Assembly (NCBI RefSeq): GCF_003346775.1
Contig: NZ_CP031219.1
Location: 1-64,000, forward strand
Origin: Malaciobacter mytili LMG 24559
Lineage (GTDB): Bacteria > Campylobacterota > Campylobacteria > Campylobacterales > Arcobacteraceae
Length of the DNA: 64,000 bases
Reading direction: 5' to 3'
Shown: piece after piece, positions 1 through 64,000 of the stretch
How the letters are laid out: each line of letters begins with the position of its first letter
Numbering within the stretch: the stretch's first letter is position 1
The notes under the pieces: generated by a model
Databases searched by the model: none
The model's input: only the letters and a program-made list of their open reading frames with translations
What the model was told of the DNA's origin: nothing
Program-made: the position numbers and the translations under genes

Positions 1-1317
1 ATGACAAATAAAGAGTTTTTAGCAATTATCAAAGAAGAATCAACAGCATTAGATTATAACAGATACTTAAAACAACTAGTATATAAAAAAATTTCATCTG
101 ATGAAAATATAGCTATATTTGAAGTAAATAATAAATATATTGCTTCTTGGATAAAAAGTAAATATAAAAACCTTATTCAGCACTGTTTTGAAACTATTGA
201 TGGAACAAAACCAGAAATAGAGATAAAAGTTGCTGGTGAAAAAAAGAGTAAAAAAGAGATAATTACTGAAAAACTAAAAGGGGATAATGCTGAAAGTACT
301 ATTTTAAACCCTTCTTATACATTTGATTCATTTGTTGTTGGAACATCAAATCAAATGGCATATAATGCTTCACTTGCTGTATCAAAAAAGCCTGGTATTC
401 AATATAACCCATTATTTATCTATGGAGGAACAGGATTAGGTAAAACTCACCTTTTACAAGCAATAGGTAATGATGCAATTCAGCAAGGTAAAACAGTTAT
501 TTATGTAACTATTGAACAGTTTATGAATGATTTTACTTTCTCTATTAAAAATAAAAATATGGAACATTTTAGAAATAAATATAGAAAATGTGATGTTTTA
601 TTAATAGATGATATTCAGTTTTTAAGTGGAAAAGAACAAACTCAAGAGGAGTTTTTTCATACATTTAATGAACTTCATAATGCAAAAAAACAAATAGTTA
701 TGACTTCAGATAGATTACCTTCTCAAATAGCTGGACTTGTGGATAGGTTAAAATCAAGATTTGAATGGGGTTTAACAGCCGATATTCAAATACCTGGACT
801 TGAAACTAAAATTGCAATTATTGAAAAAAAATCTGAACTTAATGGAATTAATTTAAGTAGGGAAATTATTAACTTTATTGCTACTAATTTAGATAGTTCA
901 ATTAGGGAAATAGAAGGGGTTCTTATTAGAATTAATGCAAGTGCTTCTTTACTTAATCAAGAGATTAATTTAGAACTTGTACAAAGTTTATTAAAAGAGC
1001 AAATTAAAGAAAATAAAGAGAATATAAAACTTCCTGATATTATTAATATAGTAGCAAGAGAGTTAAATATTAAACCAAGTGATATTAAATCTAAAAAAAG
1101 AACTGCAACAGTTGCCAATGCAAGAAGAGTTGTAATATATCTTGCAAGGGAATTAACACATAACTCAATGCCAGATATTGCAAAGTTTTTAGGTATGAAA
1201 GATCACAGCTCTATTTCACATAATATTAAAAAAGCAAATGAGCTAATAGAAAAAGACGAAAACTTTAAATTAATCATTGAAAATCTTAAAAATAAGATAA
1301 TAAATAAGGAGTGGTAA
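1..1317 (+). CDS. dnaA: Chromosomal replication initiator DnaA
   Basis: Cytoplasmic AAA+ ATPase that binds DnaA boxes and opens the origin. The 438-residue protein has the normal order: domain I (about 1-80), a short linker, the AAA+ domain (about 103-310) with Walker A GGTGLGKT at 142-149 and Walker B DVLLIDDIQF at 198-207, and a C-terminal DNA-binding domain. That last domain carries the DnaA signature around MKDHSSISHNIKKA. The ATG is the first base of the window, so its promoter lies outside. dnaN and gyrB follow on the same strand, the usual replication-gene order. Domain positions are read from the translation; the identification is secure. Confidence 0.98.
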   Translation: MTNKEFLAIIKEESTALDYNRYLKQLVYKKISSDENIAIFEVNNKYIASWIKSKYKNLIQHCFETIDGTKPEIEIKVAGEKKSKKEIITEKLKGDNAESTILNPSYTFDSFVVGTSNQMAYNASLAVSKKPGIQYNPLFIYGGTGLGKTHLLQAIGNDAIQQGKTVIYVTIEQFMNDFTFSIKNKNMEHFRNKYRKCDVLLIDDIQFLSGKEQTQEEFFHTFNELHNAKKQIVMTSDRLPSQIAGLVDRLKSRFEWGLTADIQIPGLETKIAIIEKKSELNGINLSREIINFIATNLDSSIREIEGVLIRINASASLLNQEINLELVQSLLKEQIKENKENIKLPDIINIVARELNIKPSDIKSKKRTATVANARRVVIYLARELTHNSMPDIAKFLGMKDHSSISHNIKKANELIEKDENFKLIIENLKNKIINKEW

Positions 1318-1475
1318 AAATAAGTTTTAGAGCCTTGTGTGAAAAGGTGTGAATATAAACATTTTTTTGTTCACTTTCATTTCGTCCGATGAAATGGAAG
1401 TTTCTAATGTATTTTCATCTTTTCACACATTCTACTGCTACCACTAAATTAAAGAAATAATAAGAGGAGTATAAA
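1318..1475. other. Candidate oriC (dnaA-dnaN spacer)
   Basis: This 158-bp spacer carries octamers resembling the TTTTCACA-type DnaA boxes of Campylobacterota: TGTGAAAA at 1338-1345, TGTGAATA at 1348-1355 and TTTTCACA at 1420-1427, with a weaker TTGTTCAC at 1367-1374. The outer boxes face each other across an inverted repeat at 1374-1400 (10-bp arms, one mismatch that would be a G:U pair in RNA). An AT-rich stretch at about 1443-1462 could be an unwinding element. Origins next to dnaA are common, but the functional origin in some relatives lies upstream of dnaA, which is outside this window. Confidence 0.55.
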
Positions 1476-2546
1476 GTGAGATTTATCATCACAAAACAAA
1501 TTATTGAAAATATTGTTTCATCAATGCAACCTTTCTTAGAAAAGAAAGATGCTAGTTCAATTACTTCACATATATATTTAGAAGTTAATAATGATAAATT
1601 AATATTAAAAGCTACAGATTATGAAATTGGATTAGAGTCTCAAATCGATGAACTAAATGAAAGTGTAAATGGAAAAGCAACAGTTAATGGTGCAAATTTA
1701 TTAGGTATATTAAAAAGATTAAAAGCATCAGAAATTATTATTGAATCAAATGAGAATAATTTAGTAATAAAACAAAATAAATCTACATTTAAATTACCAA
1801 TGTATGATCCTAATGAATTTCCATCATTAGCAAAACCAGATAATTTAAATAAATTAGATATTAGTATGTTAAATTTAATTAATTCAATTAGAAAGATAAC
1901 ACCTGCTATTGATAACAATAATCCTAAATTTGAATTAAATGGTGCTTTAGTTGATATAAAAAGTAATAGAATAAATTTTGTTGCTACAGATACTAGAAGA
2001 TTAGCAGTATCTCATCTTCAAAATATCTCTAATAGTGAAAATCAATTTATAATTCCTAAAAAAGCAATTATTGAAATTCAAAAACTTTTCTTAGATGATG
2101 CAAATATTTCATATGATGATACAAACTTAATTATTTCAAATGATAAAATGAAGTTCTTTACAAAACTAATCAATGGAAAATTTCCTGATTATGATAGAAT
2201 TATTCCAAAGAGTTTAAAACATAACTTCTCTTTACCAAAAGATATGTTAATTGAATCAATTAAATTAGTTACATCACTATTTTCAAATATTAAAATTACA
2301 TTTAGTAGTAATTGTATTATCTTTGAAAGTTTAGATGAAGATAGTGAATCAAAAACACAAATTGATATTAATTTAAATATTGAAAACAACTTCTATTTAG
2401 CAGTAAATGCAAAATATTTATTAGACTTTTTAAGTTTAACAAAAAATGAAAATGTAGCTATTGGATTTAATGAATCTAATTTACCATTTTATTTAGAAGA
2501 TGAAAAATTCTTTACAATTGTAATGCCAATAGTTTTAGAAAAATAA
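1476..2546 (+). CDS. dnaN: DNA polymerase III beta subunit (sliding clamp)
   Basis: Ring-shaped processivity clamp that tethers DNA polymerase III to DNA. The 356-residue length fits the family, which has three repeated clamp folds of about 120 residues. The protein is acidic and Asn-rich and ends in MPIVLEK, matching the usual MP(M/V)R-type terminus region. The start is GTG at 1476, preceded by GAGGAG with good spacing. It lies between dnaA and gyrB, which supports the call. There is no obvious terminator before gyrB, so the two are probably co-transcribed. Confidence 0.95.
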   Translation: MRFIITKQIIENIVSSMQPFLEKKDASSITSHIYLEVNNDKLILKATDYEIGLESQIDELNESVNGKATVNGANLLGILKRLKASEIIIESNENNLVIKQNKSTFKLPMYDPNEFPSLAKPDNLNKLDISMLNLINSIRKITPAIDNNNPKFELNGALVDIKSNRINFVATDTRRLAVSHLQNISNSENQFIIPKKAIIEIQKLFLDDANISYDDTNLIISNDKMKFFTKLINGKFPDYDRIIPKSLKHNFSLPKDMLIESIKLVTSLFSNIKITFSSNCIIFESLDEDSESKTQIDINLNIENNFYLAVNAKYLLDFLSLTKNENVAIGFNESNLPFYLEDEKFFTIVMPIVLEK

Positions 2547-2557
2547 ACATAGAATAG

Positions 2558-4918
<2,361 letters not shown>

Positions 4919-4965
4919 AATTTTAATACTTTCAAAAACTGTTTTCATTAAAATTTGAGGATTAT

Positions 4966-5484
4966 ATGAGAAAAAAAAGATTATTATCTTATGAAGCTAA
5001 GATAATTATAGGATTTATTTTATTTTTATTACTTATATTTTTACCTATTCCATTATTGGATACAGTTGTTTTATTTAAAAATAAAATTGTAGATTTTTAT
5101 AATAAATATATACAAAATTATCCTTTATGGGCTCAAATTTTTGTTTTATGCTTTCCAATTATAATTTTTATTACTATTAAATTAATTAGAAAAAATAGAT
5201 GTAAATATACAGAAGATACTTTTTATGATGTTAAATGGAAATGGAGTTGGCATAAAGATAAAATAGTTAATTTACAATGCTTTTGTCCTACTTGCAATGA
5301 AGAACTTTATTATGATGATACTACTTCAAACTTTGTTTTAACTGTAAGTAAAGTGGATTTTATTTGCGAAAAATGCCATAAAGTAGTAGCTTCAATAGCA
5401 AATGAAAATAAAAATGTGCATTCTGCAATGATGATAAATAAAGAAATACAAAGAATTATAAATAGAAAAATAAAAGAAATTTAA
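4966..5484 (+). CDS. Small membrane protein with zinc-ribbon-like Cys pairs
   Basis: Not assigned to a named family. The 172-residue protein has two predicted membrane helices (about 12-36 and 54-74) followed by a soluble domain with CPTC (C107, C110) and CEKC (C134, C137). That spacing, CxxC-x23-CxxC, resembles a zinc ribbon. An aromatic stretch (KWKWSW) lies just before the Cys domain. It stands alone between the gyrB terminator and a bidirectional terminator at 5483-5502, so it is a single-gene unit. A metal-binding cytoplasmic or periplasmic tail is the most that can be inferred. Confidence 0.8.
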   Translation: MRKKRLLSYEAKIIIGFILFLLLIFLPIPLLDTVVLFKNKIVDFYNKYIQNYPLWAQIFVLCFPIIIFITIKLIRKNRCKYTEDTFYDVKWKWSWHKDKIVNLQCFCPTCNEELYYDDTTSNFVLTVSKVDFICEKCHKVVASIANENKNVHSAMMINKEIQRIINRKIKEI

Positions 5485-5502
5485 GATGGCAAAAGCCATC
5501 TT
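5483..5502. terminator. Bidirectional hairpin between convergent genes
   Basis: AAGATGGC-AAAA-GCCATCTT, an 8-bp perfect stem between the stop codons of two convergent genes. There is only a weak T-run on either side. Confidence 0.6.
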
Positions 5503-6190
5503 AGAATTTTCCATTTTCATTTTGCCATTGGTTAAGTGGTAAAATTTCCTCTTTTATACTCCAAGAGTTATATATTTTTGAGTTTTTAATATTAAATAAC
5601 TCATAAATAGAAAATCTTTTATTATTTATATAAGTTTCATTAACTGCTAAAATAAAATTACCCTGCCCTAAAATCATATGATTTTTTAAATAATCTGCAC
5701 TTAAAATTTTAGTTTTAATAAAAGCTTGTACTAATTGTTTATTTTTTAAAGTTTTTTGTTTATCTATTACTTTTACTTCACCTTTTAATTCTTCTATATC
5801 TTCTACTAATTCAGTATTATCCCAATGTTCTACTATTAAATTATTTTCAAATCTAAAAATATCAATAACCTTATAGTTTTTATCTTCTTGAGTTACAAAA
5901 GAGTGAGCTACAACATAGTTTTTATCTTCAAAGGCTCTTATTACCTTATTTTGTATTTTTTGGCCTTTTAAGTAGTCTAAATAACCTTTTAAACCCTCAA
6001 TACCATCTTGTGCATATAAATTATGCTGAATATACTTTTTAGTATTAATATATTTTAATACTGATCTATCTGGTTTTGTATTAAAAGCTTTTTGTAAAAG
6101 CTCAACTACTTTTTGCTGGTTTGAAAGCTCTTTTGCATAAATATTAATAGCAGAAAGAATAATAAAACTAATTAATATATATTTTTTCAT
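5501..6190 (-). CDS. Secreted SnoaL/NTF2-like protein
   Basis: The 229-residue protein starts with a clear signal peptide (MKKYILISFIILSAINIYA), so it is probably periplasmic. The mature part resembles SnoaL-like (NTF2-fold) proteins: the stretches YIQHNLYAQDGIEGLKGYL, VVAHSFVTQ and IDIFRFENNLIVEHWD match the usual pattern of the YybH/SnoaL group. A second, more divergent half follows from about residue 150, so it may hold two copies of the fold. The catalytic role is unknown. It is transcribed alone and its 3' end meets a bidirectional hairpin. Confidence 0.8.
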   Translation of the reverse strand: MKKYILISFIILSAINIYAKELSNQQKVVELLQKAFNTKPDRSVLKYINTKKYIQHNLYAQDGIEGLKGYLDYLKGQKIQNKVIRAFEDKNYVVAHSFVTQEDKNYKVIDIFRFENNLIVEHWDNTELVEDIEELKGEVKVIDKQKTLKNKQLVQAFIKTKILSADYLKNHMILGQGNFILAVNETYINNKRFSIYELFNIKNSKIYNSWSIKEEILPLNQWQNENGKF

Positions 6191-6281
6191 TTATACTCCT
6201 ATATAAAAAATTTTGAAAATTATAAATTTTTAAATGAAAAATATAAAGGTATAAATAGGATAAAAAATGGTAAATATGAAA

Positions 6282-7130
6282 CTAAATAGTAAAATTTTGT
6301 TTAAATTTACTAGGAGAAATATTTGTATGTTTTTTAAAATATTTTATAAAGTTCGTTGTTTCATAAAAGCCTAAATTAAATGCTATTTCTTTTATAGGTT
6401 TATTTGTGCAGGCAAGTTGTCTTTTTGCTTCTAATATTAAATAACTATCAATTAGTTGTTTTGCAGTAAGCTTTACAAACTCTTTTGTTATTGTATTTAG
6501 GTGTTTTGAGCTAATTTTTAAGTACTTTGCATAAAAACTTACATTTTTATTTTCAAAGTAGTTTTTATAAATTAGTTCTTTAAACTCTTCAAAAATAAGT
6601 TTATGTTTTTGATTTATAGTCTTATCTTGCAAAGAGTTTTCATATTTTAAAATAAGATAATTTAGTAAAATGGCTAAGATTTTCTCTTTATATAGACTTT
6701 TTTCTTTTTTGTACTCACTATATAATTGTTTAAAAATAGTTTCAAATTCACTATTTAAATCTTCAAGAATAATAGGTTTTAAACAGATATTAAAAATAGA
6801 CTTTTCTTTAGTTATAAAGTTTCTTTTTAAAAACTCTTCAGTAAAAAGAATAATAAAGCCTTTATGTTTTATGTTTTTACTAAAAGCATGAACTTGCTCT
6901 TTAGATATAAATATTAGCTGATTATTTTTAATTTTATACTCTACAAAATCAACAAAATGTTTATCTTGTGTTTTATTAAAGTATAAAATATTATAAAAAT
7001 TTATTTTATGAGGCTTAGTCATAAAATGGGTATTTAAATCTATATTTTTAAAAAACTCTTCAAAGCTTAAAATTTCAAAACCAAGTTTTTCTAAATCTTT
7101 TAAAAAATCTATTTTAGGTAAATTTTGCAT
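6282..7130 (-). CDS. AraC-family transcriptional regulator
   Basis: The 282-residue protein has a poorly conserved N-terminal sensing half and a C-terminal AraC double helix-turn-helix (about 185-282), ending in the family signature IKEIAFNLGFYETTNFIKYFKKHTNISPSKFK. Its ATG lies 7 bases after the stop of the LysE-type exporter at 7138-7767, so the two are likely one transcript and the regulator may control export. The effector cannot be read from sequence. A second, different AraC regulator sits on the other side of the exporter. Confidence 0.9.
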   Translation of the reverse strand: MQNLPKIDFLKDLEKLGFEILSFEEFFKNIDLNTHFMTKPHKINFYNILYFNKTQDKHFVDFVEYKIKNNQLIFISKEQVHAFSKNIKHKGFIILFTEEFLKRNFITKEKSIFNICLKPIILEDLNSEFETIFKQLYSEYKKEKSLYKEKILAILLNYLILKYENSLQDKTINQKHKLIFEEFKELIYKNYFENKNVSFYAKYLKISSKHLNTITKEFVKLTAKQLIDSYLILEAKRQLACTNKPIKEIAFNLGFYETTNFIKYFKKHTNISPSKFKQNFTI

Positions 7131-7137
7131 AAATAGA

Positions 7138-7767
7138 TTATAAACTATTAAAAATTATAATACAAGCTAACATGGCTAAAATTATCCCTGATATTTTCTC
7201 AATTTTATTTGAGTATTTTTGAATAAATTCTCTATTTTGTTTTGCATTTATTAAAATTACTATAAAAATATCCCAAATTAATACAGCTAAAAACATCCAA
7301 ATGGCATAAAGTATTTGATAATTAAAAGGTATATTATCATTTAATGAAATTGAAAACATAGTAAAATAAAAAATTGAATTTTTAGGATTTAAAATAGCAC
7401 TTAAAAACCCTTTTATAAAACTTTTTAATAAATTTTTTTTTAAAGTTATTTTGTTTTTATTAAAAAGTTCTCTTTTTTTTGAAGTTATTAAATGATATGA
7501 AATATAAAGTAAATAAATAGCCCCTAAAATTTTAATAGAGATAAAAATTAGTGGATTATTTAAAATAAGCATTATTCCAAATAGTGCTAAAATTATATAA
7601 ATAGCATTTGCAAATGCTATTCCACTAGCTGTTAGAATTCCTGAAGTTTTTCCTTCTTTTGAAGTTGTTGAAACAAGTATAAAAAAATCAGCTCCAGGAC
7701 TTAATAGTGCAATAAAATGTGCAAGAGCAAGGGGTATAAAGCCTTGCATAAAAATTTCAAGATTCAT
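7138..7767 (-). CDS. LysE/RhtB-family exporter
   Basis: Inner-membrane amino-acid or metabolite exporter of the LysE superfamily. The 209-residue protein has about six hydrophobic helices and the N-terminal signature LSPGADFFILVSTTSKEG, followed by a helix around GFLSAILNPKNSIFYFTMF. Both are typical of RhtB-like proteins. The substrate is not predictable. It is flanked on both sides by AraC regulators on the same strand (7 bases to one, 42 to the other), which suggests a regulated efflux unit. Confidence 0.9.
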   Translation of the reverse strand: MNLEIFMQGFIPLALAHFIALLSPGADFFILVSTTSKEGKTSGILTASGIAFANAIYIILALFGIMLILNNPLIFISIKILGAIYLLYISYHLITSKKRELFNKNKITLKKNLLKSFIKGFLSAILNPKNSIFYFTMFSISLNDNIPFNYQILYAIWMFLAVLIWDIFIVILINAKQNREFIQKYSNKIEKISGIILAMLACIIIFNSL

Positions 7768-7809
7768 ATAAACTCCTTTTAATGAAGTTTATATGATTTT
7801 TTTTAAAAA

Positions 7810-8616
7810 TTATTGTACAAAATTGTTCTTATACTCTTTTGGTGTAGTTGCTACTAATTTTACAAAGTTTCTATGAAAATGACTTTGATCATAAAAACCA
7901 CATTCTAAAGCTGTTTCAACTATAGAAAAATCTTTTTTTAAAAGATTTTTTGCATATTCTATTTTAAGATTAATAAAATATGAATATACAGAAGTATTTA
8001 GCTGCTTTTTAAAAAGTTTAATTATATAAAATGTAGAAAGATTAAACTCTTTTGATAAATCTTCCAAGGAGATATTTTCTTTTATATTCTTTTTTAAATA
8101 TTTAATAATATTTTCAACTTTATAATTTATTTCTTTTTCTTTTTCTTGTAAATCTGAATATTTTTTATAAAGTATTGTAATAAACTCTATTAGAAGAGAT
8201 TCTTTTTTAATATAAAATTCATTTGATAAAAGTACTTTACAAAGTTTAATAAATTCATTGAATATTTCTTTATCCTCTAATATCTCTTTTTTAAAAGGTA
8301 AAAAGCTATTTAGTGTAGGATTTAGCTCTTTTTGTACCTTATATAACCAATTTGTGTCTATATAAAGCATATAATAATTGCTTTTTTCATTATCTATGCT
8401 ATTACAACTATGAATTGTATTTGGATTTACTATTGCCAAATTTCCTTTTGAGATTATATAAGTATTGTTTTTATTTGAATATTGCCTTTTTCCATTGGTT
8501 ATAGCCCCAATAGATAGAGTTTCATGTATATGTTCTTTATAACATAAGGAAGAATTTGAGTATCTAAGTTCTATAAAAGATAGCTCTTTATTTTTTAAAA
8601 ATTTAGTTTTGTTCAT
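7810..8616 (-). CDS. AraC-family regulator with cupin sensing domain
   Basis: The 268-residue protein has an N-terminal cupin-type ligand domain (HIHETLSIGAITNGKRQY, GNLAIVNPNTIHSCNS) and a C-terminal AraC HTH (about 165-268) with IVETALECGFYDQSHFHRNFVKLV. This arrangement is typical of regulators adjacent to LysE-type exporters, and the exporter gene follows on the same strand. It is divergent from the VOC protein gene at 8666, with a 49-base shared promoter region. The effector is unknown. Confidence 0.9.
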   Translation of the reverse strand: MNKTKFLKNKELSFIELRYSNSSLCYKEHIHETLSIGAITNGKRQYSNKNNTYIISKGNLAIVNPNTIHSCNSIDNEKSNYYMLYIDTNWLYKVQKELNPTLNSFLPFKKEILEDKEIFNEFIKLCKVLLSNEFYIKKESLLIEFITILYKKYSDLQEKEKEINYKVENIIKYLKKNIKENISLEDLSKEFNLSTFYIIKLFKKQLNTSVYSYFINLKIEYAKNLLKKDFSIVETALECGFYDQSHFHRNFVKLVATTPKEYKNNFVQ

Positions 8617-8665
8617 ATTTTTTCATTTTTTCTGTATTATATAAAAAAATCTTTTAGGAGTTATT

Positions 8666-9046
8666 ATGAAAATTCATAGATTAGACCATTTGGTATTAAC
8701 AGTTAAGAATATTGATAAAACAGTTGATTTTTATACTGAAATATTAGGTATGGAAAAAGAGATTTTTGCAGAAAATAGAGTTGCATTAAAATTTGGAAAC
8801 CAAAAAATAAACCTACATGAAAAAGGAAAAGAGTTTGAACCAAAAGCTAAAAATGTACAAACAGGAAGTGCAGATTTATGTTTTATTGTTCATGGAAATT
8901 TATATGAAATTAAAAAAGAATTAGAAAACAAAGGTGTCATTTTAGAAAGTGATATTGTTCATAGAACTGGAGCTATTGGAAAAATAGTGTCAATTTACTT
9001 AAGAGATCCTGATTTTAATCTAATTGAGTTATCAAATTATAAATAA
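8666..9046 (+). CDS. VOC-family (glyoxalase/dioxygenase-like) protein
   Basis: The 126-residue single-domain protein of the vicinal-oxygen-chelate fold begins RLDHLVLTVKNIDKTVDFYTEILGME and ends with a metal-ligand-like strand SIYLRDPDFNLIELSNY. H8 and E121 are in the positions of the usual metal ligands. The sequence resembles the small VOC proteins often annotated as virulence-associated or glyoxalase-like; the substrate is unknown. The start ATG has GGAG upstream. It is divergent from an AraC regulator that could control it. Confidence 0.88.
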   Translation: MKIHRLDHLVLTVKNIDKTVDFYTEILGMEKEIFAENRVALKFGNQKINLHEKGKEFEPKAKNVQTGSADLCFIVHGNLYEIKKELENKGVILESDIVHRTGAIGKIVSIYLRDPDFNLIELSNYK

Positions 9047-9103
9047 TTTTGTAAAAAATTAAAAAATACATAAAAAAAATATTTTAAAATTTAAAATTTA
9101 TGT

Positions 9104-9109
9104 TATAAT
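9104..9109 (+). promoter_or_regulatory. -10 box upstream of 9149 gene
   Basis: TATAAT about 40 bases before the start codon, in an extremely AT-rich leader. No clear -35 box is seen, as is usual for sigma-70 promoters in this phylum. Confidence 0.5.
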
Positions 9110-9148
9110 TTTAAGATATTTTTAATTTTTAATTCAAAAGGATTATAT

Positions 9149-9463
9149 ATGAGCCTTTCATTAAATGAAATACTTGATATAGCAAAAAATAGTAAAGATT
9201 TATCTTCTTTAAAACCATTATTAAACACTAAATCTATGATTGTAAGAAGAGCTTTAGCTAGAAATGAACATATTGATGAAAGTATGGCAAATATTTTAGC
9301 TTTTGATCCAGTTTTAAATGTAAGTTATATGGCTACTAAAAATCCAAATTGTACAAAAATAAGAGATTTTTCACAATACAAACTTTCTAATTGTGTCCTT
9401 TGCGAAAAAGATGAAAGAGAATTAGATTGTACAAATTGTGAAAATAAAAAAATTTTTAGATAA
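9149..9463 (+). CDS. Small Cys-rich protein, tandem paralog 1
   Basis: Not recognised as a named family. The 104-residue protein has a helical N-terminal part with a repeat-like segment (SMIVRRALARNEHIDESMANILAFDPVLNVSYMATKNP) that recalls HEAT or leucine-rich-repeat-variant helices. A C-terminal CVLCEKDERELDCTNC follows, giving CxxC-x8-CxxC, which looks like a zinc or Fe-S knuckle. The neighbouring gene at 9538-9837 is a clear paralog with the same layout, and each has its own -10 box. RBS AAAGGA precedes the ATG. The function is unknown; protein interaction plus metal binding is the most that can be inferred. Confidence 0.85.
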   Translation: MSLSLNEILDIAKNSKDLSSLKPLLNTKSMIVRRALARNEHIDESMANILAFDPVLNVSYMATKNPNCTKIRDFSQYKLSNCVLCEKDERELDCTNCENKKIFR

Positions 9464-9500
9464 TTTTTAGAAATAATACTTTTGTATTACTTTGTTTTAT

Positions 9501-9506
9501 TATAAT
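9501..9506 (+). promoter_or_regulatory. -10 box upstream of 9538 gene
   Basis: TATAAT 31 bases before the start of the second paralog, within ATTATAATTCC. It indicates that the second copy has its own promoter. Confidence 0.5.
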
Positions 9507-9537
9507 TCCAAAAAAAATAAGGAAAAATAATAAAGAC

Positions 9538-9837
9538 ATGAGTATTACGTTTGATGTGGTAGAAAAATTAAATAAAGCTTTTAATAGTACTTGTATAAAT
9601 GAATTAAAAATGTTAGCAAATAGTGAATCTATGATTGTAAGAAGAGCTGTTGCAAAAAATGTAAATATAGATACTGCTTTAGCTAATGAGTTATCTTTTG
9701 ATCCAGTTTTAAATGTAAGCTATATGGCTTTAAATAATCCTAAAAGTACAGTAAAAAGAGAAATTCCTCCATCAAACTTAACTAAATGTGTAGTTTGTCA
9801 AAAGGATGAAAGATATATGGATTGTACTTTGTGTTAA
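9538..9837 (+). CDS. Small Cys-rich protein, tandem paralog 2
   Basis: The 99-residue paralog of the preceding gene has the central block SMIVRRAVAKNVNIDTALANELSFDPVLNVSYMALNNP and ends CVVCQKDERYMDCTLC, again CxxC-x8-CxxC, with the last Cys as the final residue. The N-terminal 30 residues differ from paralog 1, so the copies have diverged at the ends while the helical core and metal knuckle stayed fixed. AAGGA lies 15 bases upstream of the ATG, rather far for an RBS. It ends in a perfect palindromic terminator. Confidence 0.85.
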   Translation: MSITFDVVEKLNKAFNSTCINELKMLANSESMIVRRAVAKNVNIDTALANELSFDPVLNVSYMALNNPKSTVKREIPPSNLTKCVVCQKDERYMDCTLC

Positions 9838-9856
9838 GAAAAATTTTTCTTAACAC
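9831..9856. terminator. Bidirectional palindromic terminator
   Basis: Perfect 26-bp palindrome GTGTTAAGAAAAA/TTTTTCTTAACAC covering the stop codons of the convergent genes at 9538-9837 and 9850-10884. Confidence 0.75.
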
Positions 9857-10884
9857 TTTTCTTTAGGGTTATTTTTAAAATACTCTTCTACTTTATTAGT
9901 ATAAGAGTATATTTTTCCTCTTCTTCTTAAAAATGAGTTTACTATATGATAGCCATGATTAAGTGCTGCAACTATTGAGCCTCCTGTATTAAAAGCTATA
10001 TCACCTGCCACATACATACAAGGTAAGTTTGTTCTATAATGCTCATCATAAATTGGATTTCCTTCACTATTTACTTCAATACCACATTTTTTTAAAAAAT
10101 CAACGGGTGAAGTTCCTCCTATGGCATAAATAATTCTATCATAGATAGTAAAATAGCCATCATTAAAATTAACTTTTATTCTTCCTTCAAAGTTTTCTAA
10201 ACTTTCAATATCAGTATTTAATCTAAGTCTTAATAACTCTTGCCCATTAAACTCTCTTAAAATTTTTTCATTTTCAGGGTTTAGCCTTGTAAATTTATCT
10301 TTTCTATATACTAAAGTTACTTCATTATTAACTGCAAGGTCATAGGCGTATTCCGCAGCAGAGTTTCCTCCTCCAACTACTAAGATTTTTTCATTTTTAG
10401 TACATTTATCTAAATTAAAATTTATATAGTCTTTTAAAGAAGCTGGAATTTTATATAAAGGTTTATTTGGTTTGCCCATCTTTCCTATTGCTATTACAAC
10501 AGATTTTGATTTAAAACTTTGAGTTGAAGTTGTTATTAAATAAATATCCTCACCCTCTTCTTGAGTTCTAATAATAGATTCAACTTCACTATTAAAAGCT
10601 GTATCAATTCTCTCTTCATCAAGTAAAGTATTAAAATAATCTAAAGTACTCTCTTTTGTACCTCCTACAAATTCCACATTTCCTTCAAGTTCAATAATTT
10701 GACCTTTCCAGTCCCTATCTACTCTTTTATTATCTTTATAATATTTTCTAATTGTATTTGAGTGATTATCACTTTTTTCAATTAATAAAATATTTTTTAC
10801 CCCATGAATAACAGCTTCAATTGCTGTACCTATTCCTCCAGGTCCTCCACCTATAATGGCAATATCATAAATATTTGACTTCAT
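9850..10884 (-). CDS. FAD/NAD(P)-dependent oxidoreductase, thioredoxin-reductase-like fold
   Basis: The 344-residue flavoprotein has an N-terminal FAD-binding GGGPGG (about 12-17), a second Rossmann motif VVGGGNSAAEYAYDLA for NAD(P)H, and a C-terminal FAD contact CMYVAGDIAFNTGGSIVAALNHG. There is no redox CxxC between the two, so it is not a classical thioredoxin reductase. It resembles the YpdA/ferredoxin-NADP reductase-like branch, where the electron acceptor is a small thiol or a protein. It ends NPKEKC. It is divergent from queF. The fold is sure, the substrate is not. Confidence 0.88.
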   Translation of the reverse strand: MKSNIYDIAIIGGGPGGIGTAIEAVIHGVKNILLIEKSDNHSNTIRKYYKDNKRVDRDWKGQIIELEGNVEFVGGTKESTLDYFNTLLDEERIDTAFNSEVESIIRTQEEGEDIYLITTSTQSFKSKSVVIAIGKMGKPNKPLYKIPASLKDYINFNLDKCTKNEKILVVGGGNSAAEYAYDLAVNNEVTLVYRKDKFTRLNPENEKILREFNGQELLRLRLNTDIESLENFEGRIKVNFNDGYFTIYDRIIYAIGGTSPVDFLKKCGIEVNSEGNPIYDEHYRTNLPCMYVAGDIAFNTGGSIVAALNHGYHIVNSFLRRRGKIYSYTNKVEEYFKNNPKEKC

Positions 10885-11014
10885 TAAACTACTTCTTTAT
10901 TTTAAGATTTAATTTTAAAATTATAGCTAAAATTAAGATAATCTTCAACCTACTATATTTGTAAGTATTTTTTTGATAAAATGGGCAAAATTTAATATTT
11001 AAAAGGTTATTTAA

Positions 11015-11398
11015 ATGGAAATGAAATATGGTGAAAAAGAGATTGTTGAATTTGATATTAACAGTAAAGAACACTATTGGCCAAACAACAATGAAAAAAA
11101 TTATATTATAGATATTGAATTACCAGAATTTATGGCAAAATGTCCAAGAAGTGGTTACCCTGATTTTGCAACAATTAAATTACAATATACACCAAATAAA
11201 AAACTTATTGAATTAAAAGCATTAAAATTATATATCAATACTTTTATGTTTAGAGAAGTTTCTCATGAAAATTCAGCAAATGAAATTTTTGATACTTTAT
11301 ATAAAAATTTAGAACCAAGATGGATGAAAGTTGTTGCTGATTTTAAACCAAGAGGAAATGTTCATACTGTTATAGAAATTGACAGCGCAAAAATGTAA
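11015..11398 (+). CDS. queF: NADPH-dependent 7-cyano-7-deazaguanine reductase
   Basis: Reduces preQ0 to preQ1 in queuosine tRNA-modification synthesis (cytoplasmic). The 127-residue length fits the short, type I QueF. Catalytic Cys43 lies in KCPRSGYPDFATI, Asp50 follows as the general acid, and the family motif is seen as IELKALKLYI. The nearby FREVSHENSANEIFDTL is also typical. The start ATG follows an AAAGG RBS. The next gene starts 9 bases downstream, so they form an operon. Other queuosine genes are not in the window. Confidence 0.95.
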   Translation: MEMKYGEKEIVEFDINSKEHYWPNNNEKNYIIDIELPEFMAKCPRSGYPDFATIKLQYTPNKKLIELKALKLYINTFMFREVSHENSANEIFDTLYKNLEPRWMKVVADFKPRGNVHTVIEIDSAKM

Positions 11399-11407
11399 GG
11401 ATAATTC

Positions 11408-12007
11408 TTGGAGAGATTAGTAACTACATCTCAAGCAGCTCAAATTCTTGGGCTCTCTCTTCAAGGTGTTCACTATCGAATTAAAAATAATCAATTAAAA
11501 TCAATTAAAAAATCAGGTAAAACCTATGTTTATATTAGTGAACATGTACAAGATAAATCAAATATTGATGAAAAACCTGTTGAAATTATTGAAATAAGAG
11601 AGATTATAAAAGTAAAAGATGAACAAATTTCACTTTTAAAAAAAAATATAAAATGGATGAAACATCAATATACTTCAGAAATAAAAAGATTGGAAAAAAA
11701 TCAAAAAAGAATTATTGAAGTATTTAATAGAGAAATACAACTTTTACAAAGTGCTTTTAATGAAATGCGTTCAATATATAAACCTCAAATTCAAATAAGT
11801 TCTCAAGAGGAAACTGAACCTAAAAAACAGCCAAAATATTTAAGTTTATTAGAGTTTACTAAACTTATGAAAACTTATGGAAAATCTGATACTTATATAA
11901 AATCTATAATAATAAATGGAATTAAAAATCAAGATAGTAGATTTTATTATAATAAACAAACTAAAAAAATATTAATTAAAGATAGTGATTTTAAAGACTT
12001 TTTATAA
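11408..12007 (+). CDS. HTH DNA-binding protein with coiled coil
   Basis: The 199-residue protein uses a TTG start with AAGG upstream, placed 9 bases after queF. The N terminus (about 1-45) is an excisionase/MerR-like helix-turn-helix: TSQAAQILGLSLQGVHYRI followed by a wing KSIKKSGKTYVYI. A long charged coiled coil covers about residues 55-125. A basic C-terminal domain ends in KDSDFKDFL. The likely role is a DNA-binding regulator or structural protein; I do not recognise a named family. Confidence 0.8.
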   Translation: MERLVTTSQAAQILGLSLQGVHYRIKNNQLKSIKKSGKTYVYISEHVQDKSNIDEKPVEIIEIREIIKVKDEQISLLKKNIKWMKHQYTSEIKRLEKNQKRIIEVFNREIQLLQSAFNEMRSIYKPQIQISSQEETEPKKQPKYLSLLEFTKLMKTYGKSDTYIKSIIINGIKNQDSRFYYNKQTKKILIKDSDFKDFL

Positions 12008-12043
12008 AATATACTTTAATTTTTATAAAAAAAGTTTTTTTAC

Positions 12044-12073
12044 TTGACAAATACTACTAATTAGTAGTATAAT
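12044..12073 (+). promoter_or_regulatory. marR promoter with palindromic operator in the spacer
   Basis: TTGACA (12044-12049) and TATAAT (12068-12073) are separated by 18 bp and form a near-consensus sigma-70 promoter. The spacer and -10 are filled by a perfect 20-bp palindrome, ATACTACTAATTAGTAGTAT (12051-12070). MarR-family dimers typically bind such palindromes over their own promoters, so autorepression is likely. A shorter copy of the same palindrome precedes the yceI gene. Confidence 0.8.
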
Positions 12074-12092
12074 TTCAAAAGTGGAGGATGTT

Positions 12093-12545
12093 ATGCAAAA
12101 AACAAGTTTAAAAAGTTATGGAACAAGAACAGATAAAGCTATGAAAACTGTTGTAAGACTTGATAGAGTAAGTTATAAAATCTATAACATAATGGTAAAC
12201 TATTTAGCAGAACATAATCTAACTTTTAATCAATTTAAAGTTTTAGAAGTGCTTTATCATAGAGGTGATTTAAATGTAAGTGCAATTACAAAACTTACAA
12301 TGAGTACACCAGGAAATATAACTGTAGTAATTAAAAATCTAAAAAGAGATGGTTGGATTACTTCAATTAAAGATCCAAATGATAATAGAGCTTCCATATT
12401 AACAATAACACAAAAAGGTGAAGAGATAATACAAAAGGTATTCCCTCAACACTCTATTAATCTAAAAAATTGTATGGAAGTTTTAAGTGATGAAGAACTA
12501 GAGACTTTATATGAATTATTGGATAAAGTTTATAAAACAAATTAA
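12093..12545 (+). CDS. MarR-family transcriptional regulator
   Basis: The 150-residue winged-helix regulator has the core LTFNQFKVLEVLYHRGDLNVSAITKLT, the recognition region TPGNITVVIKNLKRDGWI and the wing DPNDNRASILTITQKG, all typical of MarR. The start is set at ATG 12093, because an in-frame GTG at 12081 overlaps the GGAGG ribosome-binding site (12083-12087). It is followed by a YceI, a DODA-type dioxygenase and a pirin gene. Shared palindromes suggest it represses itself and that cluster. The ligand is unknown; phenolic or quinone compounds would fit the neighbours. Confidence 0.92.
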   Translation: MQKTSLKSYGTRTDKAMKTVVRLDRVSYKIYNIMVNYLAEHNLTFNQFKVLEVLYHRGDLNVSAITKLTMSTPGNITVVIKNLKRDGWITSIKDPNDNRASILTITQKGEEIIQKVFPQHSINLKNCMEVLSDEELETLYELLDKVYKTN

Positions 12546-12557
12546 AAAAATTTGTTT
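12535..12557 (+). terminator. Weak hairpin at marR 3' end
   Basis: AAACAAATT-AAAAA-AATTTGTTT, a 9-bp stem overlapping the marR stop, with no strong T-run after it. It could be a weak terminator or an RNA-stabilising hairpin. Confidence 0.4.
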
Positions 12558-12563
12558 AAATAA

Positions 12564-12575
12564 TACTAATTAGTA
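12564..12575 (+). promoter_or_regulatory. Second MarR-type operator before yceI
   Basis: Perfect 12-bp palindrome TACTAATTAGTA, identical to the core of the palindrome in the marR promoter. It lies 26 bases before the yceI start and between a possible -35 (TTGTTT, 12552-12557) and an AT-rich -10 region, mirroring the marR arrangement. Confidence 0.7.
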
Positions 12576-12601
12576 ATAAATAATAAAAAAAAGGATAAGA
12601 A

Positions 12602-13171
12602 ATGACAAAATTTTTAAAATTAGGTTTAGCTTCTATTTTAGCTTCAGGTGCACTTTTTGCAGGAACATATAATATTGATACAAGTCATTCACATGTTGGA
12701 TTTAAAGTAAAACATATGATGATTTCAAATGTAAAAGGTCAATTTGATAAATTTACAGGGGTTTTTGAATATGATGAAAAAACAAATACTTTGAAGAGTT
12801 TAAATGGGGATATTGAAGTTTCTTCAATAAATACAGCAAATGAAAAAAGAGATGGACATTTAAAATCAGCAGAGTTATTTAATGTTGAAAAATTTCCAAA
12901 AATAACTTTTAAATTAGAAAAAATTGATGGTGATAAAGCATTTGGTAAACTTACTATGCATGGTGTAACAAAGGATGTTGAACTTGATTTTGAAGATAAT
13001 GGAATGGTGAAAGATCCTTGGGGGAATACAAGAGTTGGTATTGCTTTAAATGGTAAAATAAATAGAAAAGATTATGGAATTACTTGGAATAAAGTTTTAG
13101 AAGCTGGTGGAGTTGCAGTTGGTGAAACTGTTAAATTAGAAATAGAGCTAGAAGGTATTTTAGCTAAATAA
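12602..13171 (+). CDS. YceI-family periplasmic protein
   Basis: The 189-residue protein starts with a signal peptide (MTKFLKLGLASILASGALFAG). The mature domain is a YceI lipocalin-like barrel: TYNIDTSHSHVGFKVKHMM at the start, RDGHLKSAELFNVEKFPKITF in the middle, and GKINRKDYGITWNK near the end. YceI proteins bind long-chain isoprenoid or fatty lipids and some are acid- or stress-inducible. It is preceded by a MarR-type operator and followed after 37 bases by a dioxygenase gene, with a hairpin (13174-13194) between them. Confidence 0.95.
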   Translation: MTKFLKLGLASILASGALFAGTYNIDTSHSHVGFKVKHMMISNVKGQFDKFTGVFEYDEKTNTLKSLNGDIEVSSINTANEKRDGHLKSAELFNVEKFPKITFKLEKIDGDKAFGKLTMHGVTKDVELDFEDNGMVKDPWGNTRVGIALNGKINRKDYGITWNKVLEAGGVAVGETVKLEIELEGILAK

Positions 13172-13173
13172 TT

Positions 13174-13194
13174 ATTGGGAGTATAACTCCCAAT
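13174..13194 (+). terminator. Hairpin between yceI and dioxygenase genes
   Basis: ATTGGGAGT-ATA-ACTCCCAAT, a 9-bp GC-containing stem without a T-run. It may partly terminate transcription or protect the yceI mRNA end, reducing downstream expression. Confidence 0.5.
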
Positions 13195-13208
13195 ATAAAG
13201 GAGTTTTT

Positions 13209-13970
13209 ATGTTTCCTTCCCTATTTATTTCTCACGGTGCTCCAAATACTATTTTAAAAGATTCAAAAACAAAAATAAATTTACAAAATTTAGCAAAAAG
13301 TTTAGATAAACCAAAATATATTTTAATAATTTCTGCCCATTGGACTACAAAAAATTTGGAGATAATTAGTTCAAATGCAAATAAAATAATGTATGATTTT
13401 TATGGATTTGAAGAAGAGTTATATAACTATAAATATAAACTTTCAAGTAATAAAGAAATAACAAATGAAGTTTTAGAAAAATTAACAGATTTAAATATAT
13501 ATAAAAGTAGTAAAGATAGTTATGATCATGGTGTTTGGACTATATTGGCAATGATGTATAAAAAGCTTGATGTTCCTGTTATAAATCTTAGTTTACCTTT
13601 AAATTTTACTATACAAGAGCTTTTTAATTTAGGAAAGAAGTTAAGAGTTTTAAAAGATGAAGCTTTATTAATATTTAGTGGTTCAATTACTCATAATTTA
13701 TTAGATATTTACCCTAAATATCATGTAAATGTTAAGCCATATGCTTATAATTTTGATAAAAAAATAGAAGAATTATTAAAAAATGGTCAAATACAAACTC
13801 TTTTAGAGTTTAAAAATATAGAAAATTTTAATATAAATCATCCAACAATTGAGCATTTTTTACCTTTGATTATAGCATTAGGTACAACAAATGATTATAA
13901 GGCACAAGCTTTTAATGAAGAGTTTATTTACTCAAATATTTCAATGAAAAGCTATATTTTTAAAGGATAA
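13209..13970 (+). CDS. DODA/LigB-type extradiol ring-cleavage dioxygenase
   Basis: The 253-residue class III extradiol dioxygenase of the DODA (YgiD) type begins MFPSLFISHGAPNTIL, where the His is a usual metal ligand. SAHWTTK, YDFYGF, SYDHGVWTILAMMY and FSGSITHNL follow, all characteristic blocks of this family. These enzymes cleave catechol-type rings with Fe(II) or Zn(II). The natural substrate of the bacterial group is usually unknown. RBS AAAGGAG precedes the ATG, and pirin follows after 3 bases. Confidence 0.92.
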   Translation: MFPSLFISHGAPNTILKDSKTKINLQNLAKSLDKPKYILIISAHWTTKNLEIISSNANKIMYDFYGFEEELYNYKYKLSSNKEITNEVLEKLTDLNIYKSSKDSYDHGVWTILAMMYKKLDVPVINLSLPLNFTIQELFNLGKKLRVLKDEALLIFSGSITHNLLDIYPKYHVNVKPYAYNFDKKIEELLKNGQIQTLLEFKNIENFNINHPTIEHFLPLIIALGTTNDYKAQAFNEEFIYSNISMKSYIFKG

Positions 13971-13973
13971 AAT

Positions 13974-14678
13974 ATGTTAAAAAAAATACCAAAAGATAGT
14001 ATGTATTTATCAAATCATGGTTGGCTAAAAAGTAGATTTCATTTTTCTTTTGCTGAATATAGAAATATAAATAATGTTAATTTTGGAGTTTTAAGAGTTT
14101 TAAATGATGATATTATTGAGCCTGTAAGTGGCTTTGATTTTCATCCTCATAATAATATGGAAATTATAACTTATGTTATTGATGGAGAATTAACTCATAA
14201 AGATTCTATGGGAAATAGTGAAGTACTAAAAAGAGGTGAAGTTCAATATTTAAGCGCTGGAGATGGTATTTATCACAGTGAACATAATATGCATAAATCA
14301 AAAAATTTAAGGCTTTTACAAATTTGGATTATACCTCCACAGAACTCTTTACCTAGACTTTATGGTTCTTGTAAATATAAACAAGAAGAAAGAAAAGATA
14401 AATTTTTAAAAATAGTATCCTCTGAAAATGGCAATAGTAAAATTAAAATATATCAAGATATTAATATTTTTGTAAATGAAATGTCAAAGGGTACTAACTC
14501 TTTATTTAAACTTGACAATAATAGACAAATATATTTTGTTCAAATTGAAGGAAGTTCAAGTATTAATGAAATTCTTTTAGAAGAAGGAGATGCTTTAGAA
14601 ATTTTAGATATTGAAAAAATTGATATAAAAGCTATTAGCAACTCGCATTTTTTATTTATAGAAATGGCTAAAAATTAA
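13974..14678 (+). CDS. Pirin-family protein
   Basis: The 234-residue bicupin protein has the pirin core: FHFSFAEYRN, then GFDFHPHNNMEIITYVIDGELTHKDSMGN with metal-ligand histidines, and LSAGDGIYHSEHN. This matches YhhW-type pirins, some of which have quercetinase activity; others are regulatory. It follows the dioxygenase by 3 bases, so the two are translated together. The MarR-YceI-DODA-pirin order suggests handling of phenolic or quinone compounds, which is inference from family knowledge. The sequence after its stop is the terminator of the opposite-strand SRP RNA. Confidence 0.93.
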   Translation: MLKKIPKDSMYLSNHGWLKSRFHFSFAEYRNINNVNFGVLRVLNDDIIEPVSGFDFHPHNNMEIITYVIDGELTHKDSMGNSEVLKRGEVQYLSAGDGIYHSEHNMHKSKNLRLLQIWIIPPQNSLPRLYGSCKYKQEERKDKFLKIVSSENGNSKIKIYQDINIFVNEMSKGTNSLFKLDNNRQIYFVQIEGSSSINEILLEEGDALEILDIEKIDIKAISNSHFLFIEMAKN

Positions 14679-14680
14679 GC

Positions 14681-14710
14681 AAAAAAAAAGAGTGCTTTTA
14701 AAGCACTCTT
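14681..14710 (-). terminator. Terminator of SRP RNA (minus strand)
   Basis: On the minus strand, AAGAGTGCT-TTAAA-AGCACTCTT is followed by nine T, a canonical Rho-independent terminator. It directly abuts the SRP RNA and also lies just past the pirin stop codon. Confidence 0.85.
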
Positions 14711-14807
14711 CTCCAGATACCCAAGCACACCACTAAGTAAGGTGCCTTGCTATGTTCCCATCCTGGGGCGTTGTCTTAAATAACGATTGCAAGGGTCTAA
14801 AGAAGAG
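14706..14807 (-). ncRNA. ffs: Signal recognition particle RNA, small (4.5S-like) type
   Basis: The minus strand contains CCAGGATGGGAACATAGCAAGG (split as CCAGG, ATG stem, GGAA tetraloop, CAT stem, AGCAAGG), which is the conserved SRP domain IV. The ends pair as CTCTTCTTTAGA with TCTGGAGAAGAG (two G-U pairs), and AGACCC with GGGT-TCT inside. This gives a roughly 100-nt hairpin RNA like bacterial 4.5S RNA, which with Ffh targets membrane proteins to SecY. Exact ends are inferred from pairing. A -10 box, TATAAT, lies upstream at 14859-14854 and a strong terminator follows. Confidence 0.9.
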
Positions 14808-14840
14808 CATTCAAAGTACCACTATACTTTCAATGCTTCT
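14801..14840 (-). ncRNA. 5' leader hairpin of the SRP RNA transcript
   Basis: On the minus strand the sequence folds as AAGCATTGAAAGTA / TACTTTGAATGCT with a TAGTGG loop and one mismatch. It lies between the presumed -10 (about 14856) and the mature SRP RNA and overlaps its 5' stem, so it is probably a precursor leader removed by processing. Confidence 0.5.
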
Positions 14841-14853
14841 CTTTTGAAAGCGT

Positions 14854-14859
14854 ATTATA
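14854..14859 (-). promoter_or_regulatory. -10 box of SRP RNA gene
   Basis: TATAAT on the minus strand. A start about 7 bases downstream would give a precursor beginning near 14847. Confidence 0.6.
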
Positions 14860-14949
14860 TCTTAAAAATCTTAAAACATATTTTAAAAAAGAGGGAATTT
14901 AACAATTTTTGGATATAAATGCACTTTACTTTTACAAGAAGAGAATAAT

Positions 14950-15867
14950 TTGGAAAAAAAATTTAGCTTATTAGGAATATTTTCATTGATTTTTGCAATG
15001 TTTATATGGGCAAGTACATTTATAGGATTAAAATCAGCTATGGAACACTATGGACCTTATACTGTAATATTTGGTAGAATGGTATTTGCTGCATTATGTT
15101 TTATATTTTTTATAAAACAGTTTTTAAAGTATGATTTTACAAAAAAAGATATTGGATATATTTTACTATTAGCTTTATTTGAGCCTTGTTTATATTTTAT
15201 TTTTGAAGCAAAAGCTTTACAATTAACTACTGCTTCACAAGCGGGTATGATTACTTCTTTAATGCCTCTTCTCACTTCAATTGCAGCAATTTTTATTTTA
15301 AAAGAGTTAGTTTCAAAACAGTTTATTTTTGGGTCTTTTTTAGCAGTTTTTGGTGCAGTTTGGTTAAGTTTAGAAGCTACTTCTTCTCTTTCTGCTCCAA
15401 ATCCTATGTTAGGAAATTTTTTAGAATTTCTTGCTATGTGTTGTGCGGCTGGATATACAATTGTAGCAAAACATTTAACATATAAATTTTCAGCTATATT
15501 TCTAACAGCAATTCAAGCTTTTGTGGGTGTGATTTTCTTTATTCCTTTTGCAGCTTATGAGTTAAGTGTTACACCTTTTGTTTTTAGTTTAGAAGGTCTT
15601 TTATGGACAATGTACCTTGGAGTTTTCGCAACATTGGGTGGATATGCTTTATATAACTTTGCTTTAACAAAAATTGATGCTTCAAAAGCTTCAATTTTTA
15701 TAAACTTAATACCTGTATTTACTTTAATCTTGGCATATTTTATCTTAAATGAAAGATTAACTTATGTGGAGATATTTGCTTCATTTATTATACTTTTTGG
15801 AGTGTTTATTTCTCAAGTAAAAATAGTTATACCAAAAACAATATATAAAATTTTTAAAGCTATTTGA
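14950..15867 (+). CDS. DMT-superfamily (EamA) transporter
   Basis: The 305-residue inner-membrane protein has about ten hydrophobic helices in two EamA repeats. The first begins FSLIFAMFIWASTFIGLKSAM with GPYTVIFGRM after it; the second contains LGVFATLGGYALYNFAL and INLIPVFTLILAYFILNERLTYVE. These are the classic drug/metabolite-transporter blocks. The start is TTG with AGAAGAG upstream; no in-frame ATG precedes the first helix. The substrate is unknown. Its stop overlaps the start of the next gene by one base (TGATG). Confidence 0.92.
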   Translation: MEKKFSLLGIFSLIFAMFIWASTFIGLKSAMEHYGPYTVIFGRMVFAALCFIFFIKQFLKYDFTKKDIGYILLLALFEPCLYFIFEAKALQLTTASQAGMITSLMPLLTSIAAIFILKELVSKQFIFGSFLAVFGAVWLSLEATSSLSAPNPMLGNFLEFLAMCCAAGYTIVAKHLTYKFSAIFLTAIQAFVGVIFFIPFAAYELSVTPFVFSLEGLLWTMYLGVFATLGGYALYNFALTKIDASKASIFINLIPVFTLILAYFILNERLTYVEIFASFIILFGVFISQVKIVIPKTIYKIFKAI

Positions 15868-16286
15868 TGGTTTTTTTAACTCTTTTTTTTGTAGCATTTA
15901 TTTCAGCCACACTTTTTCCTATGGGAAGTGAGGCTTTATTAGTTTATAATATAAATCAAGGATTTAATCTTTTTTTATTACTTTTTTTTGCCACAATAGG
16001 AAATACTTTAGGCTCATTAGTTAATTATTTTTTGGGTTTAAAAGGTGAAGAGTATTTGGAAAATAAAAAGATTTTAAATAAAGAAAAAATAGAAAAATAT
16101 AAAAGATTTTTTGATAAATATGGAAGTTTATCTTTATTCTTATCTTGGATGCCTATAATTGGTGATCCTCTTACTTTTATTGCAGGAGTTTTAAAATATA
16201 ATATTAAAAAGTTTATATTTATAGTTTTAATAGCCAAATTTTTAAGATATTTATTTTTAGCTCTTACAACACTTGCCTTAATTTAA
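15867..16286 (+). CDS. DedA/YqaA-family (SNARE-associated, VTT-like) membrane protein
   Basis: The 139-residue small membrane protein with about four hydrophobic segments matches the YqaA type of the DedA superfamily: FISATLFPMGSEALLVYN, ATIGNTLGSLVNYFLG, and FLSWMPIIGDPLTFIAGVLKYN. DedA proteins are linked to lipid flipping and membrane homeostasis. The ATG at 15867 shares a base with the upstream stop, indicating translational coupling. The 3' end overlaps the convergent kinase gene by four bases. Confidence 0.9.
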   Translation: MVFLTLFFVAFISATLFPMGSEALLVYNINQGFNLFLLLFFATIGNTLGSLVNYFLGLKGEEYLENKKILNKEKIEKYKRFFDKYGSLSLFLSWMPIIGDPLTFIAGVLKYNIKKFIFIVLIAKFLRYLFLALTTLALI

Positions 16287-18190
16287 AAAGGTAAAGAAAT
16301 TGTAAATTGTGCCCCTTTAAAGTGTTGTTTTTCATACATAAACTCTATATTTTCAACTTCAATATTTCCACTCATATGTTTTACAATAATTTCTTGACTC
16401 ATATAAAGCCCTATTCCTGTTCCTTGAGTTTGATGTTTTGTAGTAAAATATGGTTCAAATATTTTATCTAGGAACTTTATAGGTACTCCACCAGCATTAT
16501 CTTTTATTTTAATTTTTACTTGGTTATTTTCTTTTTTTATGCAAATAAAAATAAGTTTTGGTTCAAAATCATTTTTTATTAGTTCATCTCTTGCATTATT
16601 TAAAATATTGATTAATACTTGAATAAGTTCATTTTCTAAACCATAAATCTCAATATTTTCAATATCTTTTATTATATCAATATTTCTAGATTTAAACTGT
16701 GCACTAACTAAAGATAAACTTTTTTCTATAATGTTATAGGCTTTAAATCTCTCTTTATCTTTATTTGGTTTAAAAAAGTTTTTAAAATCATCTATAGTTT
16801 TTGAAAGATGTTGCGTAGTTTTTGTAATATTATTAATATTATTTTCAAACTCTTTATCATCTAATAATCCAAACTCTTTTTGCATTTTCATTCCACTTGC
16901 AATTGTGGAAATTAAAGATAAAGGTTGTCTCCATTGATGTGCAATATTTCCAATCATTTCTCCCATAGATGCCATTTTTGATTGTTGAGCTAATAGGGAA
17001 TCTTTTTTTCTATTTTTATTTATCTCTTTATATATTTTTTCTTTGTATTTTGTAAATCTTTTTTCTATTTTTTTAGAAATATAAAAAGAGATAATTAATA
17101 AAACAATAGTTATTAAAAGACTAATAATTATAATATTTATAGCATAGGTTTTATTATCTATATAAAGTTGTTGTTTTCTTTTATTTATTAGCGGTTCTAA
17201 CTCTTTTATATAAAATCCACTTCCAATAATCCATTCCCACTCTTTAAAGCTTTTTACATAAGAGGTTTTATAATTTATTAATGAAGTATTGTAAATTAGA
17301 CTATCACTATATGTTATAAAACCTCCTTTTTTATTTTTCGCAATTTTTATAACTTCATTTAAAAGGTTTACTTTTTCAGTAGTTTTACTATTATCAACTT
17401 TTAGATGTGAATTAGTTGGTTTATGGATAATTATCTCACCTTTATGGGTAAAAATAAAAATATATCTTTTATTTTTTTCATTTATTTTATCAATATACTC
17501 TAAAATATTTTTCTTTAAATCTTTTTCAAAATCTTCTAAATATTCCCCTGTACTAATAGAGATATTTAAAGGTTCAAAATATTTATAAAAAGAGATTTTT
17601 TTATAAATCCTTTCTCCCTCATTTGTGGGTTTACTCCAATAATAAGTATCAAAAGTTTCTGTTTTATTTTTTATTACATCTACAATAGTTTTTACAAAAT
17701 AGTATCCATTTGTATCTTTTAAATTTAAGTAGTTTTTATTTTCAAGTTTTATATCAAGTGGGTATAAAAGGTTGTTTCCCTTTATATCATGAATAAAATA
17801 GTACCCTCTTCCCTCATTGAACCTAATCTCTCTTAGGGCATCTTTTATCATCTTTAAAATTTCATTTTTAGTTTTAAATTTATTTTCTTTATATATATTT
17901 GTAGCAATATTATGTGCCTCATTAACTCGGCTTTTTAATTGTTTTTTTAGTCTTTCTTCACTTTTATTTTTTTCATAAACTATATATTCATATATTTTTG
18001 TAACTTCAGTTTTTATTTGCTCTTTTTGGTTATTAATAAACTCTTTTTCTATTTTTTTTATATCTTCTTCACATAAAGTTTGATTATTTAAAATAAGCAA
18101 ATAGGTTGTAAGTGTAGATAGAAAAAGTATAAATACAATAGGAGCAAATTTTATAATTTGTAAAATCTTTTTTTCATTATTTTTTAACAT
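16283..18190 (-). CDS. Cache-domain sensor histidine kinase
   Basis: The 635-residue membrane kinase has an N-terminal helix (about 15-35) and a large extracytoplasmic sensing region (about 40-345) with double-Cache-like motifs (RGYYFIHDIKGNNLLYP, WEWIIGSGFYI). A second membrane helix follows (about 348-372). The cytoplasmic part has the H-box NIAHQWRQPLSLIS and a HATPase domain (NNARDEL, IKDNAGGVP, GTGIGLYMSQEI). No response regulator is adjacent, so it is an orphan. The HQWRQP H-box is shared with two other kinases at 32663 and 35209. The ligand is probably a small organic molecule, judging only from the Cache family. Confidence 0.92.
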   Translation of the reverse strand: MLKNNEKKILQIIKFAPIVFILFLSTLTTYLLILNNQTLCEEDIKKIEKEFINNQKEQIKTEVTKIYEYIVYEKNKSEERLKKQLKSRVNEAHNIATNIYKENKFKTKNEILKMIKDALREIRFNEGRGYYFIHDIKGNNLLYPLDIKLENKNYLNLKDTNGYYFVKTIVDVIKNKTETFDTYYWSKPTNEGERIYKKISFYKYFEPLNISISTGEYLEDFEKDLKKNILEYIDKINEKNKRYIFIFTHKGEIIIHKPTNSHLKVDNSKTTEKVNLLNEVIKIAKNKKGGFITYSDSLIYNTSLINYKTSYVKSFKEWEWIIGSGFYIKELEPLINKRKQQLYIDNKTYAINIIIISLLITIVLLIISFYISKKIEKRFTKYKEKIYKEINKNRKKDSLLAQQSKMASMGEMIGNIAHQWRQPLSLISTIASGMKMQKEFGLLDDKEFENNINNITKTTQHLSKTIDDFKNFFKPNKDKERFKAYNIIEKSLSLVSAQFKSRNIDIIKDIENIEIYGLENELIQVLINILNNARDELIKNDFEPKLIFICIKKENNQVKIKIKDNAGGVPIKFLDKIFEPYFTTKHQTQGTGIGLYMSQEIIVKHMSGNIEVENIEFMYEKQHFKGAQFTISLPF

Positions 18191-18222
18191 AGCGGAAATT
18201 ATAATATTTTAATTATTAATTT

Positions 18223-19119
18223 TTACATGTAAAATGCCCTTTTTATTTCATTATTTTTTGAATATAATTTATAAATAATATTTTTGTAGTTAAATTCCAA
18301 ATATTGAGCATGCAACCAAAGTCTATAACTTCCTGTAATTTCTTCTCTTTTTTCATCTGCTAAAGTTTTATTTAAATAGCTCTCAGCTATTTCATCTTCT
18401 ATTCCATATATTGGATCTCCTAAAATTTTATGTCCAATAGCATATAAATGAACTCTTATTTGATGTTGTCTTCCTGTAAGAGGTATTGCTTCAATTAGTG
18501 TTAGGTCTTTTTTTTCATTATATGAAATAGGATTTACAATTGTGCAAGATTCTTTACCTTTTTCTCCTGCTTGCATTCTAACTCCAATAGCTTTTCCTTC
18601 TTTTTGAAGTTTTAAATCAATAGTTAAACTTTTTTCAATTTTGCCTTGAACTATTGCTAAATAAGACTTTTTATATTTTTTTTCTAAAAACATCTCTTTT
18701 AGTTCAATTTCACTTTTTTTAGTTTTTCCTACTATTACAAGTCCTGAAGTCTCTGCATCTATTCTATGGGCTAGATTTGCATCTTCTCCAAAATGATAAC
18801 GAATCTCATCAAGTAAAGAGTATGGTGTTTTTTTTGAAATTGGATGAACCATTAAATTTGTAGGTTTATCAAAAAGGGCAAAATCTTCAAATTCAATTAA
18901 GGGATTAAGTCCTCTTGTATGACCTTCAAACTGGGCAATATATATACAGTTTGTTTTAATTATATCACTGCTTTTAAAAGGGGCAAAATCTTCATCAAAT
19001 ACTCTTCCCTTTCCTATATACTTTTGCGATAATTTAGGGCCTAACTTTAAATCATGCAATAAGAATTGTTGTATTTTTTTGCCAATAATAGCATCATATT
19101 TTTTTAAAATAAAAGGCAC
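18223..19119 (-). CDS. RluA-family pseudouridine synthase
   Basis: Isomerises uridine to pseudouridine in rRNA or tRNA. The 298-residue protein has an S4-like N-terminal part (about 10-60), then the catalytic domain with HRIDAETSGLVIVGKT, where Asp is the nucleophile. PLTGRQHQIRVHLYAIGH and GDPIYG follow, all typical of RluA/C/D enzymes. The target site cannot be decided. It ends just before the kinase gene on the same strand; the upstream region is shared with purB, which runs the other way. Confidence 0.92.
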   Translation of the reverse strand: MPFILKKYDAIIGKKIQQFLLHDLKLGPKLSQKYIGKGRVFDEDFAPFKSSDIIKTNCIYIAQFEGHTRGLNPLIEFEDFALFDKPTNLMVHPISKKTPYSLLDEIRYHFGEDANLAHRIDAETSGLVIVGKTKKSEIELKEMFLEKKYKKSYLAIVQGKIEKSLTIDLKLQKEGKAIGVRMQAGEKGKESCTIVNPISYNEKKDLTLIEAIPLTGRQHQIRVHLYAIGHKILGDPIYGIEDEIAESYLNKTLADEKREEITGSYRLWLHAQYLEFNYKNIIYKLYSKNNEIKRAFYM

Positions 19120-19245
19120 AAACTTTTCCTAGAAATTAAGTTTAAATTAACCAAATTTTAATAAAAATTTTTGGCTAACTTAGTTAATATATCATACTAA
19201 AAAAAGCAATAAATTTCGATAAAAATGAAAACAAGGGACTAATAG

Positions 19246-20577
19246 ATGGTTGAAAGATATTCAAGAGAAGAGATGAGTTCTAATTGGACAATGCAAGCAA
19301 AATATCAAGCTTGGTTAGATGTGGAAAAAGCAGTAGTTAAAGCTTGGAATAAGTTAGGTCTAATTCCTGATGAGGATGCAAAGAAAATCGTAGAAAATGC
19401 TGGATTTTCTGTTGAAAGAATCGATGAAATTGAAGCAGTAACTAGACATGACTTAATTGCTTTTACTACAAGTGTAGCTGAGACTTTAGGTGATGAGTCA
19501 AGATGGTTTCATTATGGTATGACTTCTTCAGATACGGTTGATACAGCAGTTGCTTTACAAATGAGAGACTCTTTAAAAATCATTATTGAAGATGTAAAAA
19601 TGATGATGGAATCAATTAAAAAAAGAGCACAAGAGCACAAACTTACTTTAATGGTAGGAAGAAGCCACGGAATTCATGGAGAACCTATTACTTTTGGTCT
19701 TGTACTTGCAGTATGGTATGATGAAATGGCTAGACATTTAGAAAACTTAGAACAAACTATGAAAGTAATTTGTGTTGGACAAATCTCTGGAGCAATGGGT
19801 AACTTTGCTCATGCACCTTTAGAACTTGAAGAACTTGCTTGTGCTGAATTAGGTCTTGCACCTGCACCTGCTTCAAATCAAGTTATTCAAAGAGATAGAT
19901 ATGCAAGACTTGCTTCGGCTTTAGGATTACTTGCTAGTTCTATTGAAAAATTTGCTGTTCAAGTTAGACATTGGCAAAGAACAGAAGTTTATGAATGTGA
20001 AGAGTTTTTTGCTAAAGGTCAAAAAGGATCTTCAGCTATGCCACATAAAAGAAATCCAATTTTAACAGAAAATATTACAGGTCTTGCTAGAATTATTAGA
20101 GCTTACACTATCCCTGCTATGGAAAATGTTGCTTTATGGCATGAAAGAGATATTTCACACTCATCAACAGAAAGATTTTGGTTACCTGATGCATTTATTA
20201 CTTGTGATTTTATGTTACATAGAATGAATAATGTAATTGCTAATTTAACAGTTATGCCTGAAAATATGATGAAAAATTTAAATTTAACTGGTGGATTAGT
20301 ATTTTCTCAAAGAGTACTATTAGAACTACCAAAAGCTGGTGTTAGTAGAGAAGATGCATATAAAATTGTACAAAGAAATGCTATGAAAGTTTGGGAAGGA
20401 TTACAAGAGGGGAAACCAACTACAAATGAAAAAGGTGAATCTTTATATTTACAATACCTTTTATCTGATGAAGAATTAAGAAATTCTTTAAGCGAAGAGC
20501 AAATAAGAGAATGTTTTAATTTTGACTATTATACTAAAAATGTAGATGCAATTTTTAATAGAGTATTTAACAAATAA
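19246..20577 (+). CDS. purB: Adenylosuccinate lyase
   Basis: Cleaves SAICAR and adenylosuccinate in purine synthesis (cytoplasmic homotetramer). The 443-residue protein carries the fumarase/aspartase superfamily signature GSSAMPHKRNPI, with a conserved catalytic His in GRSHGIHGEPITFG and substrate-binding TSSDTVDTA. The ATG follows AAGGGA. nrdA begins 28 bases later, so a purine synthesis gene and a deoxyribonucleotide synthesis gene are probably transcribed together. Confidence 0.97.
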   Translation: MVERYSREEMSSNWTMQAKYQAWLDVEKAVVKAWNKLGLIPDEDAKKIVENAGFSVERIDEIEAVTRHDLIAFTTSVAETLGDESRWFHYGMTSSDTVDTAVALQMRDSLKIIIEDVKMMMESIKKRAQEHKLTLMVGRSHGIHGEPITFGLVLAVWYDEMARHLENLEQTMKVICVGQISGAMGNFAHAPLELEELACAELGLAPAPASNQVIQRDRYARLASALGLLASSIEKFAVQVRHWQRTEVYECEEFFAKGQKGSSAMPHKRNPILTENITGLARIIRAYTIPAMENVALWHERDISHSSTERFWLPDAFITCDFMLHRMNNVIANLTVMPENMMKNLNLTGGLVFSQRVLLELPKAGVSREDAYKIVQRNAMKVWEGLQEGKPTTNEKGESLYLQYLLSDEELRNSLSEEQIRECFNFDYYTKNVDAIFNRVFNK

Positions 20578-20605
20578 TAAATTTTAGACAAATAAAGGCA
20601 ACAAA

Positions 20606-22990
20606 ATGGCAATTATGATTCAAAAAAGAAATGGGAGAAAAGAGGTTTTAGATATTACTAAAATCCAAAAAATGACTATTGATGCAACTAAAGATTTAGA
20701 TGGTGTAAGTCAGAGTGAATTGGAACTTGATGCGCAAATTAAATTTGTTGATGGAATGAGTTCTTCAGATATTCAAGATGCACTTATTAAAACTGCCGTT
20801 GAAAAAATTGATATTGATGTTCCTAACTGGACTTTTGTTGCTGCAAGACTCTTTTTATTTGATTTATATCATAGAGTAGGAAAAGCTACTCATGGTATAA
20901 AAGGTGAGCCATATTGTCATTTAAAAGATTATATAAAGTTTGGAATTGATGCAGGAAGATTACTTCCTGCTTTAGGTGCTGGATATGATTTAGATGATTT
21001 AAATAAATATATTGACCCAAGTAGGGATTATTTATTTAATTATCTAGGAATTAAAACTTTATATGATAGATATTTAATTAAAAATAGAAAAGCTGAGCCA
21101 ATAGAACTTCCACAACATATGTTTATGGCTATTGCTATGTTCTTAGCTCAAGATGAAAAAGATAAACAAGAAAAAGCAAAAGAGTTTTATGATGTTATTT
21201 CAAAATTTGAAGTAATGTTAGCTACACCAACACTATCAAATGCAAGAACAAATAGACATCAACTTTCATCTTGTTATATCGGTTCGAGTCCTGATAATAT
21301 TGAGGGAATTTTTGATGGATATAAAGAGATGGCACTATTATCTAAATATGGTGGTGGTATTGGTTGGGATTGGAACCAAATTAGAGCATTAGGTGGAGTT
21401 ATTGATGACCATAAAAATGCTGCTGGAGGAACAATTCCATTTTTAAAAATTACAAATGACTTAGCAATTGCTGTTGATCAATTAGGTACTAGAAAAGGTG
21501 CAATTGCAGTATATGTTGAGCCTTGGCATATGGATATAGTTGATTTTATTGACTTAAAGAAAAATTCTGGTGAAGAAAGAAGAAGAGCACATGATTTATT
21601 CCCTGCTTTATGGATTTCAGATCTATTTATGGAAAGAATTTTAGAAGATTCTCATTGGACTTTATTTGATCCATATGAAGTAAAAGATTTATCAGAACTT
21701 CATGGAGAAGAGTTCAAAAAAAGATATATGGAATATGAGCAAGATGATAGTATTACAAAAGATACAATGAAAGCTAAAGATTTATGGAAAAAAGTTTTAA
21801 CTTCATATTTTGAATCAGGAAGCCCTTTTTTGTGTTTTAAAGATAATGCAAATAAAGCAAATCCAAACGCACATGTGGGACATATTAGAAGTTCAAACTT
21901 ATGTACAGAAATTTTCCAAAATACAAACCCTAATTATTATAAAATTAGATTAGAGTTTGAAGATGGTACTGTTGAAACATATGAAGAAAGTGATATTATC
22001 AAAGTTGATGCAGGACAAGAAAAAAGAGCTAATAAAGTTACGGCTTTAGATTCTATAAATGGTAAAAGAGTATTTATTGTAGAAAAAGAGAAAATTGATG
22101 GAGATACTGCTGTTTGTAATTTAGCTTCAATTAATTTATCTAAAATATATACTAATGAAGATATTCAAAGAGTTGTTCCAACTGCTATTAGAATGTTAGA
22201 TAATGTAATTGATTTAAATTTTTATCCATTAAGAAAAGTAAAGGCAACTAACTTAAAATCAAGAAGTATTGGTCTTGGTGTTATGGGTGAAGCTCAAATG
22301 TTAGCTGAACAACAAATTATGTTTGGAAGTGAGCAACACTTTAAGAAAATTGATGCAATTATGGAAGCTATTTCATATAATGCAATTAAAAGTAGTAGCC
22401 AATTAGCAGTGGAAAAAGGAGTTTATCCTACTTTTGATGGTTCAAACTGGTCAAAAGGAATTATGCCTCATGACCATGCTCCACAGGCTGTAAATGCCCT
22501 AATAAATAAAGATTTATTTGATAGTGGATATGATTGGGAAGCATTAAGAGAGCAAGTTAAAAAAGATGGTATGAGAAATGGATACTTAATGGCGATTGCT
22601 CCAACTTCATCAATTTCTATTTTAGTGGGAACTACTCAAGCAATTGAGCCTGTATATAAAAGAAAATGGTATGAAGAGAACTTAAGCGGTCTTATCCCTG
22701 TAGTTGTTCCAAGATTAAGTCCTGAAACATGGCAGTATTATATTCCTGCTTATGATGTAGAGCAAACAGATATTATTAAAGCTGCTGCAATTAGACAAAA
22801 ATGGATAGATCAAGGGCAAAGTACAAATATTTTTATGAGCTTAAATAAAGCAAGTGGAAAATATTTACATGAGATTTATACTTTAGCTTGGAAGTTAGGT
22901 TTAAAATCTACATATTACCTAAGAAGTCAATCTCCAGAAGCAAATAATGATGTTGAAGATAGAAGTATGGAGTGTGCAGGTTGTCAATAA
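20606..22990 (+). CDS. nrdA: Ribonucleoside-diphosphate reductase, large (alpha) subunit
   Basis: Catalytic subunit of class I ribonucleotide reductase. The 794-residue protein has an N-terminal ATP-cone (RNGRKEVLDITKIQKM) for allosteric control. It has the active-site cysteines in SSCYIGSS, SNLCTEIFQ and AVCNLASINLSK, and the C-terminal thiol pair CAGCQ at the very end, which is reduced by thioredoxin or glutaredoxin. The tyrosines near LKSTYYLRSQ belong to the radical-transfer path. The small subunit nrdB follows after 75 bases. All expected residues are present. Confidence 0.97.
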   Translation: MAIMIQKRNGRKEVLDITKIQKMTIDATKDLDGVSQSELELDAQIKFVDGMSSSDIQDALIKTAVEKIDIDVPNWTFVAARLFLFDLYHRVGKATHGIKGEPYCHLKDYIKFGIDAGRLLPALGAGYDLDDLNKYIDPSRDYLFNYLGIKTLYDRYLIKNRKAEPIELPQHMFMAIAMFLAQDEKDKQEKAKEFYDVISKFEVMLATPTLSNARTNRHQLSSCYIGSSPDNIEGIFDGYKEMALLSKYGGGIGWDWNQIRALGGVIDDHKNAAGGTIPFLKITNDLAIAVDQLGTRKGAIAVYVEPWHMDIVDFIDLKKNSGEERRRAHDLFPALWISDLFMERILEDSHWTLFDPYEVKDLSELHGEEFKKRYMEYEQDDSITKDTMKAKDLWKKVLTSYFESGSPFLCFKDNANKANPNAHVGHIRSSNLCTEIFQNTNPNYYKIRLEFEDGTVETYEESDIIKVDAGQEKRANKVTALDSINGKRVFIVEKEKIDGDTAVCNLASINLSKIYTNEDIQRVVPTAIRMLDNVIDLNFYPLRKVKATNLKSRSIGLGVMGEAQMLAEQQIMFGSEQHFKKIDAIMEAISYNAIKSSSQLAVEKGVYPTFDGSNWSKGIMPHDHAPQAVNALINKDLFDSGYDWEALREQVKKDGMRNGYLMAIAPTSSISILVGTTQAIEPVYKRKWYEENLSGLIPVVVPRLSPETWQYYIPAYDVEQTDIIKAAAIRQKWIDQGQSTNIFMSLNKASGKYLHEIYTLAWKLGLKSTYYLRSQSPEANNDVEDRSMECAGCQ

Positions 22991-23065
22991 GATGACCTTT
23001 CACTTCTACAAACTTTTAAAAAAACACAATAAAATAGATTTAAATTTAGTATAGAGGAAATCCTA

Positions 23066-24100
23066 ATGGATAGAAAAACGATATATAATCCACAATCAAG
23101 AGAAAACTTAAATGATAGAAGAATCTTTGGAGGTAATCCAGATGGTATGATTAACTTTACAAGGTTAAAATATCAATGGGCTTTAAACCTTTGGGATATG
23201 ATGGAAGCAAATACTTGGTTCCCTAAAGAAGTGCAAATGACTGGTGATGCTAAAGATTATAAATATTTAAGTCCAGCAGAGAAAAGAATGTATGATTTAG
23301 TTCTTTCTCAATTAATTTTTATGGATTCATTACAAACAAACAATCTTATGGATAATATCAATCCTTATATTACTGCACCAGAAGTAAATGCTTGTCTTTC
23401 AAGACAAAGTTATGAAGAAGCAAATCACTCTAAATCTTATGCAGTAATGGTAGAGTCTATTTCTGATAATACAGATGAAATTTATGATATGTGGAAAAAT
23501 GATGCAAAATTAAGAGAAAAAAACAACTATATTGCAGAGGTTTATGATAACTTAACAGGTGGAGCTCATGCAGATGAAATTACTGATGAGAAAATAGTTC
23601 TTGCAATGTTTGCAAACCAAATTTTAGAGGGATTATATTTTTATGCTGGATTTGCAGCTATGTATGCTCTTGGAAAATCAGGTAAGATGTTAGGAAGTTC
23701 TCAAATGATTAGATTTATTCAAAGAGATGAAGTAACGCACCTTTTACTTTTTCAAAATATGATTAATTCTACTAGAAAAGAAAGACCAGATTTATTTACA
23801 GCTGAACTTGAAGAGACTGTAAGAGAGATGTTTAGAAAAGCTGTGGATTTAGAAGCTTCTTGGGGTGCATATATTACTCAAGGTCAAATTTTAGGATTTA
23901 CAGATGCTATTATTAGACAATATATTGAGTATCTAGCAGATAAAAGACTTGAAGCAGTGGGATACAAACCTATGTACAATGTAAAACACCCTATTCCTTG
24001 GGTTGATGGTTATGCTTCATTTAATGACCAAAGAACTAACTTCTTTGAAGGAAATGTTGTTAACTACTCAAAAGGTTCTATTGACTTTGATGACTTCTAA
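23066..24100 (+). CDS. nrdB: Ribonucleoside-diphosphate reductase, small (beta) subunit
   Basis: Supplies the radical for NrdA. The 344-residue ferritin-like protein has the di-iron ligands D87, E118 and H121 in EEANHSKSY, with a Tyr at 125, exactly four residues after the His as in classical tyrosyl-radical class Ia enzymes. Later ligands lie in [12 protein letters not shown] and [16 protein letters not shown] precedes the ATG. Two hairpins follow the gene. Confidence 0.97.
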
Positions 24101-24126
24101 AAAGAGTTTTTATATAACTCTTTTTT
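24099..24126 (+). terminator. Terminator after nrdB
   Basis: AAAAAGAGTT ... AACTCTTTTTT, a 10-bp stem with a 7-base loop, ending in six T and overlapping the nrdB stop codon. Confidence 0.8.
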
Positions 24127-24131
24127 AGAAA

Positions 24132-24150
24132 TTTCTGCAAAATGCAGAAG
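24132..24150 (+). other. Second stem-loop after nrdB
   Basis: TTCTGCA-AAA-TGCAGAA, a perfect 7-bp stem followed by GTTTCTTT. It may act as a backup terminator. The rest of the spacer to 24350 is AT-rich with no further clear signal. Confidence 0.45.
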
Positions 24151-24350
24151 TTTCTTTAGTCATATACTTCTTATATATTCTTAAATTTATACTTTTCCCC
24201 TAGAGAAATTAAAAGCAATTATAACAACTTGGCTACTATTTAATATCTTTTTTTATAAAAATAATAAAAAATATGATTTATTTTAAAAATGTGACCAATA
24301 TTTTGACAATATTATAGTAGAATGTAAATAAAAATTTATAGGAAAGTAAA

Positions 24351-25340
24351 ATGAAGAAAGCAAAGGTTCTTTTTCAAATAGTCTCTATTTCTTTTATAGT
24401 GCTATTTTTTCAAGCTTGTTCAATTAAGATTAAGATGCCAGTTAGTGAAACAACACCCTCAACAAATAGTTTTAATGATACTGTTGATAGTTCAAAAGCA
24501 ATTAAGTTAAAGTTTAAATCTACTTTAACAGATGATTATAAAGTCTCTGTTGGAACACAAACGGATATCTTTAAAGTTAAACATAAAGATAAAGATATAG
24601 ATGCACAAACTTTTATTAAAGAGGGGTTACAAAAAGAGTTTAGTTCTAGAAAACTACCAATAGAATTTTCTCTTGATAGTTCAGATGAACTAACTTTAGA
24701 GCATTTTAATATTCTTTCTAGAAGAACAAGTGCCTATTCTCCAATGGTAACTTTATCAACATTAAAAATAAAAGTTAATTATAAGGGTGAAACAAAGACT
24801 TTTGCTTCTTTTATAAAAAGAGGTAAAGTTCCCCTTTGGAGTATGAGTGAATTATATGAGCCTTGTTATAATGAACCTACTTCTTTATTAATAAGAGAAG
24901 TTGTTGCAAAAATAAATAAAGAGTATTTTAATTATAAACTTTCAGATACTAAAGTATATGAAATAATTAGTAAAATAGAAAAAGATTTAGCAGAAAATAA
25001 AAAATTAATCTATTTAGATGTTTATGAATTAGCTTTCTCAAATAATCAAATAGCTTTAAATTTTTTAGAAAAATTAACTGCAAATATTGATGAATATGTA
25101 AGATTAAGTGCAATTAGTGGATTAGGTATTCTTGGATCAGAAGAACAGTTAGATTTACTAATAAATTTATATCAAAACTCTAAATTATGGCAAGATAGAG
25201 CAATGGCCCTTAAATCAATAGGAGATATTGGAACAACAAAAGCTTTAGAATTTTTAAGAACTGAAAAAAATCTTTTTTCTTTACATGATTCTTTAGAAGC
25301 AAATTGGAATAAAATCATCTTTAATTTATATTTACAATAA
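24351..25340 (+). CDS. Putative lipoprotein with HEAT-like repeats
   Basis: The 329-residue protein has an N-terminal signal ending FFQAC, so Cys23 is a likely lipidation site. Residues about 45-190 form a domain I cannot name. Residues about 225-320 look like HEAT/armadillo helices (VRLSAISGLGILGSEEQLDLL, DRAMALKSIGDIGTTKALEFL). HEAT repeats usually mediate protein contact, so an envelope scaffold or assembly factor is possible. It is transcribed alone between two terminators. Confidence 0.8.
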   Translation: MKKAKVLFQIVSISFIVLFFQACSIKIKMPVSETTPSTNSFNDTVDSSKAIKLKFKSTLTDDYKVSVGTQTDIFKVKHKDKDIDAQTFIKEGLQKEFSSRKLPIEFSLDSSDELTLEHFNILSRRTSAYSPMVTLSTLKIKVNYKGETKTFASFIKRGKVPLWSMSELYEPCYNEPTSLLIREVVAKINKEYFNYKLSDTKVYEIISKIEKDLAENKKLIYLDVYELAFSNNQIALNFLEKLTANIDEYVRLSAISGLGILGSEEQLDLLINLYQNSKLWQDRAMALKSIGDIGTTKALEFLRTEKNLFSLHDSLEANWNKIIFNLYLQ

Positions 25341-25359
25341 AGAGCAGTTCTCTTTATTG
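25335..25359 (+). terminator. Terminator after the lipoprotein gene
   Basis: CAATAAAGAG-CAGTT-CTCTTTATTG, a 10-bp perfect stem covering the stop codon. Confidence 0.65.
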
Positions 25360-25437
25360 TATCTTATTAATTTACTAAAATAACCACTTTAAAAGCTTTT
25401 AAAACATAAAATACCATATATTTTATAAGGGATATAA

Positions 25438-25689
25438 ATGTTAGAAGAAAGAACACTAGATTTTATAAAAAAGCAAATATTAGATTTAAATGATTTTTCT
25501 TATAAGCTAGAAGATGATGGAGAATATATCTATATTATTTTTAGTGAAGCTTTAGGTAAAGATATAGAAAAAGAGTTTACTTTTAAACTAATAGATGAAA
25601 CACTTTTTATGCATACAACTTCATATGGTTGGAAGCCTGTGGAGAAAGGTGCTGCCAATAAATATTTTTGGATAGAATTATTAAAATAG
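25438..25689 (+). CDS. Small acidic protein of unknown function
   Basis: The 83-residue protein is rich in Asp, Glu and aromatic residues and has no membrane segment, signal peptide or Cys. It reads like a small alpha/beta domain (YKLEDDGEYIYIIFSEALGK, FTFKLIDETLFMHTTSYGW). The ATG is preceded by AAGGGA with good spacing, and a terminator follows immediately, so a real single gene is likely. I do not recognise a family. Confidence 0.75.
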   Translation: MLEERTLDFIKKQILDLNDFSYKLEDDGEYIYIIFSEALGKDIEKEFTFKLIDETLFMHTTSYGWKPVEKGAANKYFWIELLK

Positions 25690-25708
25690 AGAGAAAAATC
25701 TCTCTATT
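25685..25708. terminator. Bidirectional terminator
   Basis: AATAGAGAGA-AAAA-TCTCTCTATT, a 10-bp perfect stem between the convergent genes at 25438-25689 and 25707-26921. Confidence 0.75.
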
Positions 25709-26921
25709 AACAGGCTTCTTGTTCTTTTAAAGTAGCAATATACTCTTCAATTGCAATAGCAACTTTTTTTGATAAAGCAACTGCTTCAACAACAGTTCTA
25801 GCACCTGTTACCACATCCCCTGATGCAAAAACACCCTCTCTTGTAGTCTCTCCTCTATCATTTGTAATAACTAAGCCATCTTGCCCAACATTAATACCTG
25901 TTGTATTAGATACTATCAAATCTCTTGGTTTTTGACTAATTGAAATTAAAATAGAATCGGCTTCTTCAAACCCTTCAATATTTTCTATTTCATTTGTAGT
26001 AAGATATTTTACTGCATTTGATGTGAACTCTAAAGGAGATTTATATAAATTAAATTTAACACCATCAATTTTTGCATATTCAATTTCTACTTTTTCAGCA
26101 GGCATATCTTCAAAGCCTTTTCTATACATAATTGATACTTCACTACTTCCATTTCTAATCGCAGTTCTAGCCACATCCATAGCCACATTTCCAGCACCAA
26201 TAACTATAACTTTTTTTCCAAGATTGTAAGCTTTTGGACTTTTTAAATAATCAATTGCAAAGTGTACATTTCCTAAACTCTCCCCTTTTAGACCTAACTT
26301 TTTAGGTGTCCAAACCCCTGTTCCTATAAAAATAGCTTTATATCCATCTCTAAATAAATCATCAATCGTAATATTCTTCCCAACTAAAGTATTAGGTCTA
26401 ATTTGTACCCCAACTGCTTTTAATTTTTCAAGTAACTCATCTAAAATAGATTTATCTAGCCTAAAATCAGGTATTCCATATCTTAAAACACCACCTATTT
26501 TATCATTTCCTTCATACATTGTAATTTGATAGCCTTTTAGTGCTAAAATCATAGCTAAACTAATACCCGCTGGTCCACTTCCTATAATTGCTATACTACT
26601 ACCATTTGAAGGAACTTTTTCAAATTGTTTATAGTTCATATAATATGTGGAAATATAGTTTTCAATTGCTCCTACATTTACAGGAGTATATTTTTTATTT
26701 AAAATACAATGCCCCTCACAATGCTTTTCATGTGGACATACTAAGGAACAAATAATAGATAAAGGATTATTTTCAAATACTTTTTTCCCTGCTTCTTTTA
26801 TTTCTCCTGCTAAAAATAGTCTTATCATTTCAGCAATTGGAGTATTTACAGGACAACCTTTTTGACATTTTGGCTTTTTACAATCTAAACAAGTTTGTGC
26901 AGAATTAATAATATGTTGCAT
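25707..26921 (-). CDS. GltD/NfnB-like NAD(P)-dependent flavin oxidoreductase
   Basis: The 404-residue protein has the glutamate-synthase small-chain layout. Cys-rich Fe-S motifs come first (TCLDCKKPKCQKGCPVNTPI and CSLVCPHEKHCEGHC). An FAD-binding AIIGSGPAGISLAM, the GGVLRYGIPDFRL block and an NADPH-binding VIGAGNVAMDVARTAIR follow. The large glutamate synthase subunit is not adjacent, so it may work as a stand-alone electron-transfer subunit or as an NfnB/sulfide-dehydrogenase-like enzyme. The protein ends QEAC. The fold is certain, the partner unknown. Confidence 0.9.
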   Translation of the reverse strand: MQHIINSAQTCLDCKKPKCQKGCPVNTPIAEMIRLFLAGEIKEAGKKVFENNPLSIICSLVCPHEKHCEGHCILNKKYTPVNVGAIENYISTYYMNYKQFEKVPSNGSSIAIIGSGPAGISLAMILALKGYQITMYEGNDKIGGVLRYGIPDFRLDKSILDELLEKLKAVGVQIRPNTLVGKNITIDDLFRDGYKAIFIGTGVWTPKKLGLKGESLGNVHFAIDYLKSPKAYNLGKKVIVIGAGNVAMDVARTAIRNGSSEVSIMYRKGFEDMPAEKVEIEYAKIDGVKFNLYKSPLEFTSNAVKYLTTNEIENIEGFEEADSILISISQKPRDLIVSNTTGINVGQDGLVITNDRGETTREGVFASGDVVTGARTVVEAVALSKKVAIAIEEYIATLKEQEAC

Positions 26922-27130
26922 AAAATCCCTTTTTTATTAAGTAACTTTAATATTTTATTAAAAATTTTATTTAAATAATATGATAAGCGTATGATAATAT
27001 TAAGAGAATTTGCTTTAAAATATTTAGTTTTGATATATAGATAATAAAGTAATTTATTAATTTTAACCTTGTTTTATCTGTTCTTATAAAATTTAAGATA
27101 TAATAACTAAAATTTTAAAAGAGTTTGTTA

Positions 27131-27865
27131 ATGGAATTGGGAAAAAAAGTTTTTTTATTATCTCTATTATTGTTATTACTAATTGTATCTTGTGTGTATA
27201 AACATACAAAAGAATTAGTTGATATAACACCGATATTTATCGAAGAAAAGGTGATTGTAGATGAACCAAGTACTAATGAGCCAATTGTTGAAGAAGAAAT
27301 AGAAGAAGAGCAAACAAATGAAGTTGTATCTTTACAAATAGAGCCAAATGATGAGATGGCAAAAGAAGTAAATGCTAGTGTAACTGAAAAAATAACTAAA
27401 ATTGAAGAAGAAATAAAAGAACCAAAAGAGATAATTTTAAAAAGAATCGATGAAGGTTATAGAAGATCAAATGGTGAACTATTTTATATTGATTTATCTT
27501 CAAAAGCTAAAGAAATTCAAGATAGCTTGTATTTACTTATGAAAAATGAGCCTTTTGAATTTACAAAAAATGGAATAGATTATATCACTAAAAATGATGA
27601 GATGCTATCAAAAATTGTTAAGATAATGAATGAAAATAAGAACTTAAAGTTCGAAATTGCTGGTCATGTAAGTATTAAACCCGATGAAGAGAAGTACAAT
27701 ACTTATATTTCAGTAATGAGAGCTGCTAATATTAAGAAAAAACTTATTTCTTTAGGTATTTCTAAAAATAGAATGAAAGCAAGAGGGTATGGGGATAAAA
27801 TACCATTATCTCAAGATGATATAAAACTATTTAATAGAATTGAATTTAATATTATAGGAGAATAG
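27131..27865 (+). CDS. OmpA-like envelope lipoprotein
   Basis: The 244-residue protein has an N-terminal hydrophobic segment ending LIVSC, a plausible lipobox with Cys21. A very acidic linker (about 40-110) follows, then a C-terminal OmpA-like peptidoglycan-binding domain (about 150-244) with FEIAGHVSIKPDEE and ISKNRMKARGYGDKIP. It probably anchors the outer membrane to peptidoglycan. The start is set at ATG 27131 rather than the in-frame TTG 27125, because the AAAAGAG site is spaced for the ATG. It is followed after 2 bases by an HhH-type membrane protein gene. Confidence 0.82.
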   Translation: MELGKKVFLLSLLLLLLIVSCVYKHTKELVDITPIFIEEKVIVDEPSTNEPIVEEEIEEEQTNEVVSLQIEPNDEMAKEVNASVTEKITKIEEEIKEPKEIILKRIDEGYRRSNGELFYIDLSSKAKEIQDSLYLLMKNEPFEFTKNGIDYITKNDEMLSKIVKIMNENKNLKFEIAGHVSIKPDEEKYNTYISVMRAANIKKKLISLGISKNRMKARGYGDKIPLSQDDIKLFNRIEFNIIGE

Positions 27866-27867
27866 TT

Positions 27868-28260
27868 GTGATAGAAATAGCTTCAAAAATTGTATTATGT
27901 TTAGTAATAGCTGCAATTTTAGGGTTTATTATTGGATTTCTAATCGGGAAAGCTACTAGGAAGCAGCAGTATGCTTCTGTTCCAGAAAAATCTTCTAAAA
28001 ATGTAGGAAATATTTATAATAAACCATTGATTTTTAGCTGTCCAAGACCAGCTGGTAAAGATGATTTAAAACAAATTGAAGGAATTGACTCAGTTATTGA
28101 AGCACAGCTAAATCACTTAGGGATTTTTCATTTTGATCAAATAGCAAATTGGTCTATTAAAAATTGTGAATGGATAGAAAATTATTTAGATATTAAAGAA
28201 CGAATTTCTCAAGAAAATTGGGTTGAACAAGCAAAAGCTTTTACAAAACCAATTATTTAA
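27868..28260 (+). CDS. Membrane-anchored protein with helix-hairpin-helix-like domain
   Basis: The 130-residue protein has one N-terminal membrane helix (about 6-28) with glycine zippers (GFIIGFLIGKA). The C-terminal domain begins with KDDLKQIEGIDSVIEAQLNHLGIFHFDQIANWS, which matches the HhH-like domain often called a predicted flap-endonuclease-like 5' domain. This fold is common as a membrane tail in proteobacterial proteins, and DNA binding is not established. The GTG start has AGGAG upstream. It is probably translated together with the OmpA-like gene. Confidence 0.82.
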   Translation: MIEIASKIVLCLVIAAILGFIIGFLIGKATRKQQYASVPEKSSKNVGNIYNKPLIFSCPRPAGKDDLKQIEGIDSVIEAQLNHLGIFHFDQIANWSIKNCEWIENYLDIKERISQENWVEQAKAFTKPII

Positions 28261-28297
28261 ATTGAAACCAATTTGAAATCAACTTCAGTTAATATTT

Positions 28298-28324
28298 TCT
28301 AACTAAACCATTTTAGGAGTTAGA
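28298..28324 (+). promoter_or_regulatory. Inverted repeat enclosing the smORF ribosome-binding site
   Basis: TCTAACT (28298-28304) pairs with AGTTAGA (28318-28324), and the AGGAG ribosome-binding site (28315-28319) lies at the base of the stem. It could hide the RBS until melted; this is untested. Confidence 0.4.
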
Positions 28325-28326
28325 AA

Positions 28327-28425
28327 ATGTTAACGGAATACTCTTTTTTATATTTAGCAACTGCAAGTTTTCATTTATTTGGATTATCAACAATATTTTT
28401 TCTACAAAAATATAAAATTATTTAA
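28327..28425 (+). CDS. Putative 32-residue membrane peptide
   Basis: A short frame starts with ATG 7 bases after a good AGGAG site and runs 32 codons to TAA. It is aromatic and hydrophobic (MLTEYSFLYLATASF and GLSTIFFLQKYKII), consistent with one membrane helix and a positively charged end. It overlaps the 3' end of the convergent phosphatase gene by four bases. The clear RBS and the fitting composition support it; no homology could be checked. Confidence 0.5.
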   Translation: MLTEYSFLYLATASFHLFGLSTIFFLQKYKII

Positions 28426-28871
28426 CATTTTTGTTTTATTAATTCTATAACACAAGTCTCTATCATACTATAGACTTTGTCAAAGCCCTCAAATCCGTCA
28501 AAAAAGTATGGGTCAGGGACATCTTCATTGTTATAACCAAAAAAACCAAGTTTTAAAGGATTGTTGCACCCTAATTTTTTTAGATTTGAAATATTGCTTT
28601 CATCAAGTCCTATAACTAAATCAAACTTTTTAAAGTCCTCTTTTTTTACTTGCCTTGCCACTTGTTTTGAAATATCAATATTATGTTGTTTACATACTTT
28701 TATAGAGTTTTCACAAGGGTTTTCTCCCACATGCCAGCTTCCTGTTCCTGCACTTTGTATTAAAATATCTAAGTTATTTTCTTTTATATACTTTTGAGCA
28801 ACTCCTTGAGCTATGGGAGAACGGCAAATATTCCCTAAACATACAAAAATTATTGATTTTGCTTTATTCAT
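28422..28871 (-). CDS. Low-molecular-weight protein-tyrosine phosphatase
   Basis: The 149-residue phosphatase has the active-site loop VCLGNICRSP (nucleophile C11, R17, the CX5R motif) at the N terminus and the general-acid Asp in VPDPYF near residue 115. The family size is matched. Substrates in this phylum are unclear; relatives act on tyrosine kinases of capsule systems or on arsenate. It overlaps the amidohydrolase gene upstream by 8 bases, so the phosphohexomutase, amidohydrolase and phosphatase genes form one operon. Confidence 0.94.
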   Translation of the reverse strand: MNKAKSIIFVCLGNICRSPIAQGVAQKYIKENNLDILIQSAGTGSWHVGENPCENSIKVCKQHNIDISKQVARQVKKEDFKKFDLVIGLDESNISNLKKLGCNNPLKLGFFGYNNEDVPDPYFFDGFEGFDKVYSMIETCVIELIKQKC

Positions 28872-29589
28872 TTTCTATTCCAACCTTTAGATATTTCCTC
28901 ATTTTTTTAATTTGTTGTTTTTCAAAATTTAAAGAGATAAATTCTTTTCTATCATCTTTTATAACCTCTCCAAAGGGAGTAATTATTGCACTACTTTTAC
29001 AACACTCTTTATAAGCACTATTTGAAGCTATCACATAACATTGGTTTGCAATTGCCAAAGCACGAGTTAAAGTCTCAAAATGCTCTTTTCTATTTTTCCC
29101 CCACATTGCAGGAATAAGTATAATATCTGCACCTTTTAATCTTTCCCAATATTGAGTAAATCTAAGTTCAAAGCAGATTAATGTAGCTATTTTTAAACCC
29201 TTTACACTAAAAATCTTAATTTTTTCATCACTATTTGGGGCTTTAAAATAGTTTGTTTCTTCCCCCAACTCAAAAAGCCTATATTTATCTTGAGTATGAA
29301 CTATTTTATTATTTGAAAATAGAAAAAATCTATTAAAAAAGTTATTATTTTCTTCTATTATTAGTGTTAATGCAATAGTTTTATCTTTACTAAGTTCTAA
29401 TAACTCTTTTTTTGCTTTTAAAGATATTTTTGAAGCTTTTTTCATATCTTTGTAAGAATAGCCACTAAGTGCCAATTCACTGGCAAGAATTAGACTATTT
29501 TTAGGGGCTTTATTAATAAGTTTTTTCAACTTTAGAAGATTTTGTTCAAAATCTTCTAAAATATTAGTTTGAAGTGTTATTAAGTTCAT
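28864..29589 (-). CDS. Carbon-nitrogen hydrolase (nitrilase superfamily)
   Basis: The 241-residue cytoplasmic amidase-like enzyme has the Glu-Lys-Cys triad in SELALSGYS, the Lys within DKYRLFELGEE and Cys in TLICFELRFTQYW, the usual nitrilase layout. Its start overlaps the end of the phosphohexomutase by 26 bases, so its RBS lies inside that gene. The substrate may be an omega-amide or deaminated glutathione as in related proteins; the sequence alone cannot decide. Confidence 0.9.
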   Translation of the reverse strand: MNLITLQTNILEDFEQNLLKLKKLINKAPKNSLILASELALSGYSYKDMKKASKISLKAKKELLELSKDKTIALTLIIEENNNFFNRFFLFSNNKIVHTQDKYRLFELGEETNYFKAPNSDEKIKIFSVKGLKIATLICFELRFTQYWERLKGADIILIPAMWGKNRKEHFETLTRALAIANQCYVIASNSAYKECCKSSAIITPFGEVIKDDRKEFISLNFEKQQIKKMRKYLKVGIENE

Positions 29590-30964
29590 CTTTTGCTAAT
29601 TGAATTAATTTATTTACTTCTTCTTCGTATTCTAAGGCGATTTTTTCATCTGTTGATTCAAATCTTGTTACTAATACAGGAGTTGTATTTGAAGCTCTAA
29701 CTAATCCCCATCCATGTCTAAAGTTTATTCTAACTCCATCCACATCAATAATATCAAGAATTTTTGGGAAACTAGCAGGAGGATTTTTTAATAGTTCTTT
29801 AATTTTATCAATAAGTAAAAATTTTTCTTCTTCTGTTGTTTTTACTTTTATCTCTTCTGTTGAGTATGTTTTTGGTAAAGCTTCAATTTCTTTATCAATA
29901 TTCATTCCATTTTTAATTAATTCTAAGATTCTAAAAGTTGCATAAATAGCATCATCAAAACCATAAAATTTATCATTAAAGAAAATATGCCCAGATACTT
30001 CTGCTGCCATATGAGCATTTACCTCTTTTAGTTTTACTTTTAAGTTACTATGCCCTGTTTTATACATAATAGCTTTTCCACCATTTTGATTTATTAAATC
30101 ATACATTACTTGTGTACATTTAACTTCACCAACAATAACTGGTTCTTTCATTGTCTTTGCAAATAAAAGAGCTAGAATATCACCTTTTACATTATGTTTT
30201 TTAGTTAAAAAAGCAATTCTATCTGCATCTCCATCATAAGCAAAACCATATTTTGCTTTACCTTTTAAAAGTTCTTTTAAATCTTTTAAGTTTTTTTCTT
30301 CACTTGGGTCTGGATGATGATTTGGGAAAGTTCCATCTGGATTACAATATAATCCCTCATATTTTAGTTCTAATTTATCTAAAATTTCACATAAAACTGT
30401 GTTTGCAACGCCATTTCCACAGTCAATAGCAAATGGTGTTTTCATGCCTTTTAATTCTTGAAATTCATTTACCATATATTCAATATATCTAGCTTTTGCA
30501 TTTATTAATTCATACTCTTTATTATCTTCAATAACCAGCTCTTGGTTTTTAATAATTTCATCTCCTAAAGTATAAATATCATCTGCAAAAAATGGTGCAT
30601 TATTTATTGAGATTTTAAAACCATTATATTCACTTGGATTATGACTTCCTGTAATCATTACTGAAGCATTTGGTCTAATTGAATGAAATTCTTGATAAGA
30701 AGCAAAGTAGTTTACTCCTGTTGCTACCATACCCATACCAAAAACTTTTACACCTGCTTTATTAAAACCACTTGTTAAATATTCAAAAAGTCTTGGAGAG
30801 TGTGTTCTTGCATCATATCCAATTACAACATAAGGAGTTTTTATTGTTCTTTTTTTTACTTCTAAACCTAGAAAATAACCTATTAATTTAACGCTTTTTT
30901 CATTTAATTCTTCATCAATGATACCTCTAATATCATATTCTCTAAAAATGGATTTTTTTATCAT
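29564..30964 (-). CDS. Phosphomannomutase/phosphoglucomutase
   Basis: Interconverts hexose 1- and 6-phosphates for polysaccharide and LPS precursors. The 466-residue protein has the phosphoserine loop MITGSHNPSEYNGFKI, the Mg-binding AYDGDADRIAF, the sugar-binding EVSGHIFF and the C-terminal phosphate-binding RASNTTPVLVTRFES. This matches the AlgC/ManB group of alpha-D-phosphohexomutases. It is first in an operon with the nitrilase-family and phosphatase genes. Confidence 0.93.
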   Translation of the reverse strand: MIKKSIFREYDIRGIIDEELNEKSVKLIGYFLGLEVKKRTIKTPYVVIGYDARTHSPRLFEYLTSGFNKAGVKVFGMGMVATGVNYFASYQEFHSIRPNASVMITGSHNPSEYNGFKISINNAPFFADDIYTLGDEIIKNQELVIEDNKEYELINAKARYIEYMVNEFQELKGMKTPFAIDCGNGVANTVLCEILDKLELKYEGLYCNPDGTFPNHHPDPSEEKNLKDLKELLKGKAKYGFAYDGDADRIAFLTKKHNVKGDILALLFAKTMKEPVIVGEVKCTQVMYDLINQNGGKAIMYKTGHSNLKVKLKEVNAHMAAEVSGHIFFNDKFYGFDDAIYATFRILELIKNGMNIDKEIEALPKTYSTEEIKVKTTEEEKFLLIDKIKELLKNPPASFPKILDIIDVDGVRINFRHGWGLVRASNTTPVLVTRFESTDEKIALEYEEEVNKLIQLAKDELNNTSN

Positions 30965-31061
30965 AAAGACCTCAAGATAAATTTTTGCATAATTATATCG
31001 TTTGAAGCTTTAATAGTAATAACTTTAATTTTGGTATAATTTCAATTTTAAGGAGAAAAAT

Positions 31062-31691
31062 ATGATTGAATTAAGTAATTTATATATGTTCATTGTAGCC
31101 TCACTTTTATTATGTATTGCTCCAGGTCCTGATAATATTTATGTTTTAACACAAGGTATGACCAAATCAAAAAAAGCTGCAATTATTACAACTTTAGGAC
31201 TTTGCACTGGATTGATTATTCACACAGGTGCGGCTGCTTTTGGTATTTCTATGATTTTTAAAACTTCACAACTAGCTTTTAATATTGTAAAATATATTGG
31301 AGCAGCATATCTTTTATATATTGCATATCAAGCTTTTAAATATAGAAATGAACCCCTTGATTTAACAGTAAAAGCTTCAAAAAAAGATTTAAAAGCCTTA
31401 TATATTAAAGGATTTTTTATGAATGTTTTAAATCCTAAGGTATCTATTTTCTTTTTAGCTTTTCTTCCTCAATTTGTAAGTGTTGAAAATGGTAATATCC
31501 CAATGCAAATGATACTACTTGGAGTTATTTTTATGATATTAACAATAATTGTTTTTTCAATAATTGGAATTGCAGGTAATTTACTAAGTAGTAAACTATT
31601 ACAAAAACCAAATATAATAAAATATATGAATATTATGACTTCTTTTGTTCTTGTAAGTCTTGGTCTAAAATTGGCTTTTTCTGAAAGATAG
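31062..31691 (+). CDS. LysE/RhtB-family exporter
   Basis: The 209-residue inner-membrane exporter with about six helices has the signature LLCIAPGPDNIYVLTQGMTKSKKAA near the N terminus and GFFMNVLNPKVSIFFLAFLPQF in the middle, typical of RhtB-like amino-acid efflux proteins. It is the same family as the protein at 7138-7767 but clearly diverged, with no regulator beside it. It precedes the cytochrome c peroxidase operon by about 50 bases. Confidence 0.92.
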   Translation: MIELSNLYMFIVASLLLCIAPGPDNIYVLTQGMTKSKKAAIITTLGLCTGLIIHTGAAAFGISMIFKTSQLAFNIVKYIGAAYLLYIAYQAFKYRNEPLDLTVKASKKDLKALYIKGFFMNVLNPKVSIFFLAFLPQFVSVENGNIPMQMILLGVIFMILTIIVFSIIGIAGNLLSSKLLQKPNIIKYMNIMTSFVLVSLGLKLAFSER

Positions 31692-31713
31692 TGACAATAT
31701 AGTGAGATTATTT

Positions 31714-31735
31714 TTTTATCATATTTATGATAAAA
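31714..31735 (+). promoter_or_regulatory. Inverted repeat before the cytochrome c peroxidase gene
   Basis: TTTTATCATA-TT-TATGATAAAA, a perfect 10-bp inverted repeat 7 bases before the start codon. It may be an operator (AT-rich, Fur/PerR-like spacing) or an RNA hairpin over the start region. A direct repeat ATAGTGA (31688 and 31699) lies upstream. Confidence 0.45.
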
Positions 31736-31742
31736 TGATATT

Positions 31743-32666
31743 ATGAAAGTAATCATTTTTTTATTATTATATTTTTTTAATTTAGTTGCAAAAGAATTGA
31801 TTTTACCTATAAATGAACAGATAAACTATAATATAGAAAAAGCTTTATTGGGTAAAAAACTCTTCTTTGATAAAAGACTAAGTAAAGATAATACAATCTC
31901 TTGTTCTTCTTGTCATGATATAGAAAAAGGCGGAGATGATAATAGGGATTTTTCTGTTGGAGTTGAAAATAAAAAAGGTAAGGTAAACTCTCCTACAGTT
32001 CTTAACTCTAGGTATAACTTTACTCAATTTTGGAATGGGCGAGCAAGAGATTTAAAAGAACAAGTTAGTGGTCCAATTCATAATCCTGTTGAGATGGGTT
32101 CAGATTTAGAGGAAATTGTAGAAAAATTAAAAAAAGATGAGTATTATGTTAAACAATTTAAAAATATTTATAAAGAGGGCTTAACTAAACAAAATATTGT
32201 AGATTCAATTGCTGAATTTGAAAGCTCACTAATTACTCCTAACTCTAAATTTGATAGATATTTAAAAGGTGACAAAACAGCTTTAAACAAAGATGAAAAA
32301 GAAGGGTATGAACTTTTTAAACAAAATGGTTGCATCTCTTGCCATAATGGAATAAATATTGGTGGAAACTTATTTCAAAAAATGGGTATTTTAAAAGAAT
32401 ATGCTTCAAAATCAGAAAATCTAGGTAGATATGAAGTTACTAAAGATGAAGAAGATAAAAATTATTTTAAAGTTCCTACACTTAGAAATATAAATCAAAC
32501 AGCACCCTATTTTCACGATGCCTCTGCTAAGACTTTAAAAGAGGCTGTTGAAATTATGATAGAGTATCAATTAGGAATGAAACCTTTAGAAAATGAAGTT
32601 GATAAAATTGTTAAATTTTTAAAAACATTGGATGGTCAAAAACCTAAAATAATGGAAATGAAATGA
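31743..32666 (+). CDS. Di-haem cytochrome c peroxidase
   Basis: Periplasmic enzyme reducing hydrogen peroxide with electrons from cytochrome c. The 307-residue protein has a short signal peptide (about 1-18), haem motif CSSCH at 54-58 and haem motif CISCH at 197-201. Axial and substrate-binding stretches FWNGRARDL and NQTAPYFHDAS are also present. The sensor kinase at 32663 starts inside its stop codon, so peroxide defence and the downstream signalling genes are one transcript. Confidence 0.95.
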   Translation: MKVIIFLLLYFFNLVAKELILPINEQINYNIEKALLGKKLFFDKRLSKDNTISCSSCHDIEKGGDDNRDFSVGVENKKGKVNSPTVLNSRYNFTQFWNGRARDLKEQVSGPIHNPVEMGSDLEEIVEKLKKDEYYVKQFKNIYKEGLTKQNIVDSIAEFESSLITPNSKFDRYLKGDKTALNKDEKEGYELFKQNGCISCHNGINIGGNLFQKMGILKEYASKSENLGRYEVTKDEEDKNYFKVPTLRNINQTAPYFHDASAKTLKEAVEIMIEYQLGMKPLENEVDKIVKFLKTLDGQKPKIMEMK

Positions 32667-34555
32667 AAAAACCTTTATTTATTGTTTTAACTTTTATTTT
32701 TTTGATTGTTTCTTTGGTTTATACAACAGATCAATCTAATAAAAAGATTGATGAATTTTTTAAATTTCAAAAAAATATCTCTTATTTAATTTCAACTAAT
32801 AAAAACTTTGATATTTTTATGTCTAGTAGTATTTCATATAATAATTTTGATGTTATTCAAAAAGATATTTTTAAAATCAAAGATATTTTAAAAAATATTC
32901 AATATGAAAACTATTTTGAAAAATTAAAGCTTGATGATTTAAAAGTAGAGTTTTCTTTAATAGAAAAGCTTTTAAAAGAAAAAATGAACTCTATTGAGAA
33001 ACTTAAATCTACAAGTGCTGTTTTAAATAACTCATACCGATATATTCAAAAGCTATACGAAGAGTTGGATAATAAACGATTTATTAAAATTTATACAAGA
33101 ATTATTGGTTTAGAATTTAATAGTGAAATAAATATTGATAAATTAAAACAAAGTTTAGCTGAACTTTCAAATTTAACACCTAAAGAAAAAATATTTGTAA
33201 GGCATGCTGAAAATATTTTAAACTATTATGAAAAGTTTCACCAACAAAAACAAAAAATAAGAAATTTAAGTTTAAATAATAAATTAGAAAGCTTTGAAAT
33301 AAAATATAATAACTATTCAGATGTATTTATTAAAGATATAAAAAGTGTTTTATGGATAATTATAATTTTATTATCTATAAGTATAGTTTTATTTTTATTT
33401 TATTATTCAAAAATAGCCTATCAAACTATACAATTAAATAGATTTAAACAAGCCGTAGAAAATAGTGATAATATTATTATGACAACAGATTTTGAACAAA
33501 AAATCAAATATGTAAATGAAAATTTTATTAAACATACTGGATATACATATAGTGATGTTATTGGTAAAAGAGCTTCTATTTTAAAATCTGGATTAAATAG
33601 TAAACATTTTTATGAAAAACTAAATAAGACAATTTATAGTGGACAAAGATGGTATGGAGAGTTTATAAATAGAAGAAAAGATGGTGAATTAAGTTATGAA
33701 AAAACAACTATCTCTCCTATTTTTAATGAAAAAGGGAAAATAATAGAGTTTTTAGCTATTAAGCTAGATGTGACTAAAGAGAAAAAAATAGAAAAAGATT
33801 TAAAAGAAAAAGAGCATATGTTAGCACAACAATCAAAGATGGTTGCAATGCATGAAATGCTTGATAGTATTGCTCACCAATGGAGACAACCCCTTTCTAC
33901 TATTTCAACAGCTGCTAGTGGAATGAAGCTAAATAAAGAGTATGATTCTTTAGATGATGATACTTTTAATGATTTAATAGATGTTATAGTAGATAATACT
34001 TTATATTTATCAAGAACTATTGATAGTTTTAAAACTTTTTTTAAAACAAACCATGAAAATACGTTATTTAATATAAAAAATACTATTAATAAAATAATAG
34101 ATTTAATTGGTTATAAATTTAATGAAAATAAAATAGAGTTTATACCAAATATACAAGAAGTAAATATGGAAGGCTTAGAACATGAGCTTATCCAGTCTTT
34201 AGTAAATGTTATAAATAATGCACAAGATGCTTTAGTTAAAAATGTAAAAGAAGGAAAAAGATTAATCTTTTTGGATGTTAGTAGTAAAGATAAAAATAGT
34301 ATTGTAATAAAAATAAAAGATAATGGTTTAGGAATAGATGAAAAAATTATAGAAAATATTTTTGAGCCATATTTTACTACAAAGCATAAAAGTCAAGGTA
34401 CAGGAATAGGACTTTATATGACTTATGAAATTATCTCTAAACACTTTTATGGAACAATTGATGTAAAAAACTGTGAATATACTTATGAACAAAACAAGTA
34501 TAAAGGTGCAGAATTTACAATTATAATCCCAAGTAAAAAAAATGATAGAAAATAA
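32663..34555 (+). CDS. PAS-domain sensor histidine kinase
   Basis: The 630-residue kinase has an N-terminal membrane helix (about 5-24), an extracytoplasmic helical sensing region, and a second helix near 227-248. A PAS domain follows (about 255-370, with MTTDFEQKIKYVNENFIKHTGY). The H-box IAHQWRQPLSTISTAASGMK is next, then a HATPase domain (NNAQDAL, IKDNGLGID, GTGIGLYMTYEI). The start ATG overlaps the peroxidase stop (ATGA). The kinase core is closely similar to the orphan kinase at 16283-18190. The response regulator gene begins 14 bases before its end. Confidence 0.93.
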   Translation: MKKPLFIVLTFIFLIVSLVYTTDQSNKKIDEFFKFQKNISYLISTNKNFDIFMSSSISYNNFDVIQKDIFKIKDILKNIQYENYFEKLKLDDLKVEFSLIEKLLKEKMNSIEKLKSTSAVLNNSYRYIQKLYEELDNKRFIKIYTRIIGLEFNSEINIDKLKQSLAELSNLTPKEKIFVRHAENILNYYEKFHQQKQKIRNLSLNNKLESFEIKYNNYSDVFIKDIKSVLWIIIILLSISIVLFLFYYSKIAYQTIQLNRFKQAVENSDNIIMTTDFEQKIKYVNENFIKHTGYTYSDVIGKRASILKSGLNSKHFYEKLNKTIYSGQRWYGEFINRRKDGELSYEKTTISPIFNEKGKIIEFLAIKLDVTKEKKIEKDLKEKEHMLAQQSKMVAMHEMLDSIAHQWRQPLSTISTAASGMKLNKEYDSLDDDTFNDLIDVIVDNTLYLSRTIDSFKTFFKTNHENTLFNIKNTINKIIDLIGYKFNENKIEFIPNIQEVNMEGLEHELIQSLVNVINNAQDALVKNVKEGKRLIFLDVSSKDKNSIVIKIKDNGLGIDEKIIENIFEPYFTTKHKSQGTGIGLYMTYEIISKHFYGTIDVKNCEYTYEQNKYKGAEFTIIIPSKKNDRK

Positions 34556-35216
34556 TAAATTAAAACTTTTGTATGTTGAAGATGATGAAATTACAAGGGA
34601 AAATGCAGTAGAGTTCTTAGAAGATTATTTTGAGTTCATCTATGAGGCAAAAGATGGTTTAGAAGCATTAGCTTTATATAAACAATACTCTCCTGATATT
34701 ATAATCACTGATATTCAAATGCCAAAAATAAATGGTCTAGAATTTGTAAAACAACTTAGACAAAATGATAAAAAAACACAAATAATAATTACAACAGCAT
34801 ATAGTACAAAAGAGTATTTATTAAAAGCTGTGGAATTACAGCTAATAAAGTATCTAATAAAGCCTATAAAGCAAGAAGAATTAGTTGAAGCAATAACTTT
34901 ATGTATAGACTCTTTTAAACATAATAGCTCAAATATAGTTGATATTTGTGAAAATATTAGCTTTGATATTTTTAATAAAACTTTACAAAAAAATAATGAA
35001 ATTGTAAAACTTAGAGCAAAAGAGATACTTCTTTTAGAACTTCTTATTAAAAATCAAAATAGATATGTAACTTATCAAGAAATAGAAAACTATGTTTGGG
35101 CAGAAGATATAATGAGCAAAGATGCCTTAAAGACTTTAGTAAAAAGATTAAAGTCTCATTTTTGCTGTAATTGTATCTCTAATCTTTCTGGTGTTGGTTA
35201 TAAATTAGATGTATGA
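34542..35216 (+). CDS. OmpR-type response regulator
   Basis: The 224-residue regulator has a receiver domain (about 1-120) with acidic pocket YVEDDE, phospho-acceptor Asp in IITDIQMPKING and the conserved Lys in YLIKPIK. A C-terminal winged-helix domain (about 135-224) contains LRAKEILLLELLIKNQNRYVTYQEIENYVW. It overlaps the kinase genes on both sides (14 and 8 bases), so all are produced together. The target genes are unknown. Confidence 0.93.
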   Translation: MIENNKLKLLYVEDDEITRENAVEFLEDYFEFIYEAKDGLEALALYKQYSPDIIITDIQMPKINGLEFVKQLRQNDKKTQIIITTAYSTKEYLLKAVELQLIKYLIKPIKQEELVEAITLCIDSFKHNSSNIVDICENISFDIFNKTLQKNNEIVKLRAKEILLLELLIKNQNRYVTYQEIENYVWAEDIMSKDALKTLVKRLKSHFCCNCISNLSGVGYKLDV

Positions 35217-36525
35217 TATAAATATAGTATTAGCTTATGGAGTAACTTTTGGAATACTTTTAATGAGTATTTTATATACGGCAATTAGATATATTTATAT
35301 TAAAGAGTTATTTTATTTGGCATATTGTTTAATGCAGATTTTTTCTTTAGGGTATATAATAACATATAGCCAACTTTTTTTTATACCTGTAATTTTTGAA
35401 GATATTTTTTTAGTTTTTGCAACTATTTTTGCAATAGTTTTTGCTTTTGTTTTTTTTAAAGTTGAGTTTATTCCTACTTTTAAAAATACTAAACAACTAC
35501 TATATTTTACTGCTTTTTTTATTTTTGCTCTGGCAACAGTATTTTATCACTATGTACTTTTTGAGTATTTGCCTTATAGTGTTATTTATTTCTTACTATT
35601 TATTTCTGTAATTTTTAATATAAATAAAGGATTAAAAGCCACTTTAATCTATGTTCTTGGTTGGTCTTTTGTTTGTTTATTTTTATATATAATGCAGATT
35701 AAAAGTTTATATATACAAAGTGGATATATTGATTTAGTTTTAATAGCTTTTGCAATTGAAGCAGTTTTATTTACTCTTAGTTTGGCAAATAAATATAAAG
35801 AATTAAAGCTTCAAAATCTTAATTATGAAAATATGCTTTTACATCAAAATAGGCTTGCAAAATCAGGTTCTATGATTGTAAATATTGCCCATCAATGGAG
35901 ACAGCCTTTAAATAGCCTATCTTATATCTTAATTAATTTAAAATCTAAGTATGAAAGTGATAATTTAACAAAAGAGTATTTTTATAAAAAATTTAATCAA
36001 GCAAATGAGCAATTACAATTTATGTCAAAAACAATTGATGATTTTAAAGACTTTTATACTCCTTCTAAAAAGAAAGAGGAATTTTATATTAAAGATTCAA
36101 TACAAAAAGCCTTTACTATTTTAAATGCAGATATAAAACAAAAAAGAGTAAATGTCTCTTTTGATTTTCATGCAAATGAGTTTTTAAAAGTTTATGGGAT
36201 TTCAAATGAATTATCTCAAGTTATTTTAACTTTAATAAAAAATAGTATAGACGCTGTAAAAAATGAAAATGAACCTTTTATAAGAGTTGATGTTAGTAGT
36301 GATAGTACTTGGATAAAAATTGAGATTGAAGATAATGGGTGTGGAGTTAAAGCTAAAGATATTCCAAATCTTTTTAAAGCTTACTATACAACTAAAAAAG
36401 AGGGTTTTGGAATAGGTTTATATTTAGTAAAAACTATTATTGAAGATAGTTTTATGGGAAAAGTTGAAGTGAAAGCTTTAAAAAAAGGTATAAAGTTTAT
36501 TATATTTTTGGAAAAAAGTTTTTAA
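35209..36525 (+). CDS. Sensor histidine kinase with multi-pass membrane domain
   Basis: The 438-residue protein has an N-terminal half of about seven hydrophobic segments (about 5-195), like a 7TM sensing module. The H-box NIAHQWRQPLNSLSYIL and a HATPase domain follow (IKNSIDAV, IEDNGCGVKAKD, GFGIGLYLVKTII). There is no PAS domain. It starts 8 bases inside the response regulator gene, giving an unusual order: kinase, regulator, kinase. It meets the Ada-like gene head-on. Confidence 0.92.
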   Translation: MYDINIVLAYGVTFGILLMSILYTAIRYIYIKELFYLAYCLMQIFSLGYIITYSQLFFIPVIFEDIFLVFATIFAIVFAFVFFKVEFIPTFKNTKQLLYFTAFFIFALATVFYHYVLFEYLPYSVIYFLLFISVIFNINKGLKATLIYVLGWSFVCLFLYIMQIKSLYIQSGYIDLVLIAFAIEAVLFTLSLANKYKELKLQNLNYENMLLHQNRLAKSGSMIVNIAHQWRQPLNSLSYILINLKSKYESDNLTKEYFYKKFNQANEQLQFMSKTIDDFKDFYTPSKKKEEFYIKDSIQKAFTILNADIKQKRVNVSFDFHANEFLKVYGISNELSQVILTLIKNSIDAVKNENEPFIRVDVSSDSTWIKIEIEDNGCGVKAKDIPNLFKAYYTTKKEGFGIGLYLVKTIIEDSFMGKVEVKALKKGIKFIIFLEKSF

Positions 36526-36530
36526 AACTT

Positions 36531-37382
36531 CTATTTTTCCTCTTTTTTCTTTAAAGCTTCGTAAGCAACTAAGATTTTTTTTCTTTCAACTCCCCATCTA
36601 TATCCAGTCATTGCCCCTGATTTTCCCAATACCCTATGACAAGGGATTAAGTATCCAATAGGATTTGAACCAATAGCATTTGCAACAGCCCTTACAGCTT
36701 TTGGATTATTTAGATATTTTGCCACATCTTGATAGGTTGTAATTGAGCCATCTGGGATATTTATCAAAGCTTTCCATACATTAATTTGAAAGTTTGTACC
36801 TTTTACATAAAGATTAAATTTTTTATCTTTTTTTATAAAAATACTATTTAACACTTCAGCGGCTTTTTCATCATCTTTTATAAGATTTGCATTTGCCCAA
36901 ATCTCTTTAAATCTTTTTTGTACAGCTTGTTTACTTTTATCATAAAAGCCTAAAAAACAAATACCTCTTTTTGTTGTGGCTATTAATGCATTCCCAAAAG
37001 GAGTATATCCATATCCATAAGTTATCTCTACATTTTGTCCTAGTTCTTTATACTCTTTAGGAGTTACTCCAATAATATTTACAAATAAATCATGTAAACG
37101 ACTTGGGCTTGAAAGTCCTAAATCAAGAGAGCTTTCTAATATAGAAGTGGATTCTTTTAAATGTTCTTTTGCATAGTTTAAAGTAATTGATTGTAAAAAT
37201 TGTATAGGAGTTACTCCCACATACTCTTTAAATACCCTAATAAAGTGATATTTACTCATACCAATATGTTGAGCAATTGTATCAATACTTGGTTGGTCTT
37301 TGAAGTTTTCATCAATATATTGTATAGCTTCTACAATTTTGTTATAGTTTTCATTTTGTAAATATAGTTTATTTTCACCCAT
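36531..37382 (-). CDS. AraC/methylated-DNA-protein-cysteine methyltransferase fusion (Ada-like)
   Basis: The 283-residue protein joins an AraC-type HTH (about 10-110, SIDTIAQHIGMSKYHFIRVFKEY) to an O6-methylguanine-DNA methyltransferase domain with acceptor Cys in GYLIPCHRVLGKSGAMTGYRWG. The Ada N-terminal methylphosphotriester zinc domain is missing. The protein probably repairs alkylated guanines, with any gene control depending on the AraC part alone. It lies after glyA on the same strand but beyond a strong terminator. Confidence 0.93.
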   Translation of the reverse strand: MGENKLYLQNENYNKIVEAIQYIDENFKDQPSIDTIAQHIGMSKYHFIRVFKEYVGVTPIQFLQSITLNYAKEHLKESTSILESSLDLGLSSPSRLHDLFVNIIGVTPKEYKELGQNVEITYGYGYTPFGNALIATTKRGICFLGFYDKSKQAVQKRFKEIWANANLIKDDEKAAEVLNSIFIKKDKKFNLYVKGTNFQINVWKALINIPDGSITTYQDVAKYLNNPKAVRAVANAIGSNPIGYLIPCHRVLGKSGAMTGYRWGVERKKILVAYEALKKKEEK

Positions 37383-37390
37383 TGTATATC

Positions 37391-37434
37391 TTAAAAAAAA
37401 GGTTTAAGCAGCAAAGTATACCACTTAAACCTTT
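37391..37434 (-). terminator. Terminator after glyA (minus strand)
   Basis: On the minus strand, AAAGGTTTAAG pairs with CTTAAACCTTT across a 15-base loop and is followed by a T-run, giving a Rho-independent terminator for glyA. Confidence 0.8.
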
Positions 37435-37456
37435 AATATATTTACAAGTAAATTAA

Positions 37457-38719
37457 TTAGTAAGTTCCTTGAGTATAAATAACAAACTTAGAAGCAAGCT
37501 CTTCAAGTTCTTTATTTACTTTTTCTTGAAGTTGCGTATTTTCAATGTCATCTAATACATCACATATTTTATTTGCTATATATTCAAACTCTTCTTCTTT
37601 CATCCCTCTTGCTGTTAATGCTGGGCTTCCTATTCTTATACCACTTGTTACAAATGGACTTCTTGTCTCTCCTGGTACTGTATTTTTATTTACTGTTATC
37701 CCTGCTTTCCCTAATGCTGCATCTGCATCTTTCCCTGAAAATGGTTTATTTAAAAATGATACTAATACTAAGTGATTATCTGTTCCATTACTTACTAAAT
37801 CATATCCTCTTTTTACTAGTACTTCTGCTAATACTTTTGCATTTGCTTTTACTTGTTTTGCATACTCTTTCCATTGTGGTTTTAAAACTTCTCCAAATGC
37901 TACTGCTTTTGCTGCTATTACATGTACTAATGGTCCACCTTGTAATCCTGGGAAAATTGCACTATTGATTTTTTTTGCTATTTCCTCATCATTTGTCATT
38001 ATCATCCCACCTCTTGGACCTCTTAATGTCTTATGAGTTGTTGTTGTTACTATATCTGCGTATGGGAATGGGCTTTGGTGCTCTCCTGCTGCTACTAGTC
38101 CTGCTACATGTGCTATATCTGCAAATAAAATTGCTCCTACTTCATCTGCTATTTCTTTAAATCTTTTAAAATCTATCTCTCTTGCGTATGCACTTGCTCC
38201 ACATACTATAATTTTTGGTTGAACTATTTTTGCTATATCTAATACTTTATCATAGTTAATTCTTCCATCAAGTTCTACTCCATAATAGAATGCTTGATAG
38301 TTCTTACCTGAAAAAGATGGTTTTGAACCATGTGTTAAGTGTCCTCCATGTGATAAATCCATTCCTAGGATTTTATCTCCTGCACTTAATAATGCTGCAT
38401 ATACTGCACCATTTGCTTGGCTTCCTGAATGTGGTTGTACATTTGCATATTTACATCCAAAGATTTCGCATGCTCTATTGATTGCTAATTGTTCTACTTC
38501 ATCAGCAAATTCACATCCTCCATAATATCTTTTATATGGATAACCCTCTGCATATTTATTTGTAAAAATAGAACCCATTGCTTGCATTACTGCTGGGCTT
38601 GTAAAGTTTTCACTTGCTATCATCTCTAAATGATTTGTTTGTCTTTTTAATTCATTCTCTATGATGGAAAATACTTTTTCATCTGCTTGTGCTAAGTTCT
38701 CATTTGATAAAAAACTCAT
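37457..38719 (-). CDS. glyA: Serine hydroxymethyltransferase
   Basis: PLP enzyme converting serine and tetrahydrofolate to glycine and methylene-tetrahydrofolate. The 420-residue protein has [16 protein letters not shown]-like N-terminal residues, [12 protein letters not shown], and the PLP-lysine motif [15 protein letters not shown]. All match the family. It is a single-gene unit with its own terminator. Its codon choice is unusually uniform, which creates long open frames on the opposite strand that are not genes. Confidence 0.97.
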
Positions 38720-38809
38720 ATTATTCTCCTTTAACTTATTTTATTAAACTTCTAAATCTTCGAAAGTATAACTAAATTAAAAATTATACACAATCCAGAT
38801 ATTGCTAAT

Positions 38810-40156
38810 TTATTTAAAACTATCATTTCTTGGATATATAAATGATATAACCTGTTCTTTATAAACTTCATTTGGTTTTTCTTTTGCAAACATTATAATT
38901 TTAAGTTTAATTGGTGTTGATTTTGTATCAGATAAAAACAGCCTTTTTTTTGTTTCTATAATTAATACTTTTTTAACTCTTTTATCAATTTCAAGTTTAA
39001 AAGGTTTAAATCTTTTTATCTCAAAGTTTTCATTATCTTCAAGTTTTATATCAAAAGTATAAGCCTCTTTAGACCTATTTTGTATAGTTAATAAATAGTT
39101 ATTTGAAACTTGAGCATTATTTTTTATTTCATATAGATTTGTTGTTTTATTTACATTTAGTAAAAAATACTCTTTTTTTGAAGCTGAAAAGATTAGTAAA
39201 ACTACACATATTGCTATTGCTAAATAGTACATAATATTTCTAAGACTAAAAAATTGTGTTTTTGTATCTTTTAGTACTTCATTTGTACTTCCCCAATTTA
39301 CAAGTGTTTTTTTACCAAGTTTTCCCATTACACTTGTACAAGCATCTACACATTCTAAACAGTTAATACATTCAACTTGTAAACCTTTTCTAATATCTAT
39401 TCCTGTTGGACAAATTTTAACACAAGCTTCACAAGTAGTACACTCTTGAGCTGCATCCCACTGTTTTACATTAAAAATAGACTTTTGTCCTTTTTCATAG
39501 ATATTCCCTCCTCTATTTGTATTATAAATAGCTTGGATTGTATTATCATCATATAAAACAGACTGTATTCTAGAGTAAGGACAAACATAAGTACAAAAAT
39601 GTTCCTTTGTAAAAACAATATCATATACTAAAAACAGTGCTACTGTTACAATAAACATTACCATAAATACATGTTCTTGTGGGTTTTGCATATATATGAA
39701 GAAATCTTTAGGTGGAATAAAATACCACATAAAATTAGTTGAAATAATTAGTGCTAAAATTCCAAAAATACCAATTGCTAGTACTTTTTTTATTTTATTT
39801 TCTGTTTTTGAATAATCAATATTTTTTTGTTTATTTTTTATTCTTCTTAGATTAAAGATTTTTGATTCTAATAAATCTCTATAAATTACTCTAAAGATAG
39901 TTTGTGGACAGGCCCATCCACACCAAACTCTACCTCCAATAGCAGTCATTGCAAAAATACCAATAAAAAGAATCATAAGTAAAAATGGCATTATATAAAG
40001 TTCTTGCATTTCAAAGGCAAAACCTAAAAAATGAAATTCCATTCTATCAAATGATAATAATAACATATGATTCCCATTTACTGTTATAAAGGGTAATACT
40101 AATGTAAAAATAGTAATTGCAAAGAAGTTAAGATATCTTTTTTTTGCATACGTCAT
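38810..40156 (-). CDS. ccoG: Cytochrome c oxidase accessory protein CcoG
   Basis: Membrane iron-sulfur protein (RdxA/FixG family) that reduces copper for cbb3 oxidase assembly. The 448-residue protein has several membrane helices, the N-terminal WCGWACPQTIF and VCPYSRIQ motifs, and two ferredoxin-type clusters CTTCEACVKICPTG and CINCLECVDACTS. A C-terminal Ig-like domain is also present. AGGAGG precedes the ATG. The oxidase genes themselves are not in the window. Confidence 0.95.
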   Translation of the reverse strand: MTYAKKRYLNFFAITIFTLVLPFITVNGNHMLLLSFDRMEFHFLGFAFEMQELYIMPFLLMILFIGIFAMTAIGGRVWCGWACPQTIFRVIYRDLLESKIFNLRRIKNKQKNIDYSKTENKIKKVLAIGIFGILALIISTNFMWYFIPPKDFFIYMQNPQEHVFMVMFIVTVALFLVYDIVFTKEHFCTYVCPYSRIQSVLYDDNTIQAIYNTNRGGNIYEKGQKSIFNVKQWDAAQECTTCEACVKICPTGIDIRKGLQVECINCLECVDACTSVMGKLGKKTLVNWGSTNEVLKDTKTQFFSLRNIMYYLAIAICVVLLIFSASKKEYFLLNVNKTTNLYEIKNNAQVSNNYLLTIQNRSKEAYTFDIKLEDNENFEIKRFKPFKLEIDKRVKKVLIIETKKRLFLSDTKSTPIKLKIIMFAKEKPNEVYKEQVISFIYPRNDSFK

Positions 40157-40238
40157 AAACGCCTCCTAAAATATTTAATAACACTTTAGTGACATTTGGT
40201 GGCAAAAAAGTAAGCTAGAAATAAAAAAGTAAAAATTT

Positions 40239-40269
40239 GTCAAATTAGATATATTTTATCTAATTTGAC
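40239..40269 (-). terminator. Terminator overlapping the proA stop codon
   Basis: GTCAAATTAGATA / TATCTAATTTGAC, a perfect 13-bp stem with a 5-base loop that starts inside the proA coding end. On the minus strand a T-rich stretch follows. Confidence 0.75.
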
Positions 40270-41488
40270 CATTTCCTAAGATTTTATATTTAAATGTTGT
40301 AAGATCATTTATTCCCATAGGTCCTCTTGAGTGAAGCTTATTTGTAGATATACCCACTTCAGCTCCAAGTCCAAATGCCCCTCCATCAGTAAATCTTGTA
40401 CTAGCATTTGCATATACACAAGCAGCATCTACTTCATCTAAGAATTTATTAATAGTTGAGTAATTTTCACTAATAATACATTCAGAGTGTCCTGAACCAT
40501 GTTTATTAATATGATAAATTGCTTCATTTACATCTTTTACTATTTTTATAGATAAGATATTTGCAAGATACTCAGTATCATAATCTTCTACTGTTGCACA
40601 TTGAATATCTATAATCTTTCTTGTCTCTTCACAACCTCTAAGCTCTGTTTGTTGATATACAAAAGCTTCATGAAGTGCAGGTAAGATATAGTTTGCTACT
40701 TCTTTATGTACTAATAAAGTCTCCATAGAGTTACAAACTCCTGGTCTAGAGCATTTTGCATTTATTGCAATTTCTAAGGCTTTTTTGCCATCTGCATATT
40801 TATCAATATATGTATGACATAATCCTTTATCATGTTTTACCACAGGAACAGTAGCATTTTGACTTACAAATTTTATAAGTGCTTCTCCTCCTCTTGGTAC
40901 AATTAAATCCACATATTTATCTTGTGTTATAAGTTTTGCAACACCCTCTCTACTTGAATCTGGAAGTAAAGAGATAGCCTGTTCGGGAAGTTTATTTTTG
41001 GCTAATACATTTCTTAAGATATTTGCGATGGCTTGATTACTATTATGGGCTTCTTTTCCACCTTTTAATACACAAACATTACCACTTTTAAAACAAAGTG
41101 CAGCAGTATCACTTGTAACATTTGGTCTACTTTCATAAATAATCCCAATTACTCCAATAGGAATAGATACTTTTTGAATATTTAATCCATTTTCTGTTAC
41201 CCAGCCATCTAAAGTTTTACCCACTGGGTCTTTTAAAGCAGCAATTTCTCTTATTGCTTTTGCCATTGCTTTTACTCTATCCGCTGTTAGTAAAAGTCTA
41301 TCTTTTAAATCAAGGCTTAAATTATTATTTTCAGCTTCTTTCATATCTTTTGAATTATTATGAACTATAAAGTCACAATGTTCAATTAAAGCATCTGCCA
41401 TTTGATTTAATACTTTATTCTTAGTTTCTCCACTTAAAGTAGCAATTTCTCTACTTATTTTTTTTGATTCTTCCAAAAATTGTTGCAT
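40256..41488 (-). CDS. proA: Gamma-glutamyl phosphate reductase
   Basis: Second step of proline synthesis: NADPH-dependent reduction of glutamyl phosphate to the semialdehyde. The 410-residue aldehyde-dehydrogenase-fold protein has VPIGVIGIIYESRPNVT, the catalytic Cys in KCSRPGVCNSMETLLVH, and C-terminal FTDGGAFGLGAEVGISTNKLHSRGPMG, all family hallmarks. proB is not adjacent. Its end is part of a perfect hairpin terminator. Confidence 0.96.
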   Translation of the reverse strand: MQQFLEESKKISREIATLSGETKNKVLNQMADALIEHCDFIVHNNSKDMKEAENNNLSLDLKDRLLLTADRVKAMAKAIREIAALKDPVGKTLDGWVTENGLNIQKVSIPIGVIGIIYESRPNVTSDTAALCFKSGNVCVLKGGKEAHNSNQAIANILRNVLAKNKLPEQAISLLPDSSREGVAKLITQDKYVDLIVPRGGEALIKFVSQNATVPVVKHDKGLCHTYIDKYADGKKALEIAINAKCSRPGVCNSMETLLVHKEVANYILPALHEAFVYQQTELRGCEETRKIIDIQCATVEDYDTEYLANILSIKIVKDVNEAIYHINKHGSGHSECIISENYSTINKFLDEVDAACVYANASTRFTDGGAFGLGAEVGISTNKLHSRGPMGINDLTTFKYKILGNGQIR

Positions 41489-41570
41489 TTTCTTTCCCTA
41501 ATTTTTTTACAAATGAAAGTTATTTTATCTAAAGTTTGTTTATATTTGAAGTATGAAGGAGTTTTGTAGT

Positions 41571-41597
41571 AAAAAGAGGGATTTAATCCCTCTTTTT
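41571..41597 (-). terminator. Terminator after trxA (minus strand)
   Basis: AAAAAGAGGGATT / AATCCCTCTTTTT, a near-perfect 13-bp inverted repeat with T-runs at both ends, just past the trxA stop. Confidence 0.8.
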
Positions 41598-41917
41598 TAT
41601 GCAATAATTGAATTTAATTTATCAGTTAATGCTTGTTTAGAAGAAGCACCAACCATTTGATCTACAATCTCACCATCTTTCATAAAAATAATAGTAGGAA
41701 TAGATCTAATTCCGTATTTAACAGCTAAGTCTTGTTGCTCATCTGTATTTACTTTACAAATATTTGCTTTACCTTCAAAATCAGCACCTAATTCTTCAAT
41801 CACAGGAGCTAACATTCTACAAGGTCCACACCAAGGAGCCCAGAAATCTACTAAAGATACTCCATTTGCAACTGTACTATCAAAATTATCTTGTGTTAAA
41901 TCAATATATTTTCCCAT
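41597..41917 (-). CDS. trxA: Thioredoxin
   Basis: The 106-residue cytoplasmic disulfide reductase has active site WCGPC (C30, C33), the cis-Pro region IRSIPTIIFMKDGE and the buried Asp near FWAPW. It supplies electrons to ribonucleotide reductase and other targets. It is divergent from an HxlR-family regulator, with 144 bases between them that hold candidate operator repeats. The redox partner thioredoxin reductase is not next to it. Confidence 0.97.
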   Translation of the reverse strand: MGKYIDLTQDNFDSTVANGVSLVDFWAPWCGPCRMLAPVIEELGADFEGKANICKVNTDEQQDLAVKYGIRSIPTIIFMKDGEIVDQMVGASSKQALTDKLNSIIA

Positions 41918-41974
41918 AAAATTTCCTTTATATTTTTTAATGGCTGAATTTTATCTATTTAGAAACTATTTGTC

Positions 41975-42020
41975 AAGTATGTACTTATTAGTTTTATAGT
42001 AACTATTAAGTAACTATTAA
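41975..42020. promoter_or_regulatory. Repeats in the trxA-hxlR divergent promoter region
   Basis: Two adjoining copies of AGTAACTATTA (41998-42008 and 42009-42019) follow AAGTA-TG-TACTT (41975-41986). ATAGT-A-ACTAT (41996-42006) is a small palindrome. Half-sites of the TACT/AGTA kind are known for HxlR-family regulators such as YodB. Binding here is inference. Confidence 0.45.
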
Positions 42021-42061
42021 AAATAAAAGCTGTAAAATTATAAAAAATTAAAGGCTAACTT

Positions 42062-42424
42062 ATGGAATCAAAAAAATATAATTGCTTTTTCCAACTTGCT
42101 ACTGATATAATTGGTGGTAAATGGAAAGGTATGGTTCTTTGGGCTTTAAAAAAAGATGTAAGAAGAAATGGGGAGTTAAAAAGACTTATTCCTAATATTT
42201 CACAAAAAATGCTAACTCAACAATTAAGAGAGCTTGAAGAAGCTGGAATTGTAGAAAGAATAGTATATCCTGTAATTCCTCCTAAAGTGGAATATAAACT
42301 TACAAGTGCAGGAGAGAAACTAATTCCTATTTTATATGATTTACATGATTGGGGAAAAGAGTATGCAAAAAACAATGAAATAGGAATAAAGTTTAGTGAA
42401 GATGCTCATTGTGTTATCGATTAG
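42062..42424 (+). CDS. HxlR-family transcriptional regulator 1
   Basis: The 120-residue winged-helix regulator has the family core IGGKWKGMVLWALKKDVRRNGELKRLIPNISQKMLTQQLRELEEAGIV, then YPVIPPKVEYKLTSAG (written in two parts). A single N-terminal Cys (C8) precedes the domain, at about the place where redox-sensing cysteines occur in YodB/HypR relatives. It is divergent from trxA. The gene at 42449 is convergent and a second HxlR gene lies beyond it. Confidence 0.93.
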   Translation: MESKKYNCFFQLATDIIGGKWKGMVLWALKKDVRRNGELKRLIPNISQKMLTQQLRELEEAGIVERIVYPVIPPKVEYKLTSAGEKLIPILYDLHDWGKEYAKNNEIGIKFSEDAHCVID

Positions 42425-42427
42425 AAA

Positions 42428-42452
42428 ATAAAGGAATAAAAAATTCCTTTAT
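42428..42452. terminator. Bidirectional terminator
   Basis: ATAAAGGAAT-AAAAA-ATTCCTTTAT, a 10-bp perfect stem between convergent genes. Confidence 0.7.
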
Positions 42453-43423
42453 ATTTTTACTAAATATCTTCCTATTGCTTTTGAGTTTAGTATTTTATTA
42501 TAAGCCTCTTTTATTTGCTCTAAAGAGATTTGTGTTACTAAAGAGTTAATATTCTCAACTTTATACTCTTTTGCAACTTTTTGCCAGATTTTTTCTTTTT
42601 TCTCTAAACTTATTTCCACTGAATCAATACCGATTAATCTTACACCTCTTAAAATAAATGGAAATACATTTGTATTTAATTCATATGAAGAAGTTAATCC
42701 ACAACAAGTAGCAACACCATTATATTTTAGTTGTTTTAAACTATGAGCTAAATATTCTCCTCCTACTGTATCCACAACTCCATCATATTTTTCACTTAAA
42801 AGAGGTCTTTTATTTTCAATATCAAACTCTTGTCTTAAAATAACATCTTTTGCACCTAAAGATTTTAAAAACTCTATTTGTTCTTTTTTTCCTGTAATTG
42901 CACTAACTTCATATCCCAATTTTGATAAGATGCATACAGCAATACTTCCTACTCCTCCTGTTGCACCAGTAACTAAGATTTTACCTTTTGTTATATTATT
43001 TTGTTGCAGTTCATTAATACTTAGTGCAGCTGTTAATCCAGCAGTTCCATATATCATTATCTCTTTTTCATCAAGTTCTTTAGGAATTTTTATTGCCCAA
43101 GATGAAGGAACTTTTGCATACTCTTGATGTCCTCCATTTGTATTCATCCCAAAATCATAACCTGTTACTACTACTTTATCACCTTTTTTAAAGTTGCTAC
43201 TTTTAGACTCTATAACCTCTCCTGATACATCAATCCCTGTTATATGAGGAAAAACTTTTGTAACTCCTGGATTTCCTATTGAACTTAGAGCATCTTTATA
43301 ATTTAATGAAGAATATAAACACTTTATTAAAATTTCATCTTCTTTAATTGTTGGTATTTCTATATCTTTTATAGAAGCTTCATATTTTTTATCATCAATT
43401 TTTTCAACTACAAATGCTTTCAT
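42449..43423 (-). CDS. YhdH/AcuI-type quinone oxidoreductase family protein
   Basis: The 324-residue zinc-free medium-chain reductase has an N-terminal GroES-like domain with YSSLNYKDALSSIGNPGVTK and HITGIDVSGEV. An NADPH-binding LVTGATGGVGSIAVCILSKLGYEV follows, with VDTVGG later. Relatives reduce acrylyl-CoA or quinone-like enones. Its gene is divergent from the second HxlR regulator (111 bases apart) and convergent with the first, so control by an electrophile-sensing HxlR protein is plausible. Confidence 0.92.
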   Translation of the reverse strand: MKAFVVEKIDDKKYEASIKDIEIPTIKEDEILIKCLYSSLNYKDALSSIGNPGVTKVFPHITGIDVSGEVIESKSSNFKKGDKVVVTGYDFGMNTNGGHQEYAKVPSSWAIKIPKELDEKEIMIYGTAGLTAALSINELQQNNITKGKILVTGATGGVGSIAVCILSKLGYEVSAITGKKEQIEFLKSLGAKDVILRQEFDIENKRPLLSEKYDGVVDTVGGEYLAHSLKQLKYNGVATCCGLTSSYELNTNVFPFILRGVRLIGIDSVEISLEKKEKIWQKVAKEYKVENINSLVTQISLEQIKEAYNKILNSKAIGRYLVKI

Positions 43424-43534
43424 TTTTTCCCTTTAATTAAATATATTTAAAAAAGTTTAGCTAAAATAAATAAGAAGCGCAAGAACTTACACAAAAGATA
43501 TTTAGTTTCAAAAAAGATACTAAAGAGAAAAAAA

Positions 43535-43873
43535 ATGATAAAAGAAATAGAATATATAGATGATATAGAAAATGAAAAATGTCCAGTTGAAACAGCACTA
43601 GATGTTATAGATGGAAAATGGAAAATTTTAATACTTTGGTATTTAAGAAGAGATACAAAAAGATTTAATGAACTACAAAAACTTATGCCAAAAATCACAC
43701 AAAAGATGTTATCAACAAAATTAAAAGAGTTAGAAGATGATGGTATTATTTTAAGAGTTGTATATCCAGTAGTTCCACCAAAGGTTGAATACTCTTTAAC
43801 TTCTTATGGAATGAGTTTAAAACCTATTTTAAAGCAGTTATATTTATGGGGAGAGGAGCATAAAAAAAGATAA
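43535..43873 (+). CDS. HxlR-family transcriptional regulator 2
   Basis: The 112-residue regulator with core [27 protein letters not shown] and [16 protein letters not shown] is clearly related to the protein at 42062-42424. Cys16 lies just before the domain (KCPVETALD), a position where thiol switches are found in this family. It is divergent from the YhdH-type reductase, the most likely target. It ends in a strong shared terminator with gltX. Confidence 0.93.
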
Positions 43874-43895
43874 AGAGAATTTCTCTTTATCTTTT
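43865..43895. terminator. Bidirectional terminator between hxlR 2 and gltX
   Basis: AAAAGATAAAGAGAA / TTCTCTTTATCTTTT, a 15-bp perfect inverted repeat with T-runs for both directions. Confidence 0.8.
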
Positions 43896-45285
43896 ATTTA
43901 AAGTTTTTATCTAAAGCTGTTCTAATTCTAAGATTTACTTCTTCGTATCCTAAAATTGCCATAATATCATAAACTGATGGAGCTTGTGTTCCTCCTGTTA
44001 AAGCTATTCTTATTGGTTGGAATAGTTGTGGGAATTTTAACTCAAATTTTTCAATAAATGGTTTTGTAACTGTTTCATAATCACAAGCTAAATGTAAAGA
44101 CTCTTTAGTCTCTTCTAAAGTTTTTAAATATGCATCTAAGAATTTTGCTGTATCTTCTTTTATAAATTTATTTACACCTTTTTCTTCATAGCTTTCTGGT
44201 CTATTTAAAATATTTGCAATTGCATCTTTTAATTCAACTAAAGTTTGAGCTCTCTCTTTTGTTAAATCTAAAATCATCTCTTTTTTATCATGACCTTCTA
44301 AATAACAATCAAAAAACTCTAATTCTTTAGATAATCTTTCATTTGAAATATTTTTAATATAGTGTGCATTTAACCAAAGTAATTTTTCTTGATTATAAGA
44401 TGATGCTGATTTATTTATATTTTGAGGATCAAAAAGTTCTAACATTTCTTCCATAGAAAAAATTTCTTGATCTTTATTTGACCATCCTAATCTTACTAAA
44501 AAGTTTAAAAGAGCTTCTGGTAAATAACCTTGATTTTTATACTCCATTACATCCATTGCACCATCTCTTTTAGATAGCTTTTTACCTTGTGGATTATTTA
44601 TCATTGGAACATGATAAAATTTTGGAATTTCAAATCCTAATGCTTCATAAACAATAATTTGTTTTGCTGTATTAGTTAAATGGTCATCTCCTCTAATTAC
44701 ATCAGTTATTCCCATTAATGCATCATCAATAGCAACAACAAAATTGTATGTTGGAAAACCATTGCTTCTAGCAATTACAAAATCATCCACTTCATCACAA
44801 TTGATATTCATTATAGATTTTACACCATCAACAAAAGTGATTTTTCCTTCTTGTGGTGCTTTAATTCTTACCACTGGTTCTACACCTTGAGGAGGAGTTC
44901 CTGTAAAGTCTCTATATCTTCCATCATATCTTGGTGTTTGCTTATTTGCCATTTGCTCTTCTCTTAAAGCATCTAGCTCTTCTTTTGACATATAACAATA
45001 GTAAGCTTTGCCATCATCTAAAAGTTGTTGAATATATTTTTTATAAATATCCATTCTTTGTGATTGGTATTCTACTACACCATCATAATTTAACCCTACC
45101 CAATCAAAAGCATTGATAATTGCTTTCATTGCATCTTCATTATTTCTTTGTGTATCTGTATCTTCAATTCTTAATCTAAATACACCATTTGTTTTTCTTG
45201 CCCATAAATAGTTGTATAAAGCTGTTCTTAATCCACCAATATGTAAATATCCTGTTGGGCTTGGTGCAAATCTTGTAACTGCCAT
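43894..45285 (-). CDS. gltX: Glutamyl-tRNA synthetase
   Basis: Charges tRNA-Glu. The 463-residue class I synthetase has the HIGH-type motif PTGYLHIGGLRTALYNYLWA, ADP-contacting RIEDTDTQRN, and the KMSKS-type motif KKLSKRDGA. Campylobacterota often have two GltX proteins (one for tRNA-Gln); which one this is cannot be decided here. The ATG overlaps the stop of an upstream 33-residue frame by one base (TAATG), and rlmN is upstream of that. Confidence 0.96.
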   Translation of the reverse strand: MAVTRFAPSPTGYLHIGGLRTALYNYLWARKTNGVFRLRIEDTDTQRNNEDAMKAIINAFDWVGLNYDGVVEYQSQRMDIYKKYIQQLLDDGKAYYCYMSKEELDALREEQMANKQTPRYDGRYRDFTGTPPQGVEPVVRIKAPQEGKITFVDGVKSIMNINCDEVDDFVIARSNGFPTYNFVVAIDDALMGITDVIRGDDHLTNTAKQIIVYEALGFEIPKFYHVPMINNPQGKKLSKRDGAMDVMEYKNQGYLPEALLNFLVRLGWSNKDQEIFSMEEMLELFDPQNINKSASSYNQEKLLWLNAHYIKNISNERLSKELEFFDCYLEGHDKKEMILDLTKERAQTLVELKDAIANILNRPESYEEKGVNKFIKEDTAKFLDAYLKTLEETKESLHLACDYETVTKPFIEKFELKFPQLFQPIRIALTGGTQAPSVYDIMAILGYEEVNLRIRTALDKNFK

Positions 45286-45386
45286 TATTCTTTATCCTTA
45301 TTTTTATAACTTTTAAAAAATCCAATTGCTGAGACTATTGCTACACTGGCAATAAATACTATCATTACAATATCAAGTGCTTCCAT
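45285..45386 (-). CDS. Putative 33-residue single-helix membrane protein between rlmN and gltX
   Basis: On the minus strand an ATG at 45386, preceded by AAGGAAG, opens a 33-codon frame that ends with a TAA sharing a base with the gltX ATG. It starts 14 bases inside the rlmN end. The peptide has a short N terminus (MEALDIVM), one hydrophobic helix ([16 protein letters not shown]) and a charged tail (KSYKNKDKE). Filling the gap exactly, with overlaps on both sides, argues for a real translationally coupled gene. I do not recognise a family. Confidence 0.65.
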
Positions 45387-46440
45387 TAGCTTCCTTTTCT
45401 TTTAATTGACCACATGCAGCTGAGATATCAAGACCTTTTGATTCTCTTATAGTGCAAAGCAATCCTTTGCTTAATAAATACTCTTGGAATTTTACCATAT
45501 CTTTACTTTCTGGTCTTTGATATGTAGTACCTGGATATGGATTAAAATAGATTAAATTTACTTTTGCATTTATTCCATTTAAAAGTTTTACTAAATTATC
45601 TGCTGATTTTATATCATCATTTTTATCTTTAATAACTAGATATTCAAACATAACTTTTTTTCTAGTATCAATAGGAAATTTTCTAACAGCATCAATAATT
45701 GTTTTTATATTATAAGCTTTATTCATTGGAATTAATTCGCTTCTTAATTCATCATCAACAGCATGTAAAGAGATAGCTAATTGTATTCCTAAATCTTCTT
45801 TTCCAAGTTTCTCTATTTTTGTACTAATTCCTGAAGTTGAAACAGTTTGTCTTCTTCTACTAATTGCTAATCCATCAAGTTCACTAAATATCTTTACAGC
45901 TTTTACAAAGTTGTTGTAATTATCAAGTGGTTCACCCATACCCATATAAACTATATTTAAAGATTTATTTTCAGGTATTTCATTATCTCTTTTTATATTA
46001 ACAATTTGAGCTATATACTCTCCTACTGTTAAATTTCTAACAAAACCACCTTTTGCTGTAAGGCAGAAACTACACCCTACTTTACATCCAACTTGAGATG
46101 AGATACATACAGTATATTTTTCACTTCTTTCTATTGTTCCATCTTCAGCAATTTTTTTCTTTTTCATCAATAATAAAACAGCTTCAACAGTTACCCCATC
46201 ATGGAGCCTAAAAAGATATTTAATACTTCCATCTATACTTTTTTCTTTTTTTATAATTTGCATTACATCAATTGTATAGTTTTGTTTTAACTCTTCAATT
46301 AAGTCTTTTGGTAAATTTTTCATTTCTTCAAAAGAGCTAGCGTATTTTTTATATAGCCAGTTATATACTTGTTTTGCTCTAAATGAAGGTTTTAATTTTT
46401 CTTTTAATTCTTCTAAAGTGAAATCATAAATTGATTGCAT
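45373..46440 (-). CDS. rlmN: Dual-specificity RNA methyltransferase RlmN
   Basis: Radical-SAM enzyme methylating A2503 of 23S rRNA and A37 of some tRNAs. The 355-residue protein has the Cx3Cx2C cluster motif in [18 protein letters not shown], the GEP-like MGMGEPLDN, and the second catalytic Cys in SAACGQL near the C terminus. All fit RlmN rather than Cfr. Its end overlaps a small frame that leads into gltX. Confidence 0.95.
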
Positions 46441-46559
46441 TTCTACCTTTCTTTCACATAATATATAATTATTATATCTTTTTTTTACCCTATTTTTGCT
46501 TTGGTAACATATCTAATTTTTATTCTAAAAAAATTAGATATGTTATTAAATTTAATTAA

Positions 46560-46579
46560 ATTGTTTCACGTGAAACAAT
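46560..46579. promoter_or_regulatory. parS-type centromere site 1
   Basis: ATTGTTTCACGTGAAACAAT, a perfect 20-bp palindrome containing the 16-bp chromosomal parS consensus TGTTTCACGTGAAACA. ParB would bind here to organise origin segregation. Confidence 0.9.
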
Positions 46580-46744
46580 GATATGAAAGAGTTAAATTTA
46601 TAAATAAAGTATTTATATATAAAATAAATAAAGATAAAGAAGTATTTAAAATAAATCGTAAATATGGAAGTATTTAAAAATAAAGATATAAAAATATTTT
46701 TATATTAAAACTAGAAAAAGTAATTATAAATTAGATTAAATTTA

Positions 46745-46775
46745 AAAGATTAAGAAATAAAAATTCTTAATCTTT
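46745..46775 (-). terminator. Hairpin downstream of the nucleosidase-like gene
   Basis: AAAGATTAAGAA / TTCTTAATCTTT, a perfect 12-bp stem with a 7-base loop followed on the minus strand by TTTT. It is a likely terminator of the gene at 46822-47358. Confidence 0.6.
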
Positions 46776-46792
46776 ATAAAAAAAATTTTTTA

Positions 46793-46808
46793 TGTTTCAC
46801 GTGAAACA
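46793..46808. promoter_or_regulatory. parS-type centromere site 2
   Basis: TGTTTCACGTGAAACA, an exact match to the 16-bp chromosomal parS consensus, 14 bases past the end of the nucleosidase-like gene. Confidence 0.9.
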
Positions 46809-46821
46809 ATGAAGTGAAATA

Positions 46822-47358
46822 CTATTTTATTATATTTTTTTCAATTAAATAGTTTGTTAATTTTGACATTGCTTCTTTATGATTTTTTAAAAAATCTTCA
46901 TGGGCATTTTCATTTGTATAGTTTGTTACTATAAAAATTCCACCAACTGGAATTTGAAACTCACGAGCTACTTGAAGTACAGAAAAATATTCCATATTTT
47001 CTATACCTATTCCATAGGCATTAAATTTTTTGCTTAAAGCAAAATTTGTAGAAATATAGTTTGAACTATTTACTATAGTATCATTTCTTACAAATTTATT
47101 TTCAGATTCTAAGACATTATCAAGAGGAGTATAAGAGTTGTTGTTTAAAAAAGACAATTCTATATTTGAAGCTCTTTTTGATTCTATAATATCAAAAATA
47201 TTATGCTCTCCATATGAACCAGCACTTCCAACAAAAAGTAAAAAGTCAGGTTTATTGAAAAGACACAATCTTGTTAGATTAATTGCCATTTCTATTAAAC
47301 CTACTCCCATAGGTTGTGCAAAATTAAAGACTTCATTTTTTCCTGCGCAGATTATCAT
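46822..47358 (-). CDS. Short nucleoside phosphorylase/nucleosidase-like protein
   Basis: The 178-residue protein resembles the PNP/MTA-SAH nucleosidase fold. Support comes from the N-terminal CAGKNEVFNFAQPMGVGLIEMA and LLFVGSAGSYG, the ribose-binding IGIENMEYFSVLQVAREFQIPV and a late TNYTNENAHEDFLKNH. It is shorter than the usual 230 residues, lacking N-terminal strands, so activity is uncertain; relatives include futalosine and methylthioadenosine hydrolases. Its start overlaps the end of the SIMPL gene by 4 bases, placing it in an operon after hisF. Confidence 0.8.
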   Translation of the reverse strand: MIICAGKNEVFNFAQPMGVGLIEMAINLTRLCLFNKPDFLLFVGSAGSYGEHNIFDIIESKRASNIELSFLNNNSYTPLDNVLESENKFVRNDTIVNSSNYISTNFALSKKFNAYGIGIENMEYFSVLQVAREFQIPVGGIFIVTNYTNENAHEDFLKNHKEAMSKLTNYLIEKNIIK

Positions 47359-48044
47359 TTACACTCCAATATATAATTAGCCGTAAGCTTTAAAGTTCTA
47401 TCTTCTTGTTCTGGTAAAGGAAATGAATCATTTGCTGATTCTTTTGCAGCAGAAATCATTACTTCTCTTGAATTTCTATAAATTGGAGAGTGTATAGAAT
47501 TGATATGAATATTTTTTATAGAACAACTTTTCTTTAAATCTTGAGATAAAATTTTTGTATAGTTTTCTATCCAAGCAATAGCTTCAAATCTCATAATATC
47601 TAAAGCAACAGTTGCACTACTTTCTTTAACTTCCCACATAAGATTAGAAATTACAATAGAGGTATCTCTATGTTCTTTTAAATTAATAAGGCCATTTAAA
47701 AATTTATTTATATTTTTTGGTTCAGGAGAACTAATAGTATAGTTTACTTCACCTAAATATCCATCAACTTTTGGAGTATTACTTATATATTTATAAGTAG
47801 GTTTAATATGAAATATACCTAGATTCTTATTTATATATTTTGCATTTTTTATATATTCATTAAATTTTTCTAGTTTTGTAGAAATTAATGATTCATTATC
47901 TGATTCAATTCTAATTTTTATATTAGAGCTTAAAATATCAGGTTGAAGTTTTTTATCAAATGTTTTATTAAAATTTATTTCATATGAAAATAAAGATAAA
48001 GGTAAAACAGTTAATAGTAAACTTTTTTTAAATAAATTCTTCAT
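47355..48044 (-). CDS. SIMPL-domain (DUF541-like) secreted protein
   Basis: The 229-residue protein has a signal peptide (about 1-20, KKSLLLTVLPLSLFSYE). The body looks like a SIMPL/DUF541 domain: a KIRIESDNESLISTKLEKF strand-helix, YISNTPKVDGYLGEVNYTIS, then ALDIMRFEAIAWIENYTKIL. Function in this family is poorly known, mostly periplasmic or outer-membrane linked. It lies 2 bases after hisF and overlaps the nucleosidase gene. The family call is from pattern, not a search. Confidence 0.7.
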   Translation of the reverse strand: MKNLFKKSLLLTVLPLSLFSYEINFNKTFDKKLQPDILSSNIKIRIESDNESLISTKLEKFNEYIKNAKYINKNLGIFHIKPTYKYISNTPKVDGYLGEVNYTISSPEPKNINKFLNGLINLKEHRDTSIVISNLMWEVKESSATVALDIMRFEAIAWIENYTKILSQDLKKSCSIKNIHINSIHSPIYRNSREVMISAAKESANDSFPLPEQEDRTLKLTANYILECK

Positions 48045-48046
48045 AA

Positions 48047-48808
48047 TTAAATCCTTACTGGAATATTATTCTCTCTTAAATAGTGTTTTAATTCCATAAT
48101 ATCAATCTCTTTAAAGTGAAAGATTGATGCAGCTAAAGCTGCACTTGCGCCATGTAAAAAGGCATCTTTTATATGTTCCATAGTACCAGCACCACCACTT
48201 GCTATTACAGGAATATCAACAACAGAAGAGATTTGTTCTGTTATATTTAGTTCAAATCCAGTTTTTGCTCCATCTGTATCCATAGAAGTTAAAAGAATCT
48301 CTCCAGCCCCTCTATTATAGACCTCTTTAGCCCAAGTAATGGCATCAAGTCCTGTATCTTCTCTTCCGCCTTTTACAAAAACATGGTATGAACCATCGGC
48401 TACTTTTTTTACATCAATAGCAACAACTATACATTGACTTCCAAATCTTTTTGCACCTTCATCAATAAAATTTGGATTTACAACAGCTGATGAATTAATA
48501 GAAACTTTATCACAACCTACATTTAATAGTTTGTAAATATCTTCTAATTTTCTTATTCCTCCACCTACAGTTAAGGGAATAAAAACCTCTTTTGCTACAT
48601 CTTTTACTATATCTACAATTGTATCTCTATTTTCATGACTTGCAGTAATATCTAAAAATGTAATTTCATCTGCACCTTCATTATTGTATCTTTTTGCTAC
48701 TTCTACAGGATCCCCTGCATCTCTTAATCCGACAAAATTAACACCTTTTACTACTCTTCCATCTTTTACATCTAAACAAGGTATTATTCTTTTTGCAAAA
48801 TTACTCAA
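48047..48808 (-). CDS. hisF: Imidazole glycerol phosphate synthase subunit HisF
   Basis: Cyclase subunit of the HisF-HisH enzyme in histidine synthesis, a TIM barrel. The 253-residue protein starts [21 protein letters not shown] with the catalytic Asp; a second one lies in [15 protein letters not shown]. Phosphate-binding [10 protein letters not shown] and [11 protein letters not shown] complete the signature. hisH is not adjacent. It is divergent from rsmA and followed by the SIMPL gene. Confidence 0.97.
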
Positions 48809-48878
48809 ACTTTTTCCTTCTTTTTAATCTAAAAAATCTTATCTAAATGTAAGTTAAAATCAGATATACTCTTTGCTT

Positions 48879-49697
48879 ATGGAAAATATTAAAGCTAAAA
48901 AAAAATACGGACAAAATTTTTTAATTGATACAACTGTTCTAAATGGAATCATCCAAGCGATGCCCAACAACAATAATTATATTGTGGAAATTGGACCTGG
49001 CTTAGGTGATTTGACAGAGAAATTAGTCAAGTACAAAGATATGACTGCTTATGAAGTAGATACTGATTTAATTGGTATCTTAAGGTCTAAATTTCAAAAA
49101 GAGATAGAGTGTAACAGATTTAAATTAATACATACAGATGTATTAGAAGCTTGGGACAAGCAAAATACGTTACATACGGGTAAATATGACATGATTGCAA
49201 ACTTACCCTACTATATCGCAACAAACATTATATTAAGAGCATTAGAGGATGCTAATTGTGAGCATATAATTGTTATGATACAAAAAGAAGTGGCACTTAA
49301 ATTTACTGCAAAAGTAAATGATAAAGAGTTTTCTTCTTTAGCTATTATTGCACAATTATTAACAACCGATTCAAAGATATTATTTGATGTTCAACCTGAG
49401 TCATTTAATCCTGCTCCAAAGGTTGTTTCCTCTATTCTTTATCTAAAAAAAGATTTGAATAAGTCTGTATGTAATGATTTTAAAAAGTTTTTAAAAGTTT
49501 GTTTTTCACAACCTAGAAAAAAACTATCTAAAAATCTTGCTGCACAGATAGATAAAGAGTTGCTATCACAAATCTTTAAAGACCTTAATATAAATGATAA
49601 CATTAGACCTCATGAAGTTAGCGCATCTTTGTATAGCCAAATGTATACAAAGGTAAAAAATGGAAGAAACGAAAGTACAGACGATACAAGAGGATAA
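48879..49697 (+). CDS. rsmA: 16S rRNA dimethyladenosine methyltransferase RsmA
   Basis: Dimethylates two adjacent adenines of 16S rRNA helix 45 (KsgA). The 272-residue protein has KKKYGQNFLID, the SAM motif VEIGPGLGDLTEKL and catalytic NLPYYIATNII. The start is set at ATG 48879, as the in-frame TTG 48873 has no better RBS; both are weak. Its last 38 bases overlap the rnj start, so the final residues are read twice in different frames. Confidence 0.95.
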   Translation: MENIKAKKKYGQNFLIDTTVLNGIIQAMPNNNNYIVEIGPGLGDLTEKLVKYKDMTAYEVDTDLIGILRSKFQKEIECNRFKLIHTDVLEAWDKQNTLHTGKYDMIANLPYYIATNIILRALEDANCEHIIVMIQKEVALKFTAKVNDKEFSSLAIIAQLLTTDSKILFDVQPESFNPAPKVVSSILYLKKDLNKSVCNDFKKFLKVCFSQPRKKLSKNLAAQIDKELLSQIFKDLNINDNIRPHEVSASLYSQMYTKVKNGRNESTDDTRG

Positions 49698-51633
49698 TGT
49701 AGAACAAAAGAAAAGTGCCAATAACAGGCAACCAAGAAGAAGTAGAAAACCTAAAAACAATAATACTTCAACTGCTCCCATAGCTACAAATGATAGTGAA
49801 GGGAATATAGATGAAAAAAAATCTATTCAAAGAAAAAGAAAACCAAAACCTAAAACGCAACCACAGCAAACAAAAGGTGAAGGTTGGATTAATGATTTAA
49901 AAAAAGCTCATCAAATAAATGAAAGAATTCATAAAGATAGATTAAATCCCCACTATAAATTAAATCTAAATACAAATGCAAAAGTTAGGATAACGCCACT
50001 TGGTGGTTTAGGTGAAATTGGTGGAAATATGATGGTTATGGAGACAGAAACATGTGCTTTAATCATTGATGTTGGTATGAGTTTCCCTGATGAAGATATG
50101 CATGGTGTAGATATTCTAATCCCTGATTTTACTTATATTAGAGAGATTAAAGATAAAATTGCAGGTATTATTATCACTCATGGACATGAAGACCATATTG
50201 GAGCTATGCCATATTTATTTAAAGAGATGCAATTCCCTGTTTATGGAACATCTTTACCTTTAGAAATGATTGGTTCAAAATTTGATGAACATAAAATGAG
50301 AGAGCATAGAAAATACTTTAGAGCTATTCAAAAAAGAGTTCCAATTAAAATTGGTGAATTTGAAGTTGAATGGATGCATATTACTCACTCAATTATTGAT
50401 TCATCAGCAATTGCAGTAAAAACTGAAGCAGGGACAATTATTCATACAGGAGATTTTAAAATTGATCATACTCCAATTGATGGTTATCCAACAGATTTAC
50501 ATAGATTAGCACATTATGGAGAAGAAGGGGTATTACTTCTTACTAGTGATTCAACAAATTCACACTCTCCTGGATTTACAAAATCAGAAAAAACAGTAGG
50601 CCCTACTTTTGATAAAATTTTTGCAAATGCAAAAGGAAGAGTTATTATGTCTACATTCTCTTCAAATATCCATAGGGTTGCACAAGCAATTGAAAGAGGA
50701 TTAAAATATAATAGAAAAATATGTATTATTGGTAGATCTATGGAGAAAAACTTAGAGATTGCTATGAGTTTAGGATATATTAAATTCCCTAGAGACCAAT
50801 TTATTGATGCCCATGAAATTAATAAATATAATGATGGTGAAGTTTTAATTGTAACAACAGGAAGCCAAGGTGAATCTATGAGTGCACTTTATAGAATGGC
50901 TATTCATGAACATAGACATATTAAGATTAAACCAGAAGATCAAATTATTCTTTCAGCAAAAGCAATTCCAGGAAATGAAGGAAGTGTTTCTGGTATTATA
51001 AATCATTTATTAAAAGCTGGTGCAAAGGTTGCATACCAAGATTTTAGTGATATTCACGTATCAGGACATGCTGCACAAGAAGAGCAAAAACTAATGCTAA
51101 GATTAGTTAAGCCGAAATTCTTTATGCCAGTGCATGGAGAATATAACCATGCTATAAAACATGGACAAACTGGAATTGAGTGTGGAATTTTAGAAAGAAA
51201 TTTATATATAATGAGTGATGGAGAGCAAATAGAAGTTTCTCCAAAATATCTTAAAAAAGTAAAAACAGTTAAAACTGGAAAAGTATATATAGATAATCAA
51301 CTTAATCATAAAATTTCTGATGATATTGTTCTTGATAGACAAACAATGGCTAAAGAAGGAGTTATTGTTATTGTTGCTCAAGTAAATGAAAATGATAGAA
51401 CACTTGCTCAAAAACCAAGAGTTACTTCATTTGGACTTGTTCCTAATAAACAAGATAGAGTATTTAGTAAAGAGATTGAAGAACTATTGGCAACTGCACT
51501 TAAAAATGCAAGACCTGGTATCTTTAAAAACAACAAAATTTTAGAAGATGAAATTAGAAAAGTTGTTAGAAAACATTGCATTAGAAAATATAAAAAATAT
51601 CCAATGATTGTACCAACTTTATTTGTTCAATAA
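49660..51633 (+). CDS. rnj: Ribonuclease J
   Basis: Metallo-beta-lactamase/beta-CASP RNase with endo- and 5' exonuclease activity, the main mRNA decay enzyme in this phylum. The 657-residue protein has about 105 N-terminal residues of basic, Gln/Asn-rich sequence before the catalytic part starts at RITPLGGLGEIGGN. Zinc motif THGHEDHIG, IHTGDFKIDH and C-terminal SGHAAQEEQ follow. A similar basic extension is known in Helicobacter RNase J. It is co-transcribed with rsmA. Confidence 0.95.
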   Translation: MEETKVQTIQEDNVEQKKSANNRQPRRSRKPKNNNTSTAPIATNDSEGNIDEKKSIQRKRKPKPKTQPQQTKGEGWINDLKKAHQINERIHKDRLNPHYKLNLNTNAKVRITPLGGLGEIGGNMMVMETETCALIIDVGMSFPDEDMHGVDILIPDFTYIREIKDKIAGIIITHGHEDHIGAMPYLFKEMQFPVYGTSLPLEMIGSKFDEHKMREHRKYFRAIQKRVPIKIGEFEVEWMHITHSIIDSSAIAVKTEAGTIIHTGDFKIDHTPIDGYPTDLHRLAHYGEEGVLLLTSDSTNSHSPGFTKSEKTVGPTFDKIFANAKGRVIMSTFSSNIHRVAQAIERGLKYNRKICIIGRSMEKNLEIAMSLGYIKFPRDQFIDAHEINKYNDGEVLIVTTGSQGESMSALYRMAIHEHRHIKIKPEDQIILSAKAIPGNEGSVSGIINHLLKAGAKVAYQDFSDIHVSGHAAQEEQKLMLRLVKPKFFMPVHGEYNHAIKHGQTGIECGILERNLYIMSDGEQIEVSPKYLKKVKTVKTGKVYIDNQLNHKISDDIVLDRQTMAKEGVIVIVAQVNENDRTLAQKPRVTSFGLVPNKQDRVFSKEIEELLATALKNARPGIFKNNKILEDEIRKVVRKHCIRKYKKYPMIVPTLFVQ

Positions 51634-51642
51634 GGAAATAAA

Positions 51643-52605
51643 ATGGATTTTAAAGCAGTTGCACAAGAGGTTTTAATAACTGAAGCAAAAGAGTTAGAGT
51701 TAGCTGCAAAAAATTTAGATGTTGATTTTGAAAAAATTGTTGAATTAATTGTTAATTCAAAGGGTAAACTTATTGTAACAGGAGTTGGAAAATCTGGACT
51801 TGTTGGAGCAAAAATAGCTGCAACATTAGCTAGTACAGGTACAAGCTCTTTTTTCTTGCATCCCACTGAGGCAATGCATGGAGATTTAGGTATGATAGGA
51901 AAAGAGGATATTGTACTTGGTATTTCTTATAGTGGAGAGAGTGAAGAATTAATACAAATTCTTCCTCATCTAAAAAGATTTGATATTCCTTTAATTGCTA
52001 TGGCAAAATCAAAAACTTCTACGTTAGCAAAATATTCAGATTTTTTTATGGATATTAATGTATCAAAAGAGGCATGTCCTTTGGATACTGCCCCAACCTC
52101 TTCTACAACTTTAACTATGGCTATGGGTGATGCTTTAGCTGTATGTTTAATGAAAAAAAGAGAGTTTAAAAAAGAGGATTTTGCCTCTTTTCATCCAGGT
52201 GGAAGCTTAGGGAAAAAACTTTTTATTAAAGTGGATGATTTACTAAGAAAAGAGAATCTTCCTGTGGTTTCACGTGAAACAAAATTAAAAGATGCTATTG
52301 TAATTATGAGTCAAGGAAGACTAGGAAGTGTTATAATAATAGATGAAAATGAGAAAGTAATAGCACTTTTAAGTGATGGGGATTTAAGAAGAGCATTAAT
52401 GCAAGATAATTTTACATTAGATTGTAATATTCTTGAAGTTGCTACTTTAAATCCAAAAGTTTTAAATGATAAAAATATATTAGCAAGTGATGCTTTACAA
52501 ATTATCGAAGATTTTAAGATACAACTTTTAATAGTAGTTGATAACAATGAAAAACTAGTTGGGGTATTACATATTCATGATTTAATAGAAGCAGGAATAA
52601 AATAA
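51643..52605 (+). CDS. Arabinose-5-phosphate isomerase, KpsF/GutQ type
   Basis: Makes arabinose 5-phosphate for Kdo in LPS or capsule. The 320-residue protein has an N-terminal SIS sugar-isomerase domain (about 30-190) with TGVGKSGLVGAKIAATLASTG, ISYSGESEEL and PTSSTTLTMAMGDALAV. Two CBS domains follow (about 205-320). The linker around residue 210, VSRETK, is encoded by a parS-type palindrome. It sits 9 bases after rnj. Confidence 0.93.
   Translation: MDFKAVAQEVLITEAKELELAAKNLDVDFEKIVELIVNSKGKLIVTGVGKSGLVGAKIAATLASTGTSSFFLHPTEAMHGDLGMIGKEDIVLGISYSGESEELIQILPHLKRFDIPLIAMAKSKTSTLAKYSDFFMDINVSKEACPLDTAPTSSTTLTMAMGDALAVCLMKKREFKKEDFASFHPGGSLGKKLFIKVDDLLRKENLPVVSRETKLKDAIVIMSQGRLGSVIIIDENEKVIALLSDGDLRRALMQDNFTLDCNILEVATLNPKVLNDKNILASDALQIIEDFKIQLLIVVDNNEKLVGVLHIHDLIEAGIK
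52266..52281. promoter_or_regulatory. parS-type site 3, inside kpsF
   Basis: GGTTTCACGTGAAACA, 15 of 16 bases of the parS consensus with a perfect 14-bp palindrome core (52267-52280). It encodes the SIS-CBS linker of the isomerase. The CGT arginine codon it requires is rare in this AGA-rich genome. Confidence 0.8.
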
Positions 52606-52614
52606 GGAAAAATC

Positions 52615-53406
52615 ATGGGAAATGAAAAAAATCAAAATATAGAATTAACAAGATTAAATAAATTTATCTCTCATAATAGTAATTATTCAAGAAGAGAAGC
52701 TGACAAGATTATTGAAAGTGGAAGAGTTACTATAGATGGAAAAGTTGTTACAGATTTAGCTACTAAAGTATCTGAAAATAATTTAGTAAAAATAGATAAA
52801 AAAGTAATAAAAGCTGATAAAGATAGAATGTATACAGTAATTGTATATAATAAACCAAAAGGTGAATTAGTTACTAAAAGTGATCCTCAAGGAAGAAGAA
52901 CTATTTATGATTCATTAGATAAAAAATATAAGCATTTTTTACCTATTGGAAGATTAGATTATGCAAGTGAAGGTGTGATTTTATTATCAGATAGTGTAGA
53001 AGTAGTAAACTCTTTAATGCACTCAAGTTTAGAAAGAATTTATAAAATAAAAGTTGATGGAGAGATTACACATTTAGTAGAAGATGCTATGAGAGAAGGT
53101 ATTGAGCTTGAAGATGCAACAGCTGGTGCCCATGAAAAATCAAAGATAAAATCAATGACTTTTGCACCTTTTTTAGCCTATCAAATATTAACAAATAACC
53201 ATAATTTTTCAAAATTAAAAGTAGTAATTACAGAGGGTAAAAATAGAGAATTAAGAAGATTTTTCTCTCATTTTGGACTAAATGTTATGGATTTAAAAAG
53301 ATTAGATTTTGGTGGAGTATCTTTAAATAATTTACCAACAGGTAAAAGTAGATACTTATCAAAAGATGAATATAAAAGTTTAAGAAACTATCTAACACAA
53401 AAATGA
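52615..53406 (+). CDS. RluB/RsuA-family rRNA pseudouridine synthase
   Basis: The 263-residue protein has an N-terminal S4 RNA-binding domain (RLNKFISHNSNYSRREADKIIESGRVTIDG, written here in parts) and a catalytic domain with GRLDYASEGVILLSD, where Asp is the nucleophile, and KLKVVITEGKNRELRRFFSHFG. This is the RsuA/RluB/E/F group; the exact uridine is not decidable. Its stop overlaps the rarA start (ATGA). Confidence 0.93.
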   Translation: MGNEKNQNIELTRLNKFISHNSNYSRREADKIIESGRVTIDGKVVTDLATKVSENNLVKIDKKVIKADKDRMYTVIVYNKPKGELVTKSDPQGRRTIYDSLDKKYKHFLPIGRLDYASEGVILLSDSVEVVNSLMHSSLERIYKIKVDGEITHLVEDAMREGIELEDATAGAHEKSKIKSMTFAPFLAYQILTNNHNFSKLKVVITEGKNRELRRFFSHFGLNVMDLKRLDFGGVSLNNLPTGKSRYLSKDEYKSLRNYLTQK

Positions 53407-54590
53407 TTGATTTATCAAATCAACTAAGACCAACAACTTTAGAAAGTTTTGTTGGTCAATCTCATATTATAGGTAAAGATAAGGCTTTATATAAACTACT
53501 AGTTAAAAAAGAGATCCCTCACCTATTCTTTTATGGAAAGCCAGGAACTGGAAAAACTACTTTAGCAAAGATTATTGCAAAATATATCAATAGTGATTAC
53601 TACTATTTTAATGCCACTACTATAAAAGTTGAAGAGTTAAGAAAAGTTTTTGACAAATATAAAAACTCTTTAATTAAACCCATTGTTTTTATTGATGAAG
53701 TTCATAGATTATCAAAAAATCAGCAAGAAGTACTTCTTCCCATTATGGAAAATTATGATGCTATTATAATTGGAGCAAGTACAGAAAATCCATTTTTCAC
53801 ACTAACTTCTGCTATTAGGTCAAGGTCTTTTTTATATGAGTTTTTGCCACTTACAAAAGAAGAACTAAATATAATAATAAATAGTGCGATAAATAATAGT
53901 TCAATACAATTAGAACAAGAGGCAAGAGAGTATCTAATTGCTTCAAGTAGTGGTGATGCAAGGGCTATGCTAAATCTATTGAATTTTGCCTCTAAAATTG
54001 AAACTACAATAAGTTTTGAAACTTTAAAACAATTAAGAGTGAATATTATTGGAGATGGAGTAAGTTCTAGTGATACTCATTATGATTTAGCAAGTGCTAT
54101 GATTAAATCTTTAAGAGGTTCTGATATTGATGCAGCTTTATACTATTTAGGAAGACTTATCAATGGAGGAGAAAGTGTAGATTTTATTACACGAAGATTG
54201 GTGATTTTTGCAAGTGAAGATATTGGTAATGCAAATCCAAATGCATTAAACTTAGCAGTTAGTACAATGCTTGCTTGCAATAAAATTGGCTATCCAGAAA
54301 GTAGAATAATGCTAGGACAATGTGTTATTTATCTAGCCTCTTCCCCAAAATCAAATAGCTCATATCTTGCTATTAATAAAGCATTAGCTGATATAAAAAA
54401 TGGTAGAATTTTAGAGATACCAAAACATATAAATTCTTCACATTTAGGATACCTTTATCCTCACGATTTTGGAGGATGGATTAATCAAGAGTATTTAAAA
54501 GAGCCATTAAAGTATTATGAAACATCAAATATTGGTTTTGAGAAAACATTAAGTGAGTGGCTTTTAAAAATAAAAAATAAGGATAAATAG
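53403..54590 (+). CDS. rarA: Replication-associated recombination protein A
   Basis: AAA+ ATPase of the RarA/MgsA/WRNIP1 family that acts at stalled forks. The 395-residue protein has SLRP-like RPTTLESFVGQSHIIG, Walker A FYGKPGTGKTTLAK, Walker B VFIDEVHRLSKNQQ, sensor STENPFF and the C-terminal tetramerisation region with YPHDFGGWINQEYL. It overlaps genes on both sides, so it is expressed within the operon. Confidence 0.95.
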   Translation: MIDLSNQLRPTTLESFVGQSHIIGKDKALYKLLVKKEIPHLFFYGKPGTGKTTLAKIIAKYINSDYYYFNATTIKVEELRKVFDKYKNSLIKPIVFIDEVHRLSKNQQEVLLPIMENYDAIIIGASTENPFFTLTSAIRSRSFLYEFLPLTKEELNIIINSAINNSSIQLEQEAREYLIASSSGDARAMLNLLNFASKIETTISFETLKQLRVNIIGDGVSSSDTHYDLASAMIKSLRGSDIDAALYYLGRLINGGESVDFITRRLVIFASEDIGNANPNALNLAVSTMLACNKIGYPESRIMLGQCVIYLASSPKSNSSYLAINKALADIKNGRILEIPKHINSSHLGYLYPHDFGGWINQEYLKEPLKYYETSNIGFEKTLSEWLLKIKNKDK

Positions 54591-55105
54591 TGGAATATTA
54601 TACTTGGATATTAACTTTTCATGTAATGGCTTTTATGTCTTGGATGGCAATGTTATTTTATCTTCCTAGACTTTTTGTATATCATGTGGAACATAAAGAG
54701 AAAAAAGAGTTTGTAGAAGTGGTAAAAATTCAAGAATATAAAATCTATAAATATATAGGTGCGCCAGCAATGTGGGCTACTATTGCAAGTGGAGCCTTGA
54801 TGCTATTTTTAAATCCTGATATATTTAGAAGTGGTGTTTGGATGTATGCTAAATTAATTGTAATGATATTTTTAGTTGTTTATTCTTTTTCTTTAGAAAA
54901 ATATAGAAAAGAGTTAGAAAATGATAATTATACAAAAACAGGTAAATTTTTTAGAATGTACAATGAAATTCCCACAATGTTATCTATTTTAATTGTAGGA
55001 TATGTAATTACTAAAACATTTTCATTTTTATTTACAATAATTACAATTGCTTTATTTGCTTTTATAGGATATATGATAATGAAACCAAAAAAAGAAGTAA
55101 AATGA
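54590..55105 (+). CDS. hemJ: Protoporphyrinogen oxidase HemJ
   Basis: Membrane enzyme for the penultimate step of haem synthesis. The 171-residue protein has four hydrophobic segments, an N-terminal conserved His (H11) in WILTFHVMAFMSWMAMLFYLPRLFVYH and the MWATIASGALML and VWMYAKLIVM blocks with the conserved Lys. This fits HemJ, formerly annotated as a CopD-like family. The GTG start overlaps the rarA stop by one base, and the stop overlaps phoH. Confidence 0.9.
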   Translation: MEYYTWILTFHVMAFMSWMAMLFYLPRLFVYHVEHKEKKEFVEVVKIQEYKIYKYIGAPAMWATIASGALMLFLNPDIFRSGVWMYAKLIVMIFLVVYSFSLEKYRKELENDNYTKTGKFFRMYNEIPTMLSILIVGYVITKTFSFLFTIITIALFAFIGYMIMKPKKEVK

Positions 55106-56511
55106 GTTTTGAAAAAGTTTATGTATTAGATACAAATATTTTACTTGAAGATGCAAAAAATATCTTTAAGTTAAGCGATGCAAATAAAAATCTTTTAGTT
55201 CTTCCTGAGACAGTTTTAGATGAAATTGATAGTAAAAAAAGTGGTTTTGATGAGATAAATTTTCAAGCAAGAGAGTTTGCAAGAATTTTAGAAAATTCAG
55301 AAATTATAAGTAATACAAAAGTTAATGATTTTAAAATTGTTCGATTAAATATTGTTGATAAATACTCTACTACAATAGATATAATTTCAAAAGAAGAGTA
55401 TGTTATAAATAGTAAAAATGTTGCTTTAAATATAATTAATGATAGAAAAATATTAGAAGTGGCAAAATTTGCCCAAAGTCACTATGCTTTAGAAACAAAT
55501 TTTTTATCTTTGGATATTATGGCTAGAACAAGAGCTATCTCTTTAGATATAAAAACAGACTCTTTATTAGGTTCAAATACTGATGAATTTAATTTTGAAT
55601 TTATAAAAACTATTACTATTAAATTTGAACAGTTAGAAACGATAAATAATGCTTCAATTTTTGATTATGATAGTGAACATAAACCTTATAATTTTGCATA
55701 TTGCTTTAAAGTAAAGGGTTCAGACCAAGTTTTATTAGCTTGTGTCCAAAATAAAAGAATCTCTATTTTAGATGAAGCTGAAATAAGAAATCAAACAATA
55801 ACTCCTTTAAATAAAGAGCAGTTATTCTTCTCAAATGCCATTTTAAGTCACTATTTTAATGTTTTAATTATTGAAGCAAAAGCTGGAAGTGGTAAAACTC
55901 TTTTGGCTTTAAGTGGAGCTTTAAAACTAGTAAGACAAAAATTCTTTCAAAGAATTATATATATTAGAAACTCAATTGAATCACTTGATAAAGGTGAAGA
56001 TATTGGTTATTTACCAGGTTATGAAGAGAAATTTAGGATTTATAACCACCCTTTAATGGATAGCTTAGATTATATTGTAAGAAGTGAACATAAAAGAAGA
56101 GCAAATAAAAAAGGTGGATTATATGAAGAGTTAGAAGATGCAGAAGTAACTTCTAGAGTAGATACTCTTATTCAAAATCATGGAATTGAAACTATGTGGG
56201 TTGGAGAAATGAGAGGAAGAACCCTTTCAAATGCCTTTGTAATAATAGATGAAGCTCAAAATATGTCAAATAAAACTATGCAAATGGTACTTTCAAGGAT
56301 TGATAATAGCTGTAAGGTTGTTATTTTAGGAAGTAATAAACAAATAGATAATTTTTATGTTAATAAACATACAAATGCACTGACAACACTACTTAAATCA
56401 ACTAAAGAAGCAAATGATTTAGTTAAACCATTTGCTATAAAATTAGAAAAAGTTTTAAGAGGTCCAATTACTGAATGGGCTGAGCAAATTTTTTCAAATG
56501 AAAAAAAGTAA
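55102..56511 (+). CDS. PhoH-family protein with PIN domain
   Basis: The 469-residue protein fuses an N-terminal PIN RNase-like domain (about 1-150, VLDTNILLEDA with metal Asp) to a C-terminal PhoH ATPase (about 245-460). The ATPase has Walker A EAKAGSGKTLLAL, Walker B AFVIIDEAQNMS and the RGRTLSNAF block. The PhoH2 group is thought to unwind and cut RNA. It starts by a 4-base overlap with hemJ and is the last gene of the operon. Confidence 0.93.
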   Translation: MSFEKVYVLDTNILLEDAKNIFKLSDANKNLLVLPETVLDEIDSKKSGFDEINFQAREFARILENSEIISNTKVNDFKIVRLNIVDKYSTTIDIISKEEYVINSKNVALNIINDRKILEVAKFAQSHYALETNFLSLDIMARTRAISLDIKTDSLLGSNTDEFNFEFIKTITIKFEQLETINNASIFDYDSEHKPYNFAYCFKVKGSDQVLLACVQNKRISILDEAEIRNQTITPLNKEQLFFSNAILSHYFNVLIIEAKAGSGKTLLALSGALKLVRQKFFQRIIYIRNSIESLDKGEDIGYLPGYEEKFRIYNHPLMDSLDYIVRSEHKRRANKKGGLYEELEDAEVTSRVDTLIQNHGIETMWVGEMRGRTLSNAFVIIDEAQNMSNKTMQMVLSRIDNSCKVVILGSNKQIDNFYVNKHTNALTTLLKSTKEANDLVKPFAIKLEKVLRGPITEWAEQIFSNEKK

Positions 56512-56583
56512 ATTCTACACTTTAAAATAAATTTAGCAATATTTAGATACCTTTACATAATATAATATGTAAAGGTATACACA

Positions 56584-57510
56584 ATGAAAATAGTATTTTT
56601 AGATAGAGCAACACTTGGATTTGATATTAGTTTAGAGGGATTTAATAAATTTGGTGAAGTTGTAATATATGATGTTACAAAACCAAATGAAACACTAACT
56701 AGAGTACAAGATGCAGATATTGTTGTTACAAATAAAGTTGTAATCAATAAAGATATTATAGATAATTCTAAAATAAAACTTATTTGTATTGCTGCAACAG
56801 GAATGAATAATGTAGACCTAGAATACGCTAAAGTTAAAGGAATTGAAGTAAAAAATGTTGCAGGATATTCAACTGCTAGTGTAACACAACTTACATTTTC
56901 ATATGTATTTTATTTTATTCAGAAATTAAACTACTATACTTCTTATGTAAATAAAGGCAATTGGCAAAAATCTGAAATTTTCACACATATTGACAAACCA
57001 TTCTTTGAATTAGAAAACAAAAACTGGGGAATAATTGGTTTAGGAAATATTGGAGAGAATGTTGCAAAAATTGCAAAATCTTTTGGTTGTAATGTAAATT
57101 ATTATTCAACTAGTGGTAATAATAAAAATACTAATTATAATCAAATGAGTTTAGAAGAATTACTTAAAACATCAGATATAGTTTCAGTTCATTGTCCTTT
57201 AAATAATCAAACACAAAATTTGTTAAATAAAACAAATTTAAATATGATGAAAAATGGTGCAATTTTAATGAATCTTGGAAGAGGTGGAATAATAAATGAA
57301 GAAGACCTTGCAACTATAATTGATAAAAAAGAGCTATATTGTGGTATTGATGTAGTATCAAAAGAACCTATTGAAGATAATTCACCATTATTAAAAGTAG
57401 AAAATAAAGACAGACTAGCATTAACACCACATATAGGTTGGGCATCGATAGAAGCAAGAAATAGACTAATAAATTCTATAATTAAAAACATAGAAAATTA
57501 CATATTATAA
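56584..57510 (+). CDS. D-2-hydroxyacid dehydrogenase
   Basis: The 308-residue NAD-dependent dehydrogenase has the Rossmann motif GIIGLGNIGENVAKIAKSFG. The catalytic residues lie in MNLGRGGIINEEDL (Arg), EPIEDNSPLL (Glu) and LTPHIGWAS (His). Relatives reduce glycerate, hydroxypyruvate or lactate; which substrate cannot be told. It is followed after about 30 bases by the Phd-like gene. Confidence 0.93.
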   Translation: MKIVFLDRATLGFDISLEGFNKFGEVVIYDVTKPNETLTRVQDADIVVTNKVVINKDIIDNSKIKLICIAATGMNNVDLEYAKVKGIEVKNVAGYSTASVTQLTFSYVFYFIQKLNYYTSYVNKGNWQKSEIFTHIDKPFFELENKNWGIIGLGNIGENVAKIAKSFGCNVNYYSTSGNNKNTNYNQMSLEELLKTSDIVSVHCPLNNQTQNLLNKTNLNMMKNGAILMNLGRGGIINEEDLATIIDKKELYCGIDVVSKEPIEDNSPLLKVENKDRLALTPHIGWASIEARNRLINSIIKNIENYIL

Positions 57511-57539
57511 TATGTATTTAAATACAGATTGGAGTTAAA

Positions 57540-57989
57540 ATGAATTATTTACAATATACTTCTAAAGAGATGTTCTCTTCAACAGAGTTAATTAGAAAAA
57601 GCAAAATGATTTTTGAACAATTAAATAATAAACACATAGAAAAAGCTATTATTTTAAGAGATGGAAAACCTAGTTTTATGCTTTTGGATTTTGAAATTTA
57701 TGAAGAGATTATGGCTGATTATATGAAATTGAAAACACAACAAAAGCAACAATCTCAAAATAAAGTTAAAATTGATGAAATAAAGCAAGAAATAAAAGAA
57801 GAGGAAAAAGTTATACCAAAAGCTACAAATATTGAAGATATTGATGATAAACAGTTACAAAAGGCTTTAGAAGATATTGAAAATATCTCTTTTTCAACTG
57901 ATTATAGTGATGAGGATTTTGATGAAGTTTATATTGAAGAAAAACCCATAGAAGAAGTAGAAAAACCTTTAAAAGAGTTTTGGGATTAA
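57540..57989 (+). CDS. Orphan Phd/YefM antitoxin-like protein
   Basis: The 149-residue protein has an N-terminal part (about 1-65, YTSKEMFSSTELIRKSKMIF and KAIILRDGKPSFMLLDFEIYEEI) with the pattern of Phd/YefM antitoxins, which normally bind DNA. No toxin gene is beside it. The C-terminal half is long and acidic (Glu/Lys/Asp-rich), unlike a typical toxin-binding tail. It ends 1 base before the flavoprotein gene, suggesting joint expression and perhaps a regulatory role for that module. Confidence 0.75.
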   Translation: MNYLQYTSKEMFSSTELIRKSKMIFEQLNNKHIEKAIILRDGKPSFMLLDFEIYEEIMADYMKLKTQQKQQSQNKVKIDEIKQEIKEEEKVIPKATNIEDIDDKQLQKALEDIENISFSTDYSDEDFDEVYIEEKPIEEVEKPLKEFWD

Positions 57990-57990
57990 A

Positions 57991-59592
57991 ATGACAGATA
58001 TTCTTATTATTGGTTCAGGAGGAGCTGGTTTAACAGTAGCTTTAGAAGCGAAAAAACAAGGTTTAAAAGTAAAAGTTTTATCAAAAAACTACCCTACTTT
58101 CTCCCAAACTTGTCAAGCACAAGGTGGAATTAATGCAATTTTAAAAGAAGAAGAGTCTATAAAAGAGTTTATAGAAGATACTTATAGCTCTTCAAAAAAA
58201 CTAGCTAATTTTGAGAATATAAAATATCTATGTGAAAACTCAAAAGAGAGTATTTTGTGGCTTAGTTCATTAGGAGTTCCTTTTTCCATAGATGAAGAAG
58301 GAAATATTGCCCAAAGAAAATTTGGAGGAACTACCAAAAAAAGAACTTGTTATAGTTCTGATTACACTGGCCTTAAAATTATTCATACTTTATATGATAC
58401 TGCAATAAAAGAGAATATAGAGTTTTTAAATGAATATCTACTTTTAAATTTAATAGTTGAAAATAAAAAAGTAATAGGAATAACAGCTTTAAATATACAA
58501 ACTTCAGAAGTTATACAAGAGTATGCAAAATGTGTTGTGTTAGCAACAGGAGGATATGCAGGACTTTATACTAACTTTACTACAAATTCTTACTCTTCTA
58601 CAGGAGATGGTTTAAGTGCTGCTATTAGAGCTGGTGCTAAATTATCAAATATTGAGTTTGTACAATTTCACCCTACTGCTTTAAAAGGTGCAAATATACT
58701 AATTAGTGAAAGTGCAAGGGGTGAAGGTGGCTATTTAGTTGATAATGAAAATAAAAGATTTGTAGATGAATTAAAAACTAGAGATGAAGTAGCAAGGGCA
58801 ATTTATGAAAAAGTTCAAAATGATGAAGAAGTTTTTTTAGATTTAAGACATTTAGATGAAAAAGTTTTAAATGAAGTAATTCCTCAAGAAAAAAGAGTTG
58901 CTAAAGAGTTTTTAAATATAGATATAAAAAAAGAACTTTTACCTATATCTCCTGCTGCTCATTATAGTATGGGAGGAATATTAACCAACAGTAAAGGAGA
59001 AACAACTTTAAGTAATCTTTTTGCTTGTGGAGAGTGTGCTCAAAGTGGAATACATGGTGCAAATAGATTAGGTGGTAACTCTTTATTAGAATTAATAACT
59101 TTTGGAAGAAAAGTTGCAAAAAATGCCATAGAAACAGCGTTAAAAGAAGAAACAAAAGAGTATAAAACTTCTAAACAATATCTAAATGATAAAGCTTTTA
59201 TAAAAGAAGTGTATAACTTCCCAAATAGAATAAATTTTTATGATAGAAAAGAATTTATGGGTAAGATTCTTTTTAAAAATGTGGGGATATTTAGAACAGA
59301 TTTAAATATGAAAGCAGTATTATCTAGCTTAAGACAATGGCAAAAAGAGTTCAATTTTATGGGAATTATGGATAAAAGTACATATTATAATAAAAACCTA
59401 GTAGAATTTATTGAATTTGGTAATATGCTTGAATTAGCAGAAGTTTTAGTTGTAAGTGCCATTAGTAGATGTGAAAGTAGAGGAAGTCATTATAGAATTG
59501 ATTATCCAACGCAAAATAATTATTTTGAAAAAAACTCTATTGCTTATAAAATTGATGGAATTTTAGCTGTGGATTTTGAGGAAGTTAAATGA
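57991..59592 (+). CDS. Fumarate reductase/succinate dehydrogenase-type flavoprotein lacking the FAD-linking His
   Basis: The 533-residue FAD protein has N-terminal DILIIGSGGAGLTVALEA, substrate-region VQFHPTALKGANILISESARGEGG, SPAAHYSMGGI and a C-terminal CGECAQSGIHGANRLGGNSLLEL. The usual RSHxVAAQGG motif reads FSQTCQAQGG, so the His that bonds FAD covalently is Gln, as in free-FAD members of the family such as L-aspartate oxidase. The C-terminal linker domain is present. It is co-transcribed with the iron-sulfur subunit (4-base overlap). Confidence 0.92.
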   Translation: MTDILIIGSGGAGLTVALEAKKQGLKVKVLSKNYPTFSQTCQAQGGINAILKEEESIKEFIEDTYSSSKKLANFENIKYLCENSKESILWLSSLGVPFSIDEEGNIAQRKFGGTTKKRTCYSSDYTGLKIIHTLYDTAIKENIEFLNEYLLLNLIVENKKVIGITALNIQTSEVIQEYAKCVVLATGGYAGLYTNFTTNSYSSTGDGLSAAIRAGAKLSNIEFVQFHPTALKGANILISESARGEGGYLVDNENKRFVDELKTRDEVARAIYEKVQNDEEVFLDLRHLDEKVLNEVIPQEKRVAKEFLNIDIKKELLPISPAAHYSMGGILTNSKGETTLSNLFACGECAQSGIHGANRLGGNSLLELITFGRKVAKNAIETALKEETKEYKTSKQYLNDKAFIKEVYNFPNRINFYDRKEFMGKILFKNVGIFRTDLNMKAVLSSLRQWQKEFNFMGIMDKSTYYNKNLVEFIEFGNMLELAEVLVVSAISRCESRGSHYRIDYPTQNNYFEKNSIAYKIDGILAVDFEEVK

Positions 59593-60329
59593 AGATAAGA
59601 ATTGCAAGATATGATAAAAATAAAGAGCCAAAAGCTATAGTTTTTGAATATGAAGTATCTGAAGATAAAACTTTACTTGAAAATTTAAAAGAGATAAAAG
59701 AGAAAAAAGATGCTAGCTTAACTTTTAGATGTGGGTGTAGAAGTGGAGTTTGTGGCTCTTGTGCTATTAGAGTAAATGAAGTTGAAAGATTAGCTTGTAA
59801 AACAAAATTAAAGGAAAATGATTTAATACAACCTTTAAAAAATTATGAAGTAATAAGAGATTTAGTTGTTAATATTGATAAAAATAAACAGTTATTACAA
59901 AATTCAAATAGCTTTTTAGAAGAACTAAGTAGTCAAAAAGTTACTAAAGAAGATGAAAAACTAATACATAGACAAAGCAATTGTATTTTATGCCAAAGCT
60001 GTTATAGCTCTTGCCCTGTTTTAGAAGTAAATAAAGAGTTTAAAGGACCTTTTGTTTTAACAAGAGTTCTAAGATACCTAGATGATAAAAAAGAGGCTCA
60101 AAAGAGTAATAAAATAGCATTAATTCAAGAAAATGGAATTTGGGATTGTACATTATGTGGAAATTGCACTATGGTTTGTCCCGAGTTTATAGATTCAAAA
60201 AGTGATATTTTAAAACTTAGAATGATAGCTACACAAGCAGGTTATACAGATCCAAATTTTCAAAATTTTTCTATGGATTTTAATAGTGGATTTGACTCAA
60301 GTGGTGGTTTTAATCCAAATGGTTTCTAA
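59589..60329 (+). CDS. Fumarate reductase/succinate dehydrogenase-type iron-sulfur subunit
   Basis: The 246-residue protein has an N-terminal ferredoxin domain with the 2Fe-2S site CGCRSGVCGSC and a later Cys in RLACKTK. Two C-terminal clusters follow, CILCQSCYSSCPV and CTLCGNCTMVCP. The length and order fit SdhB/FrdB. No membrane anchor gene (SdhC/D or SdhE type) follows; the next gene is on the other strand. The C terminus is Gly/Asn/Phe-rich, which is unusual. Confidence 0.93.
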   Translation: MKIRIARYDKNKEPKAIVFEYEVSEDKTLLENLKEIKEKKDASLTFRCGCRSGVCGSCAIRVNEVERLACKTKLKENDLIQPLKNYEVIRDLVVNIDKNKQLLQNSNSFLEELSSQKVTKEDEKLIHRQSNCILCQSCYSSCPVLEVNKEFKGPFVLTRVLRYLDDKKEAQKSNKIALIQENGIWDCTLCGNCTMVCPEFIDSKSDILKLRMIATQAGYTDPNFQNFSMDFNSGFDSSGGFNPNGF

Positions 60330-60352
60330 GATTTCCCAAAGGAAATCTTAGA
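60325..60352. terminator. Hairpin between convergent genes
   Basis: TCTAAGATTTCC-CAAA-GGAAATCTTAGA, a perfect 12-bp stem over the end of the iron-sulfur subunit gene. A T-run is lacking on either side. Confidence 0.6.
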
Positions 60353-61420
60353 TTATAAATTATCTTTAATATATTGATAATCTGAAATAATACTCCATTG
60401 TCTTATTTCTTTCATATACTCTTCTTGAGATTGAAAAATTTCTTTTAATAATGGTGATTTTGCTGCCATCTCATCTCTTAATTGTTTATTTGCTTTTTGA
60501 AGTATTTGTTTTACATCATCTGGAAAACTTTTAACTTTAATATCTGGAAACTCTTTTTTCATATTTTCCCAAGCTTTTGCATTCATATCATAATTTAAAA
60601 TATACATATCATAAGCCGCAAGTCTAAAAGCCAATACCAATACTTCTTGAAGTCTTTTTGGAAGTTTCTCATATGCTCTTTTATTTACTATAAATTGTAA
60701 CTCAGAAGCTGGCTCATGCCATCCTGTATAGTAATATTTAGCAATTTTATGAAATCCCATACTAATATCCATTGAGGGTCCTACCCATTCAAGTGCATCA
60801 ATAGTATTTCTTTCAAAAGCAGTATAAAGCTCTCCTGGTGCAATATTTGTAACTAAAACACCAGCTTTTGCCATAACTTCACCTGCAAATCCTGGGATTC
60901 TCATCTTTAGACCTTCTAAATCTTTAGCTGATTTAATTTCACTTCTAAACCAACCACCCATTTGAACACCTGTATTTCCTCCAGGAAAAGATAGTACATT
61001 ATGTTTTGCATAGGCTTTTTGCATAAGTTCTAATCCTCCACCATGATAAAACCACGCATATTGTTCAGGTGCAGTTAATCCAAAAGGCATTGAAGTAAAA
61101 GGTAAAAGTTCTATATCTTTACCTTTCCAATAATATGAAGCAGAGTGTCCTATATCATATTGCCCTGCTTTTACCATATCTAAAATACCAAGTGGTGATT
61201 TATGTTTTGTTGCATCATCAACTCTAATTTGAAGTTGTCCATTTGACATAACTTTTGCAAGTTCTGCCATTTTAATAGAAGTATCTATTAAAGGGCTTGC
61301 TGTTTTACCCCAAGTTGTACCCATTTTTAGTTTATACACTTTATCTTGTGCATAAACAGCCATACTCATAGCAATAATTAAAACAGAAATAACGCCTAAT
61401 TTGCTAATTAAATTTTTCAT
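60353..61420 (-). CDS. TRAP transporter solute-binding protein (DctP family, TakP-like)
   Basis: The 355-residue periplasmic binding protein has a signal peptide ending VYAQD. The body has the DctP blocks GMTT-like KMGTTWGKTASPL, LEGLKMRIPGFAGEVMAKAG with the substrate-carboxylate Arg, and YYYTGWHEPASELQFIVN, which resembles the 2-oxo-acid-binding TakP group. The membrane subunits DctQ and DctM are not beside it in this window. An alpha-keto acid or related carboxylate is the likely ligand, by family inference. Confidence 0.9.
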   Translation of the reverse strand: MKNLISKLGVISVLIIAMSMAVYAQDKVYKLKMGTTWGKTASPLIDTSIKMAELAKVMSNGQLQIRVDDATKHKSPLGILDMVKAGQYDIGHSASYYWKGKDIELLPFTSMPFGLTAPEQYAWFYHGGGLELMQKAYAKHNVLSFPGGNTGVQMGGWFRSEIKSAKDLEGLKMRIPGFAGEVMAKAGVLVTNIAPGELYTAFERNTIDALEWVGPSMDISMGFHKIAKYYYTGWHEPASELQFIVNKRAYEKLPKRLQEVLVLAFRLAAYDMYILNYDMNAKAWENMKKEFPDIKVKSFPDDVKQILQKANKQLRDEMAAKSPLLKEIFQSQEEYMKEIRQWSIISDYQYIKDNL

Positions 61421-61439
61421 TTTTCTCCCTTTTAAATGA

Positions 61440-62063
61440 TTATTTTAAAATACACTCTTTTAAGCTTTTTTCTTTTTCCCAACCAAGTGTTTTTAGTTCA
61501 GGCTCTTCTAAAAACTCTTTTGTGTATCCAATACATAAGTAACCAATAAGCTTATATTCTTTTGGAACCTCTAAGATTTTTTTTATTTTCTTAGGTTTTA
61601 TAATAGATACCCAACCAAGACCTATATTTAAAGCTCTTGCCGTTAGCCACATATTACAAATAGCACAAACCACTGAGTATTCACCACTTCTTTTCATATA
61701 GGTTTGTCCAAGTATCTCTTTTTTATCATTTTTATAAAAAACTGCTATATTTATATAAGATTCTTTTATGCCTTCAAGTTTTAAAGTTTTATATAAAGGT
61801 CTATCTTCAAACTTCTTTTTACTTTTTTCATAGCTTTTTTTAAAGTGGTTATATATCTCTTGTTTTTTGGTATCTTCTTTTATAAGTTTAAATCTCCAAG
61901 GCTGAGAATAGCCCACAGAAGGAGCTTTTAAAGCAGATTCTAAAATAATCTTTAGTTTTTTATTAGAAACCTTTTTATTTATAAAATTATTGCCCCTTAC
62001 ATCTCTTCTTGAGCCAATAATGCTACTTAAGGTTTCTAAATCTTTATTTGAAAAATTTTTCAT
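61440..62063 (-). CDS. bluB: 5,6-dimethylbenzimidazole synthase
   Basis: BluB breaks down reduced FMN to make dimethylbenzimidazole, the lower ligand of vitamin B12. The 207-residue nitroreductase-fold protein has SRRDVRGN, the FMN-binding ALKAPSVGYSQPWRFKL, TLKLEGIKES, YSVVCAICNMWLTARALNIG, GLGWVSI and C-terminal YLCIGYTKEFLEEPELKTLGW, a close match to BluB rather than generic nitroreductases. It starts by a 1-base overlap with the preceding small gene. No other B12 genes are seen in the window. Confidence 0.88.
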   Translation of the reverse strand: MKNFSNKDLETLSSIIGSRRDVRGNNFINKKVSNKKLKIILESALKAPSVGYSQPWRFKLIKEDTKKQEIYNHFKKSYEKSKKKFEDRPLYKTLKLEGIKESYINIAVFYKNDKKEILGQTYMKRSGEYSVVCAICNMWLTARALNIGLGWVSIIKPKKIKKILEVPKEYKLIGYLCIGYTKEFLEEPELKTLGWEKEKSLKECILK

Positions 62064-62365
62064 TATACTTTTAGAGTTTTTAGTTTTCCAAGTAAAAAAG
62101 CCTCAACGATTTCATCAATACTTTTTTGTGTTGGCGCTTCTAAAACTGATATATTTTTTTGTTTAAAATCCCATAAATAGTCAGTTTCATTTATAATTAC
62201 AGCATAATCAATCCAGCAGTTAGATTCTTTTTTGTCTTTAAAAAATTCACAATTTACTATTTGACCTTCATCTAGTTCTACATATGCCCAATATGAAAGA
62301 TCTTCAATTGCACAAATAATTGCTTCATGTCTTTTATTACAATCAACAGGAATTAAGATATTCAT
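62063..62365 (-). CDS. Small protein of unknown function, NifX-like fold possible
   Basis: The 100-residue protein starts MNILIPVDCNKRHEAIICAIEDL and alternates short strands and helices, which is reminiscent of the NifX/NifB-type RNase H-like domain that binds metal cofactors; the similarity is only by eye. No clear motif is seen. Its stop overlaps the bluB start by one base, so it may act together with bluB. A family search is needed to name it. Confidence 0.65.
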   Translation of the reverse strand: MNILIPVDCNKRHEAIICAIEDLSYWAYVELDEGQIVNCEFFKDKKESNCWIDYAVIINETDYLWDFKQKNISVLEAPTQKSIDEIVEAFLLGKLKTLKV

Positions 62366-62440
62366 TTTTCCCCTCGCTTTTTTAGCTTGTGAAATAATAT
62401 CTAATATTGATTTAAACTATAAGTAATAGAAAAAATTTTT

Positions 62441-64000
62441 CTATAAGTATTCTTTATCAAACCATTTTGAAAAGATATAAATTGACCAAAGATGTTGTTT
62501 AAATTTTCTTGATTTTGCTAAATGATAAATCTCTTTTAAATAGTTTTCATTAAAAAGATTTGATTGCTTATTTACTCTTAAAATTAAAGCTAAGATTTCA
62601 TCTTTATATTCAGCTTGAATCCACTCATTAAAAGGTGAATTAAAACCTTTTTTTGTTCTATTTATTATCTCTTTTGGAATATATTTTGAAGCTATTTTTT
62701 TTAATAAATATTTATTAGTATTTCCCACTTTTATATCTGATTGTACACTAAACATATAATTTACTAAATTATAGTCTAAAAAGGGTGTTCTAACCTCTAA
62801 AGAATTTGCCATAGAGATTCTATCAACTTTACTTAATAACCCCTCCCCTAACCAAATCTTTAGGTCAATATAACTCATCCAATCAACCGGGTCTTTTTTA
62901 GCAGTTTCACTTTTAAATGTGGGAACTTTTTTAAAGAGTTTTTTCTTTTGAATTGAAGTAAAAACTTCTGCAAAACTATTATATAAATTCTCTTTTTTTA
63001 TAATTCTTCTTAAATATTCACTCTCTTTGGTATTATTTTGTAAAGCAATAATTATTGAATCTAAAAATTGTGTTTGCGAAGTTGATAAAGTTTTTTCAAA
63101 CTCATAATATTTTAAAAATTTAGCATAATTATCATAACCTAAAAATATCTCATCACTGCCCTCTCCACTTAGTACAGTTTTTATTCCCATATCTTTTATT
63201 TTTTTTGTTAAAAGGTATAGAGGAATTGCTGCACTATCTGCATGGGGTTCTTCTAAAGCCTCTAAAGTGCTTTCAAAAGCATTAATAAAATCCTTTTGAT
63301 TAATTACTAAGGGATGATGATTTGAGCCTATATGCTTTGCTGTAATTTCTGCATAGTTTAACTCACTATAATTTTCATACTCCTCATAACCTACACTAAA
63401 AGTATTAATCTTTTTACCTGAAATTTTAGTATAAAGTGCAGAAATAAGTGAACTATCTATTCCTCCACTTAATAAACTTGCAACTTCAACATCAGAAGTT
63501 AATCTTTTTTCTACACTATTAAAAAGTAGCTTTTCAATATCTTCTAATGCCCTACTTTCCTCTTTGATTTTTTTATAGGTATTAATTTTATAGTATTTTT
63601 TTATATGTATTTGATTTTTTTCTAAAGTTAAAAAAGAGGCTGCTTCAAGCTTTTTTATTCCATTATAAAAAGTATTTTCCCCTAAACTTACAAAGTATTG
63701 CATATATTGAGAAAGTGCAACTTTATTTAATGAAGGTTTTTTTTCTAATAATGCTAAAATTGATCTAAGAGAAGAAGAAAAAATAAACTTACTATTTTCA
63801 TAATAGTAAAAAAATGGTTTTTTCCCATACCTATCCCTAGCACAAAAAAAACTATCTTTTTTTATATCATAAATACAAAAACTAAACATTCCATTTAAAT
63901 AGTTTAAAAACTCCTTATCATACTTTTGATAAAGTCTTATAAGCACTTCAGTATCAGATTTTGTTTTACAGTGTAAATTATGCTCTTTAATTAACTCTTG
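62441..64000 (-). CDS. Asparagine synthase (glutamine-hydrolysing), cut by window end
   Basis: The frame stays open to the last base of the window, with KSDTEVLIRLYQKY before the apparent GTG start at 63946, so the true start lies beyond 64000. The visible 519 residues include the end of the N-terminal glutaminase domain (DRYGKKPFFYY) and the ATP-binding synthetase domain with PP-loop LLSGGIDSSLISALY and GEGSDEIFLGYDNY. RTPFLDYNLVNYM and KKGFNSPFNEW near the C terminus also fit AsnB. It may serve asparagine synthesis or cell-surface sugar or peptide modification. Confidence 0.93.
   Translation of the reverse strand, partial: QELIKEHNLHCKTKSDTEVLIRLYQKYDKEFLNYLNGMFSFCIYDIKKDSFFCARDRYGKKPFFYYYENSKFIFSSSLRSILALLEKKPSLNKVALSQYMQYFVSLGENTFYNGIKKLEAASFLTLEKNQIHIKKYYKINTYKKIKEESRALEDIEKLLFNSVEKRLTSDVEVASLLSGGIDSSLISALYTKISGKKINTFSVGYEEYENYSELNYAEITAKHIGSNHHPLVINQKDFINAFESTLEALEEPHADSAAIPLYLLTKKIKDMGIKTVLSGEGSDEIFLGYDNYAKFLKYYEFEKTLSTSQTQFLDSIIIALQNNTKESEYLRRIIKKENLYNSFAEVFTSIQKKKLFKKVPTFKSETAKKDPVDWMSYIDLKIWLGEGLLSKVDRISMANSLEVRTPFLDYNLVNYMFSVQSDIKVGNTNKYLLKKIASKYIPKEIINRTKKGFNSPFNEWIQAEYKDEILALILRVNKQSNLFNENYLKEIYHLAKSRKFKQHLWSIYIFSKWFDKEYL

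Follow-up and report, generated by a model that had tools for sequence, protein, structure and literature searches.

Three origin-proximal palindromes as the probable chromosomal centromere (parS) of an Arcobacteraceae bacterium

parS is the short palindromic "centromere" that ParB grips to pull new chromosome copies apart. A first-pass annotation of the DNA considered here noted two copies of the ParB consensus bracketing an AT-rich block, and thereby raised the question of whether this locus is the centromere of its chromosome and, if so, which elements belong to it. The window, by which we mean the whole analysed stretch of 64,000 nucleotides, corresponds to the start of a contig of 2,867,150 bp (C1); the genome also comprises a second contig of 170,445 bp (C2). 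In this study, we find the real unit to be a cluster of three sites spanning 5.7 kb, not two sites and an AT-rich block (Table 1), and these three sites are almost certainly the chromosomal ParABS centromere (parS) of this Arcobacteraceae chromosome. Computed here were the sites themselves, their uniqueness in the genome, their proximity to the origin, their evolutionary constraint, and the matching ParA and ParB proteins with their motifs. The centromere is of a known kind with an ordinary mechanism; what sets it apart is its phylum-wide position, a site within a coding sequence and the missing Smc-ScpAB.

Table 1. Positions of the parS sites and associated features in the window
Feature	Position	Strand	Details
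dnaA, origin marker	1..1317	+	DnaA TIGR00362 match at G000:C1:13-1299
rlmN, flanks the paired sites	45373..46440	-	TIGR00048, 453 bits
parS site 1, perfect 16-bp palindrome TGTTTCACGTGAAACA	46562..46577	.	rlmN-mqnB spacer
AT-rich non-coding spacer	46578..46792	.	between parS sites 1 and 2
parS site 2, perfect 16-bp palindrome TGTTTCACGTGAAACA	46793..46808	.	rlmN-mqnB spacer
mqnB-like PNP/UDP-phosphorylase-family gene	46822..47358	-	PF01048; weak futalosine hydrolase match
kdsD/kpsF, arabinose-5-phosphate isomerase, SIS + CBS domains, host of site 3	51643..52605	+	TIGR00393 370 bits; PF01380, PF00571
parS site 3 GGTTTCACGTGAAACA, 14-bp core intact	52266..52281	.	inside kdsD codons 208-213 (V-V-S-R-E-T)

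The sites and the replication origin

Both perfect 16-mers described at first pass are present, as are the span given for the second and the 20-bp perfect palindrome around the first (ATTGTTTCACGTGAAACAAT, 46560-46579). The span given for the first (46563-46576) covers its 14-bp core and falls short of the full 16-mer, and the count of exactly two sites missed the third copy, which has one mismatch to the consensus and lies in kdsD. The degenerate core GTTYCAYRTGRAAC matched three times in the window against 0.00 expected from 100 window shuffles, and the 16-mer with up to three mismatches likewise gave three matches against 0.38 expected. Throughout the genome (3.04 Mb), the three window sites were the sole matches with at most one mismatch; the motif is therefore not scattered around the chromosome, all such sites lying within ~52 kb of dnaA. 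Two matches with two mismatches, at 1.25 and 1.96 Mb, were taken as chance, since a reversed control yields one too.

The spacer holding sites 1 and 2, with rlmN on one side and mqnB on the other, is indeed non-coding and 85% AT, but its importance had been overstated. The intervening sequence varies within the genus, as does the distance between the two sites (across five members, counting the window's genome: 231, 222, 46, 45 and 46 bp), and we rejected the AT-rich block as a conserved element. A search of the spacer for structured RNA gave no Rfam match. We also discarded palindromes extending beyond 16 bp, as flank complementarity among 172 distinct non-kdsD sites equalled the shuffled expectation. 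A separate perfect 16-bp inverted repeat (AACATATCTAATTTTT / AAAAATTAGATATGTT, 7-nt loop) occupies 46506-46544, upstream of rlmN. Elsewhere in the window, two HxlR-like regulator ORFs (43535-43873 and 42062-42424) flank an alcohol-dehydrogenase-like gene.

Downstream of dnaA lie dnaN-like and gyrB-like ORFs. Between dnaA and ~1.4 Mb most GC skew samples are positive, and between 1.55 and 2.75 Mb most are negative, which fits an origin near dnaA; over the last 100 kb before dnaA the samples are mixed, so skew by itself does not pinpoint the origin. For Arcobacter butzleri, oriC has been predicted to flank dnaA (PMC5043019). From this and the GC skew, we take the three sites, located ~46-52 kb from dnaA on a 2.87 Mb chromosome, to be origin-proximal.

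Conservation, position and drift across Campylobacterota

Sites with at most one mismatch were found in 87 of the 104 Arcobacteraceae genomes and in 292/397 genomes of the phylum sample. Across Campylobacterota, genomes carry one to five parS-type sites, clustering near dnaA: in the 37 genomes with dnaA placed, 70 of 71 sites lay no more than 200 kb from it. The sole distant site (TGTTTCAAGTGAAACA at G083:C1:1512074-1512089, one mismatch, 1.15 Mb from dnaA) may be chance or an extra site. The distance between parB and dnaA, available for 27 of the 37, had a median of 713 kb, ~0.55 of an arm.

Most sites fall within an rlmN-mqnB-hisF-ksgA-rnj-kdsD block. The window's genus (g1) has a close pair in the rlmN-mqnB spacer and one site in kdsD; the pair was present in all g1 members examined that have the spacer on one contig, and also in one genome of another genus, while in the g1 genome G078 the paired sites are split over two contig ends. 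Counterparts of site 1 occupy the rlmN-mqnB spacer of several genera, and other genera have one spacer site, or else carry a site within or close to frdB, or next to phoH. Outside Arcobacteraceae, sites are often found inside mqnB and ~0.3-1.4 kb beyond rlmN. Loci L216-L218, L210 and L224 have sites without any recognised block gene nearby, making the block a strong tendency and not a rule. Our literature searches, with most subscription journals outside their coverage, returned no description of this Campylobacterota parS arrangement. In one locus (L099, genome G057), the rlmN-mqnB spacer beside parS is filled by a ~60-nt unit (GATGCTTTCGCATATCCATTTCGCTTC...) repeated in tandem about eight times.

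In loci selected by motif, codons 209-213 were the lowest-entropy stretch of kdsD, with CGT encoding Arg where AGA is usual. Because motif selection biases such an analysis, it was redone on loci fetched by protein. In these, all examined genomes of g2, g5, g10 and g18 had the canonical core; g6, g9, part of g13 and every g8 genome except one had a drifted core at those codons. A parS-type core occupied codons 209-213 in 37 of 80 KdsD loci (named records, fetched by protein), and in the 1.3 Mb of these loci parS-type cores numbered 103, while the complement control pattern matched 0 times. Within Arcobacteraceae, nearly all protein-fetched loci preserve the site codon for codon, and its sequence in kdsD is under selection as DNA, not as protein. 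One record titled Helicobacter pylori PMSS1 (L255, CAMCYD010000010.1) encodes a KdsD 74% identical to that of the window in Arcobacteraceae synteny; its title looks wrong.

An apparent absence of parS in g6, g8 and g13 was rejected, as drifted sites are present there. All 18 Arcobacteraceae genomes searched from g6, g8, g9 and g13 contain one to three copies of GTTYCAYRTGRAAC, and none a copy of the reversed control pattern; 17 of them lack a canonical site, while G037 has a single one-mismatch match. Most genera apparently without parS thus carry a drifted form, for example GTTCCACATGGAAC. Both sites of one genome often bear the same change, and R173 and G201 of ParB stay unchanged while the sites drift. 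Among 26 other genomes searched, eight had no copy of the degenerate pattern, all of them outside Arcobacteraceae (e.g., several g30 genomes, f6 g26 and f13 g65).

Partition proteins and rival explanations

The idea of a genome without parB was dispelled by a chromosomal parAB operon at ~2.099 Mb, adjoining an atpF-like gene and 769 kb from dnaA. Its ParB (289 aa) combines ParB_N (PF02195) and HTH_ParB (PF17762) domains, and finds its best match in H. pylori Spo0J (PDB 4umk, E 6e-68). ParA is the 258-aa ORF directly upstream, which has a Walker-type motif (KGGVGKTTT) and matches ParA-family models with scores below their cut-offs. An earlier study describes R173 and G201 as residues for parS specificity that are absolutely conserved (PMC7383237). 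The chromosomal ParB retains R173, N178 and G201 in Caulobacter numbering, which was anchored on the KSR and GHAK motifs and not on alignment to Caulobacter ParB; R173 and G201 are also retained in 30 relatives, genera with drifted sites among them. Together, the clustered sites and the chromosomal parAB support the initial reading of ParB-consensus sites in an origin-proximal partition zone.

Because the spacer upstream of rlmN contains sites 1 and 2 and the motif is centred on CACGTG, an E-box-like core, the palindromes could also be operators of an unrelated transcription factor controlling rlmN, mqnB or kdsD. We consider this very unlikely: site 3 is within coding sequence and other families have sites inside mqnB or beyond rlmN, so promoter position is unconserved though the 16-mer is conserved; moreover, the few sites of this genome all cluster near the origin, and the genome encodes a ParB whose specificity residues match. 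The parS half-site also contains TTCAC, the core of the Epsilonproteobacterial DnaA box (PMC5043019), and each palindrome could on that ground be a pair of DnaA boxes with their cores in inverted orientation. Such boxes have next to no probability here, as in the drifted genera the half-sites become TTCCA, TTCAC being lost while the palindrome stays, and 46 kb separate the sites from the dnaA-dnaN region. Noc and its NBS sites resemble our system in that the proteins have homologous folds and the sites belong to a class of 16-bp palindromes. Noc, however, has Q173, K179/K184 and R201 (PMC7383237), where the ParB here has R173, T179, Q184 and G201; with a TIGR04285 score of 217, below the cut-off of 315, and sites that are parS and not NBS, this identity was rejected.

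Contig C2 encodes a second parAB (C2:123350-125629; ParB of 370 aa), and the palindromes might accordingly be the centromere of, or be shared with, the partition system of that replicon. This too is extremely improbable, given that the whole-genome search found no copy of the 16-mer on C2 with up to two mismatches, that the C2 ParB has GRDK where KSR would stand, and so lacks R173, and shows no aligned GHA(K/R) at 201-204, that C2 has inverted repeats of its own just upstream of parA, and that single-contig relatives carry the same chromosomal sites. The repeats upstream of C2 parA are of the ATTACGAT...ATCGTAAT type (L090:11104-11173) and form a candidate separate centromere.

Mechanism and relation to known systems

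For the chromosomal parS cluster, we infer that ParB in this species binds and spreads from the sites and acts in segregation. The chromosomal ParB is predicted to nucleate on the three palindromes and then, if it behaves like the ParB proteins studied elsewhere, to bind CTP, close into a sliding clamp and load the surrounding several kilobases; nucleoid-bound ParA-ATP would draw newly copied origin regions apart. The condensin search covered Smc and ScpA. No SMC_prok_B match over the cut-off was found in 23 genomes and no ScpA match in 19, with controls positive in both cases; the two components of a ParB-Smc loading module were thus not detected. With Smc and ScpA undetected, the ParB complex probably acts via ParA rather than by loading Smc.

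More broadly, we lean towards the view that most Campylobacterota share an old, fixed centromere locus at rlmN-mqnB-hisF-ksgA-rnj-kdsD, which would hold one to three selected parS sites, some of them coding, that drift together within a genome, with parAB far away, no Smc-ScpAB, and ParB-parS functioning without Smc-ScpAB loading. The three-site cluster identifies the centromere in a bacterial family that has been little studied, and supplies exact sites for deletion and imaging. With Smc-ScpAB seemingly missing and parAB far from the origin, Campylobacterota make a natural test case for the role of parS, and concerted site drift in sister genera, with R173/G201 constant, allows direct tests of ParB-parS specificity.

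As in the ParABS systems of Bacillus subtilis and Caulobacter crescentus (reviewed in PMC7333895), we found the 16-bp TGTTTCACGTGAAACA in an origin-proximal cluster, with a single chromosomal ParA and ParB, the LGRGL, GERRxRA and ENxQRxxLN motifs, and HTH_ParB. Unlike these systems, in which parAB is usually origin-linked, parAB here is 769 kb away, Smc and ScpA are undetected, one site lies in kdsD, and there are only three sites. The H. pylori Soj/Spo0J-parS system (4umk; PMC11229316) belongs to the same phylum and provides the closest solved ParB. HpParB was assayed on TGTTCCACGTGAAACA (PMC11229316), a site one substitution from the consensus and identical to sites in a relative (G070), whereas in the window genome two of the three sites show the fully symmetric consensus.
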